A stretch of 64,000 nt of DNA, from NCBI GenBank assembly GCA_021292105.1, contig CM037865.1, positions 24,283,928-24,347,927 on the forward strand, in the 5' to 3' direction. The position numbers were made by a program, and so were the translations under genes. The DNA is from Anadara kagoshimensis. Its lineage: Eukaryota; Mollusca; Bivalvia; Arcoida; Arcidae. Each line of letters starts with the position of its first letter. The stretch's first letter is position 1. The notes under the pieces were generated by a model. It searched no databases. It was not told the DNA's origin and was given only the letters and a program-made list of their open reading frames with translations. This document shows positions 1 through 64,000 of the stretch, in pieces.

Positions 1-1599
1 CCTAGTTTGATGAGATTAACATGTGTTTGAAATTCGATTTAAAATCTATTGTTGTTGTTGTTTTTTTTAATTGTCAAACACAGACGGTAATAGTCAGGGG
101 CAGATCCAAAAAATATGACACCCTCTAAACTTTTTTGTTAAAAGCAGGAAACATGATGGATCTTATTGACCTATATGTACTTAGTCAGGCTAGGTATGTT
201 TCCACCCTGACTTTTTCCGTTTAATGAAAATATGGCTGCCAATCCAAGATGACCGCCAAAAAAGATAATTTAAGTATAAAAATTCAATATCAAATCAACC
301 ACTCAACCTTTTTATAGTCAGGGGGCAGATCTAAAAAAGTAGCCTCTTTATTGACCCCCTAAACTTTTTTGTTAAAAGCAGGAAACATCGTGGATCTTTT
401 TGCCCTATATGTACTTAGTCAGGCTAGGTATGTTTCTACCTTGACTTTTTCCGTTTAATGAAAATATGGCTGCCAATCCAAGATGGCCGCCAAAAAAGAT
501 AATTTAAAAAAAAGTTAATATCAAATCAACCACTTAACCATTTCAGTTGAAATTTGGTATTTTATCAATTAAATATTTATACTAATTTTCTGTGAATAAT
601 TATTGGTTGTAAAATTCAATATGGCCGCCATTTTCAAGATGGCCGACGTATATTCATCGTGCTGCATTTTAAATCAAATACAACAAAGGATGTCATTATT
701 TTATGACATAAAACTAATTTAATATATATGTACTTACTTAGGCTAGGTATGTTTCCGCCTTGACTTTTTTCGTTTAATGAAAATATGGCTGCCAAATCCA
801 AGATGGCCACCAAAAAAGATAATTTTAAAATTGAAATTCAACAACAAATCAACTGCTTAACCTTTTGAGTTGAAATTTGGTATTTGATCAATTTAATATT
901 TATGCTAATTTTTCATGAACAAACTGTGGTTGTAAAATTCAATATGGTCGCCATTTCTTAAGATTGCCGACTAATAATCACCGCGCTGCATTGTTTTAAT
1001 ACAATGAACCAATATATTGAATTTGTTAATATATATACTAGTTAACTGACTCTTTCAAAAGCTTTTACACCGGCATGATTCACTTTCACAAACAACTGTG
1101 CAGTAGAATGTGCTTTTCACAATAAGAAACTGCACAAACATCACACAGATTTAACAATTCCACATTTATAAATATTGTAGGTCAATTTCCCAACTGCTCA
1201 CAAGAGTTAATGGTAGTTTTTTACTGAGGAAAAAAACACAGATTCCAAACCATTCCCTGATAATTAATGTGTTTAATGTCCATGCCGGGAACGTTTCTTG
1301 TAACGTGGCAATGACGGAACATATGACAGTGAAGTTCATGAAGGTTTTTGTTAAGGGTTGGTAGTTTGAAATAGATTACAAACAAAGGATCGTATATTCA
1401 TAAGCTTTCAGTTCAAAGTTTTCAAGCTTTTTAATTTTTTTTTAACACCTCCCATGCTGGAAGCTCAATTACTGTCTGTTGATCAAATACCAACAGATCT
1501 AAAAAAAAGTTCATCTGGTATTTCTTATTGACTCCTGGTTTTTTACTTGCTCTAGTACTCACTTAAACCTTACTGTTTAGTTGTGAAACAAAACCAATA

Positions 1600-1775
1600 G
1601 AATACAAACATCTGATCATTATCCGTTATTCTATCCATCTCACTCGGCATAAGGAACAAGTTTTGAGTCTGTCTGTTCATGGTTTACACAAAGACCTGGT
1701 GTATCTCGCCCTGTACTCGAGAATGTTGTATTTGGAACCTCAACCCTCACTGATCACTAACTCCTTGCCCGGTAC
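1600..1775 (-). pseudogene. Broken fragment of acidic-motif (EADT/DTDV-type) protein, copy 1
   Basis: The minus strand reads through a region homologous to 4,764-5,003: a leucine/serine patch matching HSRVQG/SSTGRG, then a stretch aligned to NHREADTK that has drifted to a NRQT-like sequence. Frames are interrupted and no start or splice site can be assigned. It lies in the outer half of foldback element 1 and mirrors the 6,291-6,509 copy. Confidence 0.45.
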
Positions 1776-1904
1776 TTTCTTGCTCAACTCATTTGATCTA
1801 AAACTAGTCAGTTAAGCCTTATTCTCTGGCATATTTATAAAATTGTTGAAATTCTTAGGCAACATGGAATTCCATCTCTCTTCTACATTCTTTCAATATG
1901 TTTA

Positions 1905-2237
1905 AACAACGGTGCAAACTGCTAACAAATGAATTGTTGAATCAGGGATAGCGGAAGCCTTGGCTTATCAAGACCTGCATAAAGTTTTATGGCTGTTTTC
2001 ACAATATAGTATAGTGGCTCTCTATCCGAAAATACTATGGATATGTGGCGTTCCAAAGTTCCATGTTCCTTTCATTCTAAAAAGTGTGGGGTGTTCAATA
2101 ATCCTTCCAGGTCACTTGTTCTCACTGCCCTGGTGGATGTTCCTGTATTAAATTTCATTTGAAAGTTTCAAGATTTTTACTTTGCTTCATAATTGTGATT
2201 TTGACATAGATTGATATGTTTGTTTTGAATTTATTCT
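1905..2237 (+). mobile_element. Penelope-like retroelement 3' fragment
   Basis: This 330 bp block recurs across the window. It starts with sequence coding a decayed LL(T)N-LLxQG ... LIKxLxKFYG stretch. It passes a conserved box (TTCCATGTTCCTTTCA) and ends in TTTTTACTTTGCTTC ... GATTGTGATTTTGACATGGA ... TATGTTTGTTTT. In the 35.6-36.5 kb copy the same block follows a reverse transcriptase, which identifies it as the C-terminal coding end plus 3' UTR of that element. Here it sits inside foldback element 1 and has an inverted partner at 5,868-6,190. Confidence 0.6.
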
Positions 2238-3051
2238 TTTTGTCTGGTTCAAGCCTTTATAAAAGCAAACAATCTACTCTAACACTATTTTCTAAAACGA
2301 TACTTTGTGGTTGCTGCGAGACAATCTTCAAAGTGCATATTGTAGTTTTCCAATGCTGTTAACCAATGCCGTACCATATATTACCGTACAGGTCTTTATA
2401 TTTTTCGGTAGCATTTTGGGGTTTCAAAAATCAAAATAATAATAGCTTAATAATATCATTGTGCCAGTGAAAGTAGGAAGAGGTAACGGTGATAGTAGTA
2501 TACTGGACAAAAAGACGTAACTGTAGTCTAAGTAACATCATCAGGTAGTTTACGACCAATCAACAAACATCTGATGTAGCTACAGGTTGATGATGTCATC
2601 CAGAAATGTTCAGAAAAAGGTATAAAGATTTGTACCATAATAGAGAGTATAACAATGGTTAACAGCATTTGGAAACACCAATGCACAAACCTTTGGCAAC
2701 TTTGTAGATTTGCAAATAGCACAACATGTCATTTCAGGAATAGTGATAGAGCAGATGTTTTGTGATGTTTTGTTTGATTGATATTTTGAGCATTCTATAA
2801 AGTCTGAAAAAAAAATTAATCAAAAACTCAACAATCAATCCACAAATCTCGATCACAGAGCATCAAAACCAGTAAGAACTAGTAAGAATATTTCGATTTA
2901 AAGAATAATACATGTACTGCAGAATAGAGATGGAAAGTTGAAAATTGGAATAATTCAATATACATATGGACGAGAATAAAGAATGAATAGTTTTATATCA
3001 AATGAGACAAACAAAAAGGGTGTATGGCAAGCAGATGATGGTTAGGGTTTT

Positions 3052-3240
3052 TTGGATGCAATACTACATTCTCGAGTACAGGGCGAGGTAAATCAGGTCT
3101 TTGAGCAAATCATAAAGAGGCAGACAGAAGAATTGTTCTTTGTGCCAAAGAAGCCAAAGGAACAGATAATGGTCAGACGCTTATCCTTTGTAGCATTGCA
3201 GATGTTTTTGTTATGGTCTTTGTTTTTGTTTTACAATTAA
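3052..3240 (+). pseudogene. Broken fragment of acidic-motif protein, copy 2
   Basis: A 62-codon open stretch reads ILHSRVQG early, then KRQTEELFFVPKKPKEQ. At the nucleotide level it is the reverse complement of 4,764-5,003, so both are decayed copies of one coding segment read in opposite directions. In this copy the original frame is shifted, so the EADTK and DADVF motifs are not in the open frame. It is not a functional gene. Confidence 0.4.
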
Positions 3241-3589
3241 TGTTTTGGAAAGATTGTTATTCAATGCTATATTTATAGCTGTTAAATTGTTGAACCGGGG
3301 AAATATGTTATATTATGATCATACTTATATAATAAATGTAAGGGATATACGTATAGAATATATTGCTGCAAGGTGCTTGTGGATGCTAATCATGTTACTT
3401 GTTGGACCTTTTTATATGTTTGAATGAGCGAGAAGACTATTTTTATTGCAGATGTCAAAAGTCATAGCTATTAAATTAAATCAAATGATATTTATTGAAA
3501 ACTTGAAAAATGTTTCAGCTTCGTTATTTAGATTATTTAAATTACATAAAATAAGTTTAAAGAGCAGTACTGATAATATTTTCACGTAA

Positions 3590-4450
3590 TATGTAACACA
3601 CACATACACACACATTGGTTTTGTGTCACAAAATAATGACATCCTTTGTTGTATTTGATTTAAAATGCAGTGCGATGATTATAAGTCGACCATCTCGAAA
3701 ATGGCGGCCATATTGAATTTAACAACCACAGTTTATTTATGGAAATTTAGTATAAATATTTAATTGATAAAATACCAAATTTCAACTGAAATGGTTAAGT
3801 GGTTGATTTGATATTGAATTTTTACACTTAAATTATCTTTTTTGGCGGCCATCTTGGATTGGCAGCCATATTTTTATTAAACGGAAAAAGTCAAGGTGGA
3901 AACATACCTAGCCTGACTAAGTACTTTTAGGACAATAAGATCCACCATGTTTCCTGCTTTTAACAAAAACGTTTAGGGGGTGTCACATTTTTTGGATCTG
4001 CCCCCTGACTATTAGGTAAAACTTGGTATTTTATCAATTAAATATTTATACTAAATTTCCATGAATAAACATTGGTTGTTAAATTCAATATGGCCGCCAT
4101 TTTCAAGATGGCAGACCAATAATCATCACGCTGCATTTTAAATCAAATACAACAAAGGATGCCATTATTTTATGACATAAAACCAATGTATTGTATTTAA
4201 TATATATGTACTTAGTTAGGCTAGGTATGTTTCTACCTTGACTCTTTTCGTTAAATGAAAATATGGCTGCCAAATCCAAGATGGCCACCAAAAAAGATAA
4301 TTTTAAAATTAAAATTCAATAACTAATCAACCGCTTAACCTTCTTAGTTGAAATTTGGTATTTCATCAATTAAATATTTATACTAATTTTTCATAACAAA
4401 CTGTGATTGTAAAATTCAATATGGCCTCCATTTTTAAGATGGCCGACTTA
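3590..4450. repeat. Inverted terminal blocks at the junction of the two foldback elements
   Basis: The block at 3,600-4,012 is inverted and the one at 4,013-4,450 is direct relative to the block at 160-1,010. Both contain AATATGGCCGCCATTTT-type strings and ATTATTTTATGACATAAAA. The junction GACTATTAGG marks where the right end of element 1 abuts the truncated left end of element 2. Confidence 0.65.
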
Positions 4451-4763
4451 TAATCATCATACAGCTCTTTAAACTTAGGTTATTTAAATAACGAAGTCAA
4501 AACATTTTTCAAGTTTTCAATAAAGATCATTTGAATCAATTTAATAGCAATGACTTTTTACTTCTGCAATAAAAAAGTTATCTTGCTCATTCAAACATTC
4601 AAAGAGGTCCTACAGCAACATTATTAACATCCACAAGCACCTTGCAGCAATATATTCAACATGTATATCCCTAATACCTATTTTATAAGTATGATCAGAA
4701 TACAACACATTTCCCTGGTTAAACAATTCAACAGCCATAAATATAGGATCGAATAACAATATT

Positions 4764-5003
4764 TTAGTTCCAAAACATTAATTGTAAAACAAAAACCAAG
4801 ACTATAACAAAAACATCTGCATCGTCACAAAGCACAAGCGTCTGACCATTATCTGTTTCTTTGGCGTCTTTGGCACAAAGAACAATTTTTGTGTCTGCCT
4901 CCCTATGGTTTGCTAAAGAACCCGATTTACCTCGCCCTGTACTCGAGAATGTAGTATTTGCATCCAAAAAACCTAACCTAACCATCAACTGCTTGCCATA
5001 CAC
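4764..5003 (-). pseudogene. Acidic-motif protein fragment, best preserved copy (FEN/PIN-like signature)
   Basis: This is 79 codons without a stop. Around residues 10-22 is GFLDANTTFSSTGRG. Around 33-45 is NHREADTKIVLCAKDA. Around 54-66 is QTLVLCDDADVF, followed by a hydrophobic run. The pattern E-A-D-T ... 20-25 residues ... D-D-A-D-V matches a family I recall from cnidarian and mollusc predicted proteins (EEADTR ... SDTDVFVL). Spacing and acidic residues resemble the paired acidic clusters of FEN-1/PIN nucleases (EAEA ... EDMD). The nuclease assignment is inference. Upstream and downstream parts are missing, and a spliced structure cannot be judged. It lies in the inner half of foldback element 2. 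A different part of the same family is found at 26.7-27.4 kb. Confidence 0.5.
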
Positions 5004-5867
5004 CCTTTTTGTTTATCTCATTTGATTTAAAACTAAAGAATCGGATTTATTCTATATTCTCGTCCATATGTTTATTGAATTATTCCAATTATCAACTTTC
5101 CATCTCTATTCTGCAGTACATGTATTATTCTTTAAGTCGAATTATTCTTACCCGTTCTTACTGGTTTTAATGCTCTATGATTGTGATTTTTGGATGAATG
5201 GTTGTGTTTGTTTTTTATTTTTTTCTTGTCAGACTTTATAGAATGCCCAAAATATCAATCAAGAAAATATCTACTCTTTTATTATTCCTGAAACGACACT
5301 TTATGCTATCTGCAAATCTACAAAGTTGTCAAAGGTTTGTGCATTGGTGCTTTCCGAATGCTGTTAACCAATGTCATACTCTCTATTATGGTACAAACCT
5401 TCAGACCTTTTTCTGCACATTTCTGGATGACCTCATCAACCTGTGGCTACATCAGATGTTTGTTGATTGGCCGTAAACTACCTGATGATGTTACTTAGAA
5501 TACAGTTACTTCTTTTTGTCCAGTATATCACTATCATCATAACCTTTTCCTGCTTTCATTTGTACAATGATATTATTTAGCTATTATTGTTTGATTTTTG
5601 AAACTCCATAATGTTCTCGAAAAATATAAAGACCTGTACGACAATGATATTATTTAGCTATTATTGTTTGATTTTTGAAACTCCATAATGCTCCCGAAAA
5701 ATATAAAGACCTGTACGATGATATATGGTACGGCATTGGTTAACAGCATTGGAAAACCACAATATGCACTTTTAAGATTGTCTCGCAGCAACCACAAAGT
5801 ATCATTTTAGAAAATAGTGTTAGAGTAGATTGTAAGCTTTTATAAAGGCCTGAACAAGACAAAAAGA

Positions 5868-6190
5868 ATAAGTTTAAAACAAACATACCAACCCGTGTCA
5901 AAATCACAATTATGAAGCAAAGTAAAAATCTTGAAACTTTCAAATCAAGTTTAACACACAAACATCCACCATGGAAGTGAGAACAAGTGATCTGGAAGGG
6001 TAATTTAGCACCCCACACTTTTTAGAATGAAAGGAACATGGAACTTTGGGACGCCACATATCCATAGTATTTTCGGATACCATACTATATTGTGATGACA
6101 GCCATAAAACTTGATGAGGGCCTTGATAAGCCAAGGCTTGTACTATCCCTGCATTAACAATTCATTTGTTAGCAGTTTGCACCGTTGTAT
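5868..6190 (-). mobile_element. Penelope-like retroelement 3' fragment, inverted partner of 1,905-2,237
   Basis: Reading the minus strand gives the same order as at 1,905-2,237: the LIKAL-KFYG-type coding tail, the TTCCATGTTCCTTTCA box, and the ACTTTGCTTCATAATTGTG 3' segment. It is embedded in the opposite arm of the giant palindrome, so it was present before the arms were duplicated or was copied by conversion. Confidence 0.58.
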
Positions 6191-6290
6191 AAACAGATTT
6201 AAAGAATGTAGAAGAAAGATGAAATTCCATGTTGCCTGAGAATTTTAACAATTTTATAGGGCTTAACTGACTAGTTTTATATCAAATGAG

Positions 6291-6509
6291 TTGAGCATGA
6301 AAGTATTAGGCAAGGAGTCGGTGGTTGGTGGAGGGTTACGAATCCAAATACTACATTCTCGAGTACAGGGCGGGATACATCAGGTCTTTGTGCAAACCAT
6401 TAATAGGCAGACCCAAGACTTGTTCCTTATGCAGAGTGAGATCGATAGAATAACGGAAAATGATCAGATGTTTGTATTCTCTTGGTTTTGTTTCACAATT
6501 AAACAGTAA
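6291..6509 (+). pseudogene. Broken fragment of acidic-motif protein, copy 4
   Basis: This 72-codon open stretch contains ILHSRVQGGIHQVF and NRQTQDLFLMQSE. It is the mirror image of the 1,600-1,775 segment and homologous to 3,052-3,240. The acidic motifs are lost or out of frame. It sits in the outer half of foldback element 2. Confidence 0.4.
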
Positions 6510-7762
6510 GGTGTAAGTGAGTACTAGAACAAATAAGAAACCGAAATTTCCAAAAGTCTGTAAGAAATATCAGAAAAAAACCCATTTAGATCTGTTGGTA
6601 TTTGATCAACAGACAGTGATTGAGCTTCCAGCATGTGGAGTGTTCAAATAAATTACAGAACTTGAAAACTCTGAACTAAAAGCTTATGATTATACGATAA
6701 AGTCGGTAATTCTGTTATCAAGTGTAGATTCCTTTGTTTGTAATCTATTTCACACTACCAACCCTCAACAAAAACCTTCATGAACTTCGCTGTCATATGT
6801 TCCGTCGTTGCCAGTCTAATATTGATATGTTACCAACAACAAGATAAGTTCCGGCCATGCACATTAAACATATTAATTTTCAAGAAATGGTTTGGAATCT
6901 GTGTTTATTTCCTCGGTAAAAACTTCCATTAACTCTTGTTAGAAGTTGGGGAAATTGACCTCCAATATTTATGAATGTGGAATTGTTGAATCTTTGTGAT
7001 GTTTGTGCCCCTTAATTGTTTGTGGATGTGAATCATGCTGGTGTAAAAAGCTTTTGAAGGAGCCAGTCGACTAGTATATATATATTAAAAAATTGAATAT
7101 ATTGGTTTATTGTATTAAAAAATGCCGGGCGGTGATTAAAAGTCGGCCATTTTGAATTTTACAACCACAATTTGTTCATGAAAAATGAGTATAAATATTT
7201 AATTGACGAAATACTAAATTTCAACTCAAACGGTTAAGCGGTTGATTTGTTATTGAATTTTAATTTTAAAATTATCTTTTTGGTGGCCATCTTGGATTTG
7301 GCAGCCATATTTTCAATAAACGGAAATATACAAGGTGGAAACATATCTAGCTTAACGAAGTACATATATAGTAAATACAGTACATTGGTTTTATGTCATA
7401 AAATAATGACATTCTTTGTTGTTTTTTATTTAAAATGCAGCACGATGATTATACGACGACCATCTTAAAAATGGCGGCCATATTGAATTTTACAACCAAT
7501 GTTTATTCATGGAAATTTAGTATAAATATCTAATTAATCAAATACCAAATTTTAATTAAAAGGGTTAAGTGGTTGATTTGATATTAACTTTTTTTTTAAA
7601 TTATCTTTTTTGGTGGCCATCTTGGATTGGCAGCCATATTTTCATTAAACGGAAAAAGTCAAGGTGGAAACATACCTAGCCTGACTAAGTACATATAGGT
7701 CAATAAGATCCACCATGTGTCAATAAAGAGGCGACTTTTTGAGATCTGCCCCCCTGACTATA

Positions 7763-9789
7763 AAACGTTGTTTATTGTTTCCCGGAAAAATTTGATAATT
7801 TGTTAGGATCTGTAAATTAAATGTCAGACGTTTTACATTTTCCATATTGCTTCATGTTCTTGGTCGTCGCCAAGTGCATACGAATCGGTTGTATTTCACT
7901 CTGTTATATAACCGTTTTGTTTACCGAGACAACATCATGTGTAGTGTTTTAAACATATGTCTCCTATTCCTATAGCTAGTTTCATTAGTTCTGGACATTT
8001 TTTATTTATGTTACTGTAACATATGTCTAGCTATCATAATATGAAGCTTGAAGTAGCAAAAAAGTAAAAAAAAAGGTTTATCTGATGGAATGTTTGATTG
8101 CGCATGCACAAACTCTCATCGTTCATAGAGAGTGATACTATACTTGGAGTGATTATATATGTTACTGACTATGTACCATCCTGTTAGGATTTTGACGATT
8201 AGAGATTTGCGAAATACGGGCCCTTAATTATGACCGCCATCATACATGTAAATCCAACAAGTGACCAATTCAGACTCTTATAAAAGTCCATTTTATTGAT
8301 AAAAGTATCAAACTTGGGTTAATAATATGGTCAAAACATAGCTAACTGAAAATTACTGTCTAGCCAATCAAAATATCAAGTTCAAAATAGTTGAGAAAAT
8401 GCAAAATTTTAAAGACCCCTACAAATCAATTTGGCTTTTTTAAAACTTCCAACTAAAATTGAATTTAAAATTTTCAAAACAATCACACTGACCTAGTCAA
8501 TTTTACAGAAGGTATGATGTTATCGAGAAACTATCGACCAATCAGATTGCTTATTAGTTAAGGGCGGATTTTGACAGCTGTGGGAATTAACCCACTCATT
8601 TGCGCCGTTTTTTTTTATTTGCGCCGATTTTTTTTTTTCATTTGCGCCGATTTTTTTACAGGTAAATCTCAGATAAAATAGGTAATTTTTTATTCAGTTC
8701 TAACAATCTTTGATGGTCTACTGGAAACATCTCCAGAATTGTTCCTTGCCCGCACCCGTAGTTCTCGTGCCAACCGACGTATTTCTATAAGAAACATAGA
8801 TCTATTGAAGTTTTGGCAAACTAAGAACAATGTAACTGAAGTTATCATCCGAAAACGATAAACCATTAGATTGCCGTATGCTAATTAATTATGGGCATAT
8901 TTGTAGTGCTGCAACATATATACTGAACAAGTTTCGTCAAACTCCGACCAAAGCAATAAAAACCTTTCGAGTTATTTTAAACACTAAACACAGTGGTCAA
9001 CTTTCGTAAAATATTGATCAATGTTACAGGAATAAAAAAAAACAAGAGAGGACGCCGCCGCAGACGACATTGTACTCATCTTTATGATATGTAATTGAAT
9101 ATGAAAAATTCTAATACGAATGCTTACCACAATGTCTGCTATCGAATGCGTATCTGAAACGAACACAAAAATAAATATGAAAAAACTGAAAGAAAATATT
9201 GTAAAAGGGTTACTCATTTTCGCTTATTTCGTCTTTTGATTTGAGCGAAAATTATAAAAATTATAGTGCATATTTCAAAAACGTAAAAATTTATCTACGC
9301 GAATGTGTCTAAATTTCCTTAACCGCAAAAATAAATACACACGAAATTAAATACATTTACAGTAAATTTGATAGGGTATTAATAAATCATTTTTAAAGTA
9401 CCGGTAATACTAGTAGTTATTGGTTTTAAATATTTTACGCAAGTTCTTCAGCTTCAAATACATGTATTAATAATTTTACGTTTTGTTTTGTTGTTTGGTT
9501 GCTATTTACAAAACATTACAAAAAAGTGGTTTTTTTTCATTACTTAACTTCGTTTTAACACATGTTCCTGTACTTATATCAAAACGACACAAGCTATATA
9601 GAGCATTTGTGAACCTTATTTTGGACCACCAGATGCATTCTACTACGCAACTCCGTGTCAGTTGTACATGTTGTAACAAGACATAAGACATACATGTAGC
9701 TTTCAAGGTTTCCCAGCAGATAAGGTGAAACTTGGTGCTTCAGGTGCGTTTTTACCTGTGGTAACTAACGCGTGTCAGTAGTTGATCAA
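7763..9789. other. Unassigned AT-rich sequence
   Basis: I see no supported gene. Two points stand out. At 8,594-8,656 the string ATTTGCGCCG is repeated three times, separated by T runs. Around 9,230-9,370 there is sequence rich in GCGAAAATT/CGCGAA words, similar in style to the MITE at 17.2 kb but without visible paired ends. Open frames here are short and have no recognisable motif. Confidence 0.5.
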
Positions 9790-10110
9790 AATTACAAAAA
9801 ACATACCAATCCATGTCAAAAGCACAATCCCAAAGCACGGTAAAACTTTGAAACTGACAACTTCAGTTTAACACATGTACTTCCATTAGGATAGTGAGTC
9901 TGGAAGCTCCTAAAGAGTGAAGGCCTCTTGTCTAGCTAGTAACACTCGTGTGAAATCAAAATTTGGAATAAAGGAACATGGAACAACGGGATGTCAAAAA
10001 TATCCAGGGTAATTTTTAGGAGGCAGCATACTTATCAACAATACTGTGATGACAGCCATTAAAACTTTGAGGGCCTTGATAAGCACGTGGTTGCAATATA
10101 CATGTACTTG
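9790..10110 (-). mobile_element. Penelope-like retroelement 3' fragment
   Basis: This is inverted relative to the 36 kb copy. From high to low coordinates it reads a decayed coding tail (GGCCTTGATAAG, GCTGTCATCACAGTATTGTTGA on the minus strand), the TTCCATGTTCCTTTA box, then the 3' segment with GACATGGATTGGTATGTTT. There are multiple indels. Confidence 0.6.
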
Positions 10111-10274
10111 CATTAAAACAATACAAAAAGCGTAACTGATCACATGACAAGTTGTACTTAAACGTTTAGGATTAATCTTATTGCTAAAGGGTCACTCATT
10201 AATACATAAAAATTTGCCAAATCTTGTAAAAAAAAAATATATATATAATCACTCAAAGTGCCTTTTTATTATAA

Positions 10275-10512
10275 TTGCGGAACCCGAATGGGGCAAATAC
10301 TTCACGCTAGGCTAAGCTTAAGGTTGCAGTCCCTTGCAATGTAATTTGTTTTACAAAAACTTAGTTAATGATCCTTATTGTCAATGTGGTCTTGTTGAAG
10401 ACGTACAACTCTTTCTTTTATCTTGTCATCTCTATAGACACATACAACTATATTTTTTGCTTGTCTTTGATTTTCTCGTAATCTATTTATTTACTTATTT
10501 ATTTAACAAATT

Positions 10513-10522
<10 letters not shown>
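10275..10522 (+). pseudogene. LINE reverse-transcriptase C-terminal zinc-knuckle remnant
   Basis: Residues LRLQSLQCNLFYKNL ... NDPYCQCGLVEDVQLFLLSC can be read with one frame change near 10,340. The C-x-C-G ... E-D-x-x-x-F-L-L-x-C arrangement is the CCHC-like knuckle found downstream of the reverse transcriptase in Jockey/CR1-type LINEs. It is followed by an AAT microsatellite that may derive from the element's 3' tail. Everything 5' of this is missing. Confidence 0.55.

Positions 10523-10553
<31 letters not shown>
10517..10553. repeat. (AAT)n microsatellite
   Basis: About 11 uninterrupted AAT units follow the LINE remnant. Confidence 0.9.
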
Positions 10554-10734
10554 TTTTATTTTAAAGTGCAACCCGGTTTACAATTTTTTTTCGCGCGCGA
10601 TGACTTTCACATATATATCTACCGACCAGCCTTTGTAGGCTTATGATGCACTATCAATTATATGGCATTTTGAGACTGTCTATGGTACAATAGTACTGTA
10701 GTGAAATTACACTGGTATTAGCTGTAGGCCTGGG

Positions 10735-10785
10735 TAGCTCAGTGGTAGAGCATCTGACTCCGGAGCAGAAGGTCCCCTCTCTCAG
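10735..10785 (+). repeat. tRNA-like SINE head fragment
   Basis: GGTAGCTCAGTGGTAGAGCA is a good A box/D arm, followed by TCTGACTCCGGAGCAGAAGG, an anticodon-arm-like segment. The T arm (GGTTCGA) is missing, so it is not a functional tRNA. It is probably the truncated head of a tRNA-derived SINE. Confidence 0.5.
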
Positions 10786-10840
10786 TTTATATACATGTTT
10801 TTAGCCAATAACTACTGGGATACTGCAAACCAACAATACA

Positions 10841-11099
10841 GCTGGATGACGAAAGGCCTCTCTCAGCTTATTGTTTAATCTGAACTGAAACTAGATCCGG
10901 TATTACAACTGGATGACATAAGGCCTCTCGCAGCTGTTATACCGAGATATAACTGGATGACGTAAGGCCTCTCACAGTTATACATAAAACTGGATCTAGA
11001 TCTCTGAATTTCTGCAATTCGGTGATGGAACTGGATGACGTAAGGCCTCTCACAGCCCATCTGCCGATGTAGAACTGGATGACGTAAGGCCTCTCACGG
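10841..11099 (+). promoter_or_regulatory. Five spaced copies of a CRE-like 27 bp repeat
   Basis: The unit AACTGGATGACGTAAGGCCT followed by CTCACAG occurs at about 10,841, 10,907, 10,951, 11,029 and 11,073. The spacers differ in sequence and length, with periods alternating roughly 66, 44, 78 and 44. The core TGACGTAA is a CRE/ATF- or C/EBP-like half-site and is intact in three copies (TGACGAAA and TGACATAA in the others). Conservation of the unit against unrelated spacers suggests either a binding-site array or a short dispersed repeat. The sequence just downstream (11,160-11,290) has GATACGTCAG and AGCCAATC. Confidence 0.5.
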
Positions 11100-11839
11100 T
11101 CTATATCATTGCAGAATGTTTACATTACAAATGCATTGCCTTATATGAATCTCTTTGGAACCATTGCGTTAATTTTTCGATGACAGCAGTGTGTCGCGCG
11201 CTCTGTGTAAAGCGATACGTCAGTTAATATCTTCAGCCAATCCGCTTTCGATGTACAGCGGAGGAATACATACCACCAAGGGACTACTTATTCATTCATA
11301 ATTTCCTGCGGGTTCATTCATAAATCTATCCGGCGACCGTGCAGGGACGCTTTTACGAGCGGTAACAAACGTAGAAATTTGTCATACTGCACCAATTTTA
11401 AATATGATTTGAAAATAAAAAAGAATAATAAAAACCAATATTTGTTGTCTTTTTATATCAAAATAATTTTTTAATGATTAATGTCCATTTCCCATGGCCT
11501 ATAAAGATACGAAGTGAAAAAAATTAGTGAGTCCGAGGACACCACATTTAAATTATGAACAACTGTTTGTTATTCGACTAAATAATTATATTCATGGTAA
11601 TATCTTACCAAACAGATTATTGTTTAGTGAAAAAAGGAGAAATCGAATTTAATTTTCAAATGTGTTTTACGGAACTATATTTTACGATCGCCAAGCAACG
11701 AGACAAATCAACATGGCTGTTCTCTTTATATGGTTCTACAATAAGAGTTATCTCGCTTTAAGTGTTCCAACCACATTATTACACCGACTTTCGGAAAATT
11801 AATAATACCTTTTTGTGGGTAAAAATAATGTAAACATAA
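11100..11839. other. Non-repetitive sequence with promoter-like words, no gene
   Basis: The stretch contains GTCGCGCGCTC, ATACGTCAG and a CCAAT box (AGCCAATCCG near 11,236), then AT-rich sequence. No reading frame, splice signal or repeat could be assigned. A role as promoter for an unseen transcript is possible but not shown. Confidence 0.3.
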
Positions 11840-11990
11840 GGATTGAATGTTACTTTGAATGCTGTCATCGAGGTATGACTGCATCAGCTCACGTTCAAAG
11901 TTAACATGAATCGCTTCGCGATTCACTTACTTTGAACGTGAGCTGATGCAGTCATACCTCGATGACAGCATTCAAAGTGACATTCAATCC
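11840..11990. repeat. Long near-perfect hairpin (about 73 bp arms, 3 nt loop)
   Basis: The left arm at 11,840-11,914 and the right arm at 11,918-11,990 are reverse complements with only a few mismatches, around the loop GAATCGC-TTC-GCGATTC. The shared segment is open in one frame on both arms (FERELMQSYLDDSIQS). The right arm continues into unique sequence to about 12,060, so it may be an inverted copy of a coding or UTR segment. A transcript would fold into a long double-stranded RNA. Confidence 0.85.
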
Positions 11991-12102
11991 TTAACTGAAT
12001 CTGGACTTCCAAGACATGGGATTCTTCGCGCCAAAACCATATGCAGCAAAGAGATACTCGAAACCTGCTCTTTACGCAATTAGAAGTGACGAAAGCCAAC
12101 TC

Positions 12103-12212
12103 CTAACGCCACTGGTACAGGTTTCTCCCGTTAGCTACTGTTGTTTCCAAAATCTGCTTTACTGGAACATTACGAATTCTGGCCACGGCTTTGGCAACGG
12201 TGAAGAACTGCC
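12103..12212 (-). CDS. TatD-type hydrolase terminal exon (partial gene or pseudogene)
   Basis: On the minus strand an acceptor-like CATCTCCAG precedes an open stretch of 36 codons ending at TAG (12,103-12,105). It reads FFTVAKAVARIRNVPVKQ then ILETTVANGRNLYQW. This matches the C-terminal helices of TatD family metal-dependent nucleases (pattern V-A-x-x-V-A-x-I-R-x-V-x-V-x-x-h-x-x-x-T-x-x-N-x-x-x-L-Y). The metal-binding residues lie in earlier exons, which I cannot find here. The next upstream (higher-coordinate) sequence is occupied by a LINE, which may sit in an intron or have disrupted the gene. Family assignment is by recognition of pattern only. Confidence 0.5.
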
Positions 12213-12250
12213 CTGGAGATGAGCAACGTTAGTTTCGCGAGAATAATGAA

Positions 12251-12745
12251 TTAAGTTATTATAGTCAAATTTCGCGTATTAAGGCAGTCAATTAAATAGT
12301 TTGACACAAGTCTTGTGTTTGTCGTAAGAATAGTTCCAAGAATATCATATGAGATTGGATTACTGTTGACCATGGTATCCTGTAGTGTTGCCAAAAATGG
12401 TGTCCTAATGTCTGTGTATAATTCACAATGTAAAGTAAAGTGTTTTTCTTCTTCCACTGACCCAGATTTACAATAACGGCATATTCGTCTATCAAGCGGT
12501 ATTTGTCTGTAACGCCCTTTTTCTACTTCAATGGGGAGAGTTCCACTTCGCAAGCGCGCGATGGCCGACTTTTGTTTTCTGGTGAGTGGCTGTTTCACGT
12601 ATTGTTCGTCGATATATTCAAATTTTACATTTTTGTACACCCGTAATTTCGACATGTTTTCAACATCCTGTTTCCATTTACTAATGTACTTGTCCTTTAA
12701 TGTTGAGTCAATTCTGTGTAGTATTTCACGTTTTTGTCCTCCCAT
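12251..12745 (-). pseudogene. LINE C-terminal region with zinc knuckle
   Basis: This is 164 codons. PLTRKQKSAIARLRSGTLP precedes RRICRYCKSGSVEEEKHFTL and HC, a C-x2-C ... H ... C knuckle typical of CR1/Jockey LINE C-termini in molluscs and amphioxus. It follows the YADD piece directly and ends about 40 bp from the TatD-like exon. Confidence 0.8.
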
Positions 12746-13599
12746 TAAGTTGTTTCTGTTGAGTATTTCTGATAATCCACATTGGTCGAGAATAGATTTG
12801 ACATTGTTGGTCCATGTATTTTATATTTAATCGATAATCCGTTGTCCCAAAGTAAAACCTTCCGGCTAATTCTATGTTCCGGCATAGATGATATCCGACA
12901 CCAGAGATCAATTATATTTCGGTGGAATAAAATTTTAACTGGGTACCAACCCATATCCCCCATGATAGCGGGTATTGGGGCGCATTTTCCGACTCCGAGA
13001 AACGTTCGAATTGCTCTATATTGTATTCTTTCCATACAGTCGTACGTTTTATACCCCCAAACTCCTGAAGCATATTGCATAATAGGACTTACAGTCATTT
13101 CAAAAATTTTAGTGAAAGTATCATAATCCATCCCGTCCAGAGTGAAGTACTTTGATATCAGAGATCCTAGAGCTCTACTGCTAGCTTTTTTAAGTTCATC
13201 GACACCAACACTGTAGTCGGCAGTTTCCGAGATCGTATATCCGAGGTAACAGTATTTACTGACATACTCTAATTGTTCACTACCCACGAAAAGATCTGAT
13301 TCCGACTGGGGTGTGGATGCCTTCCTTACGTGCATTACTTTTGATTTATCTGTATTTATGGATAATTTCCAGTGTTCGGTCCAGCTATGTAAAGCGTCAA
13401 GCTGACCTTGTAGACCATCTAGTGTGTCGGAAATTAAGACTAAATCGTCTGCATATAGCAATGCACTTATAAGTTCGTTTCCAACAGATACTCCCGATTC
13501 CACAGAATTGATTTCAGATATAAGATCATTAATATAAAGAGCAAAGAGCGTAGGCGCTAGATTATCACCCTGTCTGACGCCAGATTCAACGGAAACCAA
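12745..13599 (-). pseudogene. LINE reverse transcriptase, C-terminal half (YADD)
   Basis: This is 284 codons. GVRQGDNLAPTLFALYINDL (motif B region) lies at residues 7-26. YADDLVLIS (motif C, catalytic) is at 49-57. Thumb sequence follows, including KCAPIPAIMGDMGWYPV. The piece ends in STETT followed by TAATG, where the stop overlaps the ATG of the next frame. This looks like decay rather than designed coupling, because the three pieces align as one LINE protein. Confidence 0.85.
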
Positions 13600-14375
13600 T
13601 CTGTTAAGTTGTTGTTAATGCGTACCGCACATTTAAGATTGCTATACATCGATTTTATCACCCGATATATATTTCCTGTTATGCCCGCACACAGAAGCTT
13701 ATTAAACAAAAGATCGTGGTTGACGGAGTCGAATGCCTTGTTAAAATCTACAAAACATACAAAGGTGTCTTTTTTCATCGTTTTTCTATTTTTAAGAATC
13801 GTAGATAGGCCAAAGATGTGGTCTAAACATGATCTTTGTCGACGGAATCCATTTTGTTCCTCGCAGAGAATGTCATTATCTTCCAAATGTCTTAATACTC
13901 TAGCGTTGATGATGCTACTAAATATTTTCGCTACTGTCGACATTAACGTAATACAATGGTATCCCAGTGGATCGCGATAGTCCTTTCCTTTTTTCAAAAT
14001 CGGATGTATAATACTGCTGCACCAAACTTCTGGTATTACATTATATGTTAAACACACATTAAACAGTTCACATAATACTGTAACTAGACTTTCTTGTTTA
14101 AGAATTTCATTTGGAATATTATCAGAGCCAGTAGCTTTACCGTTTTTTAACTTTCTCAATGCGTTTTTTATTTCGTCAATTGTGATTTTGTTGTTCAGAT
14201 TTGTTGTAGGATCAAGATCGTTCTCCTCCCATTGTGCGTTGATTTGTTTGATAAATTGTACAAATTCATCACTGTCGTTATTTGCTTCCTTAGAGAATAA
14301 ACGCGAGTAGTCTTCTTTCCATTTTGACAATATTACACCACTATCATTAGAAATACTACCATCATCTAGCAACAC
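13557..14375 (-). pseudogene. LINE reverse transcriptase, N-terminal half
   Basis: This is 272 codons. Residues 60-90 hold ITIDEIKNALRKLKNGKATG, the KxGKAxGxDxIPxE signature. A PLGYHCITLMSTVAKIF segment follows (the RPI-L motif region, with Y-H replacing the usual R-P). Then comes EEQNGFRRQRSCLDH. Motif A is VDFNKAFD at about residues 209-216, giving one catalytic Asp pair. The frame ends in SDRVII and is continued in another frame by the next piece, so a one-base frameshift separates them. Confidence 0.85.
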
Positions 14376-14467
14376 ACTATCGATTACACGATTTTGTTTC
14401 CCTGGACCGATTTATATATCCATTAGTTTATTACTTCATGTTGATTTATATATTGTAACATATTATA

Positions 14468-14590
14468 TTGAAGGAGACTGGTTTATATAAGAGTTCTACT
14501 CTTGTTCCGGAATCCTCATTGTATCTATTTGTAATTATGTATCATGTATTTCATCAAAAAAAAATATTGTTTAAACTAAGTACAGTCAAA
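14468..14590 (+). mobile_element. LINE 3' UTR fragment matching 25,445-25,562
   Basis: GGAGACTGGTTTATATAAGA and GTTCTACTCTTGTTCC match the 25.45 kb segment closely, and both end in AAATATTGTTTA. It is on the opposite strand to the adjacent 12.3-14.4 kb LINE, so it belongs to a separate insertion. The following TACAGTCAAACCTATCTATA-AAGACCACC belongs to the repeat described at 32.7 kb. Confidence 0.55.
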
Positions 14591-14697
14591 CCTATCTATA
14601 AAGACCACCCAAAGGGAGCATGTGCAAGTGGCGTTTATGGGCAGATGGCCCTTAAATACAAGTTCAAATAACATAAGCAGTGTTCATTCTAGAAAGA

Positions 14698-15099
14698 TTG
14701 GTTGGTTGGTTGAATGTTGCTTAACGTCGCATCAGCAATTTTTCAGCTATTCGCGACGAGACCTATTTAATTAATCTATATGGATTAATCTATGATCAAT
14801 TTTGTGTATGCATGTGAAATGCGAGTGTGTTGTATGGTCTGCCTTGTACTAGCGCGCACTCAGGGCGACTTTAACGTGCTAGCTCACAGAGTCAGTACGC
14901 CGCAGACAAGCATACCACTCCCCCAGTCCATTATACTGATACCAGGTTAATCAGTAAAGGCCAAGGGCAAGGAAACTTGATTCACTTTTACAAGGAAAAT
15001 TCACTTTCCCACATGTGGTCCGAGCGGGACTCGAACTCACAGCGGTGAGAGACCCTGGATTTGAAGACTGACGTCTTATCTATTAGACCAACGCGGCCT
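14698..15099 (-). mobile_element. tRNA-derived SINE with 13 bp target duplications
   Basis: On the minus strand the head reads GGCCGCGTTGGTCTAATAGA ... (A box) and GTGAGTTCGAGTCCCGCTCG (B box), resembling tRNA-Arg/Val heads. The 3' end is (CCAA)n-like (ttggttggttgg on the plus strand). CATTCTAGAAAGA flanks it exactly at 14,685-14,697 and 15,100-15,112. The body is 402 bp. Confidence 0.88.
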
Positions 15100-15360
15100 C
15101 ATTCTAGAAAGAGTCATGGGTCATTGATCCTATATTTTGTCAAATGTGCTATTGTTAACCCCTAAGTAGGGCATATTTAACATTGTGTGAATGCAATAAT
15201 ATTGATGTCGTGGGTGATATTTTAGAGGAAGGTGTTTGAAAATGGTTCCTTCTGAAAACTACCAGATTGAACAATACAGAACGAGATGGAATTTTCTGAC
15301 CTTTAAAAACAGGTAGTCCTTACATAGAGGTGTTTAAGACAGGTTCGATTGTAATTAATA
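15100..15360. other. Flank of SINE and putative intron 1 sequence
   Basis: This contains the right target duplication of the SINE and then unique sequence up to the splice donor of the exon at 15,361-15,505. If that exon is real, this is the start of its first coding intron on the minus strand. Confidence 0.3.
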
Positions 15361-15366
15361 ACTTAC

Positions 15367-15505
15367 CCTTGGAATGTGCTCCAACTTTTGACGCTGGTAA
15401 CAGTATATTGGCGTACCACAGGGCACCGAAAATAAGAGCAAAGATCCACCAGAATCCTACAAGTTTTCTAGCGAATAAAACTACTGTTCTTCTCGATGTC
15501 ACCAT
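15367..15505 (-). CDS. First coding exon of a type II (signal-anchor) membrane protein, partial
   Basis: An ATG at 15,505 opens 46 codons and one extra base, ending at a consensus donor (AAGG then GTAAGT, 15,366-15,361), so the intron is phase 1. The peptide starts MVTSRRTVVLFARKLV. It has a hydrophobic segment GFWWIFALIFGALWYANILL (about residues 17-36) after an Arg/Lys-rich N-terminus, the arrangement of a type II signal anchor or uncleaved signal peptide. Downstream exons should lie at lower coordinates, and I cannot identify them. Such N-termini occur in Golgi glycosyl- or sulfotransferases, among many others, so no function is assigned. The quality of the donor and the AAAC-ATGG start context support a real gene. 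Confidence 0.5.
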
Positions 15506-15720
15506 GTTTAGAAATTACCTAAGATTTAAAATCAAACAAAATTTAAAAATAAATATTCAAAAACTCTATTGTGACACTATAAATTATTTAACTTTTGAAG
15601 ATCGATTTAAAGTACTCTGAATACTAAAGTAATAATTTATGATGTTAGGTTAATTCATTTACTTGGAAATCAAGAACACGCCACGCGAGAATAAACTTGA
15701 GTAATGAATGGCGTTATACG

Positions 15721-15778
15721 TGTCATATACCATTTTTTTAATTTAATCATAAAATACATTTAAAAATGGTATATGACA
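15721..15778. mobile_element. ~58 bp palindromic mini-element (TGTCATATACC type)
   Basis: It starts TGTCATATACCATTTTTTTA and ends TAAAAATGGTATATGACA. Arms are complementary over about 20 bp around an AT-rich centre containing AATCATAAAATACA. The flanks here do not show a clear 4 bp duplication. It belongs to the family at 40,355, 49,240, 50,640, 52,457, 55,334 and 58,437. Confidence 0.75.
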
Positions 15779-15949
15779 CTATTGTCTGAAATTTGACTGA
15801 AATGTTCTGTTTCTTTCTGAAATTTTCATGAATTTTGGATGTTTTTACATTTTCAAGATGAATTAAGAATTTACAGAAAAATTGAAAACTTTGAATCTTT
15901 GAATTGCATCACTCTGATTATCATTTTTTTCTCCATATATAGATTGCAA

Positions 15950-16230
15950 ACAATGTTTAGGGGATAAATAGGAACCATCCTGTCCGTCTATCTGCCTGTC
16001 TGTTCATCCTATTTTCGTGTTCGCTTTATATCTTCAATATCTATGGATGGATTGTGATCAAACTTGGCACAATTTTAAACCAACAAGAGGCAAGGTGTTG
16101 CATACCAACTTCAAGGGTCAAGATTACAAGATCAAATCTAAAAAACAAAAACTCGGCAATATTGGGGAGGGGAGTTTTGTCACTCAAGAGATTGCCCCAA
16201 TTATGTTTAACGTCTAAAGGTTTCCCGGCT
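15950..16230 (+). repeat. Dispersed repeat with CTGTCTGTC-type head
   Basis: CCGTCTATCTGCCTGTCTG, GGATGGATTGTGATCAAACT-TGGCAC, and GGCAAGGTGTTGCATACCAA-CTTCAAGGTCAAG-like words are, from memory, characteristic of a very common repeat in bivalve genomes. There is no copy elsewhere in this window, so boundaries are uncertain. Confidence 0.4.
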
Positions 16231-16394
16231 AGTCTAAAGTGGTTTAAGGATCAAAAGAATTTTCTAATAAACTTTGTTCGGATTCTAGAATGAAAAACCT
16301 AAACACCTCTCAGAACAAACAGATGTCCTTTTTAATATTAAAAGCCATTAATTTTGGCGGTGTACCTAATTTTAGCGATTTTCCAGATGATACA

Positions 16395-16520
16395 CTAGTG
16401 GGCAGACATGGCTGTGTGGTGCTGTCACTGGCTTTCGATTTCAAGGGTTGTGGGTTCGAAACCTCACTCGGACATAAGCAATTTTCTGAGATGCTTTTTC
16501 AAATTCTGCCTGTATATAAT
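16395..16520 (+). mobile_element. tRNA-like SINE fragment
   Basis: It has an A-box-like GGCTGTGTGGTGCTGTCACT and a clear B box GGTTGTGGGTTCGAAACC. The segment between them could form an anticodon arm, but pairing is imperfect. It is probably a SINE head and not a working tRNA. Confidence 0.45.
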
Positions 16521-16686
16521 CGAGAGCTGTAAAAGCTCGCGCATTACTAGAGTGGTATTTTGGATAACAGAGGTCCTGTGTCTCAGTTCACGCTAAAGCC
16601 ACCTCTGTATGGTTCGAAAAAGAGTAGGCCCCTTATGTGGACAAGAAGCGATTGGGACAGACCGAGCTACATTTAAGCAATTTGTA

Positions 16687-16896
16687 TAGGCAAACAACAT
16701 TGACCTGTCCGTTTGACCTTTTATGGGTAATATTCATACAATACATGGGTAGTGTTAAGGTCCACAGTGCACAACTTTACCCTAGTGAGTATATATCATG
16801 ATGTATACAAAATAAACACCCTTGTTCCATATACACGTGGTCCTTAAAAAAAATTTAAATGAAAAGTAAAGCGGACAGGTCAAATTTGTTTGCCTA
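16687..16896. mobile_element. 210 bp MITE with 25 bp TIRs and TA target site
   Basis: The left end TAGGCAAACAACATTGACCT-GTCCG is matched by the right end CGGACAGGTCAAATTTGTTT-GCCTA inverted. TA flanks both sides (16,685-16,686 and 16,897-16,898), as in Tc1/mariner-type MITEs. It has no coding capacity. Confidence 0.82.
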
Positions 16897-17161
16897 TAAT
16901 ATCGTTTTCGATGACGTCAACTGTTAATTGTTACATTGACACATTTTTTCATATTGATTCATTATTTAAGTGTTTAATTATTTAAATGTAAAAAGTTATA
17001 TGAGTTTTGTATTTGTTCTATTGTAAAGTCAATAGATATTTGAGACTTCTTTATACACATAAAATATGGTATTACATATATGTACTTGTTTCGGTCAATC
17101 AGTCCTATTCTTATACAGAGAAGACAGTCTTACGAAGAAATTGGTTTTCTGGATTATATAT

Positions 17162-17361
17162 TGTAGATCACTTTTAAATCTGAGAGATTTGTTTTTGCGA
17201 AAAATCGCGACTCATCCCATTCGCGAATTCAATTACTAGTATCACCTAAAAATTTCCAGCACACAGAAATAAGATTCGAAACGCGAATTCCAATATTCGC
17301 GAATAAGGCGAAACTGGTCTTGACGCGAAATTTTCTACTCGCAAAAAATAAGTGATCTACA
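17162..17361. mobile_element. 200 bp MITE rich in CGCGAA words
   Basis: The ends TGTAGATCACTT and AAGTGATCTACA are perfect 12 bp inverted repeats. Further inside, TTTGCGAAAAATCGCGA and CGCGAAATTTTCTACTCGC are partly complementary. The target duplication is unclear. Confidence 0.65.
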
Positions 17362-18200
17362 GTAATCAATTGAATCTTACATGGTTATTTATGTAATATT
17401 GAATTTTGTCAAACAAACTCGTTATTACTGAATGTAAATTCAATTCTGTGTTCTATCTTTGTTTAAGCTAATAAACTGAAGTTTTCTGTAAATATGAGAT
17501 CAAGACCTGGATATACATTTTGTTTACTTTGATTAAGATTTCTTTCAGGGTTTTACGCCTCAGTCAAAATATTTTTTTGAGCGAAGCGACAAGAAACTGC
17601 GTACCATTGTCACCGGCGATTTTTTAAATAAAAAAATCTGAACGAAATGTATGTACTTTGTGTGCATCCATATCGGAATTCTTCAGTAGTTTGTTCAGAA
17701 AATAATAATAATAACACATTGTAAAAAAACCCTGCAAAAAGAGGCAAAGTTGAAAGAACCCTAAATTATGACGTCAGACAATAAATAAGGTACTAAAGTT
17801 ATACGCTTCACTATTTCGATATTTCGACTTACCACCATTTTTCATTAATGATGATAATCTGTATTTTTTCAGAAACTTTGAAATCAAAACTGATGTTACT
17901 GGTTTAAAATCCAAGCTGTTTCGTAATAGTGTGGATTTAAGTTTTCAATTATTATGTTCTATCTTGAGAAGTGATTTACATCTAAGGTCGTGGAACTTAA
18001 ACTTTTGTATGACACAATTTGCTGGCCGGACTTTATCAGGTTTTCACTTTAAGAACCTTATCGTTTATCATCTCGTGTTTGTTAATACAAGTTTATCATA
18101 AAACACAGGACTTTATATACGGGGGAATGAATTGACATTTGTTATATAAGACGCTCCAGTTTCGAACTGATTTTTTTAGCTGTTTCTGTTTAAAACGTTA
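17362..18200. other. Unassigned AT-rich sequence
   Basis: I see no gene, clear repeat or paired ends. A short AATAATAATAA tract is at 17,702. Confidence 0.4.
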
Positions 18201-18204
18201 CGGT

Positions 18205-18545
18205 TGATTGACGTTCCAGTCAAGAATATTTCACTTATATCGAGACGTTACTAGCTATATTTGAAATGCCAGAAAATTTTGACCATAGCAGTGCACTAGG
18301 AGAAATGTGCAGAAAGGTTTTTTTCAACTTGCCATCCCTGCCGTGACACGGGGCATCGATTTTTAGGGGCATCGATTTTTAGGGACTATTTCGAAGGACC
18401 CCGTGACTTTTATTTCTACATGCTGAGTGCTTGACGAAAGAACAATCGCTACCTATTTTCAAGTTTTGGTTAGACCCGGCCAGAGTTAAAGCCCACGACT
18501 TCCAACATACAAAGCGAGCATTCTACCAACTGAGCTACCATGTAC
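18205..18545 (-). mobile_element. tRNA-Thr-like SINE, older copy
   Basis: On the minus strand the head is GGTAGCTCAGTTGGTAGAAT-GCTCGC. It is followed by a drifted B box (GTCGTGGGCTTTAACTCTGG) and the conserved body words CCGGGTCT, TCAAGCACTCAGCAT and GTGTCACGG. The 3' part shares TTTCACTTATATCGAGACG-type sequence with the tails at 48.9 and 55.0 kb. GGGGCATCGATTTTTA is tandemly duplicated at 18,351-18,380. Confidence 0.65.
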
Positions 18546-18976
18546 GTAGTGCATGTGATTTTTAGCCAAAACGGCGTTAAGGCGAAGATAATGGTAACTT
18601 GGAAAAAATGGGAAAAACACTGTAGTTAAATCAAATATTGTTAACATTTAAAAAGCAAGCAAAATGCTTTTTATTATATCCATATAAAATTTGACAATGG
18701 ACTTCCCAATTCTCAAGAATTACTGAAAATCCGAAATTAGAAAAAAAACCATCCTATGATACTCTTAACTACTTGTACTTAAATATCGGATTTCAGTAAT
18801 TTTTAAATACAGTATATTACAGCAACAGTGAGAAATATTAAAAAAGGCATTAATATAATTATTAACAATACTATATAATGCTTATATTTCGCTGTAGTTT
18901 ATTTTCGTTATATTCGCTGTCCGGAGTATTCCGCTAAGATTTTCCTTAACTTAGATTTAGCTAATTTTGGTAATCT

Positions 18977-19344
18977 CAGGGGCGTAGCCAGGCGTACGTT
19001 TGTACGCAAAAACGTCCACATCGTTTCGTTTACAAATATATTTCCTCTCCTCCGTTTAACCTCATCACTACGTACATTAATTGAACTCCCATTTTAATTT
19101 GATTTCTCAATTATTGAGTAGTGCTTATGCCATACAACATCAGATCCCCTTGTACATCGTCTTCAGGTTTAAGAATGAACCAGTCCTCAAAAGAACGACA
19201 AAAACTACCACAGCATAGCATAAAATTATAAGAAAAATTCTGATAAATAGCGCCCTGGAGGGCCGAAAATTCGCATCAGGGCGGCCCCCAAACCCCCTGC
19301 CCTCTTTAGGCGTCCACATCATAAACACCCCAGCTACGCCCCTG
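18977..19344. mobile_element. 368 bp hAT-like MITE with 5 bp duplications
   Basis: The ends CAGGGGCGTAGCCAGG and a CCAGCTACGCCCCTG inverted counterpart are flanked exactly by AATCT (18,972-18,976 and 19,345-19,349). The CAGNGGCGTAGC terminus is common in hAT-like elements, but a 5 bp duplication is unusual (8 bp is standard). It shares terminus and duplication length with the 30.1-31.6 kb element. Confidence 0.78.
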
Positions 19345-19594
19345 AATCTCTTAATTATCCCATCTTAACCTTACCCAGCCCTGTACTATACCCACGACAT
19401 TAAAAAAATACCTCATCATACTGCTCCCCGGTGTCTGATGATCATCATACTTATATTCCCCTTATGTTCCTGCAGGTTACATATTCTCACCTTATGTTGC
19501 TGCAGGTTATCCCATCTTCACAACAGTAGTGTGTACATTGACAACATTAATTGACACCAATCGATCAAGTTACATGTAGATATTCTAAACCATT

Positions 19595-20039
19595 ACAGAC
19601 CTGTCGAAAGTTTAACACCGAGCTAACGTAAAAGAATAGAAACACGGCTGCTGATTGGTTGAAATATGGATAACTTGAGACAAAAAAACTCGATATCAGC
19701 TTTCAAAAATGTGTCCCGCCATAGCTAAGGAGGATCAAAGACAAGCTGCTGTTTCATCACAATTCGATACAGCCTAATGTTAAACATGTTAAAACCACTG
19801 CGGTAGCTCAGTTGGTAGAGTACTCGCTCCGTATGTGGGAGGTTGTGGGTTCAAACCCCGGCCGGGTCTGACCAAAGACTTGAAAGTGGGTAGTGACTGT
19901 TCTTTCGCCAAGCACTCGGCATCATGAATGCAGTTCTTTCGACGGGAACTTAAAATAAACGAGGTCACCTGTGTCACGGTGGGCTTGACACGCTAAAGAA
20001 TCCAACTCAATTAAACATGTTAAACTTTCGACAGGTCTG
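19595..20039. mobile_element. TA-flanked MITE, CAGACCTGTCGAAAG family, copy 1 (hosts a SINE)
   Basis: The ends CAGACCTGTCGAAAGTTTAA and TTAAACTTTCGACAGGTCTG are inverted repeats flanked by TA. Without the SINE at 19,794-20,010 and its duplicated target, the element would be about 214 bp. Confidence 0.85.
19794..20010 (+). mobile_element. tRNA-Thr-like SINE nested in MITE, 14 bp duplications
   Basis: The head CACTGCGGTAGCTCAGTTGG and B box GGTTGTGGGTTCAAACCCCG are well kept. The anticodon loop region TCCGTAT is compatible with a Thr (CGT) tRNA ancestor. TTAAACATGTTAAA is repeated exactly at 19,780-19,793 and 20,011-20,024. The body contains CCGGGTCTGACC, AAGCACTCGGCAT and GTGTCACGG. Confidence 0.88.
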
Positions 20040-20183
20040 TACTATTATATATATGTAATATTGTTTGATCGATTAGTTCTATTGTTCTGCGAACTTGTTA
20101 ATATTTACTAGAGAAATTAATAGATAATAAGGCAATTATTACTAGTAAAATTTAACATTTCAACTTTATTGATCTGTGGTGTT

Positions 20184-20184
<1 letters not shown>

Positions 20185-20239
<55 letters not shown>
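20185..20239. repeat. (CA)n microsatellite
   Basis: About 27 CA units. Confidence 0.97.
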
Positions 20240-20240
<1 letters not shown>

Positions 20241-20241
20241 G

Positions 20242-21035
20242 CAAATCTTGAAAATTCTGCACATTTAAGACAATTATTGCTGGAACATATATTAAACTAT
20301 ATAGTCTGGGAATTGAAACATGTCTCACTGCTCATAATACAAATAATGCTGATCAAGTGCGACAATAATTGTCCGAGATGTGGTACATGTCTCATAAATC
20401 TTGGAATTTTGTTCATAAGATAATTATTACTGGTACAGATTTAACAATATTTGCCTGCGATGTGACGTATGTTTTGTAAATCTTGAAATTGTACTTATAC
20501 GTGGTAAAGTTGCAAAAGTCAGGGAAATGAAACACGTCTCTTGAAATTTGGAAGCCTTGTAGGTCCTAAAATTCTGTTCACAAGACATTCATTTTTGTTC
20601 TGTGTCAAGGAAGTCACACTTGTCTTGCATATTTTAAAATTTTGCTCATAAGACAATTGTTGCAGGAAAGCAATATTTGTTTGGGAATCTCACAAGTTCT
20701 GCTTATAAAGCAATCATTGGTGGTTAAGTTTTAGTAGTATTTGTCTGGAATGTGACGTCAAGCCTCGCAAATTTTGAAATTCTACTCATAAAACAATTGT
20801 CCAACATTATTTTCTATGATATTACTTGTGTCTTGCAAATCGTGAAATGCGGCACATATGATAATAACTGTTGGTAAAGATCCAACAATATTTGTAAGAA
20901 ATGTAACGTACATTTAACTACTACTGGCAAAGATGCAACAATGTTTGTCAAGAAAGTGAAACATGTCTCAGAAAATCTTGAAAAACTACCCAGTAGACGA
21001 TTATTGCTGGTAAAGATATAACAATATCATATTGA
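20242..21035. repeat. Decayed tandem array, ~80 bp unit
   Basis: The words CAAATCTTGAAATT, CTCATAAGACAATTATTGCT, GGTAAAGAT(T)CAACAATATTTG and ATGTGACGTATGTCTC recur in the same order about nine or ten times. Units are heavily diverged, with variable length. The array abuts the CA tract, which may have grown at its edge. Confidence 0.65.
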
Positions 21036-22096
21036 AAAGCGCAATCGATAATTTGTTAAACAGGTAAAACAGAAAACGTCTTCAAGTTAGGGACGATTGG
21101 TTATTAAGTGAGTGGGTGGTAAGGACCGTACAATGGTCCTCCCTTGTACCATTTTGTCATTATATCCATTGTCAAAGGTTTGTTCACTTATTTAGTGGAA
21201 TTCGAACCAACGCGGTCATAGACCGCTAAACTTTCGCGTCTTACCGCGTCTCCCAAAGTTTTAATCACTGCCGAAACACGGATTATCACGTGTGTTTCAC
21301 TTGTGTTGCACGTCTTTACCACGTGTGTTGCCCATGGTTGTCCGCGGGGTAAATTTTTGAGCAGTTCAAAACTTTTTGCCGCGTCGGACGCAGTTCAGAT
21401 TTTTCGCCGCGTCCTGCCACGTCTATAACTTCGACTGTAGCTCGTCTAAAACTCGACATGAACGCGAACAACATCGTTTGCTTCACGGGAGACCACGTTT
21501 TGACGGGTTATGGTTGTGATTAAGCCTTAAAGCGCTGTGTGACCTGGCCTTTAGAAACGCGCTTTAGATCACTGGATCACCGAACCCTTTCCCCTTTCAT
21601 CAAAGAGGACACTATCTTAATCTTGAAGATAATGGGTTTAAAATAATTTGAATCTAATGTTTTCAATTTTATCCAATACATTAAAATCAAAAAGAATTTT
21701 TTGTATAGAGTCAAATAATTATTTCCGTTCATCGAATAAAATACTGCGTAAAGAAAACAGGATTACTCGTATTAACTGTATCAGTGTTGGTTGTGAAGCC
21801 ACGTCTTTCTTTGAAGTCATCGATTTTTCCTTTTACTTTGAGACTGTTTTATTTTTTTTAATTTGTTACACCGTGTTTTCAAATCAATCCATATTTTTTT
21901 AATCAACATCAGGTTCTTATACTCGTACAATATAGGGCCATTAGAATACAGAGGGCGGTATTGATCTGTTAATGGTGAACCGACACTTGTATGTAAAATT
22001 ATGGTAAACCCGTTAACTGAACCAGTGTGTGGTCACGTTTAATCTTAAAAAATATATTATAATAGATAGTTAAAGCTGTAAAATGAATTCAAAGTA
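21036..22096. other. Unassigned; local CACGTG/CGCGTC-rich patch
   Basis: Between 21,270 and 21,430 the words CACGTGTGTTTCAC, GCACGTCTTTACC, CACGTGTGTTGCC, GCCGCGTCGGACGCAG and GCCGCGTCCTGCCACGTC are crowded together, with short self-complementary segments. No gene, TIR pair or tandem period could be defined. The remainder is AT-rich. Confidence 0.35.
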
Positions 22097-22569
22097 CAGG
22101 CCTGTCGAAAGTTTAACACAAAGCTAACGAATTAGTACCGAATCGGCAGCTTATCTTGGTATCTAGTAAGCTATATGTCGACAGATTTTCTGCAATTGCT
22201 TTCTATTTTTCGGAACCTTTTCGTCCGCTAGCCATCGACAGCCGAGCTTTGACCTCTACAGGCTGACCAATTCGACGGATGTATTCGTTTTTGACGGATT
22301 TGTACCCGGGCATAAAAACGGATAAACGGGCGGATAAAATGAAAAGGTCAAATTAGACGGATTTTCCCCATTTTGACGGTTTTTTTTAATTAAAAGTACT
22401 AAAATTTGGGCTTTTTGCATGGAAATTGTACCAAAATCAACCATTATCGATAAAAAGTACCTAACTGGCAACCTTGCGCACTAAAATGTACTGATCTGGA
22501 CAAATAAATAAATTTGATTGGTCAGCCAACCTCTTCCGTTAGGTAAATGTAAAACTTTCGACAGGTCGG
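22097..22569. mobile_element. CAGACCTGTCGAAAG-family MITE, copy 2
   Basis: The ends CAGGCCTGTCGAAAGTTTAA and AAAACTTTCGACAGGTCGG are flanked by TA on both sides. It hosts the nested element at 22,261-22,527. Confidence 0.8.
22261..22527. mobile_element. Nested inverted-repeat element (GGCTGACCAAT ends)
   Basis: GGCTGACCAATTCGACGG at the left and ATTGGTCAGCC at the right are inverted. The interior repeats GACGGAT and TTTTGACGG several times. It lies wholly inside the surrounding MITE. Confidence 0.55.
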
Positions 22570-22602
22570 TACCGAAGTTTTAACTATAGACCATTTAGAA
22601 CA

Positions 22603-23050
22603 CAGGTCTGTCGAAAATTTAAAACTATAATCAATTATTCGGCGGCGGAGGCGAAACCCCATTAGTTGTATCGACAGATTTTCTGCAATTGTTATCTATT
22701 TATGACCAGCTTTTAGGCCGCTAGTAATCTGTATCTCGACCACTCATTTTCTATTTCATTCATTTATCATAACCAAAAGCATACACTTATAAAATATATA
22801 TTTACATGTATGGGGGAAATCATTATTATATATAAGATAAAAGAGCAAAGAAAAAAGTAAACACAAAAATATTTTAAAAGTCTGAAACTGTTGAGATGAT
22901 AGAGGCGTGGTGGCGGATGGACAAAGTAAAACTATGTTCGAAATAGTCTTAATAGTGTTGCATTAACGAGGAAAAGCCTAAGGTTACGAAGTTCGGCAGT
23001 CTAGCTTCGATTTATTTTCGTTACCTCAGTGTTAAACTTTTGACAGGTCT
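22603..23050. mobile_element. CAGACCTGTCGAAAG-family MITE, copy 3
   Basis: The ends CAGGTCTGTCGAAAATTTAA and TTAAACTTTTGACAGGTCTG are inverted. TA follows the right end and CA (mutated) precedes the left. It lies 33 bp from copy 2 and shares TATCGACAGATTTTCTGCAA with it. Confidence 0.8.
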
Positions 23051-23399
23051 GTACTGTACTTATGTTTGGTCTTGTTATTGATTTTGTCTTTGTGCTTTAC
23101 TCAGTGCAAAATGTCATAATTTAAATTGTAAAATCCTTCCTATAAAATTTTAAATTCTTTTGAAAATTGACAATTATGAAATGAAATCCATAGCGTAATA
23201 TTTGTCATTCTTATTATGAATCACGGATGTTGTTCAGTAGTAATGGTTGTTTGCAAACTAAATTTTCTGCATATTAAAATACATTACAACAATATTCCAA
23301 AGTAGCATTGTGTCATGTGCTATTTATTTTTTTTTCTAAAATTAGATGTTAAAAATGATAACACTTGTAGTCTGTGATATCTATTTTTACATGTATGAC

Positions 23400-23775
23400 A
23401 TTTAGTAATAAATCAAAAACAAACATACTAATCCATGTCCGAACCACAACCCAGAAGCAAAGTAAAAACTTTGGAACTGACAAGATAAGTTAGACACGTG
23501 AACTTCCACCAGGGAAGTGAAGCCTTGTGCTCCGGAATGGTAATTATAAATAGTTTATGTTTAGCTAGCTACACCCGTCACGTGTGTATTCAAAATAGTG
23601 TGAAAGGAATATGGAACTATGGGACGTCAAATATACCCAGAGCAATCCTGGACACAGAGACATCAAACTTATCAACAATACTGTGATGACGTCCATAAAA
23701 ACTTTTTGAGGGTCTTGATAAGATTGGACCCGCAATTTCTCTGGGTCAACAATTCATTTGCAAGCAGCCTGCTTC
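23400..23775 (-). mobile_element. Penelope-like retroelement 3' fragment
   Basis: On the minus strand it has a coding tail (LLANELL ... LIKTLKKFYGRHHS-like, broken), the box GGAGCACAAGGCTTCACTTC and the 3' end with GACATGGATTAGTATGTTTG. It closely matches 36,160-36,545 and 37,840-38,095. Confidence 0.68.
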
Positions 23776-24084
23776 ATTTAGTAACAAATATTTTTATTTA
23801 GTTTTCCACCTTCATAGTTACATCATATTTGTATTCTGCTGCGTAAATTGATTATTGTAAATAATTAGACTATAAGCTTGTAAATTGCTTTATGCTTATT
23901 AAGCTACAATATTAAAAAATGTAATTAAGTAATATTGAATAATCTTCAATATACACACACATATTAATGATATAACTTACCTGGCTACCTGTTATGTGTA
24001 TACCTGTAAATTGTAATAGTCTTACATGATACTGTAAAATGTGGCAGAATTTATATGAAAAATCGCATGGACTAATGATGTGTT

Positions 24085-24999
24085 ATGTCGCAGAATCTTA
24101 AGAAAAGAAGACGTAGGTTTACTGATATAGATAAACATTATTCTCCTCTGATCGAAGCCATTGTTAATGAAAACAGTGATAGTGATAGCGATAGTTCAAA
24201 TATCATAACAAATTCTGAAATTGCTAAAATGAATACTGACAACCAGGTTTTGCTAACTCTCGCCGATACAGATGTCAATCGTATTGCAGAAGCTGTTAAA
24301 GTTTCATTAAAAAGTGAAATAGTGACTGAAATAGCATCAACTGTCAAAAATGTTTTCACTGAATTTGTTAATGAAATGAAATTCGAAATAGCTGTTCTAA
24401 AACAAGAAAACACCGCTTTGAAAAATGAAAATCAGGAACTGAAGCTATCTATTGATGAGTTAGAGCAATACGGTAGACGTAACGCTGTCAGAATTTCTGG
24501 CATCCCGGAGACACCCCAAGAGGATACTGATGCTATCGTCAGAGATGTTGCATCCAAAATGGGGGTTACTATAAATGAGGAGGATATTAGTAGATCGCAT
24601 CGCTCAGGGCAATCAGGCAAATCCTACCCACGACAGATCCTAGTTAAATTTACACGTTACAACACTAAACGAAAACTACTCAAATCACGACGTGAAATGA
24701 AATCTGTAACAACACTAAAACACGTTTACATAAACGAGGACTTGACGAAACGCCGATAAGCATTATACATGAAAACACGTGAACTCCTAAAACAGGGTAA
24801 AATTAACAAATCCTGGACATGGGATGGAAAGATTTTCCTGACAGACAAATCGAATAAAAAAATCAGGATTGACCGTCAAAGTGATTTGGATCCCTTCATA
24901 GGAACACTTTCACAGCAAACATCCATGGAATTTCAGCAAGCTAATCCTATATCATCAACCCAGGCCAGGACATATGCTTCTGCAGTTTCTACAACATAG
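24085..24999 (+). pseudogene. LINE ORF1 protein (coiled coil + Transposase_22/RRM-like), one internal stop
   Basis: The ATG at 24,085 opens 224 codons to TAA at 24,757-24,759. The frame then continues in register to 24,999. N-terminal residues are basic (KKRRRRF) and then Ser/Asp-rich (SDSDSDSS). Residues 85-150 form a coiled coil (EIAVLKQENTALKNENQEL) ending in LEQYGRRNAVRISGIPE, the hallmark entry to the L1-type ORF1 RRM. DISRSHRSG, PRQILVKFTRY and VYINEDLTKRR follow. After the stop, LLKQGKINKSWTWDGKIF completes the C-terminal domain. ORF1p binds element RNA as a chaperone. Only the single nonsense codon breaks it. No ORF2 follows, and the element's 3' end lies about 450 bp downstream. Confidence 0.85.
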
Positions 25000-25444
25000 T
25001 TTCGGACCATGACCGTCTACCTCCAGTTAATCAACAGCCATGATTGACTTTCTCATTATATTGTACATACTTAGTTTACTATTATGTTTTTTCCTTTATT
25101 TTGCTGTGTATATTCTTTTTTCCGTTTGTTTATTTTTCACTTTCTTATGTTTTCAGTTTGATTGCATTTATTCTCAAATGTGGGTGTATTTTAACATATT
25201 TACCGTTAAGGGTTATATTGTGTACAAAACACATTATTCCAGTTTTTTACATACCTTGATGTGTGTTGTATTATATCTGTTCATGATTCAAGCGAAATAC
25301 ACCACCATAATTTTTTTTTTGCATTTTTATATATGATTAGTACACACCCACCAACATATTATCATTATTATTATTATTATTATTATTATTGTTATTATTA
25401 TTAAGTTGTTGATGTACATAGTAACTTCTTCACTCGTGTAATTA
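25000..25444 (+). mobile_element. Post-ORF1 sequence of the LINE, no ORF2
   Basis: Between the ORF1 stop and the 3'-end match, the sequence is T-rich with a (ATT)n tract at 25,363-25,402. Nothing here encodes endonuclease or reverse transcriptase motifs. This implies either a large internal deletion or an ORF1-only (half-LINE) unit. Confidence 0.5.
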
Positions 25445-25562
25445 TCTACTTTGTAGGAAACTGGTTAATATAAGAGTTGAACTCTTGTTCCAGAATCCTA
25501 ATTATTGTAACTTTTGTAATATGTGATACTTGTTTAAATTAATAAAATATTGTTTACACTAA
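25445..25562 (+). mobile_element. LINE 3' terminal segment
   Basis: GAAACTGGTTAATATAAGAG and TTGAACTCTTGTTCC are shared with 14,468-14,590. An AATAAAA signal lies at about 25,544. The same 3' end is therefore present in two places on the plus strand. Confidence 0.6.
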
Positions 25563-25584
25563 TAATCTTCAGCTTAAAGTCAGA

Positions 25585-25806
25585 GTTCAGTTGTTCAAAG
25601 CTTGATTAGTTTAATCAATGATTAGCAGAAATAAAATAAAAATATCATTATCAAAGCGATAGTTTTATTACAATTTTCTTTAGTTTGATGGAATCTTTTA
25701 TTCATTTCAACATTTCAGCATTAGGTTTCCAATATATCTTAAATTCTGCAAAGTTCAAATTTTAACTAATCAATCAATTAAACTAATCCAGCTTCTAACA
25801 ACTGAC
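25585..25806. mobile_element. 222 bp MITE with ~40 bp imperfect TIRs
   Basis: GTTCAGTTGTTCAAAGCTTG-ATTAGTTTAATCA at the left pairs with TTAAACTAATCCAGCTTC-TAACAACTGAC at the right. It follows the LINE 3' end by about 20 bp. The target duplication is not clear. Confidence 0.65.
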
Positions 25807-26690
25807 CCCAGATGTCATAATTATTATATAATATTTTTTCAAATTTCTGAATGAAATATTTTAAAAAATGTATTATTTTATCAATTTTTAAATTTTTCAT
25901 TCAGGATATTAATTTTTTATAATATGACACGGAGATTTAATTAATTTAGAATCTAACTCACCTCCGTTGTCATCCAGTGTTACAACCCTCAAGAATTGAT
26001 GTGATGAATTAGTGTAACATAATATGAAATATTGTATTGCAAAAGCAACATCTGTTTCATAGAAAATAAAACCATTGATTGTAATCGTATGTTTGAAAGA
26101 TTTTTCAATTATGTTAAAGGTCCTATAATTTGATTAAAAGATGTTTCAATTGACAAAAGACGGTTAACTATAGATAGTTTTATTGAGCTGATTGTTATCT
26201 ATAGTCTGGGAGCAGCTTGCAAAACCCAAAAATATAGTCCACACAATTTTTCTTTGTTGATAATACATCTTTAGGATGTGCTTAATCATAATCCGAGTGA
26301 TGCCACCTTGGCACAGGTGGGGAAACTGAAAAATCCAAGATGGCGGCCAATATGGCTGACAAAACTATAATATCTCGTATATATAGTTATAATAGACACA
26401 AAAAGTTAATCAAAGTGTCTTTTTATAGGTTTTAGTGGTCAACAAAGTTGTTTTTGTTGTTCATATTTCCACAAAATGTATATTTGAGCCAGTTTTGATG
26501 TCTTGTAGATAATGTAATGTCAAAATTGGGACTTTCCACAAAAACAGTTCTTCTTAATGACATATATAATTTATACATTTTCACATTTTACTGAAATATT
26601 TGTTTGTGCATATTCCGGGAAAAAAATGACTAGTTTTGAATCAAGTAAGCGAAGGTGGGGGACCATTCATGCCGACTTTGGAGAGTAAAC
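25807..26690. other. Unassigned, one YY1-like word
   Basis: AAGATGGCGGCCAATATGGC at 26,338 matches the YY1-type words of the foldback termini. CTATAGATAG/CTATCTATAG-like inverted words flank 26,170-26,205. No gene is supported. Confidence 0.35.
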
Positions 26691-26696
26691 TTGTAA

Positions 26697-27425
26697 ATGA
26701 TGCATATTAATCGTCTTTTGAAACGCATTGAAGCAGCGAATGCTTTCAGTGAACTTAACCAACAAAGTATAGGAGAGCAGTTTAATGTTCGTGAACATTG
26801 TTAGTTCTGTGGAGGGAAAGGTATCATGGATTTAGATTCTACCTATTCAAGTCTATGGTTGTACTATGTCAAACTGCTGAACGTATAGGTAGATCAACAT
26901 ATACAGGACAATATTTTAGAGACACGTGAAATGGATATAAGTGAAATCTCTATCTATAAAGGCCGTTGCTTAGAATATCATCACAGAATGTAAAGATATC
27001 AAAGAAAGAGCGTGTAGAGATAGTCTGATTAATGGATCAACATTTCTTCAGATTGCAAGTCAAAAGCACAAACTTTAAACTTTCCCATGTTTTCAGCGTG
27101 GCATGTTTATATACTGTTGTTTCATTAATTTAGTATGATGAATTTAACTGGTTAAACCTGTCTGCTGCAGTAACTGCAAGGAAAATCTGCTAAAACTGGT
27201 TCAGGTGGTAGACTGATACAGGCTGTGGTAGATAACCTTGATGCCAATATTTCAACACAAAATGGGCTGAAATCTACGCATGCTCTTGCACTTCTTCTTA
27301 CCCAACAATTAATTTCCTTACGATACTGATAACCAATCTGGCAAAGCGGTAATAATGAAGAAAACTGTAGGTGAAAGAAAACGGACAATGTTGCCTTTGG
27401 AGGTACTTGAGAACATGCAAGTATG
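26697..27425 (+). pseudogene. Decayed gene fragment of the acidic-motif protein family (N-terminal/central part)
   Basis: An early stretch reads RLLKRIEAANAFSELNQQ, then a broken C-x-F-C-G-G-K-G (the first Cys is followed by a stop). At 27,199-27,330 the plus strand reads GSGGRLIQAVVDNLDANIST then QNGLKSTHALALLLTQQL. These are blocks I recognise from the cnidarian/mollusc proteins that also carry the EADT ... DTDV segment (see 4,764-5,003). After a stop, GKAVIMKKTVGERKRT follows. Several stops and frame changes show that it is dead. No splice structure can be proven. A retrocopy or a decayed transposon gene are the alternatives. Confidence 0.5.
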
Positions 27426-27589
27426 GTGCCAAGGGGTGTGAATTAGATTTTGATTTCTTAAGTATTGCATGTGCGGCAAAAACTCCAGAATTCTGTGCTT
27501 GTTATTAACATGGTGCTATGTGTGAAGTTCAGATGTTAAATGAATGCAGACAAACTTTTATTGTATTTATTTACAGCTGAACAACAGTT

Positions 27590-27745
27590 ATACAAACATG
27601 CCGGGTGGAGCTAGATAAACATGAGGTGCAAACACTTCAGTTGTACCTAGCCTCACTTCCCTGGTGAAAGTTCACTATTTTAAATTTAAGTTGGCAGTTT
27701 CCAATATGATTTGAACATGGATTGGTATAGTCATTTTTATTAAAT
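27590..27745 (+). mobile_element. Penelope-like 3' fragment, highly diverged
   Basis: AACATGCCGGGTGGAGCTAG-ATAAAC, CTAGCCTCACTTCCCTGGTG and AACATGGATTGGTATAGT follow the same order as in the 36.4 kb copy. Confidence 0.45.
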
Positions 27746-27989
27746 CAAGTTTATATTGAATGTCATATCAGTAATGCCATGTTCCCAAATATTGTACTTA
27801 GATTAAGGGGTATGGATATGCTGATGAGTTTTGTTGGATGCATAGGTGTGATAATGGGGAACTCTCATCTAGAAGTGCTACTAAAAGCGACATTTTGAGA
27901 GGTAGTCCCTTAGCGAAAACATTCCACAAAACGTAAAAACGTAAGACAGTGTTGTGTGAAATAGCAGATGATGTTAAGACTATAGTAAC

Positions 27990-28740
27990 TTGATTGCAGA
28001 CATTAGTGATGAAGGCAGGTCAAAACAGGACAGAAAAGCCGTGACTACTGTCAGAGAGAAGCTCATAGTAGGAAAGTAAAGTTGTGGGTGTAATGTCACA
28101 GGACAGATCAAAGCAGGAGAGTAAAGCTGTGACTGTACTGCCTGAGGGCAGGTCAAAGCAGGAGAGTAAAGCTGTGACTGTACTGCCTGAGGGCAGGTCA
28201 AAGCAGGAGAGTTAAGCTGTGGCTGTACTGTCTGATGACAGGTTAAAGCAGGAGAGAAAGCTGTGGCTGTACTGTCTGATGGCAGATCAAAGCAGGGCGG
28301 TAAAGCCGTGGCTGTACTGTTTGATGACAAGTAAAACTGTGGCTGTACATACCGTCTGAGGGCAGGTCAAAGCAGGACAGTAAACCTGTGGCTGTACTGT
28401 TTGATGACAAGTAAAGCTGTGGCTGTACATACCGTCTAAGGGCAAATCAAAGCAGGGCGCTAAAGCCGTGGCTGTACTGTTTGATGACAAGTAAAGCTGT
28501 GGCTGTACCATTTGAGGGCAGGTCAAAGAAGGGCGGTAAAGCCGTGGCTGTACTGTTTGATGACAAGTAAAGCTGTGGCTGTACTGTCTGATGGCAGATC
28601 AAAGCAGGGCGCTTAAGCCGTGGCTGTACTGTTTGATGACAAGTAAAGCTGTGGCTGTACATACCGTCTGAGGGCAGGTCAAAGCAGGACAGTAAACCTG
28701 TGGCTGTACTGCCTTAGGGCAGGTCAAAACAGGACGGCTA
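27990..28740. repeat. Minisatellite with 45 bp and 31 bp monomers in higher-order order
   Basis: About 15 monomers each start GTGGCTGTACTGTCTGA. Long monomers (45-49 bp) end GGCAGGTCAAAGCAGGA-(ca)GTAAAGCT. Short ones (31 bp) read GATGACAAGTAAAGCT. From 28,290 on, long and short forms alternate, giving a ~76-80 bp dimer. Minus-strand open frames over it are by-products of the 45 bp (15 codon) period. Confidence 0.9.
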
Positions 28741-29220
28741 TACTGTTTTATCACACCAGTGGTGATATTGGTGTTATTTAATGGATCTTATAGGGAAGTT
28801 AATGGGCTTTGCATTGTAATTAAAGAAAAAGTGAGAAAAAACATATTTTGTTACTTATCTAGCTTTGCACTCTTAGAAATGACAAAACTAAAACCATTTT
28901 CGCTAGAATATCTTCTGTATTTATCATTTTATTAATTTTTTATCATTTATCATTATAGTGAAGCATTATTGTTAAACTATCATGAATATACTGCAAAAAC
29001 ACAATAACAAATGGAAAACCTTAAACATCAACAGATATAAAATAGAAACAATTCTGACAGTCTTCTTGTCCGCCATCTTGGATATCTTGAATTCCCCATG
29101 GCTGCCAAGGTGGCATCATGCAGTTTCTGATTTAGGACATGTTGCAGAACAACTTTATGTAAAAACATTTTGTGCGGACTATTTTTTTAGGTTATGTGAA
29201 AAAATACCATTTGTCATCCG
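28741..29220. repeat. Unit flank duplicated at 29,476-29,970
   Basis: About 480 bp starting TTATCACACCAGTGGTGAT and containing TTCCCCATGGCTGCCAAGGT and CCGCCATCTTGGATATC (YY1-like) recurs downstream with about 97 percent identity by eye. Together with the minisatellite piece at 29,221-29,475 this is a tandem duplication of roughly 740 bp. Confidence 0.85.
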
Positions 29221-29475
29221 GACTATGACTGATGGCAGATCAAAGCAGGAGAGTTAAGCTGTGGCTGTACTGTCTGATGACAGGTTAAAGCAGGAGAGAA
29301 AGCTGTGGCTGTACTGTCTGATGGCAGATCAAAGCAGGGCGGTAAAGCCGTGGCTGTACTGTTTGATGCTGACAAGTAAAGCTGTGGCTGTACATACCGT
29401 CTGAGGGCAGGTCAAAGCAGGACAGTAAACCTGTGGCTGTACTGCCTTAGAGCAGGTCAAAACAGGACGGCTATA
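29221..29475. repeat. Second, shorter minisatellite block
   Basis: About five monomers of the 27,990-28,740 family open the second duplicated unit, including the long/short alternation. Confidence 0.85.
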
Positions 29476-29970
29476 CTGTTTTATCACACCAGTGGTGATT
29501 TTGGTGTTATTCAATGGATCTTATAGGTAAGTTGAATGGGCTTTGCATTGTAATTAAAGAAAAAGTGAGAAAAAACATATTTTGTTACTTATCTAGCTTT
29601 GCACTCTTAGAAATGACAAAACTAAGACCATTTTCGCTAGAATATCTTCTGTATTTATCATTTTATTGATTTTTTATCATTATAGTGAAGCATTATTGTT
29701 AAACTATCATGAATATACTGCAAAAACACAATAACAAATGGAAAACCTTAAACACCAACAGATATAAAATAGAAACGATTCTGGCAGCCATCTTGTCCGC
29801 CATCTTGGATATCTTGAATTCCCCATGGCTGCCAAGGTGGCATCATGCAGTTTCTGATTTAGGACATGTTGCAGAACAACTTTATGTAAAACATTTTGTG
29901 CGGAATATTTTTTTAGGTTATGTGAAAAAATACCGTTTGTCATCCGGACTACTATTGCAATTATCACGAT
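29476..29970. repeat. Second copy of the duplicated flank
   Basis: It is homologous to 28,741-29,220. It differs by small indels (CAGCCATCTTGTCCGCCATC versus CAGTCTTCTTGTCCGCC) and runs into a (CA)n tract at 29,972-29,991. Confidence 0.85.
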
Positions 29971-30457
29971 TGACACACACACACACACACATCTCCGGAG
30001 TCCGTAAGGTGACGTGCAAACAAAGTTATTTTTTATTTGAAAAAAATATATATGCGTATGCTCGCAATATTTCTTATGCTGTTTCGAAAACGAGATACTT
30101 TTTCGAAAATTCGAAAGTTTTAAGAAAACTCTAAATAGGCAGTGGCGTAGCTAGAAGAAAATGAATGTGCATGCTTAACGTGTGAGGGGGCGTAGTTCGC
30201 GAAGTATTAGGTGGTCAGGAGTATACTCCCCCGAATTTTTTTTTAAAAAGTTACGCAACGCATTTTCTTGCTCCCTTGAAGTAAAATTGTCCACTTTATA
30301 TACCTAAAAATATAATTTTTAATGAAATTATGTTGAAATAAATTTTGCGTTGTTAGTCCAAATAATGACAGTCAAGTAAAACTTTTGTGTGTTACTATTT
30401 TGTATTTATTTAACAAAGAAGGATATGAATGTTATCCTGACATGGCCGTTTAGTGCT

Positions 30458-30672
30458 CCAAAACAGATAGTGAACCATGCCTGAGTAGGACGAAGCCAGA
30501 GGAAACTCTGGTGGAGGTCCGTAGCGATTCTGACGTGCAAATCGATCGTCAAACTTAGGTATAGGGGCAAAAGACTAATCGAGCCATCTAGTGGCTGGTT
30601 CCCTCCGAAGTTTCCCTAAGTATAGCTGGTGCTCTTTCGCAGTTTTATCCGATAGGTTTAGTAACTATAGAA
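30458..30672 (+). pseudogene. 28S ribosomal RNA fragment inside a transposon
   Basis: TGAACCATGCCTGAGTAGGA, CGAAGCCAGAGGAAACTCTG, GTGGAGGTCCGTAGCGATTC, TGACGTGCAAATCGATCGTC, ACTAATCGAGCCATCTAGTG and GCTGGTTCCCTCCGAAGTTT follow each other in exact 28S order (domain II region). They then run to CAGTTTTATCCGATAGG. A few substitutions (GCCATCTAGTGG for ACCATCTAGTAG) and a diverged 3' end show that it is not a working rRNA gene. It is about 215 nt of a 3.5+ kb molecule. Confidence 0.92.
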
Positions 30673-30691
30673 AGTTGAAGCTAAATAGTAA

Positions 30692-30786
30692 TTGACGGAT
30701 CGCCGGCCACGCCTATAGTGTTCCGACAAAGGACCGACATGCTTGAATCACACGCAAAAAGAATGACAACTCGGCCTGTGTTGTTC
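30692..30786 (+). repeat. 95 bp direct repeat, copy 1
   Basis: TGACGGATCGCCGGCCACGC, AGTGTTCCGACAAAGGACCG and AAAAAGAATGACAACTCGGC match 31,811-31,905 in the same orientation. Copy 1 lies inside the TIR element and copy 2 lies outside it. Confidence 0.8.
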
Positions 30787-31689
30787 GGTTTAAGAAACGT
30801 CAATTGGAAACAGCAATTACCAATAAGAACGCACCACAACCAAGTTCACAAAAACAGTCGGGAAAAACAAACACCAGACGTTGTATACACAAACCAATGA
30901 TTATAAAACTCTCGACTTTAGACTGACACTCGAGAAAATATGTTCAATAGTACTCAAGTAATTAAAAGCTAAAATTTAGAAATATCCCCATTCTAAACTG
31001 TGACCGCGGACCAACAATGTGACACGCATACATTATTTATAAATATTAATGTAAAAACACGTAAAGCTATTCTTTTTTTTAAAAAATACATGTAAAAACC
31101 TTTGAGAATGTTTTAGTAATTAAATCCTAGCATATAGCAGATTGAAAAAAGTATTTACTATTATATTTAGGGCCCGGAGTCAATATACATATACTGATTA
31201 TTTTTAAAGGATCAGGTCTATAAAGTACACCAACCACATTGTTTTCAACAATGACCGTTTCTTGCTACAGCGATTGATGGACCTTTCTCGGATTCTACCG
31301 ATGTTGTCAAAGTCTGGCCCTGTGGTTTGCTATCACGCTTTTTTAAAACAAACGAATAAATTTTCTTGATATTGTGGTGCAAAATCAAAAACATCATACT
31401 AATCCATCCATAGTAAAACAAATAGGAAGAACACAAACACAACACACGGTTTTTTTAAAAAAAGAAGAGGGATTGAACAATCTCGTGCTAAAAATTTAAT
31501 CGAAATAAAAAAAGAATAATGCGAAGCAGTGTTCGAAAAAATCAAATATTTCGACCACTGCTGCAAACCAAGATTTTAACCTAAAAAGCCACGTGCATGC
31601 TTGAGCATGCAAGCAGCTGCTACGCCACTGATAGGTTTTCGAAAATTTGAAAGTTTTTCGAAAACTCGAAATAGTTTTGATCAAGTGAT

Positions 31690-31810
31690 CTATAAAGTGC
31701 TGACTTATGAAGCACCGCCTTCTTTCGATTACCACTTGAGACAGATCCTAGTGTGAGAAACTTCGTCATGTCGCTTGTCGATAGTTAGTGGTTTTCTTCG
31801 GGCTCCACAA
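31690..31810 (+). mobile_element. SINE-like fragment (GTGTGAGAAACTT family)
   Basis: GACAGATCCTAGTGTGAGAA and GGTTTTCTTCGGGCTCC are shared, in order, with 41,985-42,130 and the reverse strand of 58,850-59,015. These are, from memory, body words of a common molluscan SINE. Confidence 0.5.
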
Positions 31811-31905
31811 ATGACGGATCGCCAGCCACGCCCACAATGTTCCGAAAAAAACCGGCATGCTTGGATTATACACAAAAAGAATGAAAACTCGGCCTGAATT
31901 GTGCC
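31811..31905 (+). repeat. 95 bp direct repeat, copy 2
   Basis: Matches 30,692-30,786 with scattered substitutions. It ends AATGAAAACTCGGCCTG. Confidence 0.8.
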
Positions 31906-32007
31906 ATTTAATGACGTCACTGACACTAGTACGTCATTAGTTGACGCTGCTTTGATACCGTGATGGCGGCCAGTTTCGGAACATAAAAGGCAATTCCTGA
32001 ACTGACC

Positions 32008-32026
32008 GCCTCGATATAAGTGAAAA
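32008..32026 (-). promoter_or_regulatory. TTTCACTTATATCGAGGCG motif
   Basis: On the minus strand a ~40 bp segment around this word matches 46,040-46,085 and 53,660-53,705 (CAAGATT-TTTCACTTATATC-GAGGCG-GTTC). A related word occurs at 18,229-18,247 within a SINE tail. It may be a shared promoter element or a SINE remnant. Confidence 0.35.
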
Positions 32027-32099
32027 AAATCTTGTCTGAGGTGTACAAAAACATAAGTACCGTCTATTCAACTCCAGTAGTAACAAGACGGCGGAATTA

Positions 32100-32660
32100 G
32101 GCCATGGAGATATGACAAATTCATCAGACACGTGTACTTAACTGTCTGTTTGCACGTGGAGCGAAAATAACAAATGACCTTAATGGGTAAGCGAAAATGT
32201 CTAAAAGAAAATATGAACCTGAAAGTTGTGTTTTAATGCTAACATCATGTAAAATTAAAAGTCACATCTTGTGTTTAAAAACGTTTAAAATATTAATGCT
32301 TTAAATTGGCAGTGATATGTTAGTTTTACCAAAGAAACCTAATTTTTTGCCACATCAATTTTTTTTAAAAAAACACTTGCTTTAAGGCCTAATTCATTTC
32401 ACGTGTCTGGAATAGCTATTATCCGACCGACATAACCACATCTCATCAGGACAATGACATCTTTCTCTGCCTAAAGGCATTTGTCTTCGAAACTCTGCAC
32501 GTGCATTAGGTGTTAATACGGTTGCTCAGTTAATGGTTAACCATTCTCGCTTCACATGTTCACTTCAAAAATGCCAAAAAAATAATAAAATAAATAAATA
32601 ATAACAAAAAATAAATAAATAAATAAATACTAGTAAATAAATGCGTTTTTGACAAAAATA
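32100..32660. other. Unassigned AT-rich sequence
   Basis: There are AAT/AAAT-rich tracts at 32,575-32,640. No gene or bounded repeat was found. Confidence 0.4.
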
Positions 32661-32666
32661 ATTACA

Positions 32667-33510
32667 GTATAACCTGTGTATAAAGACCACCATGGGACTG
32701 GGCAAAAGTGGACTTAATAGACAGGTGGACTTTATATAGAGGGTCACCTCTTATGAACGAGTTATTATGAATTGTTGATATTGTTTTTCAAATGGGTGAA
32801 ACATGTAGGACATATTTAAATACTACATGTATTTAATTAAATTTGTTAAAAAAAGATTTTCATTATAGTTTTTAAATAGTTTTTATTGACTTTTCAGAGT
32901 TAATTAAAGAAAATATTTGAAAAGTGTATTTAATCATCTGAATACATGGTTACTGTATGGGTATACACTTGACTAATTGTCTTTGTTTTCTTAAGAAGCA
33001 GGGTGTCACTAATTAAGATAATAGGTATAGCAAACATAATACCTGTAAATAACAAAGACTATTTATACCTTCTGATTTAATGGCTTCAATCATTGACATA
33101 AGATTAATGAATTTTTATGTTTTTATATCTAAATTTTTTTCTCAAAACTATACCAGTTACAATGGAAAATTGTAAAACTTTGAATGTCACTCTATACCCA
33201 GATCAAAGATTTGTAATTATAATAATTATATATTTCTAGTCTTTATGCATTAAGAATATAAAAATAAAGATGATTTTTTGCACAAAACTTTAAGAAGTTA
33301 TAAAACTCTAAAGACTTAAAAAAGTTGATTGAAAAAGTGGAATTTATAGACAGGTTGAGAAGTCATTTGGGACTGAAAAGGGTGGACTCTATTCACATTA
33401 GACAGGTGGACTTTATATACAGAGTCATTATATAGTAAAATCCATTGGGGATACTTCAGACCGGTTGCTATAGACAGGTGGACTCTATAGCAGGTTATTC
33501 TGTATCTATA
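32667..33510. repeat. TATAGACAGGTGGACTTTATA repeat, ~0.84 kb
   Basis: The left end holds CTGTGTATAAAGACCACC and TAATAGACAGGTGGACTTTA. The right end holds three related words (33,345, 33,404 and 33,470), ending GACAGGTGGACTCTATAGCA. Short matches at 14,581-14,620 and 63,450-63,600 show that the family is dispersed. The interior is AT-rich without coding content. Confidence 0.55.
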
Positions 33511-34090
33511 TTAAAGAAAAGTTGCTATGAAATCACAAGCTGATGTTTTCTAAACACCAAGCTTACAGGTACGGAGATATGACAAGTTTTAAAAATCCCA
33601 TTTTCTTACAAAAAATACAAAATATGTCAAAATGCAAAAATTAAAGTGAAAAATTACAACGTTTTAAAACTTTTTATAATTGTCATCATTCAATATAAGC
33701 ACTAGATAAATGCATAATTTGTTTTTAAATTGGACTTGTTTGGCATTTCTGAAAAAAAAAGTTTTGTTACGTAGGACACTTTTACAACATTTTTGGCTTT
33801 GTCGGGAAAACAGAATTATTATCCAACTTTTAGCTCTATTCACCGAATGCTATAGTGTATAGCAGTTTGAATCCATGTTTTAGGTAAAAAATTGCGACGG
33901 GCCCCATATATTTTATATTGATCCGATTGCATTGAATTTTATCAAAAACCGCTCCAAGTTTGAACGACTTTGTGTGAAGCATAACAATAAATAAATATAC
34001 CTCAATAAAAATTTCATTTGAATTGCAATTCTAAAATTGCGGTTTGAATGCAGTGTTACGTAGGACACATCCCATGATTGGACAAAATGA
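33511..34090. other. Unassigned; TTACGTAGGACAC word twice
   Basis: GTTACGTAGGACACTT at about 33,768 and GTTACGTAGGACACAT at about 34,053 are in the same orientation. GACGTGTCCTAT follows at 34,612. No repeat boundaries were found. Confidence 0.35.
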
Positions 34091-34097
34091 AATACCT

Positions 34098-34112
34098 CGT
34101 TGCTAGGCAACG
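34098..34112. promoter_or_regulatory. Candidate RFX X-box
   Basis: CGTTGCTAGGCAACG fits RYYNYY-N-RRNRAC, the RFX recognition pattern used at promoters of ciliary genes. An inverted CCAAT (GATTGG) lies at about 34,074 and an ATG at 34,078. No conserved protein follows, so this is a candidate site only. Confidence 0.35.
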
Positions 34113-34215
34113 CGTTTGTAAAAAATATTTACGTTTGTTAGTTTTAAAGACCTTCGGTCCATTCATAAGATATATCCAAAATTATGTGAATTTAAGTTAT
34201 GAAATATTCGAAAAA

Positions 34216-34240
34216 CCAGCGACATTTAATACGTCGCTGG
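34216..34240. repeat. Small perfect hairpin
   Basis: CCAGCGAC-N9-GTCGCTGG, flanked by AAAAA and AAAAA. It has no terminator meaning in a eukaryote. Confidence 0.6.
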
Positions 34241-34744
34241 AAAAACCAAAGCGAAGCGTTGGACAGCGTGATTTTAGCATGCAGCATATGCGCAATACAA
34301 ATCGTAAGAGTACTTTTGATGAAATTTTAGTTTGTACTTTTCTTGTGTATTATTATAGCGATATTTATATATGTAAAAAGAAATAATAAATGATGTACAT
34401 TTTATAAGAAATCAGTCTGCATTTGGATGAGAATAGAGTTTTTGGTGATTTTATATGAAAATTTGCACTTTTCATATATCAATAGCTTAGAAAATGAGTT
34501 TTCGTTAAATCTATACTTCATGTAATTTTGTAATATCGGCATTGAATCTCGAGGTTTATATGTTGCTGTATTGCCATGGCAGATTTGAGTCTGGAAACAT
34601 CGGCAATACTGACGTGTCCTATCTATATGCTACACATGTATATACGTATACTAACAGACTTGGTAAATTTTTGAGTCAAAGGGAGTTAATAACCCATTTG
34701 TAATAATGATTTCTCAAGTTGGTCCCTTTCATTATCAATCTAGA

Positions 34745-34840
34745 TTGCACTGGTGGCGGTTGTAGCTACCTAAATAGGAAGGGTTTATCCTTCTGGAGAA
34801 TCCGGTCTGGCTTTCCCGGTGGAAATTTGTAGTTAACTAT
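34745..34840 (+). mobile_element. Penelope-like 3' fragment, short
   Basis: CACTGGTGGCGGTTGTAGCT, CCTTCTGGAGAATCCGG and CCCGGTGGAAATT parallel CACGTGGCGAGTGTAGCTAG, CCTTCCGGAGCACCCGG and CTTGTGGAGGTT at 36,397-36,475. Confidence 0.45.
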
Positions 34841-35590
34841 AATTGCTAGTTTTCAAAGAGTTACATAGTTTTTTTAATTGTTATATGGACACAGACTTCT
34901 ATGTTAGCTTTTGATTGTTATCAAACACAAACAAACCAGTCCACGTTCAAGATGTTATGAATTCACATTTGTTTCAAAGAGCTCAATAGTTTAAAGCCGT
35001 TTTAAGGTCGCTGTCTCATGAACTAGAAGCAGATTTAGGTCAGGAAATATATATTTAACCTTTTAAGACATATCTAAGTCACACGAAAATACCAGTACAT
35101 ATTTTTCAACACGGTTACTGTGTCTTTTTAGAACGACACTGATGATACATGTTACTGTCATGGATTTAGTCCTTCGTGCGTAATATGATATTATTTTACT
35201 TAATTTCTTTTTTAAAATATGTTAACAGGATTGCGTTATAAAAATATAGCTGGGACCGAGTTTCCACACGAGTACTTAGCTAAGATTTTCCCCAACTTAA
35301 AGCAAATTTAGTAATTTAAAATGAAACAACATCCAATCGTTTTTGAAATTTAAGTAATAAATAATAATGATATGCATAAATAATAAGTATAAGTAATAAT
35401 AAAAATTTATTTTATAAGTAATAATAAAAATATATTATATAATAGTATTCAAATTTCACAAGTTACAAGCATAAAACTGTAAAATTATTTTTCTACACTA
35501 TACACCACCATCCCTCATTCTAAATTGAAAGAATGTCCTAAAGAAATGATTCACTTGTCATTCTTTTAAAAAAAAAACGGTAAGCCAAGA
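34841..35590. other. Unassigned AT-rich sequence
   Basis: TAATAATAAAAAT tandem words occur at 35,385-35,440. No gene is supported. The upstream part of the Penelope-like element may be hidden here but is too decayed to read. Confidence 0.35.
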
Positions 35591-35599
35591 TATAAATAT

Positions 35600-36545
35600 C
35601 TGGTGCTGAACAGGATTCGGGTTATTTTGTCAAGCATCATACGGATTCGATTCCAAACAAAAATATACTGATGATACCATCAACAAAATGTTGAAGTTTT
35701 TGATAGATAACATTTGTTGTGTTTGGTAATATAGTTTTTAGCAAACAATCGGTATACCAATGGGTACAAACTGTGCACTATTGTTTGCTGATTTGTTTCT
35801 TTATTTTTATGAAGCAGAATTTATACAGAACCTTGTTAAATCTGGAGAGAATAATGTCGCCAAATCATTCAACTCAACATACAGAAAAATAGATGACGTT
35901 CTGTCTCTTAATCCTAAATTCGGAGCCTATGTAAATGTCATCTATCCTAGTAAGCTTGAAATAAAAGGCACTACTGATTCCTTAAGTTCTGCTTTATATC
36001 TGGACTTAAACCTGAATTATGGCACCCACGAATGGCTACGTTTGAAACTTTATTACAAACGTGATGACTTCAATTTTCTATTGTCAACTTTCATTTTCTA
36101 TGCAGCAATATACGAGTACCTGCTTCTCCTGCTTATGATGTATTTGTTTCCCAATTAATACGCTATGGTAGAGCTTGTTCCAACTACAGGGACTTTGTAC
36201 AACAAAACAGGCTGCTTGCAAATAAATGGTTGACTCAGGGATACTGCAAGTCTGGGCTTATCAAGGCCCTCAAAAAGTTTTATGACCGTCATCACAGTAT
36301 TGTTGATAAGTTTGATGTCTCTATATCCAGGATTGCCCTGGATATATTTGATGTCTCATAGTTCCATGTTCCTTTCACACAATTTTGATTACACACGTGG
36401 CGAGTGTAGCTAGCTAAATAGGAGGTGCTAACCCTTCCGGAGCACCCGGCCTCACTTCTCTTGTGGAGGTTCACGAGTCTAACCTAAAGTTTTTACTTTG
36501 CTTCTAGATTGTGATTCGGACATGGGTTAGTATGTTTGTTTTTGA
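35600..36545 (+). mobile_element. Penelope-like retroelement, reverse transcriptase 3' half and 3' UTR
   Basis: From 35,620 decayed frames give HHTDS ... KYTDDTINKMLKF. The open frame 35,760-36,158 reads MGTNCALLFADLFLYFYEAE, then FNSTYRKIDDVLSLN (catalytic DD) and YPSKLEIKGTTDS ... SALYLDL. After a frameshift near 36,130, a second frame to about 36,362 reads QLIRYGRACSNYRDFVQQNR and ALKKFYDRHHSIVDKFD. The G-T-N-C-A ... I-D-D-V pattern is that of Penelope-like elements as I recall them. The exact clade is not established. The 3' UTR ends GACATGGGTTAGTATGTTTG. It is the master template for the many shorter 3' fragments in this window. Confidence 0.75.
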
Positions 36546-37345
36546 TTAATATTGTTGTGAATATGTATCCATTTTGCAATTAGTTAGATATTATTGTAAA
36601 CATGTATCCATTTTTCAATAATTTAGATATTATTGTGAACGCATATAAATTTTGAAATTAGTTAGATATTATTGTGAACGTGTATCCATTTTGCAATTAT
36701 TTAGACATTATTGAGAACGTATATAAATTTTTACATTAATTAGATATTAATGTGAACATGTATCCATTTTTCAATTGGTTAAATATTATTGTGAACGTTA
36801 ATCCATTTCGCAATTATTTAGATATTATTGTGAACGTTTATCAATTTTGCAATTGGTTAGATATTATTGTAAACGTATATAAATTTAGAAATATGTTAGA
36901 TATTATTGTGAACAGGTATACATTTTGCAGTTGTTTAGATATTGATCTGAACATGTATCCTTTTTCAATTATTTAGATATTATTGAGAATATATATACAT
37001 TTTTCAATTATTAATATAATATTGAGAACGTATATTAATTTTTAAATTTATTAGATATTAATGTGAACATGTAACCATTTTTCAATTGGTTAAATATAAT
37101 TGTGAACGTTTATCCATTTCGCAATTGTTTAGATATTATTGTGAACGTATATAAATTTAGAAATATGTTAGATATTATTGTGAATGTGTATCCATTTTGC
37201 AATTGGTTAGATATTATTGTGAACATGTATTTATTTTGCAATTGTTTAGATAATATTGTGAATATGAATCAATTCTGCAATTGTTTAGATATTAATGTGA
37301 ACATGTATCCTTTTTTCAATTAGATATTATTGCGAACATGTATCA
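36545..37345 (+). repeat. Satellite of ~39 bp units (about 20 copies)
   Basis: The unit TTAGATATTATTGTGAACGT followed by (A/G)TATCCATTTTGCAATTGG recurs about every 39 bp, with some 60 bp spacing from indels. Because 39 is a multiple of three, frames stay open and give 13-residue repeats (NVYPFCNWLDIIV), which I take as an artefact. Decayed single units continue to about 37,540. Confidence 0.9.
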
Positions 37346-37839
37346 ATTTTCTAAGAGATCATTGTTAACATGCATCACTTTTTTAAGATGATTATTGTGA
37401 ATATGACTGTATCCATTTTAAAACTGATTATATATCATTGTGAATATGTAACCTTTTTAGATATTCTAACTATATATATATTCATTTTAAAATTTATTAT
37501 TATTTGTGAATATGTATTCATTTTAAAATCGGTTAAACCATATTCATTACTACAACAACCCAGTTTTTACAGATTACAGTCACATTTTATAATAATTTAT
37601 TTTCTCCTTGTGACATCATTTTATTAGGCAGTTCCAAAAGGTTTTTTCGCTGGTTCCGTAAAAATTTCAATTTTTCTTCAAATTGAATAGCTGTAAAGTT
37701 GTAAACTTTGATCATGTGATCAGATACCTCTATGTCCAGTACCACTTACATTATGATCTGGTCAGGTAATGCGTGAACCTCATAATCAGCTACCAATCGT
37801 TCCTTTTAGAAAAATAGGTGGGGCTGTTGGACATAATCA

Positions 37840-38095
37840 AAAACAAACATATTTATCCATTTCCGAATCACAATCCAGAAGCAAAGTAAAAACTTTGGAA
37901 CTGACAAGTTAGGTTAGACACGTGAACTTCACCAGGGAAGTGAGGCCGGGTGCTCCGGAAAGGTAAGCACCTCCTGTTTAGCTAGCTACACCCGTCACGT
38001 GTGTAATCAAAATTGTGTGAAAGAAACATGGAACTATGAGACGTCAAATATATCCAAGGCAATCCTGGACACAGAGACATCAAACTTATCAACAT
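37840..38095 (-). mobile_element. Penelope-like retroelement 3' fragment
   Basis: On the minus strand GATAAGTTTGATGTCTCTGT through GACGTCTCATAGTTCC, the GGAGCACCCGGCCTCACTTC box and GGAAATGGATAAATATG. It interrupts the large tandem repeat. Confidence 0.72.
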
Positions 38096-40354
38096 GTTTT
38101 CAATTTGAAGTGAAATTAAAACACTAAATGAAGCGCGCAAACTTTCTGACATAAGATTATGAGCATAAACAGAGCCTGGCATTGTTCATTAGAGAAAATT
38201 GTATTTTTTTTTGTAAAATGTGGCTGCAATCTGAAAAATACCGATTTTAGTAAATTGAATATCGTTTAGATATTATTGTGAATATATATCTTTCTTCAAA
38301 TTGATTAAGTAAAGTACTAATGCACTTAAAACAAGAAGTGCCATAAATATGGTAAGTTGTTGGGTAACCCTAATAAATGAGTAAAGAGATGTAAAACTAC
38401 ACACAAATGCACTGCTCTAGAAGCCTGGGGCAGTCTACGGTGTCTAGGATTGTAAGAAATAAATGTGTTATGGGTTTTTGCCTGTAGATGTGCACACAAG
38501 GCAAAAATTGTTTAATGCATGTAAATTGGTTAGATAATATTGTGAATATTTATATACATGTATATTTATTTTGAATTTTTCATATATCAGTGTAAATATG
38601 TATCCATTTTTAAATTGGTGAAACCATTTTCATTATTACTAAAGCCCTGTTTTACAGATTGTAGTAACATTTTATCATAGTATTTTAGATTTTTGGGTAG
38701 TTACCTAATGTACAATATCAGTCTCTGCTCAAAATCTTATTCCAAATTTCTGTTCGTGCCGTTAACATTTTTAATTCACTTCAAATTGAACACCTTTGAA
38801 CCTTGAGCATATGACCAGATACCTATTACCAATATATACTTCCTTTTATCATTATAATCTGGTCTGGAAGTGCGTGATGTCATCTCTTTTAAGGAGAAAA
38901 AGATGAAGTTATTAGACGTAGAAATTTTACAATTTGAAGTGAAGTTGAAAATTGTATGGAGCACGCAAACTTTCTAAAATAAAATAATGAGTAGATACCC
39001 ATATTGTACATTAGGTTGCTATCAAATAAAAGAAATGTCACTGGAGAAAATTGTAATTTTTTTGTAAAATGTGGCTTAAATTTCGGAAAAACAGAGTATT
39101 AGTAAAATGGATATGGTTTAGATGTATTCATTTTTAAACGGATTAAGTTACGTACTAACGTACTTAAAACAATATCGTAAGTTGTTGGGTAACCCTAATA
39201 AACGAGTAAAGAGATGTAAAACTACACACAAATGCAGCTATAAAAGCCTGAGGCAGTCTACTGTGTCTAGGATTGTTAGGAATAAATGTGTAATGGGATT
39301 TGCCTGTAGATGTGCACACTACGACAAATTGTTTTAGGCATGTTAATTGGTTAGAAATTAATGTGAATATATAGGTCTATGTACATGTATATTTATTTTA
39401 ATTTTTTTCATATATCAGTGTGAATATGTATCCATTTTAAAATTGATTGAACCATATTCATTATTACAAAAAGCCCGTTTTTACAGATTGTAGTCGCATT
39501 TTATAATAATTTATATTTTTTTTCTAGTGACATCATATTATTAGGAAGTTATTTTTTTGTATTGGCATCATTTTAATAGGTAGTTAACTAATGTACAATG
39601 TCAATCTCTGGTCAGAATTGTATTTCAAAACGTTTGTTCCGTAAATTTTACTTCAAATTAAACAACAAGTTGTAAACCTTGATCATGTGACCAGATGCCC
39701 ATATGCCCATTACCACTTTCTTTTATCATTATGATCTGGTCAGTTATTGTGTGATGTCATCCTCATTACCAGCTATCAATCATTCCTTTTAAGGATAAAA
39801 ACGTGTTGTTGGACATAACATGTTTTCAATTTGAAGTGAAATTAAAACAATATATTTTTACAGATTATAGTCAAATTTAGTCATAATTTTTAGTGGCATC
39901 ATCTATTAGGTAGTTTCCTTATGTACAATGTTAGTCTCTGCTTAGAATCTTATTCCAAAAGGTTTGTTCGCTCCGTCATAAATTTCAATTCACTTCAAAT
40001 TGAACACCAATGAACCTTGACCATATGTCCAGATAGCCATTAATAATATATACTACCTTCTATCATTAAAACCTGGTCAAGAATTACGTCATGACATCCT
40101 CATTACCAGCTATCAATCATTCGTTTAAGAATAAAAAGATGGAATTGGAAATTTTAAAATTTGAAGTGTAATTAAACATTTCAGGGAGCGCGCAAACTTT
40201 CTGAAATAAGATAATGAGCAGATACTGATATTGCACATAAGGTTACTTCCAAATAAAAAAATGTCACTAGAGAAAATTGTAATTGTTATGTAAAATGTGG
40301 CTGCAATGCCTGAAAAAAAAACTGATTTTAGTAAAATGAATATGCTTTAGATAT

Positions 40355-40413
40355 TGTCATGTGCTGATTTTGAATTGTTATGTAAATAATGCATTCAAAA
40401 TCAGCACATGACA
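40355..40413. mobile_element. 59 bp palindromic mini-element (TGTCATGTGCTGA type), ATAT duplications
   Basis: The left arm TGTCATGTGCTGATTTTGAA is mirrored perfectly by TTCAAAATCAGCACATGACA, with a 17 nt centre. ATAT flanks both sides (40,351-40,354 and 40,414-40,417). The disrupted host sequence is the satellite word GATATTATTGTG, and removing the insert with one ATAT restores it exactly. Confidence 0.9.
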
Positions 40414-40656
40414 ATATTATTGTGAATATATAAACATTTTCAAATTGATTAAGTTAAGTACTAATGCACTTAACACAAGAAGAGTCATAAGTTGGAGGGT
40501 AACCCTAATAAATGAGTAAAGAGATGCAAAAGTACACAGTAATGCAGCTTTAAAAACGCAAGGCAGACTATGGTGTCTAGGATTGTAAGAAATAAAATGT
40601 TTTGCTTTTGGTGTGCATGTGTGTCCTAGGTCAAAAGAGAAGTGTTACTTCTTTCC

Positions 40657-40741
<85 letters not shown>
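40657..40741. repeat. (TA)n microsatellite
   Basis: About 42 TA units. Confidence 0.97.
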
Positions 40742-40744
<3 letters not shown>

Positions 40745-40885
40745 AAAACGGATTTTACCTAAGGCAATGCTTTGAACAATAAATCATAGCTTCGTTTTGG
40801 GGGATTTTAAAATCTAAGAAGCAGATAATTTTTATGCCCATTGCTTATCTAACAACACACCCTCCCATCAGCAGTGCTCGGACCT

Positions 40886-40887
<2 letters not shown>

Positions 40888-40948
<61 letters not shown>

Positions 40949-40961
40949 CGTGTGTGTGTGT
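40888..40961. repeat. (TA)n(TG)n compound microsatellite
   Basis: About 18 TA units are followed by about 18 TG units with one CG interruption. Confidence 0.95.
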
Positions 40962-41119
40962 GATTAATCATCATGAATATTCTCAATCAACATCTGTCAA
41001 CATTTCTACAAGACAAGAGTTGATTTACTTTATCTTTTTAGAATTTAAAGTGAAATATGAGTTTGTTTCATAGATTTCATAGATAGTCATTTGACCAAAA
41101 TTAAAAAAAACCGGATTCT

Positions 41120-41640
41120 AATGATTAGACTTAAACCTGAATTATGACACCCACTAAAGGCTACATTTGAAGCTGTTTGACAAACGTGATGACTTCTAAA
41201 GTCAACTTTACCTTTCTATGCAGCAATATACCCGCGTCTCCTGTTTCACAGTTTATACGCTGAAAGAGCCCATTCAAAGCAGCAAACCCACATAATTAAT
41301 AAATAAATTGTTGACTCCCAGAATTTGCAAACCTGTGCTTATCAAGACCCTCAAAACGTTTTATGGGCGTCATCACACATTTGTTGATATGTATGATGTC
41401 TCTGTATCCAAATTTATTCTGGTTATATACTTGACGGCCCATAGTTTTCATTCCCGATATTACACGTGAATGGTGTAGTTAGCTAGGCAAGAGATACTTA
41501 GCCTTCCAGAGCACCCGGCCTCGCTTTCTTAGTAGAAGTTCCTGTGTTCAACTTAGTTTCAAAGTTTTCAAAGATTTTACTTCACTTTTTCGGATTACAA
41601 TTTTGACATGGACTGGAATGGTTGTTTTTGATTGGTTTAT
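41120..41640 (+). mobile_element. Penelope-like retroelement 3' part (RT tail + UTR)
   Basis: It starts with LDLNLNYDTH-like coding sequence, passes LFDKRDD-F, broken FPFYAAIY and FYGRHHTFVDMYDVS-like stretches, and ends with TTACTTCACTTTTTCGG ... GACATGGACTGGAATGG. Stops and indels are frequent. Confidence 0.68.
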
Positions 41641-41984
41641 ATACGAGAAATATCAATTATTGAGACTACTAAGAAATTCAAATTGCGAGAAAACTTCCAA
41701 TTTCATGATATTCGAGAAAGTTTTATAGTTCATGAGGTAGATTCGACATCAAGCATTTAAATGCTTTTTGTGAGTAATGAGTACTTGGGGATGTGTAGAT
41801 GTTTATTTTTAACTCATACTTACGTCATACAAATTTAAAAAAAAGATGCATCCCCATAAAAAGAATGACCGACATATATAATTATAACATATTTATGGCT
41901 CGTATTGTACTGGTTTATTTGTATTTTAACTGCCCTAGTTTTAGAAAGTTTTAACTCGCATATGGTCTTTCAAAATACAACGGG

Positions 41985-42130
41985 GCTGGTTGACTTAGTT
42001 GTATGAAACACAACACACGTTTGTCATCGTCTAAGTTCAAATCCTACTCAGGACAGATCTCATTGTGAGAAAGTTTGCAAATTCATTTACCAAAGGTTTC
42101 TGTATTACTCCGGTTTCCGCCACGCCTCAG
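41985..42130 (+). mobile_element. SINE-like fragment (GTGTGAGAAAGTT family)
   Basis: GTCTAAGTTCAAATCCTACT (B-box like), CAGGACAGATCTCATTGTGA-GAAAGTTTGCAAATTC and ATTACTCCGGTTTCCGCCAC follow the body order of the family also seen at 31.7 and 58.9 kb. Confidence 0.55.
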
Positions 42131-42631
42131 ATTCCGCAGATTTGCAAAGTAAACGTTTCCAACAATTTTCCGCTCATACGTTATAGAAAATTAATTGCTA
42201 CCGAATAGCATTGAAATTGAATTATAGAAATGAAAATAATTTTATTTTTAATATGTTACGGAAAAATGAAACAATTTGACACTTTGCACGCGTTGCATAA
42301 TTTTTTTACGAATGCGACTTTTTTCCAAAACAAACAGTAATAACAGGAAAGGTTTGCTTAATCCATATGGCAAAATCATGGTAAGTTTGTTAATTTGCAT
42401 AGCGGCCATATTGGATTCATGTTATGGTTGAAATATAGACCAGCATGTCCAGAAATCAAGATCCGATTTGAAGGGTTATCTGCCCCTACATTAGAAGTCG
42501 TCCTATACTGACCATCTTTATATACGGATACAGGTGTGTTATAAAGATGGTAGTGTTGTTCAGTCGAGCGTGACCTGTTAGATAATTCCAATTTGGGAGA
42601 GCAATAACAAGTGATAGAAAATCTAATCGGG

Positions 42632-43260
42632 GTTTTATCTGTCTCTGGCTAAACGCAGACGGATTATAATCAGTATTTAGACACTAATGACTTGAATGTA
42701 ACTCGTAATAAAATGATGAAAAATACATCCATATGTCCAGCTTATTGAAAATTTGCACGAAATCATAATTTTATAAATGTTTCAAGTATTTGTTTTAAAT
42801 ACGTTTTGTCGGGCCACGGTCTTATATGCTTACTCTAAGTTAAAATAAAAATTAAATCAGCGTTTTTAAATATTTCATTCTAGCTATATTAATGTTTTTA
42901 CATAAATAAATAAATAAATAAATAAATACTATGATTTTTCTTATGTTTATTTTTCATAACAAGGTGATTTGATATTAATCTAATTGAACCGACAAATCCA
43001 ATGCTGAAGAGTTAATTGCAATATTTTATTTTATTTTATTTATCGACCTGAACTGTGAAAAGAATGCAACATAAACCTGACACTGGTAAGGACAAAGCCA
43101 TGTGTAACGTTTTGGAGAGAGAGGATAAATACACAATAATATTACTTTTTATTTCTACTATCAGGGCATGATCAGCAAAATACAATATAATATTCTAAAA
43201 GTTCATGAGAACTTTAAAAAAATCTGAACATAACGTTTCTATTGAACAGTAGGGACTCAT
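42632..43260 (+). repeat. Repeat X, copy 1 (~0.63 kb)
   Basis: It starts GTCTCTGGCTAAACGCAGAC and ends TTCTATTGAACAGTAGG. It contains a short (TTTTA)n tract at 43,023-43,043 and GTAAGGACAAAGCCATGTGT. It is homologous to 48,088-48,808. No inverted ends or coding frame are present. Confidence 0.8.
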
Positions 43261-44260
43261 GCGTGACGGTTTACCGACTTGTTTCAATAATCAATTAATA
43301 TTTCCCAATCAACTAAAAATCGAACCTAACTAATCACTTTACCTAGATCATGTTAAAAATAAAAACGTTCAAAAATTTGGACTTTTATAAGTAAATAGAG
43401 CATCGTGCTATAAAAATAGAGAAAAAAGATAATCTTGTGTGCTAAAAATTAGTTATCTCTCTCTCTCTCTCTATCTAGGCCATGTCGGTAAATTAGATGA
43501 ATTCACGTATGATTAATGGAATCACTATTCATAGAAGTCTCTTCATAGGTGAGACTATAATAAAATATATATCTTTAATAAGTATTACTAATTTACGTTA
43601 TCTACTAGTACCTGGTTTCTTTCACGCCTCAGCGATCAGGTAAAAAACCTTATCACCCAAGACTGGTCAGTACTACCTGGATTCTTTCATGCTACAGCAA
43701 ACTGGTAAATTACATCATCACCTGATTGCAAGGGTGTACACGAATTAATTAATCAGTACCACGTGCACTAATTAACTGGTCATTACGCTGTGTGATTGAC
43801 AATTATGTAGCTGTGAGAGAGAGAGATGGGGGGGGGCGGGGGGGAGGAAGTCGGGCAACTGGATCCGCCACGGTATTATTATGAGTTAAATGAATAAGAA
43901 ATGTAATAAATAAAAATGTGCATTTTTTCCTCTTTAAATAAATTTCTGAACTTTTGTTATTTTAAAGTCTCATACTCTATTAGTTAAATAAATAAGAAAT
44001 ATGATAAAATGGAAAATAAAAATATGCACATTTCATTACTTCCTATTTTTCTAAAGTTGATTTAATTTTTTAAATAATATTTTAAATAGAAAAGGGCACA
44101 ATGTTGTATTAGATCCAGTAGGCTAGTATTTGGCCATGATAGCCTGTATATACATCATCTATCCTATTGGCCCTTATCCACTGACTGAAATATTGATACA
44201 AATATTGTACCACCTGATTTTCAAATTTTCTATTTCTTTAATAAAATAAAAAGCTGTTTA
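43261..44260. other. Unassigned with simple repeats
   Basis: (CT)n lies at 43,458-43,475. A duplicated 65 bp piece with ACCTGG-TTTCTTTCA-GC lies at 43,611 and 43,675. G9-C-G7 at 43,828-43,844 follows (GA)n. No gene was found. Confidence 0.45.
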
Positions 44261-44269
44261 TAAAAACAA

Positions 44270-45330
44270 TGCTGCGCACTTTCTAATGAGTTTCATAGGG
44301 AAATTAAGTAAAATGTCACCATATTTTAAATCAAAAAGTGGAATGGATTTTTTCAAAATATTTTAATCATTTTTATATTTGAATATTCGTGACAGTATGT
44401 ATTTTCACTGAGAATCAGACATTTTCAGAAAATAATACTGTTATTGGTGAAATTTAAATGTGAAAATCGTGTATATCTGGATCCCATTGTAACTTTATAT
44501 AAAGCAATGGTTATAACAATATAAAATTACAGTGATAGGATCTAAGTTTTCTGTTTTGTTTATTCTACCTGAAGTACGACAATAGAAAGAATTATAAAAA
44601 AATTGTTGAGAATATTATTTTCCAGTAAATAAAAATTATCCATTTGGAAATACATGTATCTACATTTATTAAATGAGTGGGAATCTAGCTATATCTAATG
44701 TCACTGATTCATTTATCTACTGAATGGTTCGGATTTATGGAGAAATTTTCATTGTTCAAATTTTAAAATTCTAATTAATACGAAATTTACCAGGCCCGTA
44801 AAAATTACTGGAAAATAATAATAAAACAAATCAAGAAATTTTCTTATGAATTCTACAAATAATAAAATGCCACTGTTACAATCCAACAATTCCCGTGTAA
44901 CAGTTGTCTGTACACTCTACTGAACATCCAACTAAACAGTTGTAAAACCCGTTTTCACACAATTTTCAATTTAAAAGTGGAAACGGTTTTTTTAAAGGTA
45001 TGTTCATGAATTCAATATTTGAATATTCAGGAAGATTTATATTTTCTAGTGGTAACTATAAGATTTTCCTAAATTTTGTCTTTGAATAAATAATTTGTGT
45101 TTAAATACACACAATTTTCAAAAAATTGACGGACTTGGCATAACTGTACTTTAAATATTATGAGTATGTCACCAAAATTTGTAAATAAAAAGTGGAAACG
45201 GTTTTTTTTAACACAACTAGATCATTTTTATTTGAATGTTCATGACAATTTGTAGTTTCTTATGATAACTATAAGATTTTCATAAAATTTATTTTAAAAA
45301 CGAAAACAAGGTTTAAAATCTCCACCTTTT
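44270..45330. repeat. Three diverged tandem units with AAGTGGAAACGGTTTTTT
   Basis: AAAAAGTGGAATGGATTTTT (44,333), AAAAGTGGAAACGGTTTTTT (44,973) and AAAAGTGGAAACGGTTTTTT (45,187) are each followed by TTGAATATTC(G/A)-type and ATAACTATAAGATTTTC words. The units are heavily decayed. Confidence 0.5.
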
Positions 45331-45934
45331 ACTTTCCCATAGTAAAGTAATGTACAGGTGTGACCGCAGGTATAGCTGTCTTAAGATTATTTCACGCATG
45401 CGCAGCTACGGGTCGATTTTGATTTCTGCGTATGTGATGATAAATTGGTCCTGTACAAGTTTTCTCACAAGTAGGATAAAATTTGCTGATACATACTTTG
45501 ACTGTACACCACCTGGCATTGCTTGGGTAGTAACAGCATACATTTTCCTAATTAAAAAACTGTCCCTTTCAAATTAAAAATCCGAAGCGTGTTATAATTG
45601 AGTTCTCATTATAAAACATGTTAATTTAATTCAAAATTCACATTTTCTGCAAATTCGAAGCACAATTTCAATTCTAAAACTAAAGATCTTACTCGATTTG
45701 CTGATGGCGCCGGTGACTACGGAAATTCTTCCACTAGAATATAATGGCCTTCTCCTGTGAAGACGTGACAATTTACGGCCCGGGTAAGTTGAAAAATGAA
45801 TAATTTGCGTGACCAGCATCACGTTTGAATGGCGGCACGTTCAAAACTTTGCTCATGGATATTAATGAATCACGGTCATGTGATTGTTAGCTCATGAATA
45901 AATTGATCACCATTGTGCCATATGCTAGGATTGA
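45331..45934. other. Unassigned sequence left of the duplication
   Basis: Contains GGCGCCGGTGAC and GAATGGCGGCACG words, but no supported gene or repeat. Confidence 0.35.
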
Positions 45935-46085
45935 GTCTTTTAGAATACGGTTCTATAGAATACTATCATGAAGCTAGCCCGAAATTTCAGACCGCAATTT
46001 TATATTTAAATCCGCTAGGCCGCAATTGTAATTTTTTGCGCCGCGCCAAGATTCTTTCACTTATATCGAGGCGATCTGTTCCGGG

Positions 46086-46244
46086 ATGGCAGACAAAACT
46101 GAGGAGCCCGGAAAAACGAAAACAACCGACCTTTGGCAAGCAAACTGGCACATGTCGAACTTTCTCAGACCACTCGAATACCCCCCCCCTTCACGGAGAA
46201 CTCTAGAGGAGAAGAACATGAAGGTGTCTTTGGCGGATTTGTAG
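46086..46244 (+). CDS. 52-codon ORF, possible first exon of an unrecognised gene
   Basis: The ATG at 46,086 follows a non-repetitive CG-containing stretch (TTTTTTGCGCCGCGCCAAG, TTTCACTTATATCGAGGCG). It reads MADKTEEPGKTKTTDLWQA, then NWHMSNFLRPLEYPPPSRRT, and ends in ADL-stop. The charged, Pro/Trp-containing sequence looks like coding DNA, but I do not recognise a family. AAGGTGTCT near its end could be a weak donor. In unit 2 the corresponding position has lost about 11 bp including the ATG (53,705), so only this copy can be translated from here. Confidence 0.3.
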   Translation: MADKTEEPGKTKTTDLWQANWHMSNFLRPLEYPPPSRRTLEEKNMKVSLADL

Positions 46245-46611
46245 AGATTTGCGGGCTAACTTCACACCGGTCTAAAATACATATGATTAATCATTTCAAG
46301 TACCTTACCTAGTTTACAGATAAAAAGTCGAGAACACATTTATATTATATAAAATTTACTCCGAAAATACATAAATTTTGGACAAATGAGAACATCTTTT
46401 GACTCTACTTTATGCATATGTGAACAATAACAGTCTGCTATTTTGTCATTGTCATATTTTCTTTCGTGATGTTTTAATTTTGTTTTTCAGCATACTATCA
46501 CAATTTAATAATGAATATGTACTTGACAATAGGAATTACGGAGTCCCTTTAGTACCACAAAATAATTGATTTTGCAGTCGAACACTTTACTTTGAATCAA
46601 GCATACCGCGG

Positions 46612-46745
46612 ACTTTGAAATCGAGCACTGATTTTGAAACTTGGGCATTTGACTTTGGAAAAAGAGCAGACGACTTTAAAATCCAGTGCACGACTTTGAA
46701 AATCAAGAGGGCGTCGGACTTTGAAATACAGTGCACTGACCCTGA
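46612..46745 (+). repeat. Minisatellite of GACTTTGAAAT units
   Basis: Six or seven units of 20-24 bp built on GACTTTGAAATCnAGnGCAC. The copy at 54,218-54,351 in unit 2 is nearly identical. Open frames in both directions over it are by-products. Confidence 0.75.
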
Positions 46746-47120
46746 TATGAGAACAGACCGGTCGACTTTCCAGAGGGACCATAGTCTTGGTCTTTGTTCG
46801 TTTGTAGGTTGTATCCACGTCTTTTTACAAAGTGCTTATATGTTTGTTTCATAAATTTTGGTCGTCGTTATCAGTTTAAGACCTAGTTGTGCATGTCAAT
46901 TGATAAAAGCATTTTAACCGTCTGTTCCTTTATCTGTATGTTCATAAAGATTGTATCCGCATTAATTACCTAATCGTTTGCGTGAAATCTTGTGGTCGTG
47001 ATAAGCATAAGACGTGATCGTGCATGTCAGTTTATGAACACGTCTTCCCGTCCGTCCACTCGTTCGTCTTTTCATCTGTCACAAAAGTTGTATTTTACAT
47101 CTCTCTCTACAGTAAAAAAC

Positions 47121-47142
47121 CACTGCGGTATCTCAGTTGGCA
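47121..47142 (+). mobile_element. Detached SINE head (A box half), unit 1
   Basis: CACTGCGGTATCTCAGTTGG-CA equals the first 22 nt of the tRNA-Thr-like SINE. The matching remainder starts at 48,816 (GAGTGCTCGCTCCGTAAG), so the SINE is split by 1.67 kb. Confidence 0.75.
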
Positions 47143-48087
47143 CATACGCAGAAATCATTGTTCTGAATAGGTTCATTAAAGTGTGGGATTACCGTACCTA
47201 ACCTGGTAAACTGCTTCTATCTTGCACTATATAATGAATGAAAAGAAACACTAAAATATAAATTAAATAAGATTTAATTTAATTTTGATTGAAGAAAGCT
47301 GTTTATTTCTAGTAAACTATGTAACTATGTTTTAAAAATAATTGTTTTTCTTAATTGTACATACAGTGTCTCATAAGTCTTTTAGGCTGGATATCATAAT
47401 ATGTTTTAGAATGTTTATGTATAGATATATTTTATGTGACACTTAAATAAAATATTTATTATCTTATGTTATCTTAGTAAAAATAATAAGGGAATGGAGA
47501 TTTGTACTCAGTCAGTTTTGAGTTATGCACTCAGTTCTGAGATGAGTGGTTGCATGTAGCTTGGAGCTTGAACGATTTCAATAAGAACCAGCTTGGTGTA
47601 ATTTCAAATGTCAAACCTTTTTCAAGAAAGAAAGAAAAAACCTAAATAAAAAATGCGATAAAATAATATACACATTAACATTTTTCTAACAAAAATTTTT
47701 GAATTTTAATGTAATAAAATGACAGAAAAATTGCAATAAAAAATTAAACAATTTAAAAAAATGAAATTTTGAATTTTAAAGTAATAAAATGAAAGAAAAA
47801 TTGCAATAAAAAATTAAACAATTTTTTAATTTCATGCAATAAAATAAAGTATACATTTTTCAAAAATACTGTTTTATTATTGTTTTATAATATAGTATAT
47901 TTTTACTTAAAAATTAAAGGGGCATTTACAGTATATTTTACTTAAAAATCAAAGGGGCATTTATCAGAATAACATCGAATTACCTGTTCTAAATCAAATT
48001 AAATACTATCACAACACCTATTGTACTTTGCATGTTGGCATTCCCGGAATATGATTTTTCATAACGTTGGCATTCCCGGAAGACACC
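47143..48087. other. Insert inside split SINE, left part
   Basis: AT-rich sequence with a duplicated 60 bp word (TGAATTTTAA-GTAATAAAATGA-AGAAAAATTGCAATAAA, 47,700 and 47,773) and CTTAAATAAAATATTTATT. No coding capacity. Most of it is missing from unit 2. Confidence 0.45.
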
Positions 48088-48601
48088 GTTTTATATGTCT
48101 CTGGCTAAACGCAGACGGATTATAATCAGTATTTAGACTCTAATGACTTGAATGCATCTCGTAATAAAATGATGAAAAAAAAATTAACATGCATATGTAC
48201 CAGCTTATTGAAAAATTGCACGAAATCATAATGTTATAAATGTTTCAAGTATTTGTTTTAAATACGTTTTGTCGAGGTCTTATGTGCTTACTCTTAGTTT
48301 AAATAAAAATTAAATCAGCGGGTTTTTTTTATGAATATTCCATTTTAGCTATATTAAATAATTAAATAAATAAATAAATACTATGATTTTTCTTATGTTT
48401 ATTTTTCATAACTAGATGATTTGATATTCATCTAATTGAACTGACAAAATCCAATGCTGAATAGTAAATTGCAATATATTATTTTATTTTATTTTATTTT
48501 ATTTTATTTTATTTTATTTTATTTTATTTTATCGACCTTAACTGTGAAAAGAATGCAACATAAACCTGGCACTGGTAAGGACAAAGCCATGTGTAACGTT
48601 T

Positions 48602-48634
<33 letters not shown>

Positions 48635-48815
48635 TTATCACGCTCAAGTCACAAATATTGTTCAAAAATATGATCAATATACAATAATATTACTTTTTAT
48701 TTTAACAATCAGGACATGATCTGGACATGGTCAAAATGCAATATAATATTCTATAAGTTCATGAGAACTTAAAAAATCTGAACATAACGTTCCTATTGAA
48801 CAGTAGGGTTCTCGC
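48088..48815 (+). repeat. Repeat X, copy 2
   Basis: Homologous to 42,632-43,260, with an expanded (TTTTA)n of about 11 units at 48,478-48,532 and (GA)n at 48,604-48,632. It ends TATTGAACAGTAGGG next to the SINE body. Confidence 0.82.
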
Positions 48816-49025
48816 GAGTGCTCGCTCCGTAAGTGGGAGGTCGTGGATTCAAACCCCGATTGGGTCTGACCCAAGACTTGACAGTGGGTAGTGGCTATTC
48901 TTTCGCAAAGCACTCGGCATTACGAAATGAAAGTCACGATTCATTTGGATGGAAGCTGGGGACGTCTCGATATAAGTCGATGTTCTTGACTGAGACGTTA
49001 AACACCATTACTCAATTCAAATCAA
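48816..49025 (+). mobile_element. SINE body (anticodon arm, B box, tail), unit 1
   Basis: GAGTGCTCGCTCCGTAAGTG, the B box GTCGTGGATTCAAACCCCG, AAGCACTCGGCATTACGAAA, GTCTCGATATAAGTCGATG and GACGTTAAACACCATTACTC. It is the 3' portion of the SINE whose head is at 47,121. Confidence 0.85.
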
Positions 49026-49239
49026 CTCCTTCTACAGTGCTTATGGGGTTTTAATAAACCTAGTTGGATATGATCAGCATAGGGGATAGTAGTATATGCC
49101 ACTTCGTTAACATGTAAAAGGTATAATAAGGGATATTTTAGCTGCTATTGAGAGTTTTCTCTGGAATGGGACATGTATTATTTATGCAATCACTGACTGC
49201 AATAAGGTTTGTATGTTCATTTATAGTCTTAATCATGAC

Positions 49240-49297
49240 TGCCATATACCATTTTTAATATATTTTATGATTAAATTTAAAAAAATGGTAAATGACA
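49240..49297. mobile_element. 58 bp palindromic mini-element, unit 1
   Basis: TGCCATATACCATTTTTAAT ... AAAAATGGTAAATGACA. Its centre is in the opposite sense (TTTTATGATTAAAT) to the 15,721 copy. It abuts the Penelope-like fragment, and a 4 bp duplication is not evident. Confidence 0.7.
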
Positions 49298-49560
49298 GCG
49301 ACAATTATCACAATATTGTTGATAAGTATGATGTCTCTGTATCCAAGATTATCCTGGCTATATTTGAGGACCCATAATTCCATGTCTCTTTAATTTCGCA
49401 CGTGACGGGTGCATTTAGCTAAACAAGCAATGTTTACCCTTCCGGAGCACCCGAACTCGCTTTCCTAGTGGAAACTTGCGTATTTATCTTAATTTGTCCG
49501 TTTTCGATTTTTTACTTTGCTTTTTAGATTGTGATTTTAACATGGATTGCAATTAACGTA
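49298..49560 (+). mobile_element. Penelope-like retroelement 3' fragment, unit 1
   Basis: It starts CACAATATTGTTGATAAGTA-TGATGTCTC and passes CACGTGACGGGTGCATTTAG and CCTTCCGGAGCACCCG. It ends AACATGGATTGCAATTA. The second copy is at 55,391-55,655. Confidence 0.7.
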
Positions 49561-49997
49561 ACCGTCATGTTCTTAAATAAAATTTAGGTTAAGCTATCAA
49601 TTTCGTTAAAATTATTTTCGCGTCAGGTAGACAGAAATAGCACATCATTCTTCCCTTAATTCTAATTTAATTACTTAAATTCGTTATATTGTTTTTAGGG
49701 ATAATATTTTTCTAGTATGAGGCGTTACTATTTTTCTAAAGAAAGCTTTTGATTGGGTTTTGTGTTGTTACTAATACGAAACTTCCACCAATGAAAGATT
49801 TGAATGGGTTAGGTGTGTTTTATGAAATTGGTTAAAATTTATAATTTTTACAATATCTAGAAATTTCCAGTGCTATGAAGACCAGAAAACCGATGCCAGA
49901 CTTTATCTACAGAGCCAAACTATTCTCAGCTGTTTTTGTCATAATTTTATGATGTACCAACAAGATGTCTAGAAAATACTTGAAATAGGTAACGGCT

Positions 49998-49998
<1 letters not shown>

Positions 49999-50036
<38 letters not shown>
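49999..50036. repeat. (TAA)n microsatellite, unit 1
   Basis: About 12 units. The counterpart in unit 2 is at 56,097-56,130. A second tract is at 50,133-50,185 (unit 2: 56,217-56,258). Confidence 0.93.
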
Positions 50037-50037
<1 letters not shown>

Positions 50038-50131
50038 TAATAATAATTTTTGTCACATATAAAAATTAAATATTTATATAAAAATCTTGCAAACTATTTA
50101 AAAATTCTATATCGGACCAAATATGACCTAC

Positions 50132-50185
<54 letters not shown>

Positions 50186-50282
50186 TGTTGTTGTTGTTAG
50201 ACATAAAAATTGAATATTTCTATACCAATTATGTTAGAAGATTCTTTTTAAAAAACTTCATTCGACTACGTATGACCTACCT

Positions 50283-50639
50283 ATGTTTTGCGTATTCAAA
50301 AAGATTAATAATTTGAATTTATCAATAGAATGTCAATTAAAACTCTTTGATCACATGGTTGAACCAATTCTTACTTACAGTTGTGAAGTTTGGGGATTTG
50401 AAAATTTAAATTTATTGGAAACGCTTCACCTTAAATTTTGTAAACGAATATTGAATTTACGTAAATCAACACCAAGTTATATGGTATACGGCGAGTTGGG
50501 CAGATTCCCAATAAGTATATAAATTTATAAGAGAATTGTCTCATTTTGGTACAAAGTGGTTAATTACGAAAACAAACTGACTTTTCTAATGTATAAATTA
50601 CTGCTTAACGTGTGTGATATTAAAACAGTTCCATGGATA
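50283..50639 (+). pseudogene. LINE RT thumb region remnant
   Basis: MFCVFKKINNLNLSIECQLK, HMVEPILTYSCEVWGFEN and YMVYGELGRFPISI, a TAA in frame, then YKRIVSFWYKVVNYENKL and LLNVCDIKTVPW. W-G ... E-L-G-R-x-P is typical of CR1-like LINEs downstream of the catalytic core. It is interrupted at 50,640 by the palindromic dimer. Confidence 0.75.
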
Positions 50640-50763
50640 TGTCATGTGCTACTTTTGAATTTTTATGAAATAATACAATTCAAAAGTAGCACATGACAAT
50701 TAATTGTCATGTGCTACTTTTGAATTGTATTATTTCATAAAAATTTAAAAGTAGCACATGACA
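50640..50763. mobile_element. Dimer of 59 bp palindromic mini-elements, GATA duplications
   Basis: Two 59 bp units (50,640-50,698 and 50,705-50,763) each run from TGTCATGTGCTACTTTTGAA to its inverted end. They are joined by the palindromic spacer ATTAAT. GATA flanks the pair (50,636-50,639 and 50,764-50,767). The insert lies in LINE coding sequence. Confidence 0.9.
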
Positions 50764-50863
50764 GATAGCAAAAAAAGAAACATTTTAGATTCTTTAGGAT
50801 TGAGTAACGTTTGTTTTTCACAAGGTGACGGAGTTAATAAAAATTGGTTATTAAAAGGGTTCA

Positions 50864-52027
50864 TTCCCACTTAGCCAACATTTTGAAAATTTGTACCTAT
50901 AGGTGAGATTTTAAATGTTGGCTGAGTGGGAATTGATGTTCGTTGTAAGATTAGCAAAGACAATAGGTATTAATTACAGGTGAGGGTAAAGTCTGTTTCA
51001 GAAAATCAATAACAAAATTATAAAATCTGAATAAAAATATTTCTTTAAATTAGATGTGGATTTTTTTTTTACAGAATTACTAACTATATCAATAAAATTA
51101 CTTGTTAGAAATTCAAACTTATTAAGAAATTCAAACTTGATTTTGTGTACAAGGAGATGATATAAATTTACCATTTTTCCACCATAAAAAAGAAAATTTC
51201 CTAAAAATGATGCGGCAAAAGGAAAACTTAAATACATTTTTATATTGCATTGTATGATATTTCAAAAGCCCATTAGAGAATTTGATCATGTCTATGGAGT
51301 TTCATGTTCTTTAAAAAGGTCTTTAAAAAGTGGATTATCAAATAATTCCTCTACTGAAGAACCATATTAGACCTCTCTCTCTCTCTCGTTTGTTAAGAAG
51401 TCATGAAGCTTTAGGTACATGAAGTTTTTAGAGAAAAATATTCACAACAAAGGTATTACATGTATAATATTTAAGAAAGAATAATAATAAATTTTATAAT
51501 ATTAATCTTTTTTTGAGAAAAAAACTCAGTTGCATTACATTTTAATTGTTTAACTTATTGAAACAGGCAAACGTGCTTATTTCAATTAATGAAAAAAATG
51601 AATTTAAAATGTTTAAAACTTGCAATATTTACACAGAAATGAATTAAAGGTTTAATACATACATGTATAATGTTTTTTTGTTTATTGATATTTTTGTAAG
51701 ATTATTAATTGTGTTTGATATTTTGTTCAGCGTTCAGTAAATAATAATAATAATACTTTATTGCAAACAGCAAACAATAAATTGCTACAGCATTACAAAA
51801 TGTATTAAATTATGTTACAACATGACAAATAACAAATAAATAACAGAGAACAGTCGGGTGTTGAGAAGTTGAGACTTGAGTAGCCAGTAAAAAAAAAAGA
51901 TTTTTAAATATTTTTCAAACATTACAAATCTTAAAATATAATTGCCTAAACTGACCAAACCTCTACAAACACATATATTAAATTAAAATATTCAGCACCA
52001 CAAAACATTTATTTATTTTTATATACT

Positions 52028-52062
<35 letters not shown>

Positions 52063-52231
52063 TTGAATTTTTTGTGACTTTTATGATATTCTACGTAAAA
52101 TATTCAGCACCACAAAACAATTTTGCTGAAAAAGACTATAGCAAAATCTTTCCAGGTGAAATCTTAAGTGTTTATTTAACCATGTTGGCTAAGTGGGAAT
52201 AGGAAATTTTAAAATGTTGGCTAAGTGGGAA
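50864..52231. mobile_element. 1.37 kb insertion with TTCCCACTTAGCC inverted ends
   Basis: The left end TTCCCACTTAGCCAACATTT is mirrored at the right (AAATGTTGGCTAAGTGGGAA, 52,212-52,231). Subterminal inverted copies lie at 50,912-50,932 and 52,182-52,199. The interior is AT-rich, with (TTTA)n at 52,025-52,062 and a duplicated AATATTCAGCACCACAAAAC (51,989 and 52,098). It also holds a minus-strand retroelement-like 3' end (TTTGCAATAAAGTATTATTA as read on that strand, 51,735-51,765). It separates two halves of LINE coding sequence. Confidence 0.6.
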
Positions 52232-52235
52232 GACA

Positions 52236-52751
52236 CCATTAAAAGCTGTTGAAAGAAAATTACAAGACCAATTTATTCAAAAATGGGAGGGGGATATATC
52301 AGGTTCGTCAAAGGGGATAATGTATAGAATAATAAAAACTAATTTTGAATTTGAAAATTATCTGGACATTCTGTCGCCTAAATTTAGAATAGAATTGACA
52401 AAAGTTAGAACTTCAAATCATAATCTTCCCATTGAAACTGGTCGTTGGCATAATATTGTCATATACCATTTTTTGAATTTAATCATAAAATACATTCAAA
52501 AAATGGTATATGACAATATTCAAAGGCACGAAAGATACTGTACTTTTTGTAAAACTGAACTGGGGGACGAATTTCATTTTTTGTTTGTTTGTGAACGCTT
52601 TAAGACTTTGCGAAAGCAGTTAATACATGCAAGTTTCTACAATAAACCAAACATACTTAAGTTAGCTAAACTTTTAAATTCTACAAACCAAACAGTTCTG
52701 ATCAACTTATGTAAATTTATAAAAAATGGATTTAAGGAGGTTACATTTTAA
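52236..52751 (+). pseudogene. LINE C-terminal region with zinc knuckle
   Basis: KAVERKLQDQFIQKWEGDIS and KVRTSNHNLPIETGRWHN, then (after a 59 bp insertion) IQRHERYCTFCKTELGDEFH and FLFVCERF. This is the C-x2-C ... H ... C knuckle of CR1-like LINEs. The frame closes at 52,751 with FKEVTF. The palindromic insert happens to keep the frame open. Confidence 0.85.
52457..52515. mobile_element. 59 bp palindromic mini-element (TGTCATATACC type), ATAT duplications
   Basis: The arms TGTCATATACCATTTTTTGA and TCAAAAAATGGTATATGACA surround a 17 nt centre. ATAT flanks both sides (52,453-52,456, 52,516-52,519). Removing it with one ATAT restores GRWHN-IQRHERYC of the LINE protein. Confidence 0.92.
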
Positions 52752-53302
52752 ATTCAAATAGTTATTTATAATGGCAATTTATTTCTTATACGCTCATATT
52801 TATGTTAAGATACTTGTGGCCTAGTTTGCAAATATTTATAGTTATTTATATAATCATATTGAGTAATTTGTATATACATTTGTATTTAGATCTATAGTTA
52901 TCACTTTGCTTGTTTATAAAAATGCAATTATGTTATATTGATGTAAATAATTTTAATGTTGTACTGTATGAGGCATGCGCATTCTTGTATTTTTGTGTAT
53001 ATATTACCTCATGTACCACCTCCTGTGGGCTTGAGTGAATAAAGTGAATTGAATTGAATTGAATTGAACCGTCGCAGACACCGATAAAAATATATTGAAG
53101 ATACACATTTTTTGTTCGATAAAATTAAATCAATATATTTAATACACCATTTAGTTTTTGGTCGGTGTGTAAATAAATTTACAAAACATTTACAAAACAT
53201 TTAAATTGCGCAAACACCAAACACTTGTTTTGAAAAAAAAAAAATTTGTTATTGCACCTTTAGTCTACACTTGTTTCATGTAACTACACTTGTTTCATGT
53301 AA

Positions 53303-53341
<39 letters not shown>

Positions 53342-54217
53342 CAATGATATAAAATGAGAAAGTAGAGAGTGAAATAATGGTATTAACGCCTAAGTCGACT
53401 TTTTCACTTTGGCGAAACGGTTATTTCTGAGATTGTTTTGGGAACCGAAGAGTCCAAAGAGAATCACCGAACTAATAAGCAAGAAAACAAAATACGTACA
53501 TGTATGTATATTTTTTGGCTTTTCTTGGTTTTGTTATTTTACTCTTAAAACGGTCTTTTAGAATACGGTTCTATAGAATACTATCATGAAGCTAGCCCGA
53601 AATTTCAGACCGCAATTTTATATTTAAATCCGCTAGGCCGCAATTGTAATTTTTTGCGCCGCGTCAAGATTCTTTCACTTATATCGAGGCGATCTGTTCC
53701 GGGAACTGAGGAGCCCGGAAAAACGAAAACAACCGACCTTTGGCAAGCAAACTGGCACATGTCGAACTTTCTCAGACCACTCGAATACCCCCCCCCTCAC
53801 GGAGAACTCTAGAGGAGAAGAACATGAAGGTGTCTTTGGTGGATTTGTAGAGATTTGCGGGCTAACTTCACACCGGTCTAAAATACATATGATTAATCAT
53901 TTCAAGTACCTTACCTAGTTTACAGATAAAAAGTCGAGAACACATTTATATTATATAAAATTTACTCCGAAAATACATAAATTTTGGACAAATGAGAACA
54001 TCTTTTGACTCTACTTTATGCATATGTGAACAATAACAGTCTGCTATTTTGTCATTGTCATATTTTCTTTCGTGATGTTTTAATTTTGTTTTTCAGCATA
54101 CTATCACAATTTATTAATGAATATGTACCTGACAATAGGAATTACGGAGTCCCTTTAGTACCACAAAATAATTTATTTTGCAGTCGAACACTTTACTTTG
54201 AATCAAGCGTACCGCGG

Positions 54218-54351
54218 ACTTTGAAATCGAGCACTGATTTTGAAACTTGGGCATTTGACTTTGGAAAAAGAGCAGACGACTTTAAAATCCAGTGCACGAC
54301 TTTGAAAATCAAGAGGGCGTCGGACTTTGAAATACAGTGCACTGACCCTGA
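54218..54351 (+). repeat. GACTTTGAAAT minisatellite, unit 2
   Basis: Duplicate of 46,612-46,745. Confidence 0.75.
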
Positions 54352-54733
54352 TATGAGAACAGACCGGTCGACTTTCCAGAGGGACCATAGTCTTGGTCTT
54401 TGTTCGTTTGTAACTTTGTAGGTTGTATCCACGTCTTTTTACAAAGTGCTTATATGTTTGTTTCATGAATTTTGGTCGTCGTTATCAGTTTAAGACCTAG
54501 TTGTGCATGTCAATTGATAAAAGCGTTTTAACCGTCTGTTCCTTTATCTGTATGTTCATAAAGATTGTATCCGCATTAATTACTTAATCGTTTGCGTGAA
54601 ATCTTGTGGTCTGATAAGCATAAGCCTTGATCGTGCATGTCAGTTTATGAACACGTCTTCCCGTCCGTCCACTCGTTCGTCTTTTCATCTGTCAAAAAAG
54701 TTGTATTTTACATCTCTCTCTACAGTAAAAAAC

Positions 54734-55125
54734 CACTGCGGTATCTCAGTTGGCACATACGCAGATGATCAATATACAATAATATTACTTTTTATTTTAA
54801 CAATCAGGACATGATCGGGACATGGTCAAAATGCAATATAATATTCTATAAGTTCATGAGAACTTAAAAAATCTGAACATAACGTTCCTATTGAACAGTA
54901 GGGTTCTCGCGAGTGCTCGCTCCGTAAGTGGGAGGTCGTGGATTCAAACCCCGATTGGGTCTGACCCAAGACTTGACAGTGGGTAGTGGCTATTCTTTCG
55001 CAAAGCACTCGGCATTACGAAATGAAAGTCACGATTCATTTGGATGGAAGCTGGGGAGTCTCGATATAAGTCGATGTTCTTGACTGTGACGTTAAACACC
55101 ATTACTCAATTCAAATCAACTCCTT
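54734..55125 (+). mobile_element. Split SINE, unit 2 (head 54,734-54,755, body from 54,911)
   Basis: The head CACTGCGGTATCTCAGTTGG-CA is separated from the body GAGTGCTCGCTCCGTAAG by only 155 bp, the end part of repeat X. In unit 1 the separation is 1.67 kb. The tail GACGTTAAACACCATTACTC ends near 55,125. Confidence 0.82.
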
Positions 55126-55333
55126 CTACAGTGCTTATGGGGTTTTAATAAACCTAGTTGGATATGATCAGCATAGGGGATAGTAGTATATGCCACATCG
55201 TTAACATGTAAAAGGTATAATAAGGGATATTTTAGCTGCTACTGAGAGTTTTCTCTGGAATGGGACATGTATTATTTATGCAATCACTGACTGCAATAAG
55301 GTTTGTATGTTCATTTATAGTCTTAATCATGAC

Positions 55334-55390
55334 TGCCATATACCATTTTTAATATATTTTATGATTAAATTAAAAAAATGGTAAATGACA
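55334..55390. mobile_element. 57 bp palindromic mini-element, unit 2
   Basis: Duplicate of the 49,240 copy with one base lost in the central A run. Confidence 0.7.
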
Positions 55391-55655
55391 GCGACAATTA
55401 TCACAATATTGTTGATAAGTATGATGTCTCTGTATCCAAGATTATCCTGGCTATATTTGAGGACCCATAATTCCATGTCTCTTTAATTTCGCACGTGACG
55501 GGTGCATTTAGCTAAACAAGCAATGCTTACCCTTCCGGAGCACCCGAACTCGCTTTCCTAGTGGAAACTTGCGTATTTATCTTAATTTGTCAGTTTTCGA
55601 TGTTTTACTTTGCTTTTTGGATTGTGATTTTAACATGGATTACAATTAACGTAAC
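55391..55655 (+). mobile_element. Penelope-like retroelement 3' fragment, unit 2
   Basis: Duplicate of 49,298-49,560. Confidence 0.7.
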
Positions 55656-56094
55656 CGTGCATGTTCTTAAATAAAATTTAGGTTAAGCTATCAATTTCGT
55701 TAAAATTATTTTCGCGTCAGGTAGACAGAAATAGCACATCATTCTTCCCTTAATTCTAATTTAATTACTTAAATTCGTTATATTGTTTTTAGGAATAATA
55801 TTTTTCTAGTATGAGGCGTTACTATTTTTCTAAAGAAAGCTTATGATTGGGTTTTGTGTTGTTACTAATACGAAACTTCCACCAATGAAAGATTTGGATG
55901 TGTTAGGTGTGTTTTATGAAATTGGTTAAAATTTATAAATTTTTACAATATCTGGAAATATTTCCAGTGCTATGAAGACCAGAAAACCGATGCCAGACTT
56001 TATCTATAGAGCCAAACTATTCTCAACTGTTTTTGTCATAATTTTATGATGTACCAACAAGATGTCTAGAAAATACTTGAAATAGGTAACGGCT

Positions 56095-56130
<36 letters not shown>

Positions 56131-56215
56131 TTTTGTCACATATAAAAATTAAATATTTATATAAAAATCTTGCAAACTATTTAAAAAATTCTATATCGGG
56201 CCAAATATGACCTAC

Positions 56216-56257
<42 letters not shown>

Positions 56258-56584
56258 TGTTGTTGTTGTTAGACATAAAAATTGAATATTTCTATACCAA
56301 TTATGTTAGAAGATTCTTTTTAAAAAACTTCATTCGACTACGTATGACCTACCGTCGGAGACACCGATAAAAATATATTAAAGATACACATGTTTTGTTC
56401 GATAAAATTAAATCAATATATTTAATACACCATTTAGTTTTTGGTCGGTGTGTAAATAAATTTACAAAACATTTACAAAACATTTAAATTGCCGAACACC
56501 AAACACTTGTTTTGAAAAAAAATTATTTGTTATTGCACCTTTAGTCTACACTTGTTTCATGTAACTACACTTGTTTCATGTAAA

Positions 56585-56632
<48 letters not shown>

Positions 56633-56849
56633 CAATGATATAAAATGAGAAAGTAGAGAGTGAAATAATGGTATTAACGCCTAAGTCGACTTTTTCACTT
56701 TGGCGAGACGGTTATTTCTGAGATTGTTTTGGGAACCGAAAAGTCCAAAGAGAATCACCGAACTAATAAACAACAAGACAAAAAACAAAATACGTACATG
56801 TATGTATATTTTTTTGGCTTTTCTTGGTTTTGTTATTTTACTCTTAAAA

Positions 56850-56903
56850 AATAAAAAAAAGTAACCATCCATCGCCGTTGAATATTCCCGAAAGATTTGC
56901 AAA

Positions 56904-56935
<32 letters not shown>

Positions 56936-57438
56936 AAATAATAATAATAATAAAAAAGTTGAATTGAATTTTCTTGAATGTTAAAATGATATACGGTCCT
57001 GTTTTCTATACGTAGATCTACATTACAAAAAAGCCATTTAATTTTTTTTTCAAACTGAACTATTCTTATTTGGTTTAAATTGAGTCGGATTTGGTTTGCT
57101 ATCGGAACTTATCATTTGACTGTATTTAAAAATAATAGCCAATGGATCTTGTAGACAGAAGTGACAGATACACATGACGCGAAAAAAAAAAAAAACATAA
57201 CTGCCATCGTAAGTGCATCGTAAACATATATATTTCATGTAATGATTGAATTTATCAAACGAGTTGAATATTCTTTATTCACAAGCCTTGTCGAGTTGCA
57301 TAAATAAATTATTCAACGAATATATTTTAAAAATACGAATGTAAAATTCTATTTATTATATAATCAAGGAAAATTTTTTTTGTGAAAACAGAAACCGTCT
57401 TCACTATAAGAAAATTACTGATGGACACAAGTCCTTGG
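56850..57438. other. Unassigned with poly(A) tracts
   Basis: A long A-rich tract lies at 56,900-56,958 with (AAT)n at its end, and A runs lie at 57,182. No gene. Confidence 0.5.
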
Positions 57439-57765
57439 TAACCAGCGCGCGACATTCCAATGTGCGCGCGCTATCGTCGACTGCTGATTATTTCAGATAA
57501 AATTATCAGTCGAAAGGCCAGCTTCCAATATGGCTGATTTTTAATCACTTTAGTCACGTGATTTTCAGTTCAAATTTTGGTACGCAATCGGAAATGGTAG
57601 TAGGTCTCGAAAATTTAAGTATACTTTTAAATGGGATCGTTATTACTTAAAATCATCAAATATTTTGAACAATAAATATTTTTTCCTTCAATTTATGTAA
57701 AAAGAACCAATTATATACAGAAAATTACGAGTAATACGTCTTGAAAGTGGAGGTTGTGTCACAGC

Positions 57766-58140
57766 TGTCGGCCGATGATCTCGCTTCAGACACATTTTTT
57801 GAAAATATTAGGGCGAGTGATGGGTTCTAATAATTATTTTCTAAAAATTTATTCATTTCTGAACACATTCATATGAAAGACATGTCCGAAATCGGTGTGG
57901 GATGCGATTCTGTCAGTTGAGAAAACGGCAGGTGTGGCTCCTTTTGCGGGGTTTGGTTCACATCTGTCGGCCGACATTCGTGCTTCAGACACAAATTATT
58001 AAATATTAGGACAAGTGATGGGTTCTAATAATTCAATTCTGAAAATATATTCATTTCTGAACATATTCATATGAAAGACATGTCCGAAATCGATGTGGGA
58101 TGCGATTCTGTCAGTTAAGAAATCAGCAGGTGTTGCTTCT
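57766..58140 (+). repeat. Tandem duplication, 200 bp period
   Basis: CTGTCGGCCGA, GCTTCAGACACA, AAGTGATGGGTTCTAATAAT, CATATGAAAGACATGTCCGA and GGTGTGGGATGCGATTCTGT occur twice exactly 200 bp apart. A third partial copy (GCGAGTGATGG ... AATCGGTGTGGGATGCGATT) is at 60,770-60,880 in the same orientation. Confidence 0.88.
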
Positions 58141-58436
58141 GTTTTGTTTTGTTTTTCGTATGATGATTATCTCCCTTGTTTACACTGTCTCTCGCATGTA
58201 TGCGAATAAAAATAAAGTGATTTTACTGTCTTATTGATTGATTTTTGTTTTAATGTAGGGAAATTTAAAAAAAAAAATAAAAAAAAATAAAAATAAAAAA
58301 ATAAATAAAATCTAAAAAAATTGGCTTCATTTAACATTTTAATCTTAATCAAAATCAAATAAAAATTATTTTCCATGGGAAATATTTCTTCAAATTTGAT
58401 ACACAAGAGAAAGTTATATAATTTTCTTTTCAGTGG

Positions 58437-58551
58437 TGTCATGTGCTGATTTTAAATTTTTATTAAAATAATGAATTTAACATCAACTAGTTGCTATGTG
58501 CTGATTTTGAATGCAGTATTTAAATACAAATTCAACAGCAGCACCATGACA
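58437..58551. mobile_element. Decayed dimer of palindromic mini-elements, GTGG duplications
   Basis: It starts TGTCATGTGCTGATTTTAAA and ends AGCAGCACCATGACA. The centre ACTAGT joins two hairpins, the second beginning TGCTATGTGCTGATTTTGAA. GTGG flanks both sides (58,433-58,436 and 58,552-58,555). Confidence 0.82.
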
Positions 58552-58849
58552 GTGGAACAGGAAGAAATACTGTTTCCACACCCCAAGTTAATAACTAGAA
58601 ATTAAAATCTCTTTCTATAAGATGGTCAGGTCAGTTTTACCGGGTGTAACAGTTAATTCTTTAGTATCTGTGGTTCATTTTTTCACAGATCAAGTGCTGC
58701 TGGTAGACTTTTTGCAGCTAAAGTACTAATGCACAGATGCAATATTAATCTAATTCTGACTGTCTCCAAAATGACATGGATCAAGTTCATGTATCTACCT
58801 TCAGTCCAGAGGATGCTTCATGTCTTTTGGGTAAGGAGTAGAGTAAAAG

Positions 58850-59015
58850 TCAAGATTCTTTCACTATCAAACATATTTAGAGATGGGGAGAAAACTGTAG
58901 AGCCCAAAGAAAACCAACGACATTCCACAACAAACTGACTAACTTTCTCACACAAAAACTGTCCTGAATGAGATTCAAACCTATACAGTAAGAGGCCATG
59001 CCCCTACCAATATTT
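58850..59015 (-). mobile_element. SINE-like fragment (GTGTGAGAAAGTTAG family)
   Basis: On the minus strand GGTTTGAATCTCATTCAGGA (B-box like), TTGTGTGAGAAAGTTAGTCA, GTCGTTGGTTTTCTTTGGGC and CTCCCCATCTCTAAATATG. The order is the same as at 41,985-42,130. Confidence 0.6.
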
Positions 59016-59751
59016 TAAATGTTATGTTGGACAGGTGCCAGTGTAATGCACAAAAAAATTTATGCATTTATTATGTCAATTAGCATTTATTTTTCCTTAA
59101 AGTAATGATAATTTTAAAATGCAAGCAAAACATAAAATAAAATTTGAAATATGCATTTCACCTGTCAATAAATATAAAAAAGTTATCTGTAAATAAAATG
59201 AACTAAAAATTAACTTGTAGGAATGCATAATCTGAAAATAAACTGTATAGGTATTGGTAATCTGAAAATCAACTGAAATGATTATACATGTATGATGTCT
59301 ATGTTTCCATTCCTGGTAGCCAAAATTGCCATTGGCCACTAATTTCTGAGGAATTCTTTCAAAAAGTAACCTATTTTAGCAAATTTGTGGAGAGATACTT
59401 TAAAAAGGACTATATTTTCACAAATTTTGGAAATTTGGCTACTAATTATTTCAAATTTATGGAAACCTAGTGATGTATCATAAAATCATATGAAAATAAA
59501 CTACACATATTCTGCATTCTTGAAAATAAAAAAGAAATTAATTAAAACAGAATAATTTAATGTAGTACCAGTATAACATCATTCACCACACAAGAATGAT
59601 ACTGTGGGACTGTCGGAACTAGCCATGATGTGTGCAGCAATGATCCATGATTTAAAGTTTGGCTCAAATTAAAATACAGTAAAAGATATTTACATAGATT
59701 CTTGCACAATAAAAGTGAATGGGTTATATTGTGATAAATTTCATAAAAAGC

Positions 59752-59903
59752 TCAAATACATGTACATGTATCAACTTTAAAAATATGAAATGTTTGAACA
59801 GTAAATCTAATACATGTAGTACAAGAATCTTTGTGATCCATTTCTGAATTTTCTGTGTTATCAAGTATGTTTTCTGCTGGTACATCCATACTTGCTGTGG
59901 TTA
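59752..59903 (-). CDS. Exon-like piece, terminal, unknown protein
   Basis: On the minus strand the polypyrimidine acceptor TTTTCTCTCCACAG precedes a frame reading TTASMDVPAENILDNTENSE, then MDHKDSCTTCIRFTVQTFH, to a stop at 59,752. The exon begins with two bases that complete a codon split in phase 1, compatible with the donor of 60,334-60,477. The family is not recognised. Confidence 0.35.
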
Positions 59904-60333
59904 CTGTGGAGAGAAAACATTCAAAATTTAGCATCAGTGTTTTAAAAACCTATTTATAGGTATTTGTAGCTGTGGAATCATCAGCAACAGTAGCAGTAGT
60001 GATAGCTGAAGGATCTAGAATTGCATTAATTACAACATTTTTGCAATTTGTGCATTTGCAACCTGTACCTCAATATCTGCCAACACCGTCACCAGTTTCT
60101 GAATAACTAAACTGAACTTTGGCATTTAAAATCCATCTTCAACCCCTTGAAGTGGCAAAACTTTTCAAATTACTAAAAAAAAAAAAATAAATAAATAAAA
60201 AATAAAGTAATTTACAGTCTGAAAAGTGTAATTGAAAACATTTTATGTAATTTTCCATATCATGACTTCTCCTCTTCTGCAAACTTTCTGAAATTTAACA
60301 AACTATAATTATGCTATTTGTCAGCCTGCCTAC

Positions 60334-60477
60334 CTGTAAATATGTGATACAACTGCCAACTTCTGATCTGAAACATTAAAATCACAGTTTTAAAATTTGC
60401 ATGCACTGCAGCAGTTAAATCAACACCAGATAATTGTTGTTCAGATGGTTTTCTAGCAAACTGTCCCTCTTGTGACT
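60334..60477 (-). CDS. Exon-like piece, 144 bp, phase 1-1, unknown protein
   Basis: The acceptor TTTCATTACATTTAG and donor ACAG-GTAGGC bound a frame of 47 full codons: SQEGQFARKPSEQQLSGVDL, TAAVHANFKTVILMFQIRSW, QLYHIFT. Splicing to 59,903 keeps the frame. Between the two, at about 60,060, a short frame with CKCTNCKN is seen after a TGA. It could be a third, decayed exon, but it is not needed for the phase match. Confidence 0.35.
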
Positions 60478-60484
60478 CTAAATG

Positions 60485-61199
60485 TAATGAAAGTGTAAAA
60501 AAAATCCAATATCAGCTGATTTCTGAGTCACATAGTGACTACATGGGGCCAGCTGGGCGATCTGGATGTTTGATTTTCGTGGGATTTTTTCTACAAAATT
60601 GAACTAAAATTAAACAAAATGTTTAAAGATTATATTAAAAACACACCAACAAATATCTAGAGTAAAAATAAACAAATTAGAAGATGTCTAGACGCAATAA
60701 ATAGCAAGTTTTGTTTTCCAAATCATCGGCACGCAGGGTCAACTTGACAATCTTCCTATGCAATAACCGGTGCGAGTGATGGTTTCTATCCGGTATCAAA
60801 ATGACCGGTGTTCTAAATGCTACCGATTACGACTATAATTTTTAACCCAATCGGTGTGGGATGCGATTCTGTCAATTCAATTTACCGGGCATAAACTCCG
60901 AATGCACCGCCCACTTGATTTTGACCTTTCACGATACCGCAGTTTATGTCTATGATTCCAGCATTTTAATTAGTTATAAGGAGTGTTTAATTGTTGTGAT
61001 CGTCTAGAAAAATCAATTTGCTATCAAACGGATACAAAAATATATATAGTTTAAGTTAAAAACACCATTTAATTAATGATTTATTGCGTCAACCCTAAAA
61101 TGCAAATTCTTCGAGGTGACGAAAAAGCGCCATCTGCCGACCAAATTTGAATTACCCCCCTTGAACGGCCCTGAAGATTAAATCGCGGGTTTAACGGAA
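60485..61199. other. Unassigned interior of the 4 kb structure
   Basis: CCGGT-rich words (AACCGGTGCGAG, ATCCGGTATC, GACCGGTGTTC) lie around 60,766-60,816 next to the third copy of GGTGTGGGATGCGATTCTGT. No gene. Confidence 0.4.
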
Positions 61200-61700
61200 A
61201 AAATCGAAGCTGGCCTTTCAACTGTTATATTGTTATTTTAATATCACTAAAAAGGAACTCACAAAACTTGGATTTTTTTTTAAAATTTGTTCTGTGTAAA
61301 AATCAGCATGATTTTTGGGTCATAATTATACCCCAAAAAAATGTTAGCAGTACTCGGTGGGCGATGCACATGTTTAATTAAAATAACTAAATGAAGTGTT
61401 TCTGAAACAAACAACAGTCGACGTCATAGCGCGCGCACATTGGAATGTCTCGTGCTGGTCACGACGTATGTAATGTGATTTTTATTACATGGAGAATTAA
61501 GAAGATTATACGAGGGTCGTTCAAAAAGTCTTGTCCCTTCCTGTAAACCGTAAATAAAACACCGTAATTTATTATATTGTCACTTGTCACGGGTGACTGA
61601 ATTCATTCCCAAACACGTGGAACATTTTTAGATTATATATGCAAAAGAATTAGTTTTTTCTTGCCATATTTTCATCATAACACTCGTTACACTGCTTGGA

Positions 61701-62123
61701 AAATGACGGACATGACAGGTAAAAACATTATTGAAATGAGAAGCTTCATGAAAGCCTGTGCAAAACTCGTTAAATCGCCCAAACAAACATTCATTGAAAT
61801 GCAAGATGTTTTTGGTGAGCTGTCATATAGGTCCATCTTACGCTAGATACGTAAATTTAAAAATGGTGTTAACGACATTTCTGATAAGGCCCGTTCTTGA
61901 GGACCAAAAACAGCATGCACCAAAGAAAACATTACAGAAATTCAAAAACTGGTCAATAGGGATGGAAAAACAAATAGCTGAAGTCGTTGGTTTATCAATG
62001 GGGGTCGTACATTTCATTCTCAGAAAAAAACTAGTCATGAGAAAGATTTGTGCTAGATGGCTCCCTCATTTGTTGTCAAAAGAGCAAAAGCTCACACGGG
62101 TCAAAATGGCTAAATTCTGCTGA
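61701..62123 (+). pseudogene. mariner transposase, DNA-binding half (broken)
   Basis: MTDMTGKNIIEMRSFMKACA opens the first helix-turn-helix region and stops at 61,844. A second frame to 62,123 reads EKQIAEVVGLSMGVVHFILR (second HTH) and ICARWLPHLLSKEQK (the WVPHxL-type linker). Just after it, at about 62,160, the first catalytic motif reads TSEETWVYY, with Glu where the family has Asp (TGDETW), then a stop. Confidence 0.88.
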
Positions 62124-62394
62124 AAATATATGGTAATTGTAACAGCAGGCGTCTGGCTGATATAGTTACAAGTGAAGAAACATGGGTATATTACTTTTAG
62201 CCACATAGAAAGATAAATAATAAATATGGCTAACCAGAAAAGGAAAACGACCTGAAATTGCAAGGCGCACTCTACGCACAAAGAAAGTTCTTTATGCTAT
62301 ATTTTTCAATAGTAACGACATAGTTGCCCAAATTCCCATCCTTAAAGGCCAGGGTATCACGGAAAACATTTATAAAAATAAAATTCTTAAGAAA

Positions 62395-62697
62395 ATGAAA
62401 AAAAAATATGAAAAGAAAAGACCAAAGTCAGGAATTCGTGGTATTCGGTTTCTCCATGACAATGCTCCTGCTCACAAATTTAAGTTGGTGACTGAATTTT
62501 TGTACAAGGAACGTGTTGTTGTTTTACCTCATCCACCTTATTCACCTGATCTTTCACCGTGTGACTTTTATCTCTTTCCTAGACTTAAGGAACACCTTTC
62601 TGGTCGTCGATACAGATCTCGTTCATCGCTAGGTTCAGCAATTCATCAGTTTCTCAATGGTACATCCAAAAAAAAAATAATATGCAAATGTATTTAG
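62395..62697 (+). pseudogene. mariner transposase, catalytic C-terminal half
   Basis: RFLHDNAPAHKFKLVTEFLY carries the second catalytic Asp, and YSPDLSPCDFYLFPRLKEHL carries the third. There are 34 residues between the two Asp, so this is DD34D (mariner proper). The frame ends early in an A-rich frameshift (KKKIICKC). Confidence 0.92.
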
Positions 62698-62836
62698 AAA
62701 ATGGATCCAGCGTCTTAAAAAGTGTGTAGCCGTTAAAAGTGATTATTTTGAAGGAATGAAAATAAAATATCATAAATAAAACGTCTTAATTTGTGTTTTT
62801 ATTATGAAGGACAAGACTTTTTGAACGGCCCTCGTA

Positions 62837-63154
62837 TAGTTAAAATATTTTTGCAAAACCGTAGTAAGAGTGGAATTTAAAATGTTTTAAATCAACATAA
62901 TTCTTCGAGTTTTTAGTATTTTTTAAAAAAAAAAAATTTTTTAAATTATTTTGTTCTTAATTTATAAGAAAAACTTTTTAAAGAACTGTTTCGATATAAA
63001 ATTGTTGAGAAATAAATACTTGTTCTTTTGGTATACATTTAAAAATTATCAGTTGAAATTTAAACAATCTTTGTAATTTTCGAGATTTTGTGCGCCAAAT
63101 TATGACAATAAATTGAAAAGTATAGATGCTTTCCCCCGATTTTGTTGATGTCCA
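62837..63154. other. Unassigned AT-rich sequence
   Basis: No gene or bounded repeat. Confidence 0.45.
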
Positions 63155-63365
63155 CTGCTGGTAGCTCAGTCGGTAGAGTGCTCGCTCCGTAAGTGTGAGG
63201 TTGTGGGTTCGATCCCCGGCCGGGTCTGATCCAAGACTTGAAAGTGGGTAGTGACTCGTACTAAGGCGCACAGAGGCACTATGCTCCATAAGCCCACCCG
63301 TTAGACCACTTGGCCACCCATAAAACACCATTTCACTTGACTGGGGCGTAAAACACAATTAAACA
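63155..63365 (+). mobile_element. tRNA-Thr-like SINE
   Basis: The head GCTGGTAGCTCAGTCGGTAG and B box GGTTGTGGGTTCGATCCCCG are both intact. The body CCGGGTCTGATCCAAGACTT-GAAAGTGGGTAGTGACT is conserved, then diverges (GGCGCACAGAGGCAC) and ends GGGGCGTAAAACACAATTAA-AC, a common SINE 3' end. It has a different tail from the 19.8 and 48.8 kb copies. Confidence 0.82.
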
Positions 63366-63439
63366 ATTCAACTATATTCCCAGATGAAAAAAGGTGCTCA
63401 GGTGGGCTGAAAACCATATATATGAACAGTTTCCCTGTT

Positions 63440-63620
63440 TAAAATGGTATTTAACACGTATAGTCCAACTTGCCTTTAAGACCATCTCTATATAAGGGCC
63501 ACTTTTACAGGTCAGAAAAATTGTATCTTAATTGCTCTTTATTCATGTCATTTGAACCTTATATAAGGGCTACCTGCCCATAAAGCCACTTTTACTAGTT
63601 CCCTTGAGTTGCCTTCATCA
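63440..63620. repeat. TATATAAGGGCCAC repeat fragment
   Basis: CTATATAAGGGCCACTTTTA and TTATATAAGGGCTACCTGCC, ending CAGGTTTGACTGTAGT. It is related to the 32,667-33,510 family (TATAAAGACCACC ... ACAGTATAACC). Confidence 0.45.
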
Positions 63621-64000
63621 GCAGGTTTGACTGTAGTTTTATTTGTGCAATTGGTATAACTATCTATAAGTCGGTTTACACTTTCGCAAGTGTTTCCTTT
63701 TTGGAGAAGTGTATTGTATAAACTGAGCATGTACATTGTATGTTGTTTTGTTCTTTATTGGTTAATGTTACGAACTGTGTGTGGTTTTGTTCTCTTTTAA
63801 AATTGAATCCTGTTCTGCAATGCTTTCTGAATCATTTCTGAAACAACAAGTGAAGATTTAATCGAGAAAGACGTTCGATCTAAAGTTATAACGAAGAGTG
63901 TGCTCTGTCAATTGTGAATCATATTAAACGGAAAGCGTAACATGTCTTCACGTAAAGCATAACGCAGCTGGTCGGAAAGCGTAACATTTATGCCACTCCG
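63621..64000. other. Window end; CGGAAAGCGTAACAT twice
   Basis: CGGAAAGCGTAACAT lies at 63,929 and 63,973, with a related GTAAAGCATAACGCA between. Nothing else is supported. Confidence 0.5.

Follow-up and report, generated by a model that had tools for sequence, protein, structure and literature searches.

Human MADE1 is a non-coding, near-perfect palindrome of 80 bp that consists of two 37-bp repeats plus 6 bp (PMC1784062). The CMITE elements of Acropora corals are about 100 bp long and can sit side by side; they carry TTAA duplications, are related to piggyBac, and their arrays have been attributed to replication slippage (PMC2872659). Sponge mitochondria contain repetitive hairpin-forming elements, which are very small, show complementary substitutions between types and have an unsettled mechanism (PMC2800124). 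Ginger2 elements have TGTNR ends, 4-bp duplications, AT-rich targets with a preference (not absolute) for RTATAY, and inverted repeats of 50-180 bp, and the duplications of Ginger1 are CCGG or CCGT/ACGG (PMC2836005). IS481EU elements, known from parabasalids, have TGT...ACA ends, duplications of 4 or ~15 bp and inverted repeats mostly shorter than 50 bp (PMC10045372). According to a survey of bivalve genomes, Ginger and Sola elements are present there but rare (PMC10294476). A search of PMC4726161 for a minimum size of MITEs gave no relevant passage.

The palindromic element described here, from a 64-kb stretch of Anadara kagoshimensis DNA (the window), is real, mobile and unusually short, and it also exists as inverted dimers. 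Like MADE1, its units are palindromes in which two inverted repeats enclose a very small centre, but they measure 58-59 bp rather than 80 and have 4-bp duplications and inverted dimers, whereas MADE1 is derived from the mariner-like Hsmar1 and has unrelated ends. The initial annotation had implied a gulf in size between such units and ordinary MITEs. Because MADE1 is already an 80-bp near-perfect palindrome (PMC1784062), that claim is not supported in this form, and size alone does not make a categorical difference. It is the dimers and the mirrored changes in the arms that lift the element above a routine MITE. CMITEs are likewise small MITEs that may adjoin one another, but the units here form inverted dimers with one duplication outside, and the sponge hairpins are similarly tiny, with complementary substitutions between types, but they are mitochondrial, whereas the units here have 4-bp duplications and empty sites. 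A literature search at the level of titles and abstract openings, with most subscription papers and the repeat databases outside its scope, found no palindrome of such a size with both 4-bp duplications and inverted dimers.

The combination of TGT...ACA ends and 4-bp duplications offers a lead towards an integrase-like transposase, possibly of the Ginger2 or IS481EU type. As in Ginger2/TDD elements, the well-kept ends of the units read TGTCA (TGCCA at the 5' ends of those at 49,240 and 55,334) 4-bp duplications are present, at four of six loci, and the targets are AT-rich, but none of these four duplications is TATA and the inverted repeats are only 17-22 nt long. The TGT...ACA ends, the short inverted repeats and the 4-bp duplications are also features of IS481EU, the last in some of its families; these elements, however, were described from parabasalids, and no transposase-bearing element was seen in this window. 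None of the four duplications is CCGG or CCGT/ACGG, which differs from Ginger1, or TTAA, which differs from piggyBac and TTAA MITEs.

Palindromic units in the window

The initial annotation listed eight units of one design. Units do exist at all eight places, but they represent six independent loci in the 64-kb window, belong to two subfamilies (A and B) and include two inverted dimers. The host genome is AT-rich. TGTCAT...ATGACA palindromes were confirmed at 15,721 (58 bp) and at 40,355, 50,640, 50,705 and 52,457 (59 bp each), and the units at 49,240 (58 bp) and 55,334 (57 bp) are degenerate, the 5' end of each being TGCCAT. The units are as follows; strand is given in this and later lists where a feature has one.

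15,721-15,778, monomer of subfamily B, 58 bp, 17-nt perfect arms, without flanking duplication
40,355-40,413, monomer of subfamily A, 59 bp, 21-nt perfect arms
49,240-49,297, degenerate monomer of subfamily B, 58 bp, centre opposite in orientation to that of 52,457, without flanking duplication
50,640-50,763, inverted dimer of subfamily A, in which the spacer ATTAAT separates a unit (50,640-50,698) from a reverse-complement unit (50,705-50,763)
52,457-52,515, monomer of subfamily B, 59 bp, 22-nt perfect arms, within a LINE-like reading frame
55,334-55,390, second copy of the 49,240 insertion, produced by segmental duplication and not independent
58,437-58,551, decayed inverted dimer of subfamily A, 115 bp, with halves from 58,437 and ~58,493-58,551 and a degraded junction

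The arms named for the units are TGTCATGTGCT or TGTCATATACC. They are not uniformly 21 nt around a 17-nt centre, as first proposed: perfect arms measure 17 nt at 15,721, 21 nt at 40,355 and 22 nt at 52,457 and 50,640, and the corresponding centres 24, 17 and 15 nt. The units at 49,240 and 55,334 both lie inside a duplicated block of ~1.6 kb (48,670-50,281 and 54,765-56,353), long pieces of which are 98-100% identical, and are therefore counted as one locus. As hairpin RNAs, the well-kept 59-bp units have predicted energies of -26 to -34 kcal/mol and the 124-bp dimer has one of -89 kcal/mol.

A profile built from seven units was searched against the window. Beyond the listed units and both halves of 58,437-58,551 (E 1.3e-4 and 1.1e-3), the sole further hit was a half-match at 23,311, and a weak one (E 0.03). 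A longer element with similar ends, at 23,311-23,400, was considered and dropped as it has no flanking duplication. When the window was scanned for hairpins (arm score at least 16), the hits, TA runs aside, were the listed units, a large palindrome near 11,870 and one further palindrome at 50,863-50,933. Rfam gave a single match in the window, to a fragment of LSU rRNA, and none over the hairpin units.

At the 50,640 dimer, the second unit differs at one of 59 positions from the first unit read in reverse complement (58 identical), and the whole forms a 124-bp palindrome with one mismatched pair. The locus at 58,437, originally taken for a 59-bp unit, is in fact a decayed 115-bp inverted dimer that ends at 58,551, with GTGG lying outside the whole dimer. 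Alignment of the two centres scores 23.0 inverted against 7.0 direct at 50,640 and 10.5 against 2.0 at 58,437, where the cores were cut by hand, so a direct-repeat arrangement was rejected for both. The two dimers have the same forward-reverse-complement arrangement relative to the 40,355 centre.

Target duplications and empty sites

Perfect 4-bp duplications had been reported at four independent loci, and all four hold. At the TGTCAT/ATGACA boundary the flanking 4-mers are identical at four of the six independent loci (ATAT, ATAT, GATA and GTGG), as listed here.

40,351-40,354, ATAT, 5' copy for 40,355; 3' copy at 40,414-40,417
50,636-50,639, GATA, 5' copy around the whole 50,640 dimer; 3' copy at 50,764-50,767; neither unit alone is duplicated
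52,453-52,456, ATAT, 5' copy for 52,457; 3' copy at 52,516-52,519
58,433-58,436, GTGG, 5' copy around the whole decayed dimer; 3' copy at 58,552-58,555

Identical 4-mers at the same spacings occur by chance in this window at a rate of 0.67-0.85%, and the probability of finding at least four among six loci is 7.7e-8. When the boundary was shifted symmetrically from -6 to +6, the count was 4/6 at 0 and 0/6 at every other shift. The units at 15,721 and 49,240 show no flanking match at any length from 1 to 10 bp; their duplications may have decayed or been lost.

Both dimers are duplicated outside the pair only and therefore entered the host DNA as one piece. Two neighbouring but separate insertions at 50,640-50,763 were rejected as an explanation, since neither unit has a 4-bp duplication of its own. 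Inverted dimers thus exist and are bounded as units at insertion, and their insertion as units is the least ordinary part of the case.

Host sequences that could be compared with and without an insertion are the following.

38,218-38,333, plus strand, paralogous repeat that continues across the site of the 40,355 unit, has one ATAT and lacks the hairpin
50,238-50,522, plus strand, upstream LINE-like frame whose continuation contains the 50,640 dimer
52,203-52,751, plus strand, 182-aa open frame that resembles the C-terminal part of a LINE and continues across the 52,457 unit

Removal of the unit had been said to restore the host sequence at 40,355 and 52,457, and it does so, as seen from a paralogous repeat at the former and from protein relatives at the latter. 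The flanks of 40,355, joined with one ATAT, match 38,218-38,333 from end to end (86.7% over 120 columns), and a run of 24 identical bases bridges the junction. The hairpin is also missing from a third copy of this host repeat, at 38,880-39,286, but that copy has its own gaps there. At 52,457, the unit and one ATAT amount to 63 nt, which adds 21 codons to the 182-aa frame. Of 67 candidates in a protein search with this frame, 41 relatives had E 1e-3 or better. Each of them extends across the site, and the 21 inserted residues are absent from every one (41/41). The closest relative, P0001, aligns with the joined frame over 121 positions, of which 116 match, those of the junction LPIETGRWHNIQRHERYCTFC among them.

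The search with the frame around the 50,640 dimer gave 38 relatives from 54 candidates, two of which carry a Pfam reverse transcriptase. The dimer site is readable across in 12 of the 38, and an insert of that size is present in none of the 12. With a single GATA at the join, 11 nt remain where 12 would be expected from the relatives; with both GATA copies retained, the frame is restored but is one codon too long. The join being inexact, the site supports insertion but is not by itself proof of a duplication. Pfam assigned no family to the 50,238-50,522 or the 52,203-52,751 frame. We call the frames LINE-like because of their reverse-transcriptase relatives and a Cys-His motif which we take to be typical of LINE C-termini.

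The units form a discrete palindromic family that was inserted at unrelated sites with 4-bp duplications. The original view of the element as mobile and palindromic with such duplications is backed by the flank statistics and by the two empty-site comparisons.

Subfamilies and symmetry of the arms

Subfamily A comprises 40,355 and both dimers, and subfamily B comprises 15,721, 49,240 and 52,457. Within each subfamily the centres align clearly and in one orientation. Alignments between the subfamilies are weak: 9-10 of 1000 shuffles were as good as the alignment of the 52,457 centre with those of 40,355 and 50,640 (10 for 40,355), and 73-88 were as good as the alignments of the 15,721 centre (88 for that with 40,355). 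Common ancestry of the A and B centres was not accepted on such alignments, and the two subfamilies may share only their ends and design.

All units have the outer TGTCAT/ATGACA, with two exceptions: the 5' end of 49,240 and of 55,334 is TGCCAT, and in the 58,437 dimer the inner ends are degraded. Just inside the outer six bases A and B differ symmetrically. Over the outer 17 nt, pairwise comparison of 40,355, 50,640 and 52,457 gives 2, 5 and 4 differences, each of which is mirrored in the other arm (2/2, 5/5 and 4/4). Decayed copies do have unmirrored changes, at positions 3 and 7 of 49,240 and position 18 of 50,705. The arms were thus kept symmetric while the subfamilies formed, and single copies were free to decay later. 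Symmetric binding by a transposase or hairpin copying of one arm from the other would both produce such symmetry, and the data do not choose between them.

Origin and mode of movement

The units very probably constitute a non-autonomous transposon with terminal inverted repeats (a MITE) of 58-59 bp, present as two subfamilies and moved in trans by a putative transposase with a 4-bp stagger. They are short and non-coding and have terminal inverted repeats, with a 4-bp duplication at four of six loci and empty sites for 40,355 and 52,457. Such an element would consist of little beyond its two terminal inverted repeats, with arms of 17-22 nt and an AT-rich centre of 15-24 nt. A DDE-type transposase supplied in trans would bind the arms, cut the target with a stagger of 4 bp and join both element ends to it, and gap repair after joining would yield the 4-bp duplication. 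Inverted dimers would insert as one unit by their outer ends, and may have arisen through fold-back copying of one unit together with 3 nt of its flank, ATT being mirrored as AAT in the spacer. The centres of palindromes are unstable, which agrees with the degradation of the junction in the 58,437 dimer, the older-looking of the two.

Searches of the window, the Pfam search among them on 10 chosen frames, revealed no autonomous relative or transposase with the same ends. The full palindrome has no copies in viral contigs, where the B arm also has no match, and prokaryote genomes hold no copies, although neither source says much about a eukaryotic element. The A arm has one lone, non-palindromic match in a viral contig, which was taken as chance as it has no partner arm.

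The TA bases next to some units could point to a Tc1/mariner-type MITE with TA duplications, the true element being T-TGTCAT...ATGACA-A. With the boundary moved to +1, both 40,355 and 52,457 have TA at each end, and a mariner-like DDE_3 coding stretch is present in the window at 62,224-62,697. These two are, however, the only loci of the six with TA flanks at +1, the count is 0/6 at the other shifts from -6 to +6, and both have the duplication ATAT, which itself contains TA. At the GATA and GTGG loci only a 4-bp duplication agrees with the flanks, and identical flanking 4-mers are absent from all six loci once the boundary stands at +1. As only two of six loci fit, this type of MITE was rejected and we regard it as highly improbable. 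An origin without any transposon, through fold-back repair synthesis at breaks or from local structural sequences, finds some resemblance in the 124-bp palindrome, which is almost perfect and has a spacer, ATTAAT, that is itself palindromic, but local repair predicts neither the recurrence of two sequence families at unrelated loci nor their 4-bp duplications and empty sites. The empty sites strongly disfavour such an origin, and we give it almost no credence.

Among transposon models, the inverted dimer of 115-124 bp could be the ancestral form, with the monomers as products of deletion or recombination. That both dimers are duplicated outside the whole element, and are alike in their forward-reverse-complement order relative to the 40,355 centre, speaks for this. 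Two monomers, however, have exact duplications of their own and clean empty sites, which means that monomers insert in their own right, and subfamily B has three monomer loci and no dimer; we consider dimer ancestry unlikely. A variant of the MITE reading makes the dimer the working form and not a by-product: the element would move as a folded hairpin, or as a head-to-head pair copied by fold-back, with its outer ends joined to the target, and hairpin copying would keep the arms identical even as the subfamilies diverge. This form is proposed because a straight 59-bp duplex seems too short and stiff for a transposase to pair it end to end, which makes that configuration doubtful, but we hold the variant itself to be quite unlikely.

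If the elements move as seen, they would place a lower bound on the DNA that a eukaryotic transposase needs, namely two arms of ~20 bp with almost nothing between them. Dimers with a single duplication make it testable whether short palindromes move as straight duplexes, as hairpins or as pairs. Where transcribed, the units would be ready-made hairpin RNAs, a route that has been proposed for miRNAs from MADE1 (PMC1784062).

Other sequences in the window

Several further repeats and coding remnants were recorded in the window.

11,837-11,993, a different palindrome of ~157 bp with ~65-nt arms, one mismatch and a 27-nt centre; its flanks are not of the 59-bp family
12,251-14,411, minus strand, LINE-like reverse transcriptase in adjacent frames, with RVT_1 in two of them
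24,079-24,759, open frame that weakly resembles L1 ORF1 (Transposase_22, 23.7 bits with the cut-off at 22.4)
30,470-30,584, isolated large-subunit rRNA fragment (Rfam archaeal LSU model, 93.9 bits)
36,549-37,350, ~21 copies of a 39-bp unit
50,863-50,933, imperfect inverted repeat with 21-nt arms, one mismatch and a 29-nt centre (ATTCCCACTTAGCC...)
62,224-62,697, mariner-like transposase fragment (DDE_3, E 2e-9)

The host repeat of the 40,355 hairpin contains single stretches related to the 39-bp unit. A motif similar to the inverted repeat at 50,863-50,933 is found within a 32-bp repeat at 52,182-52,251.
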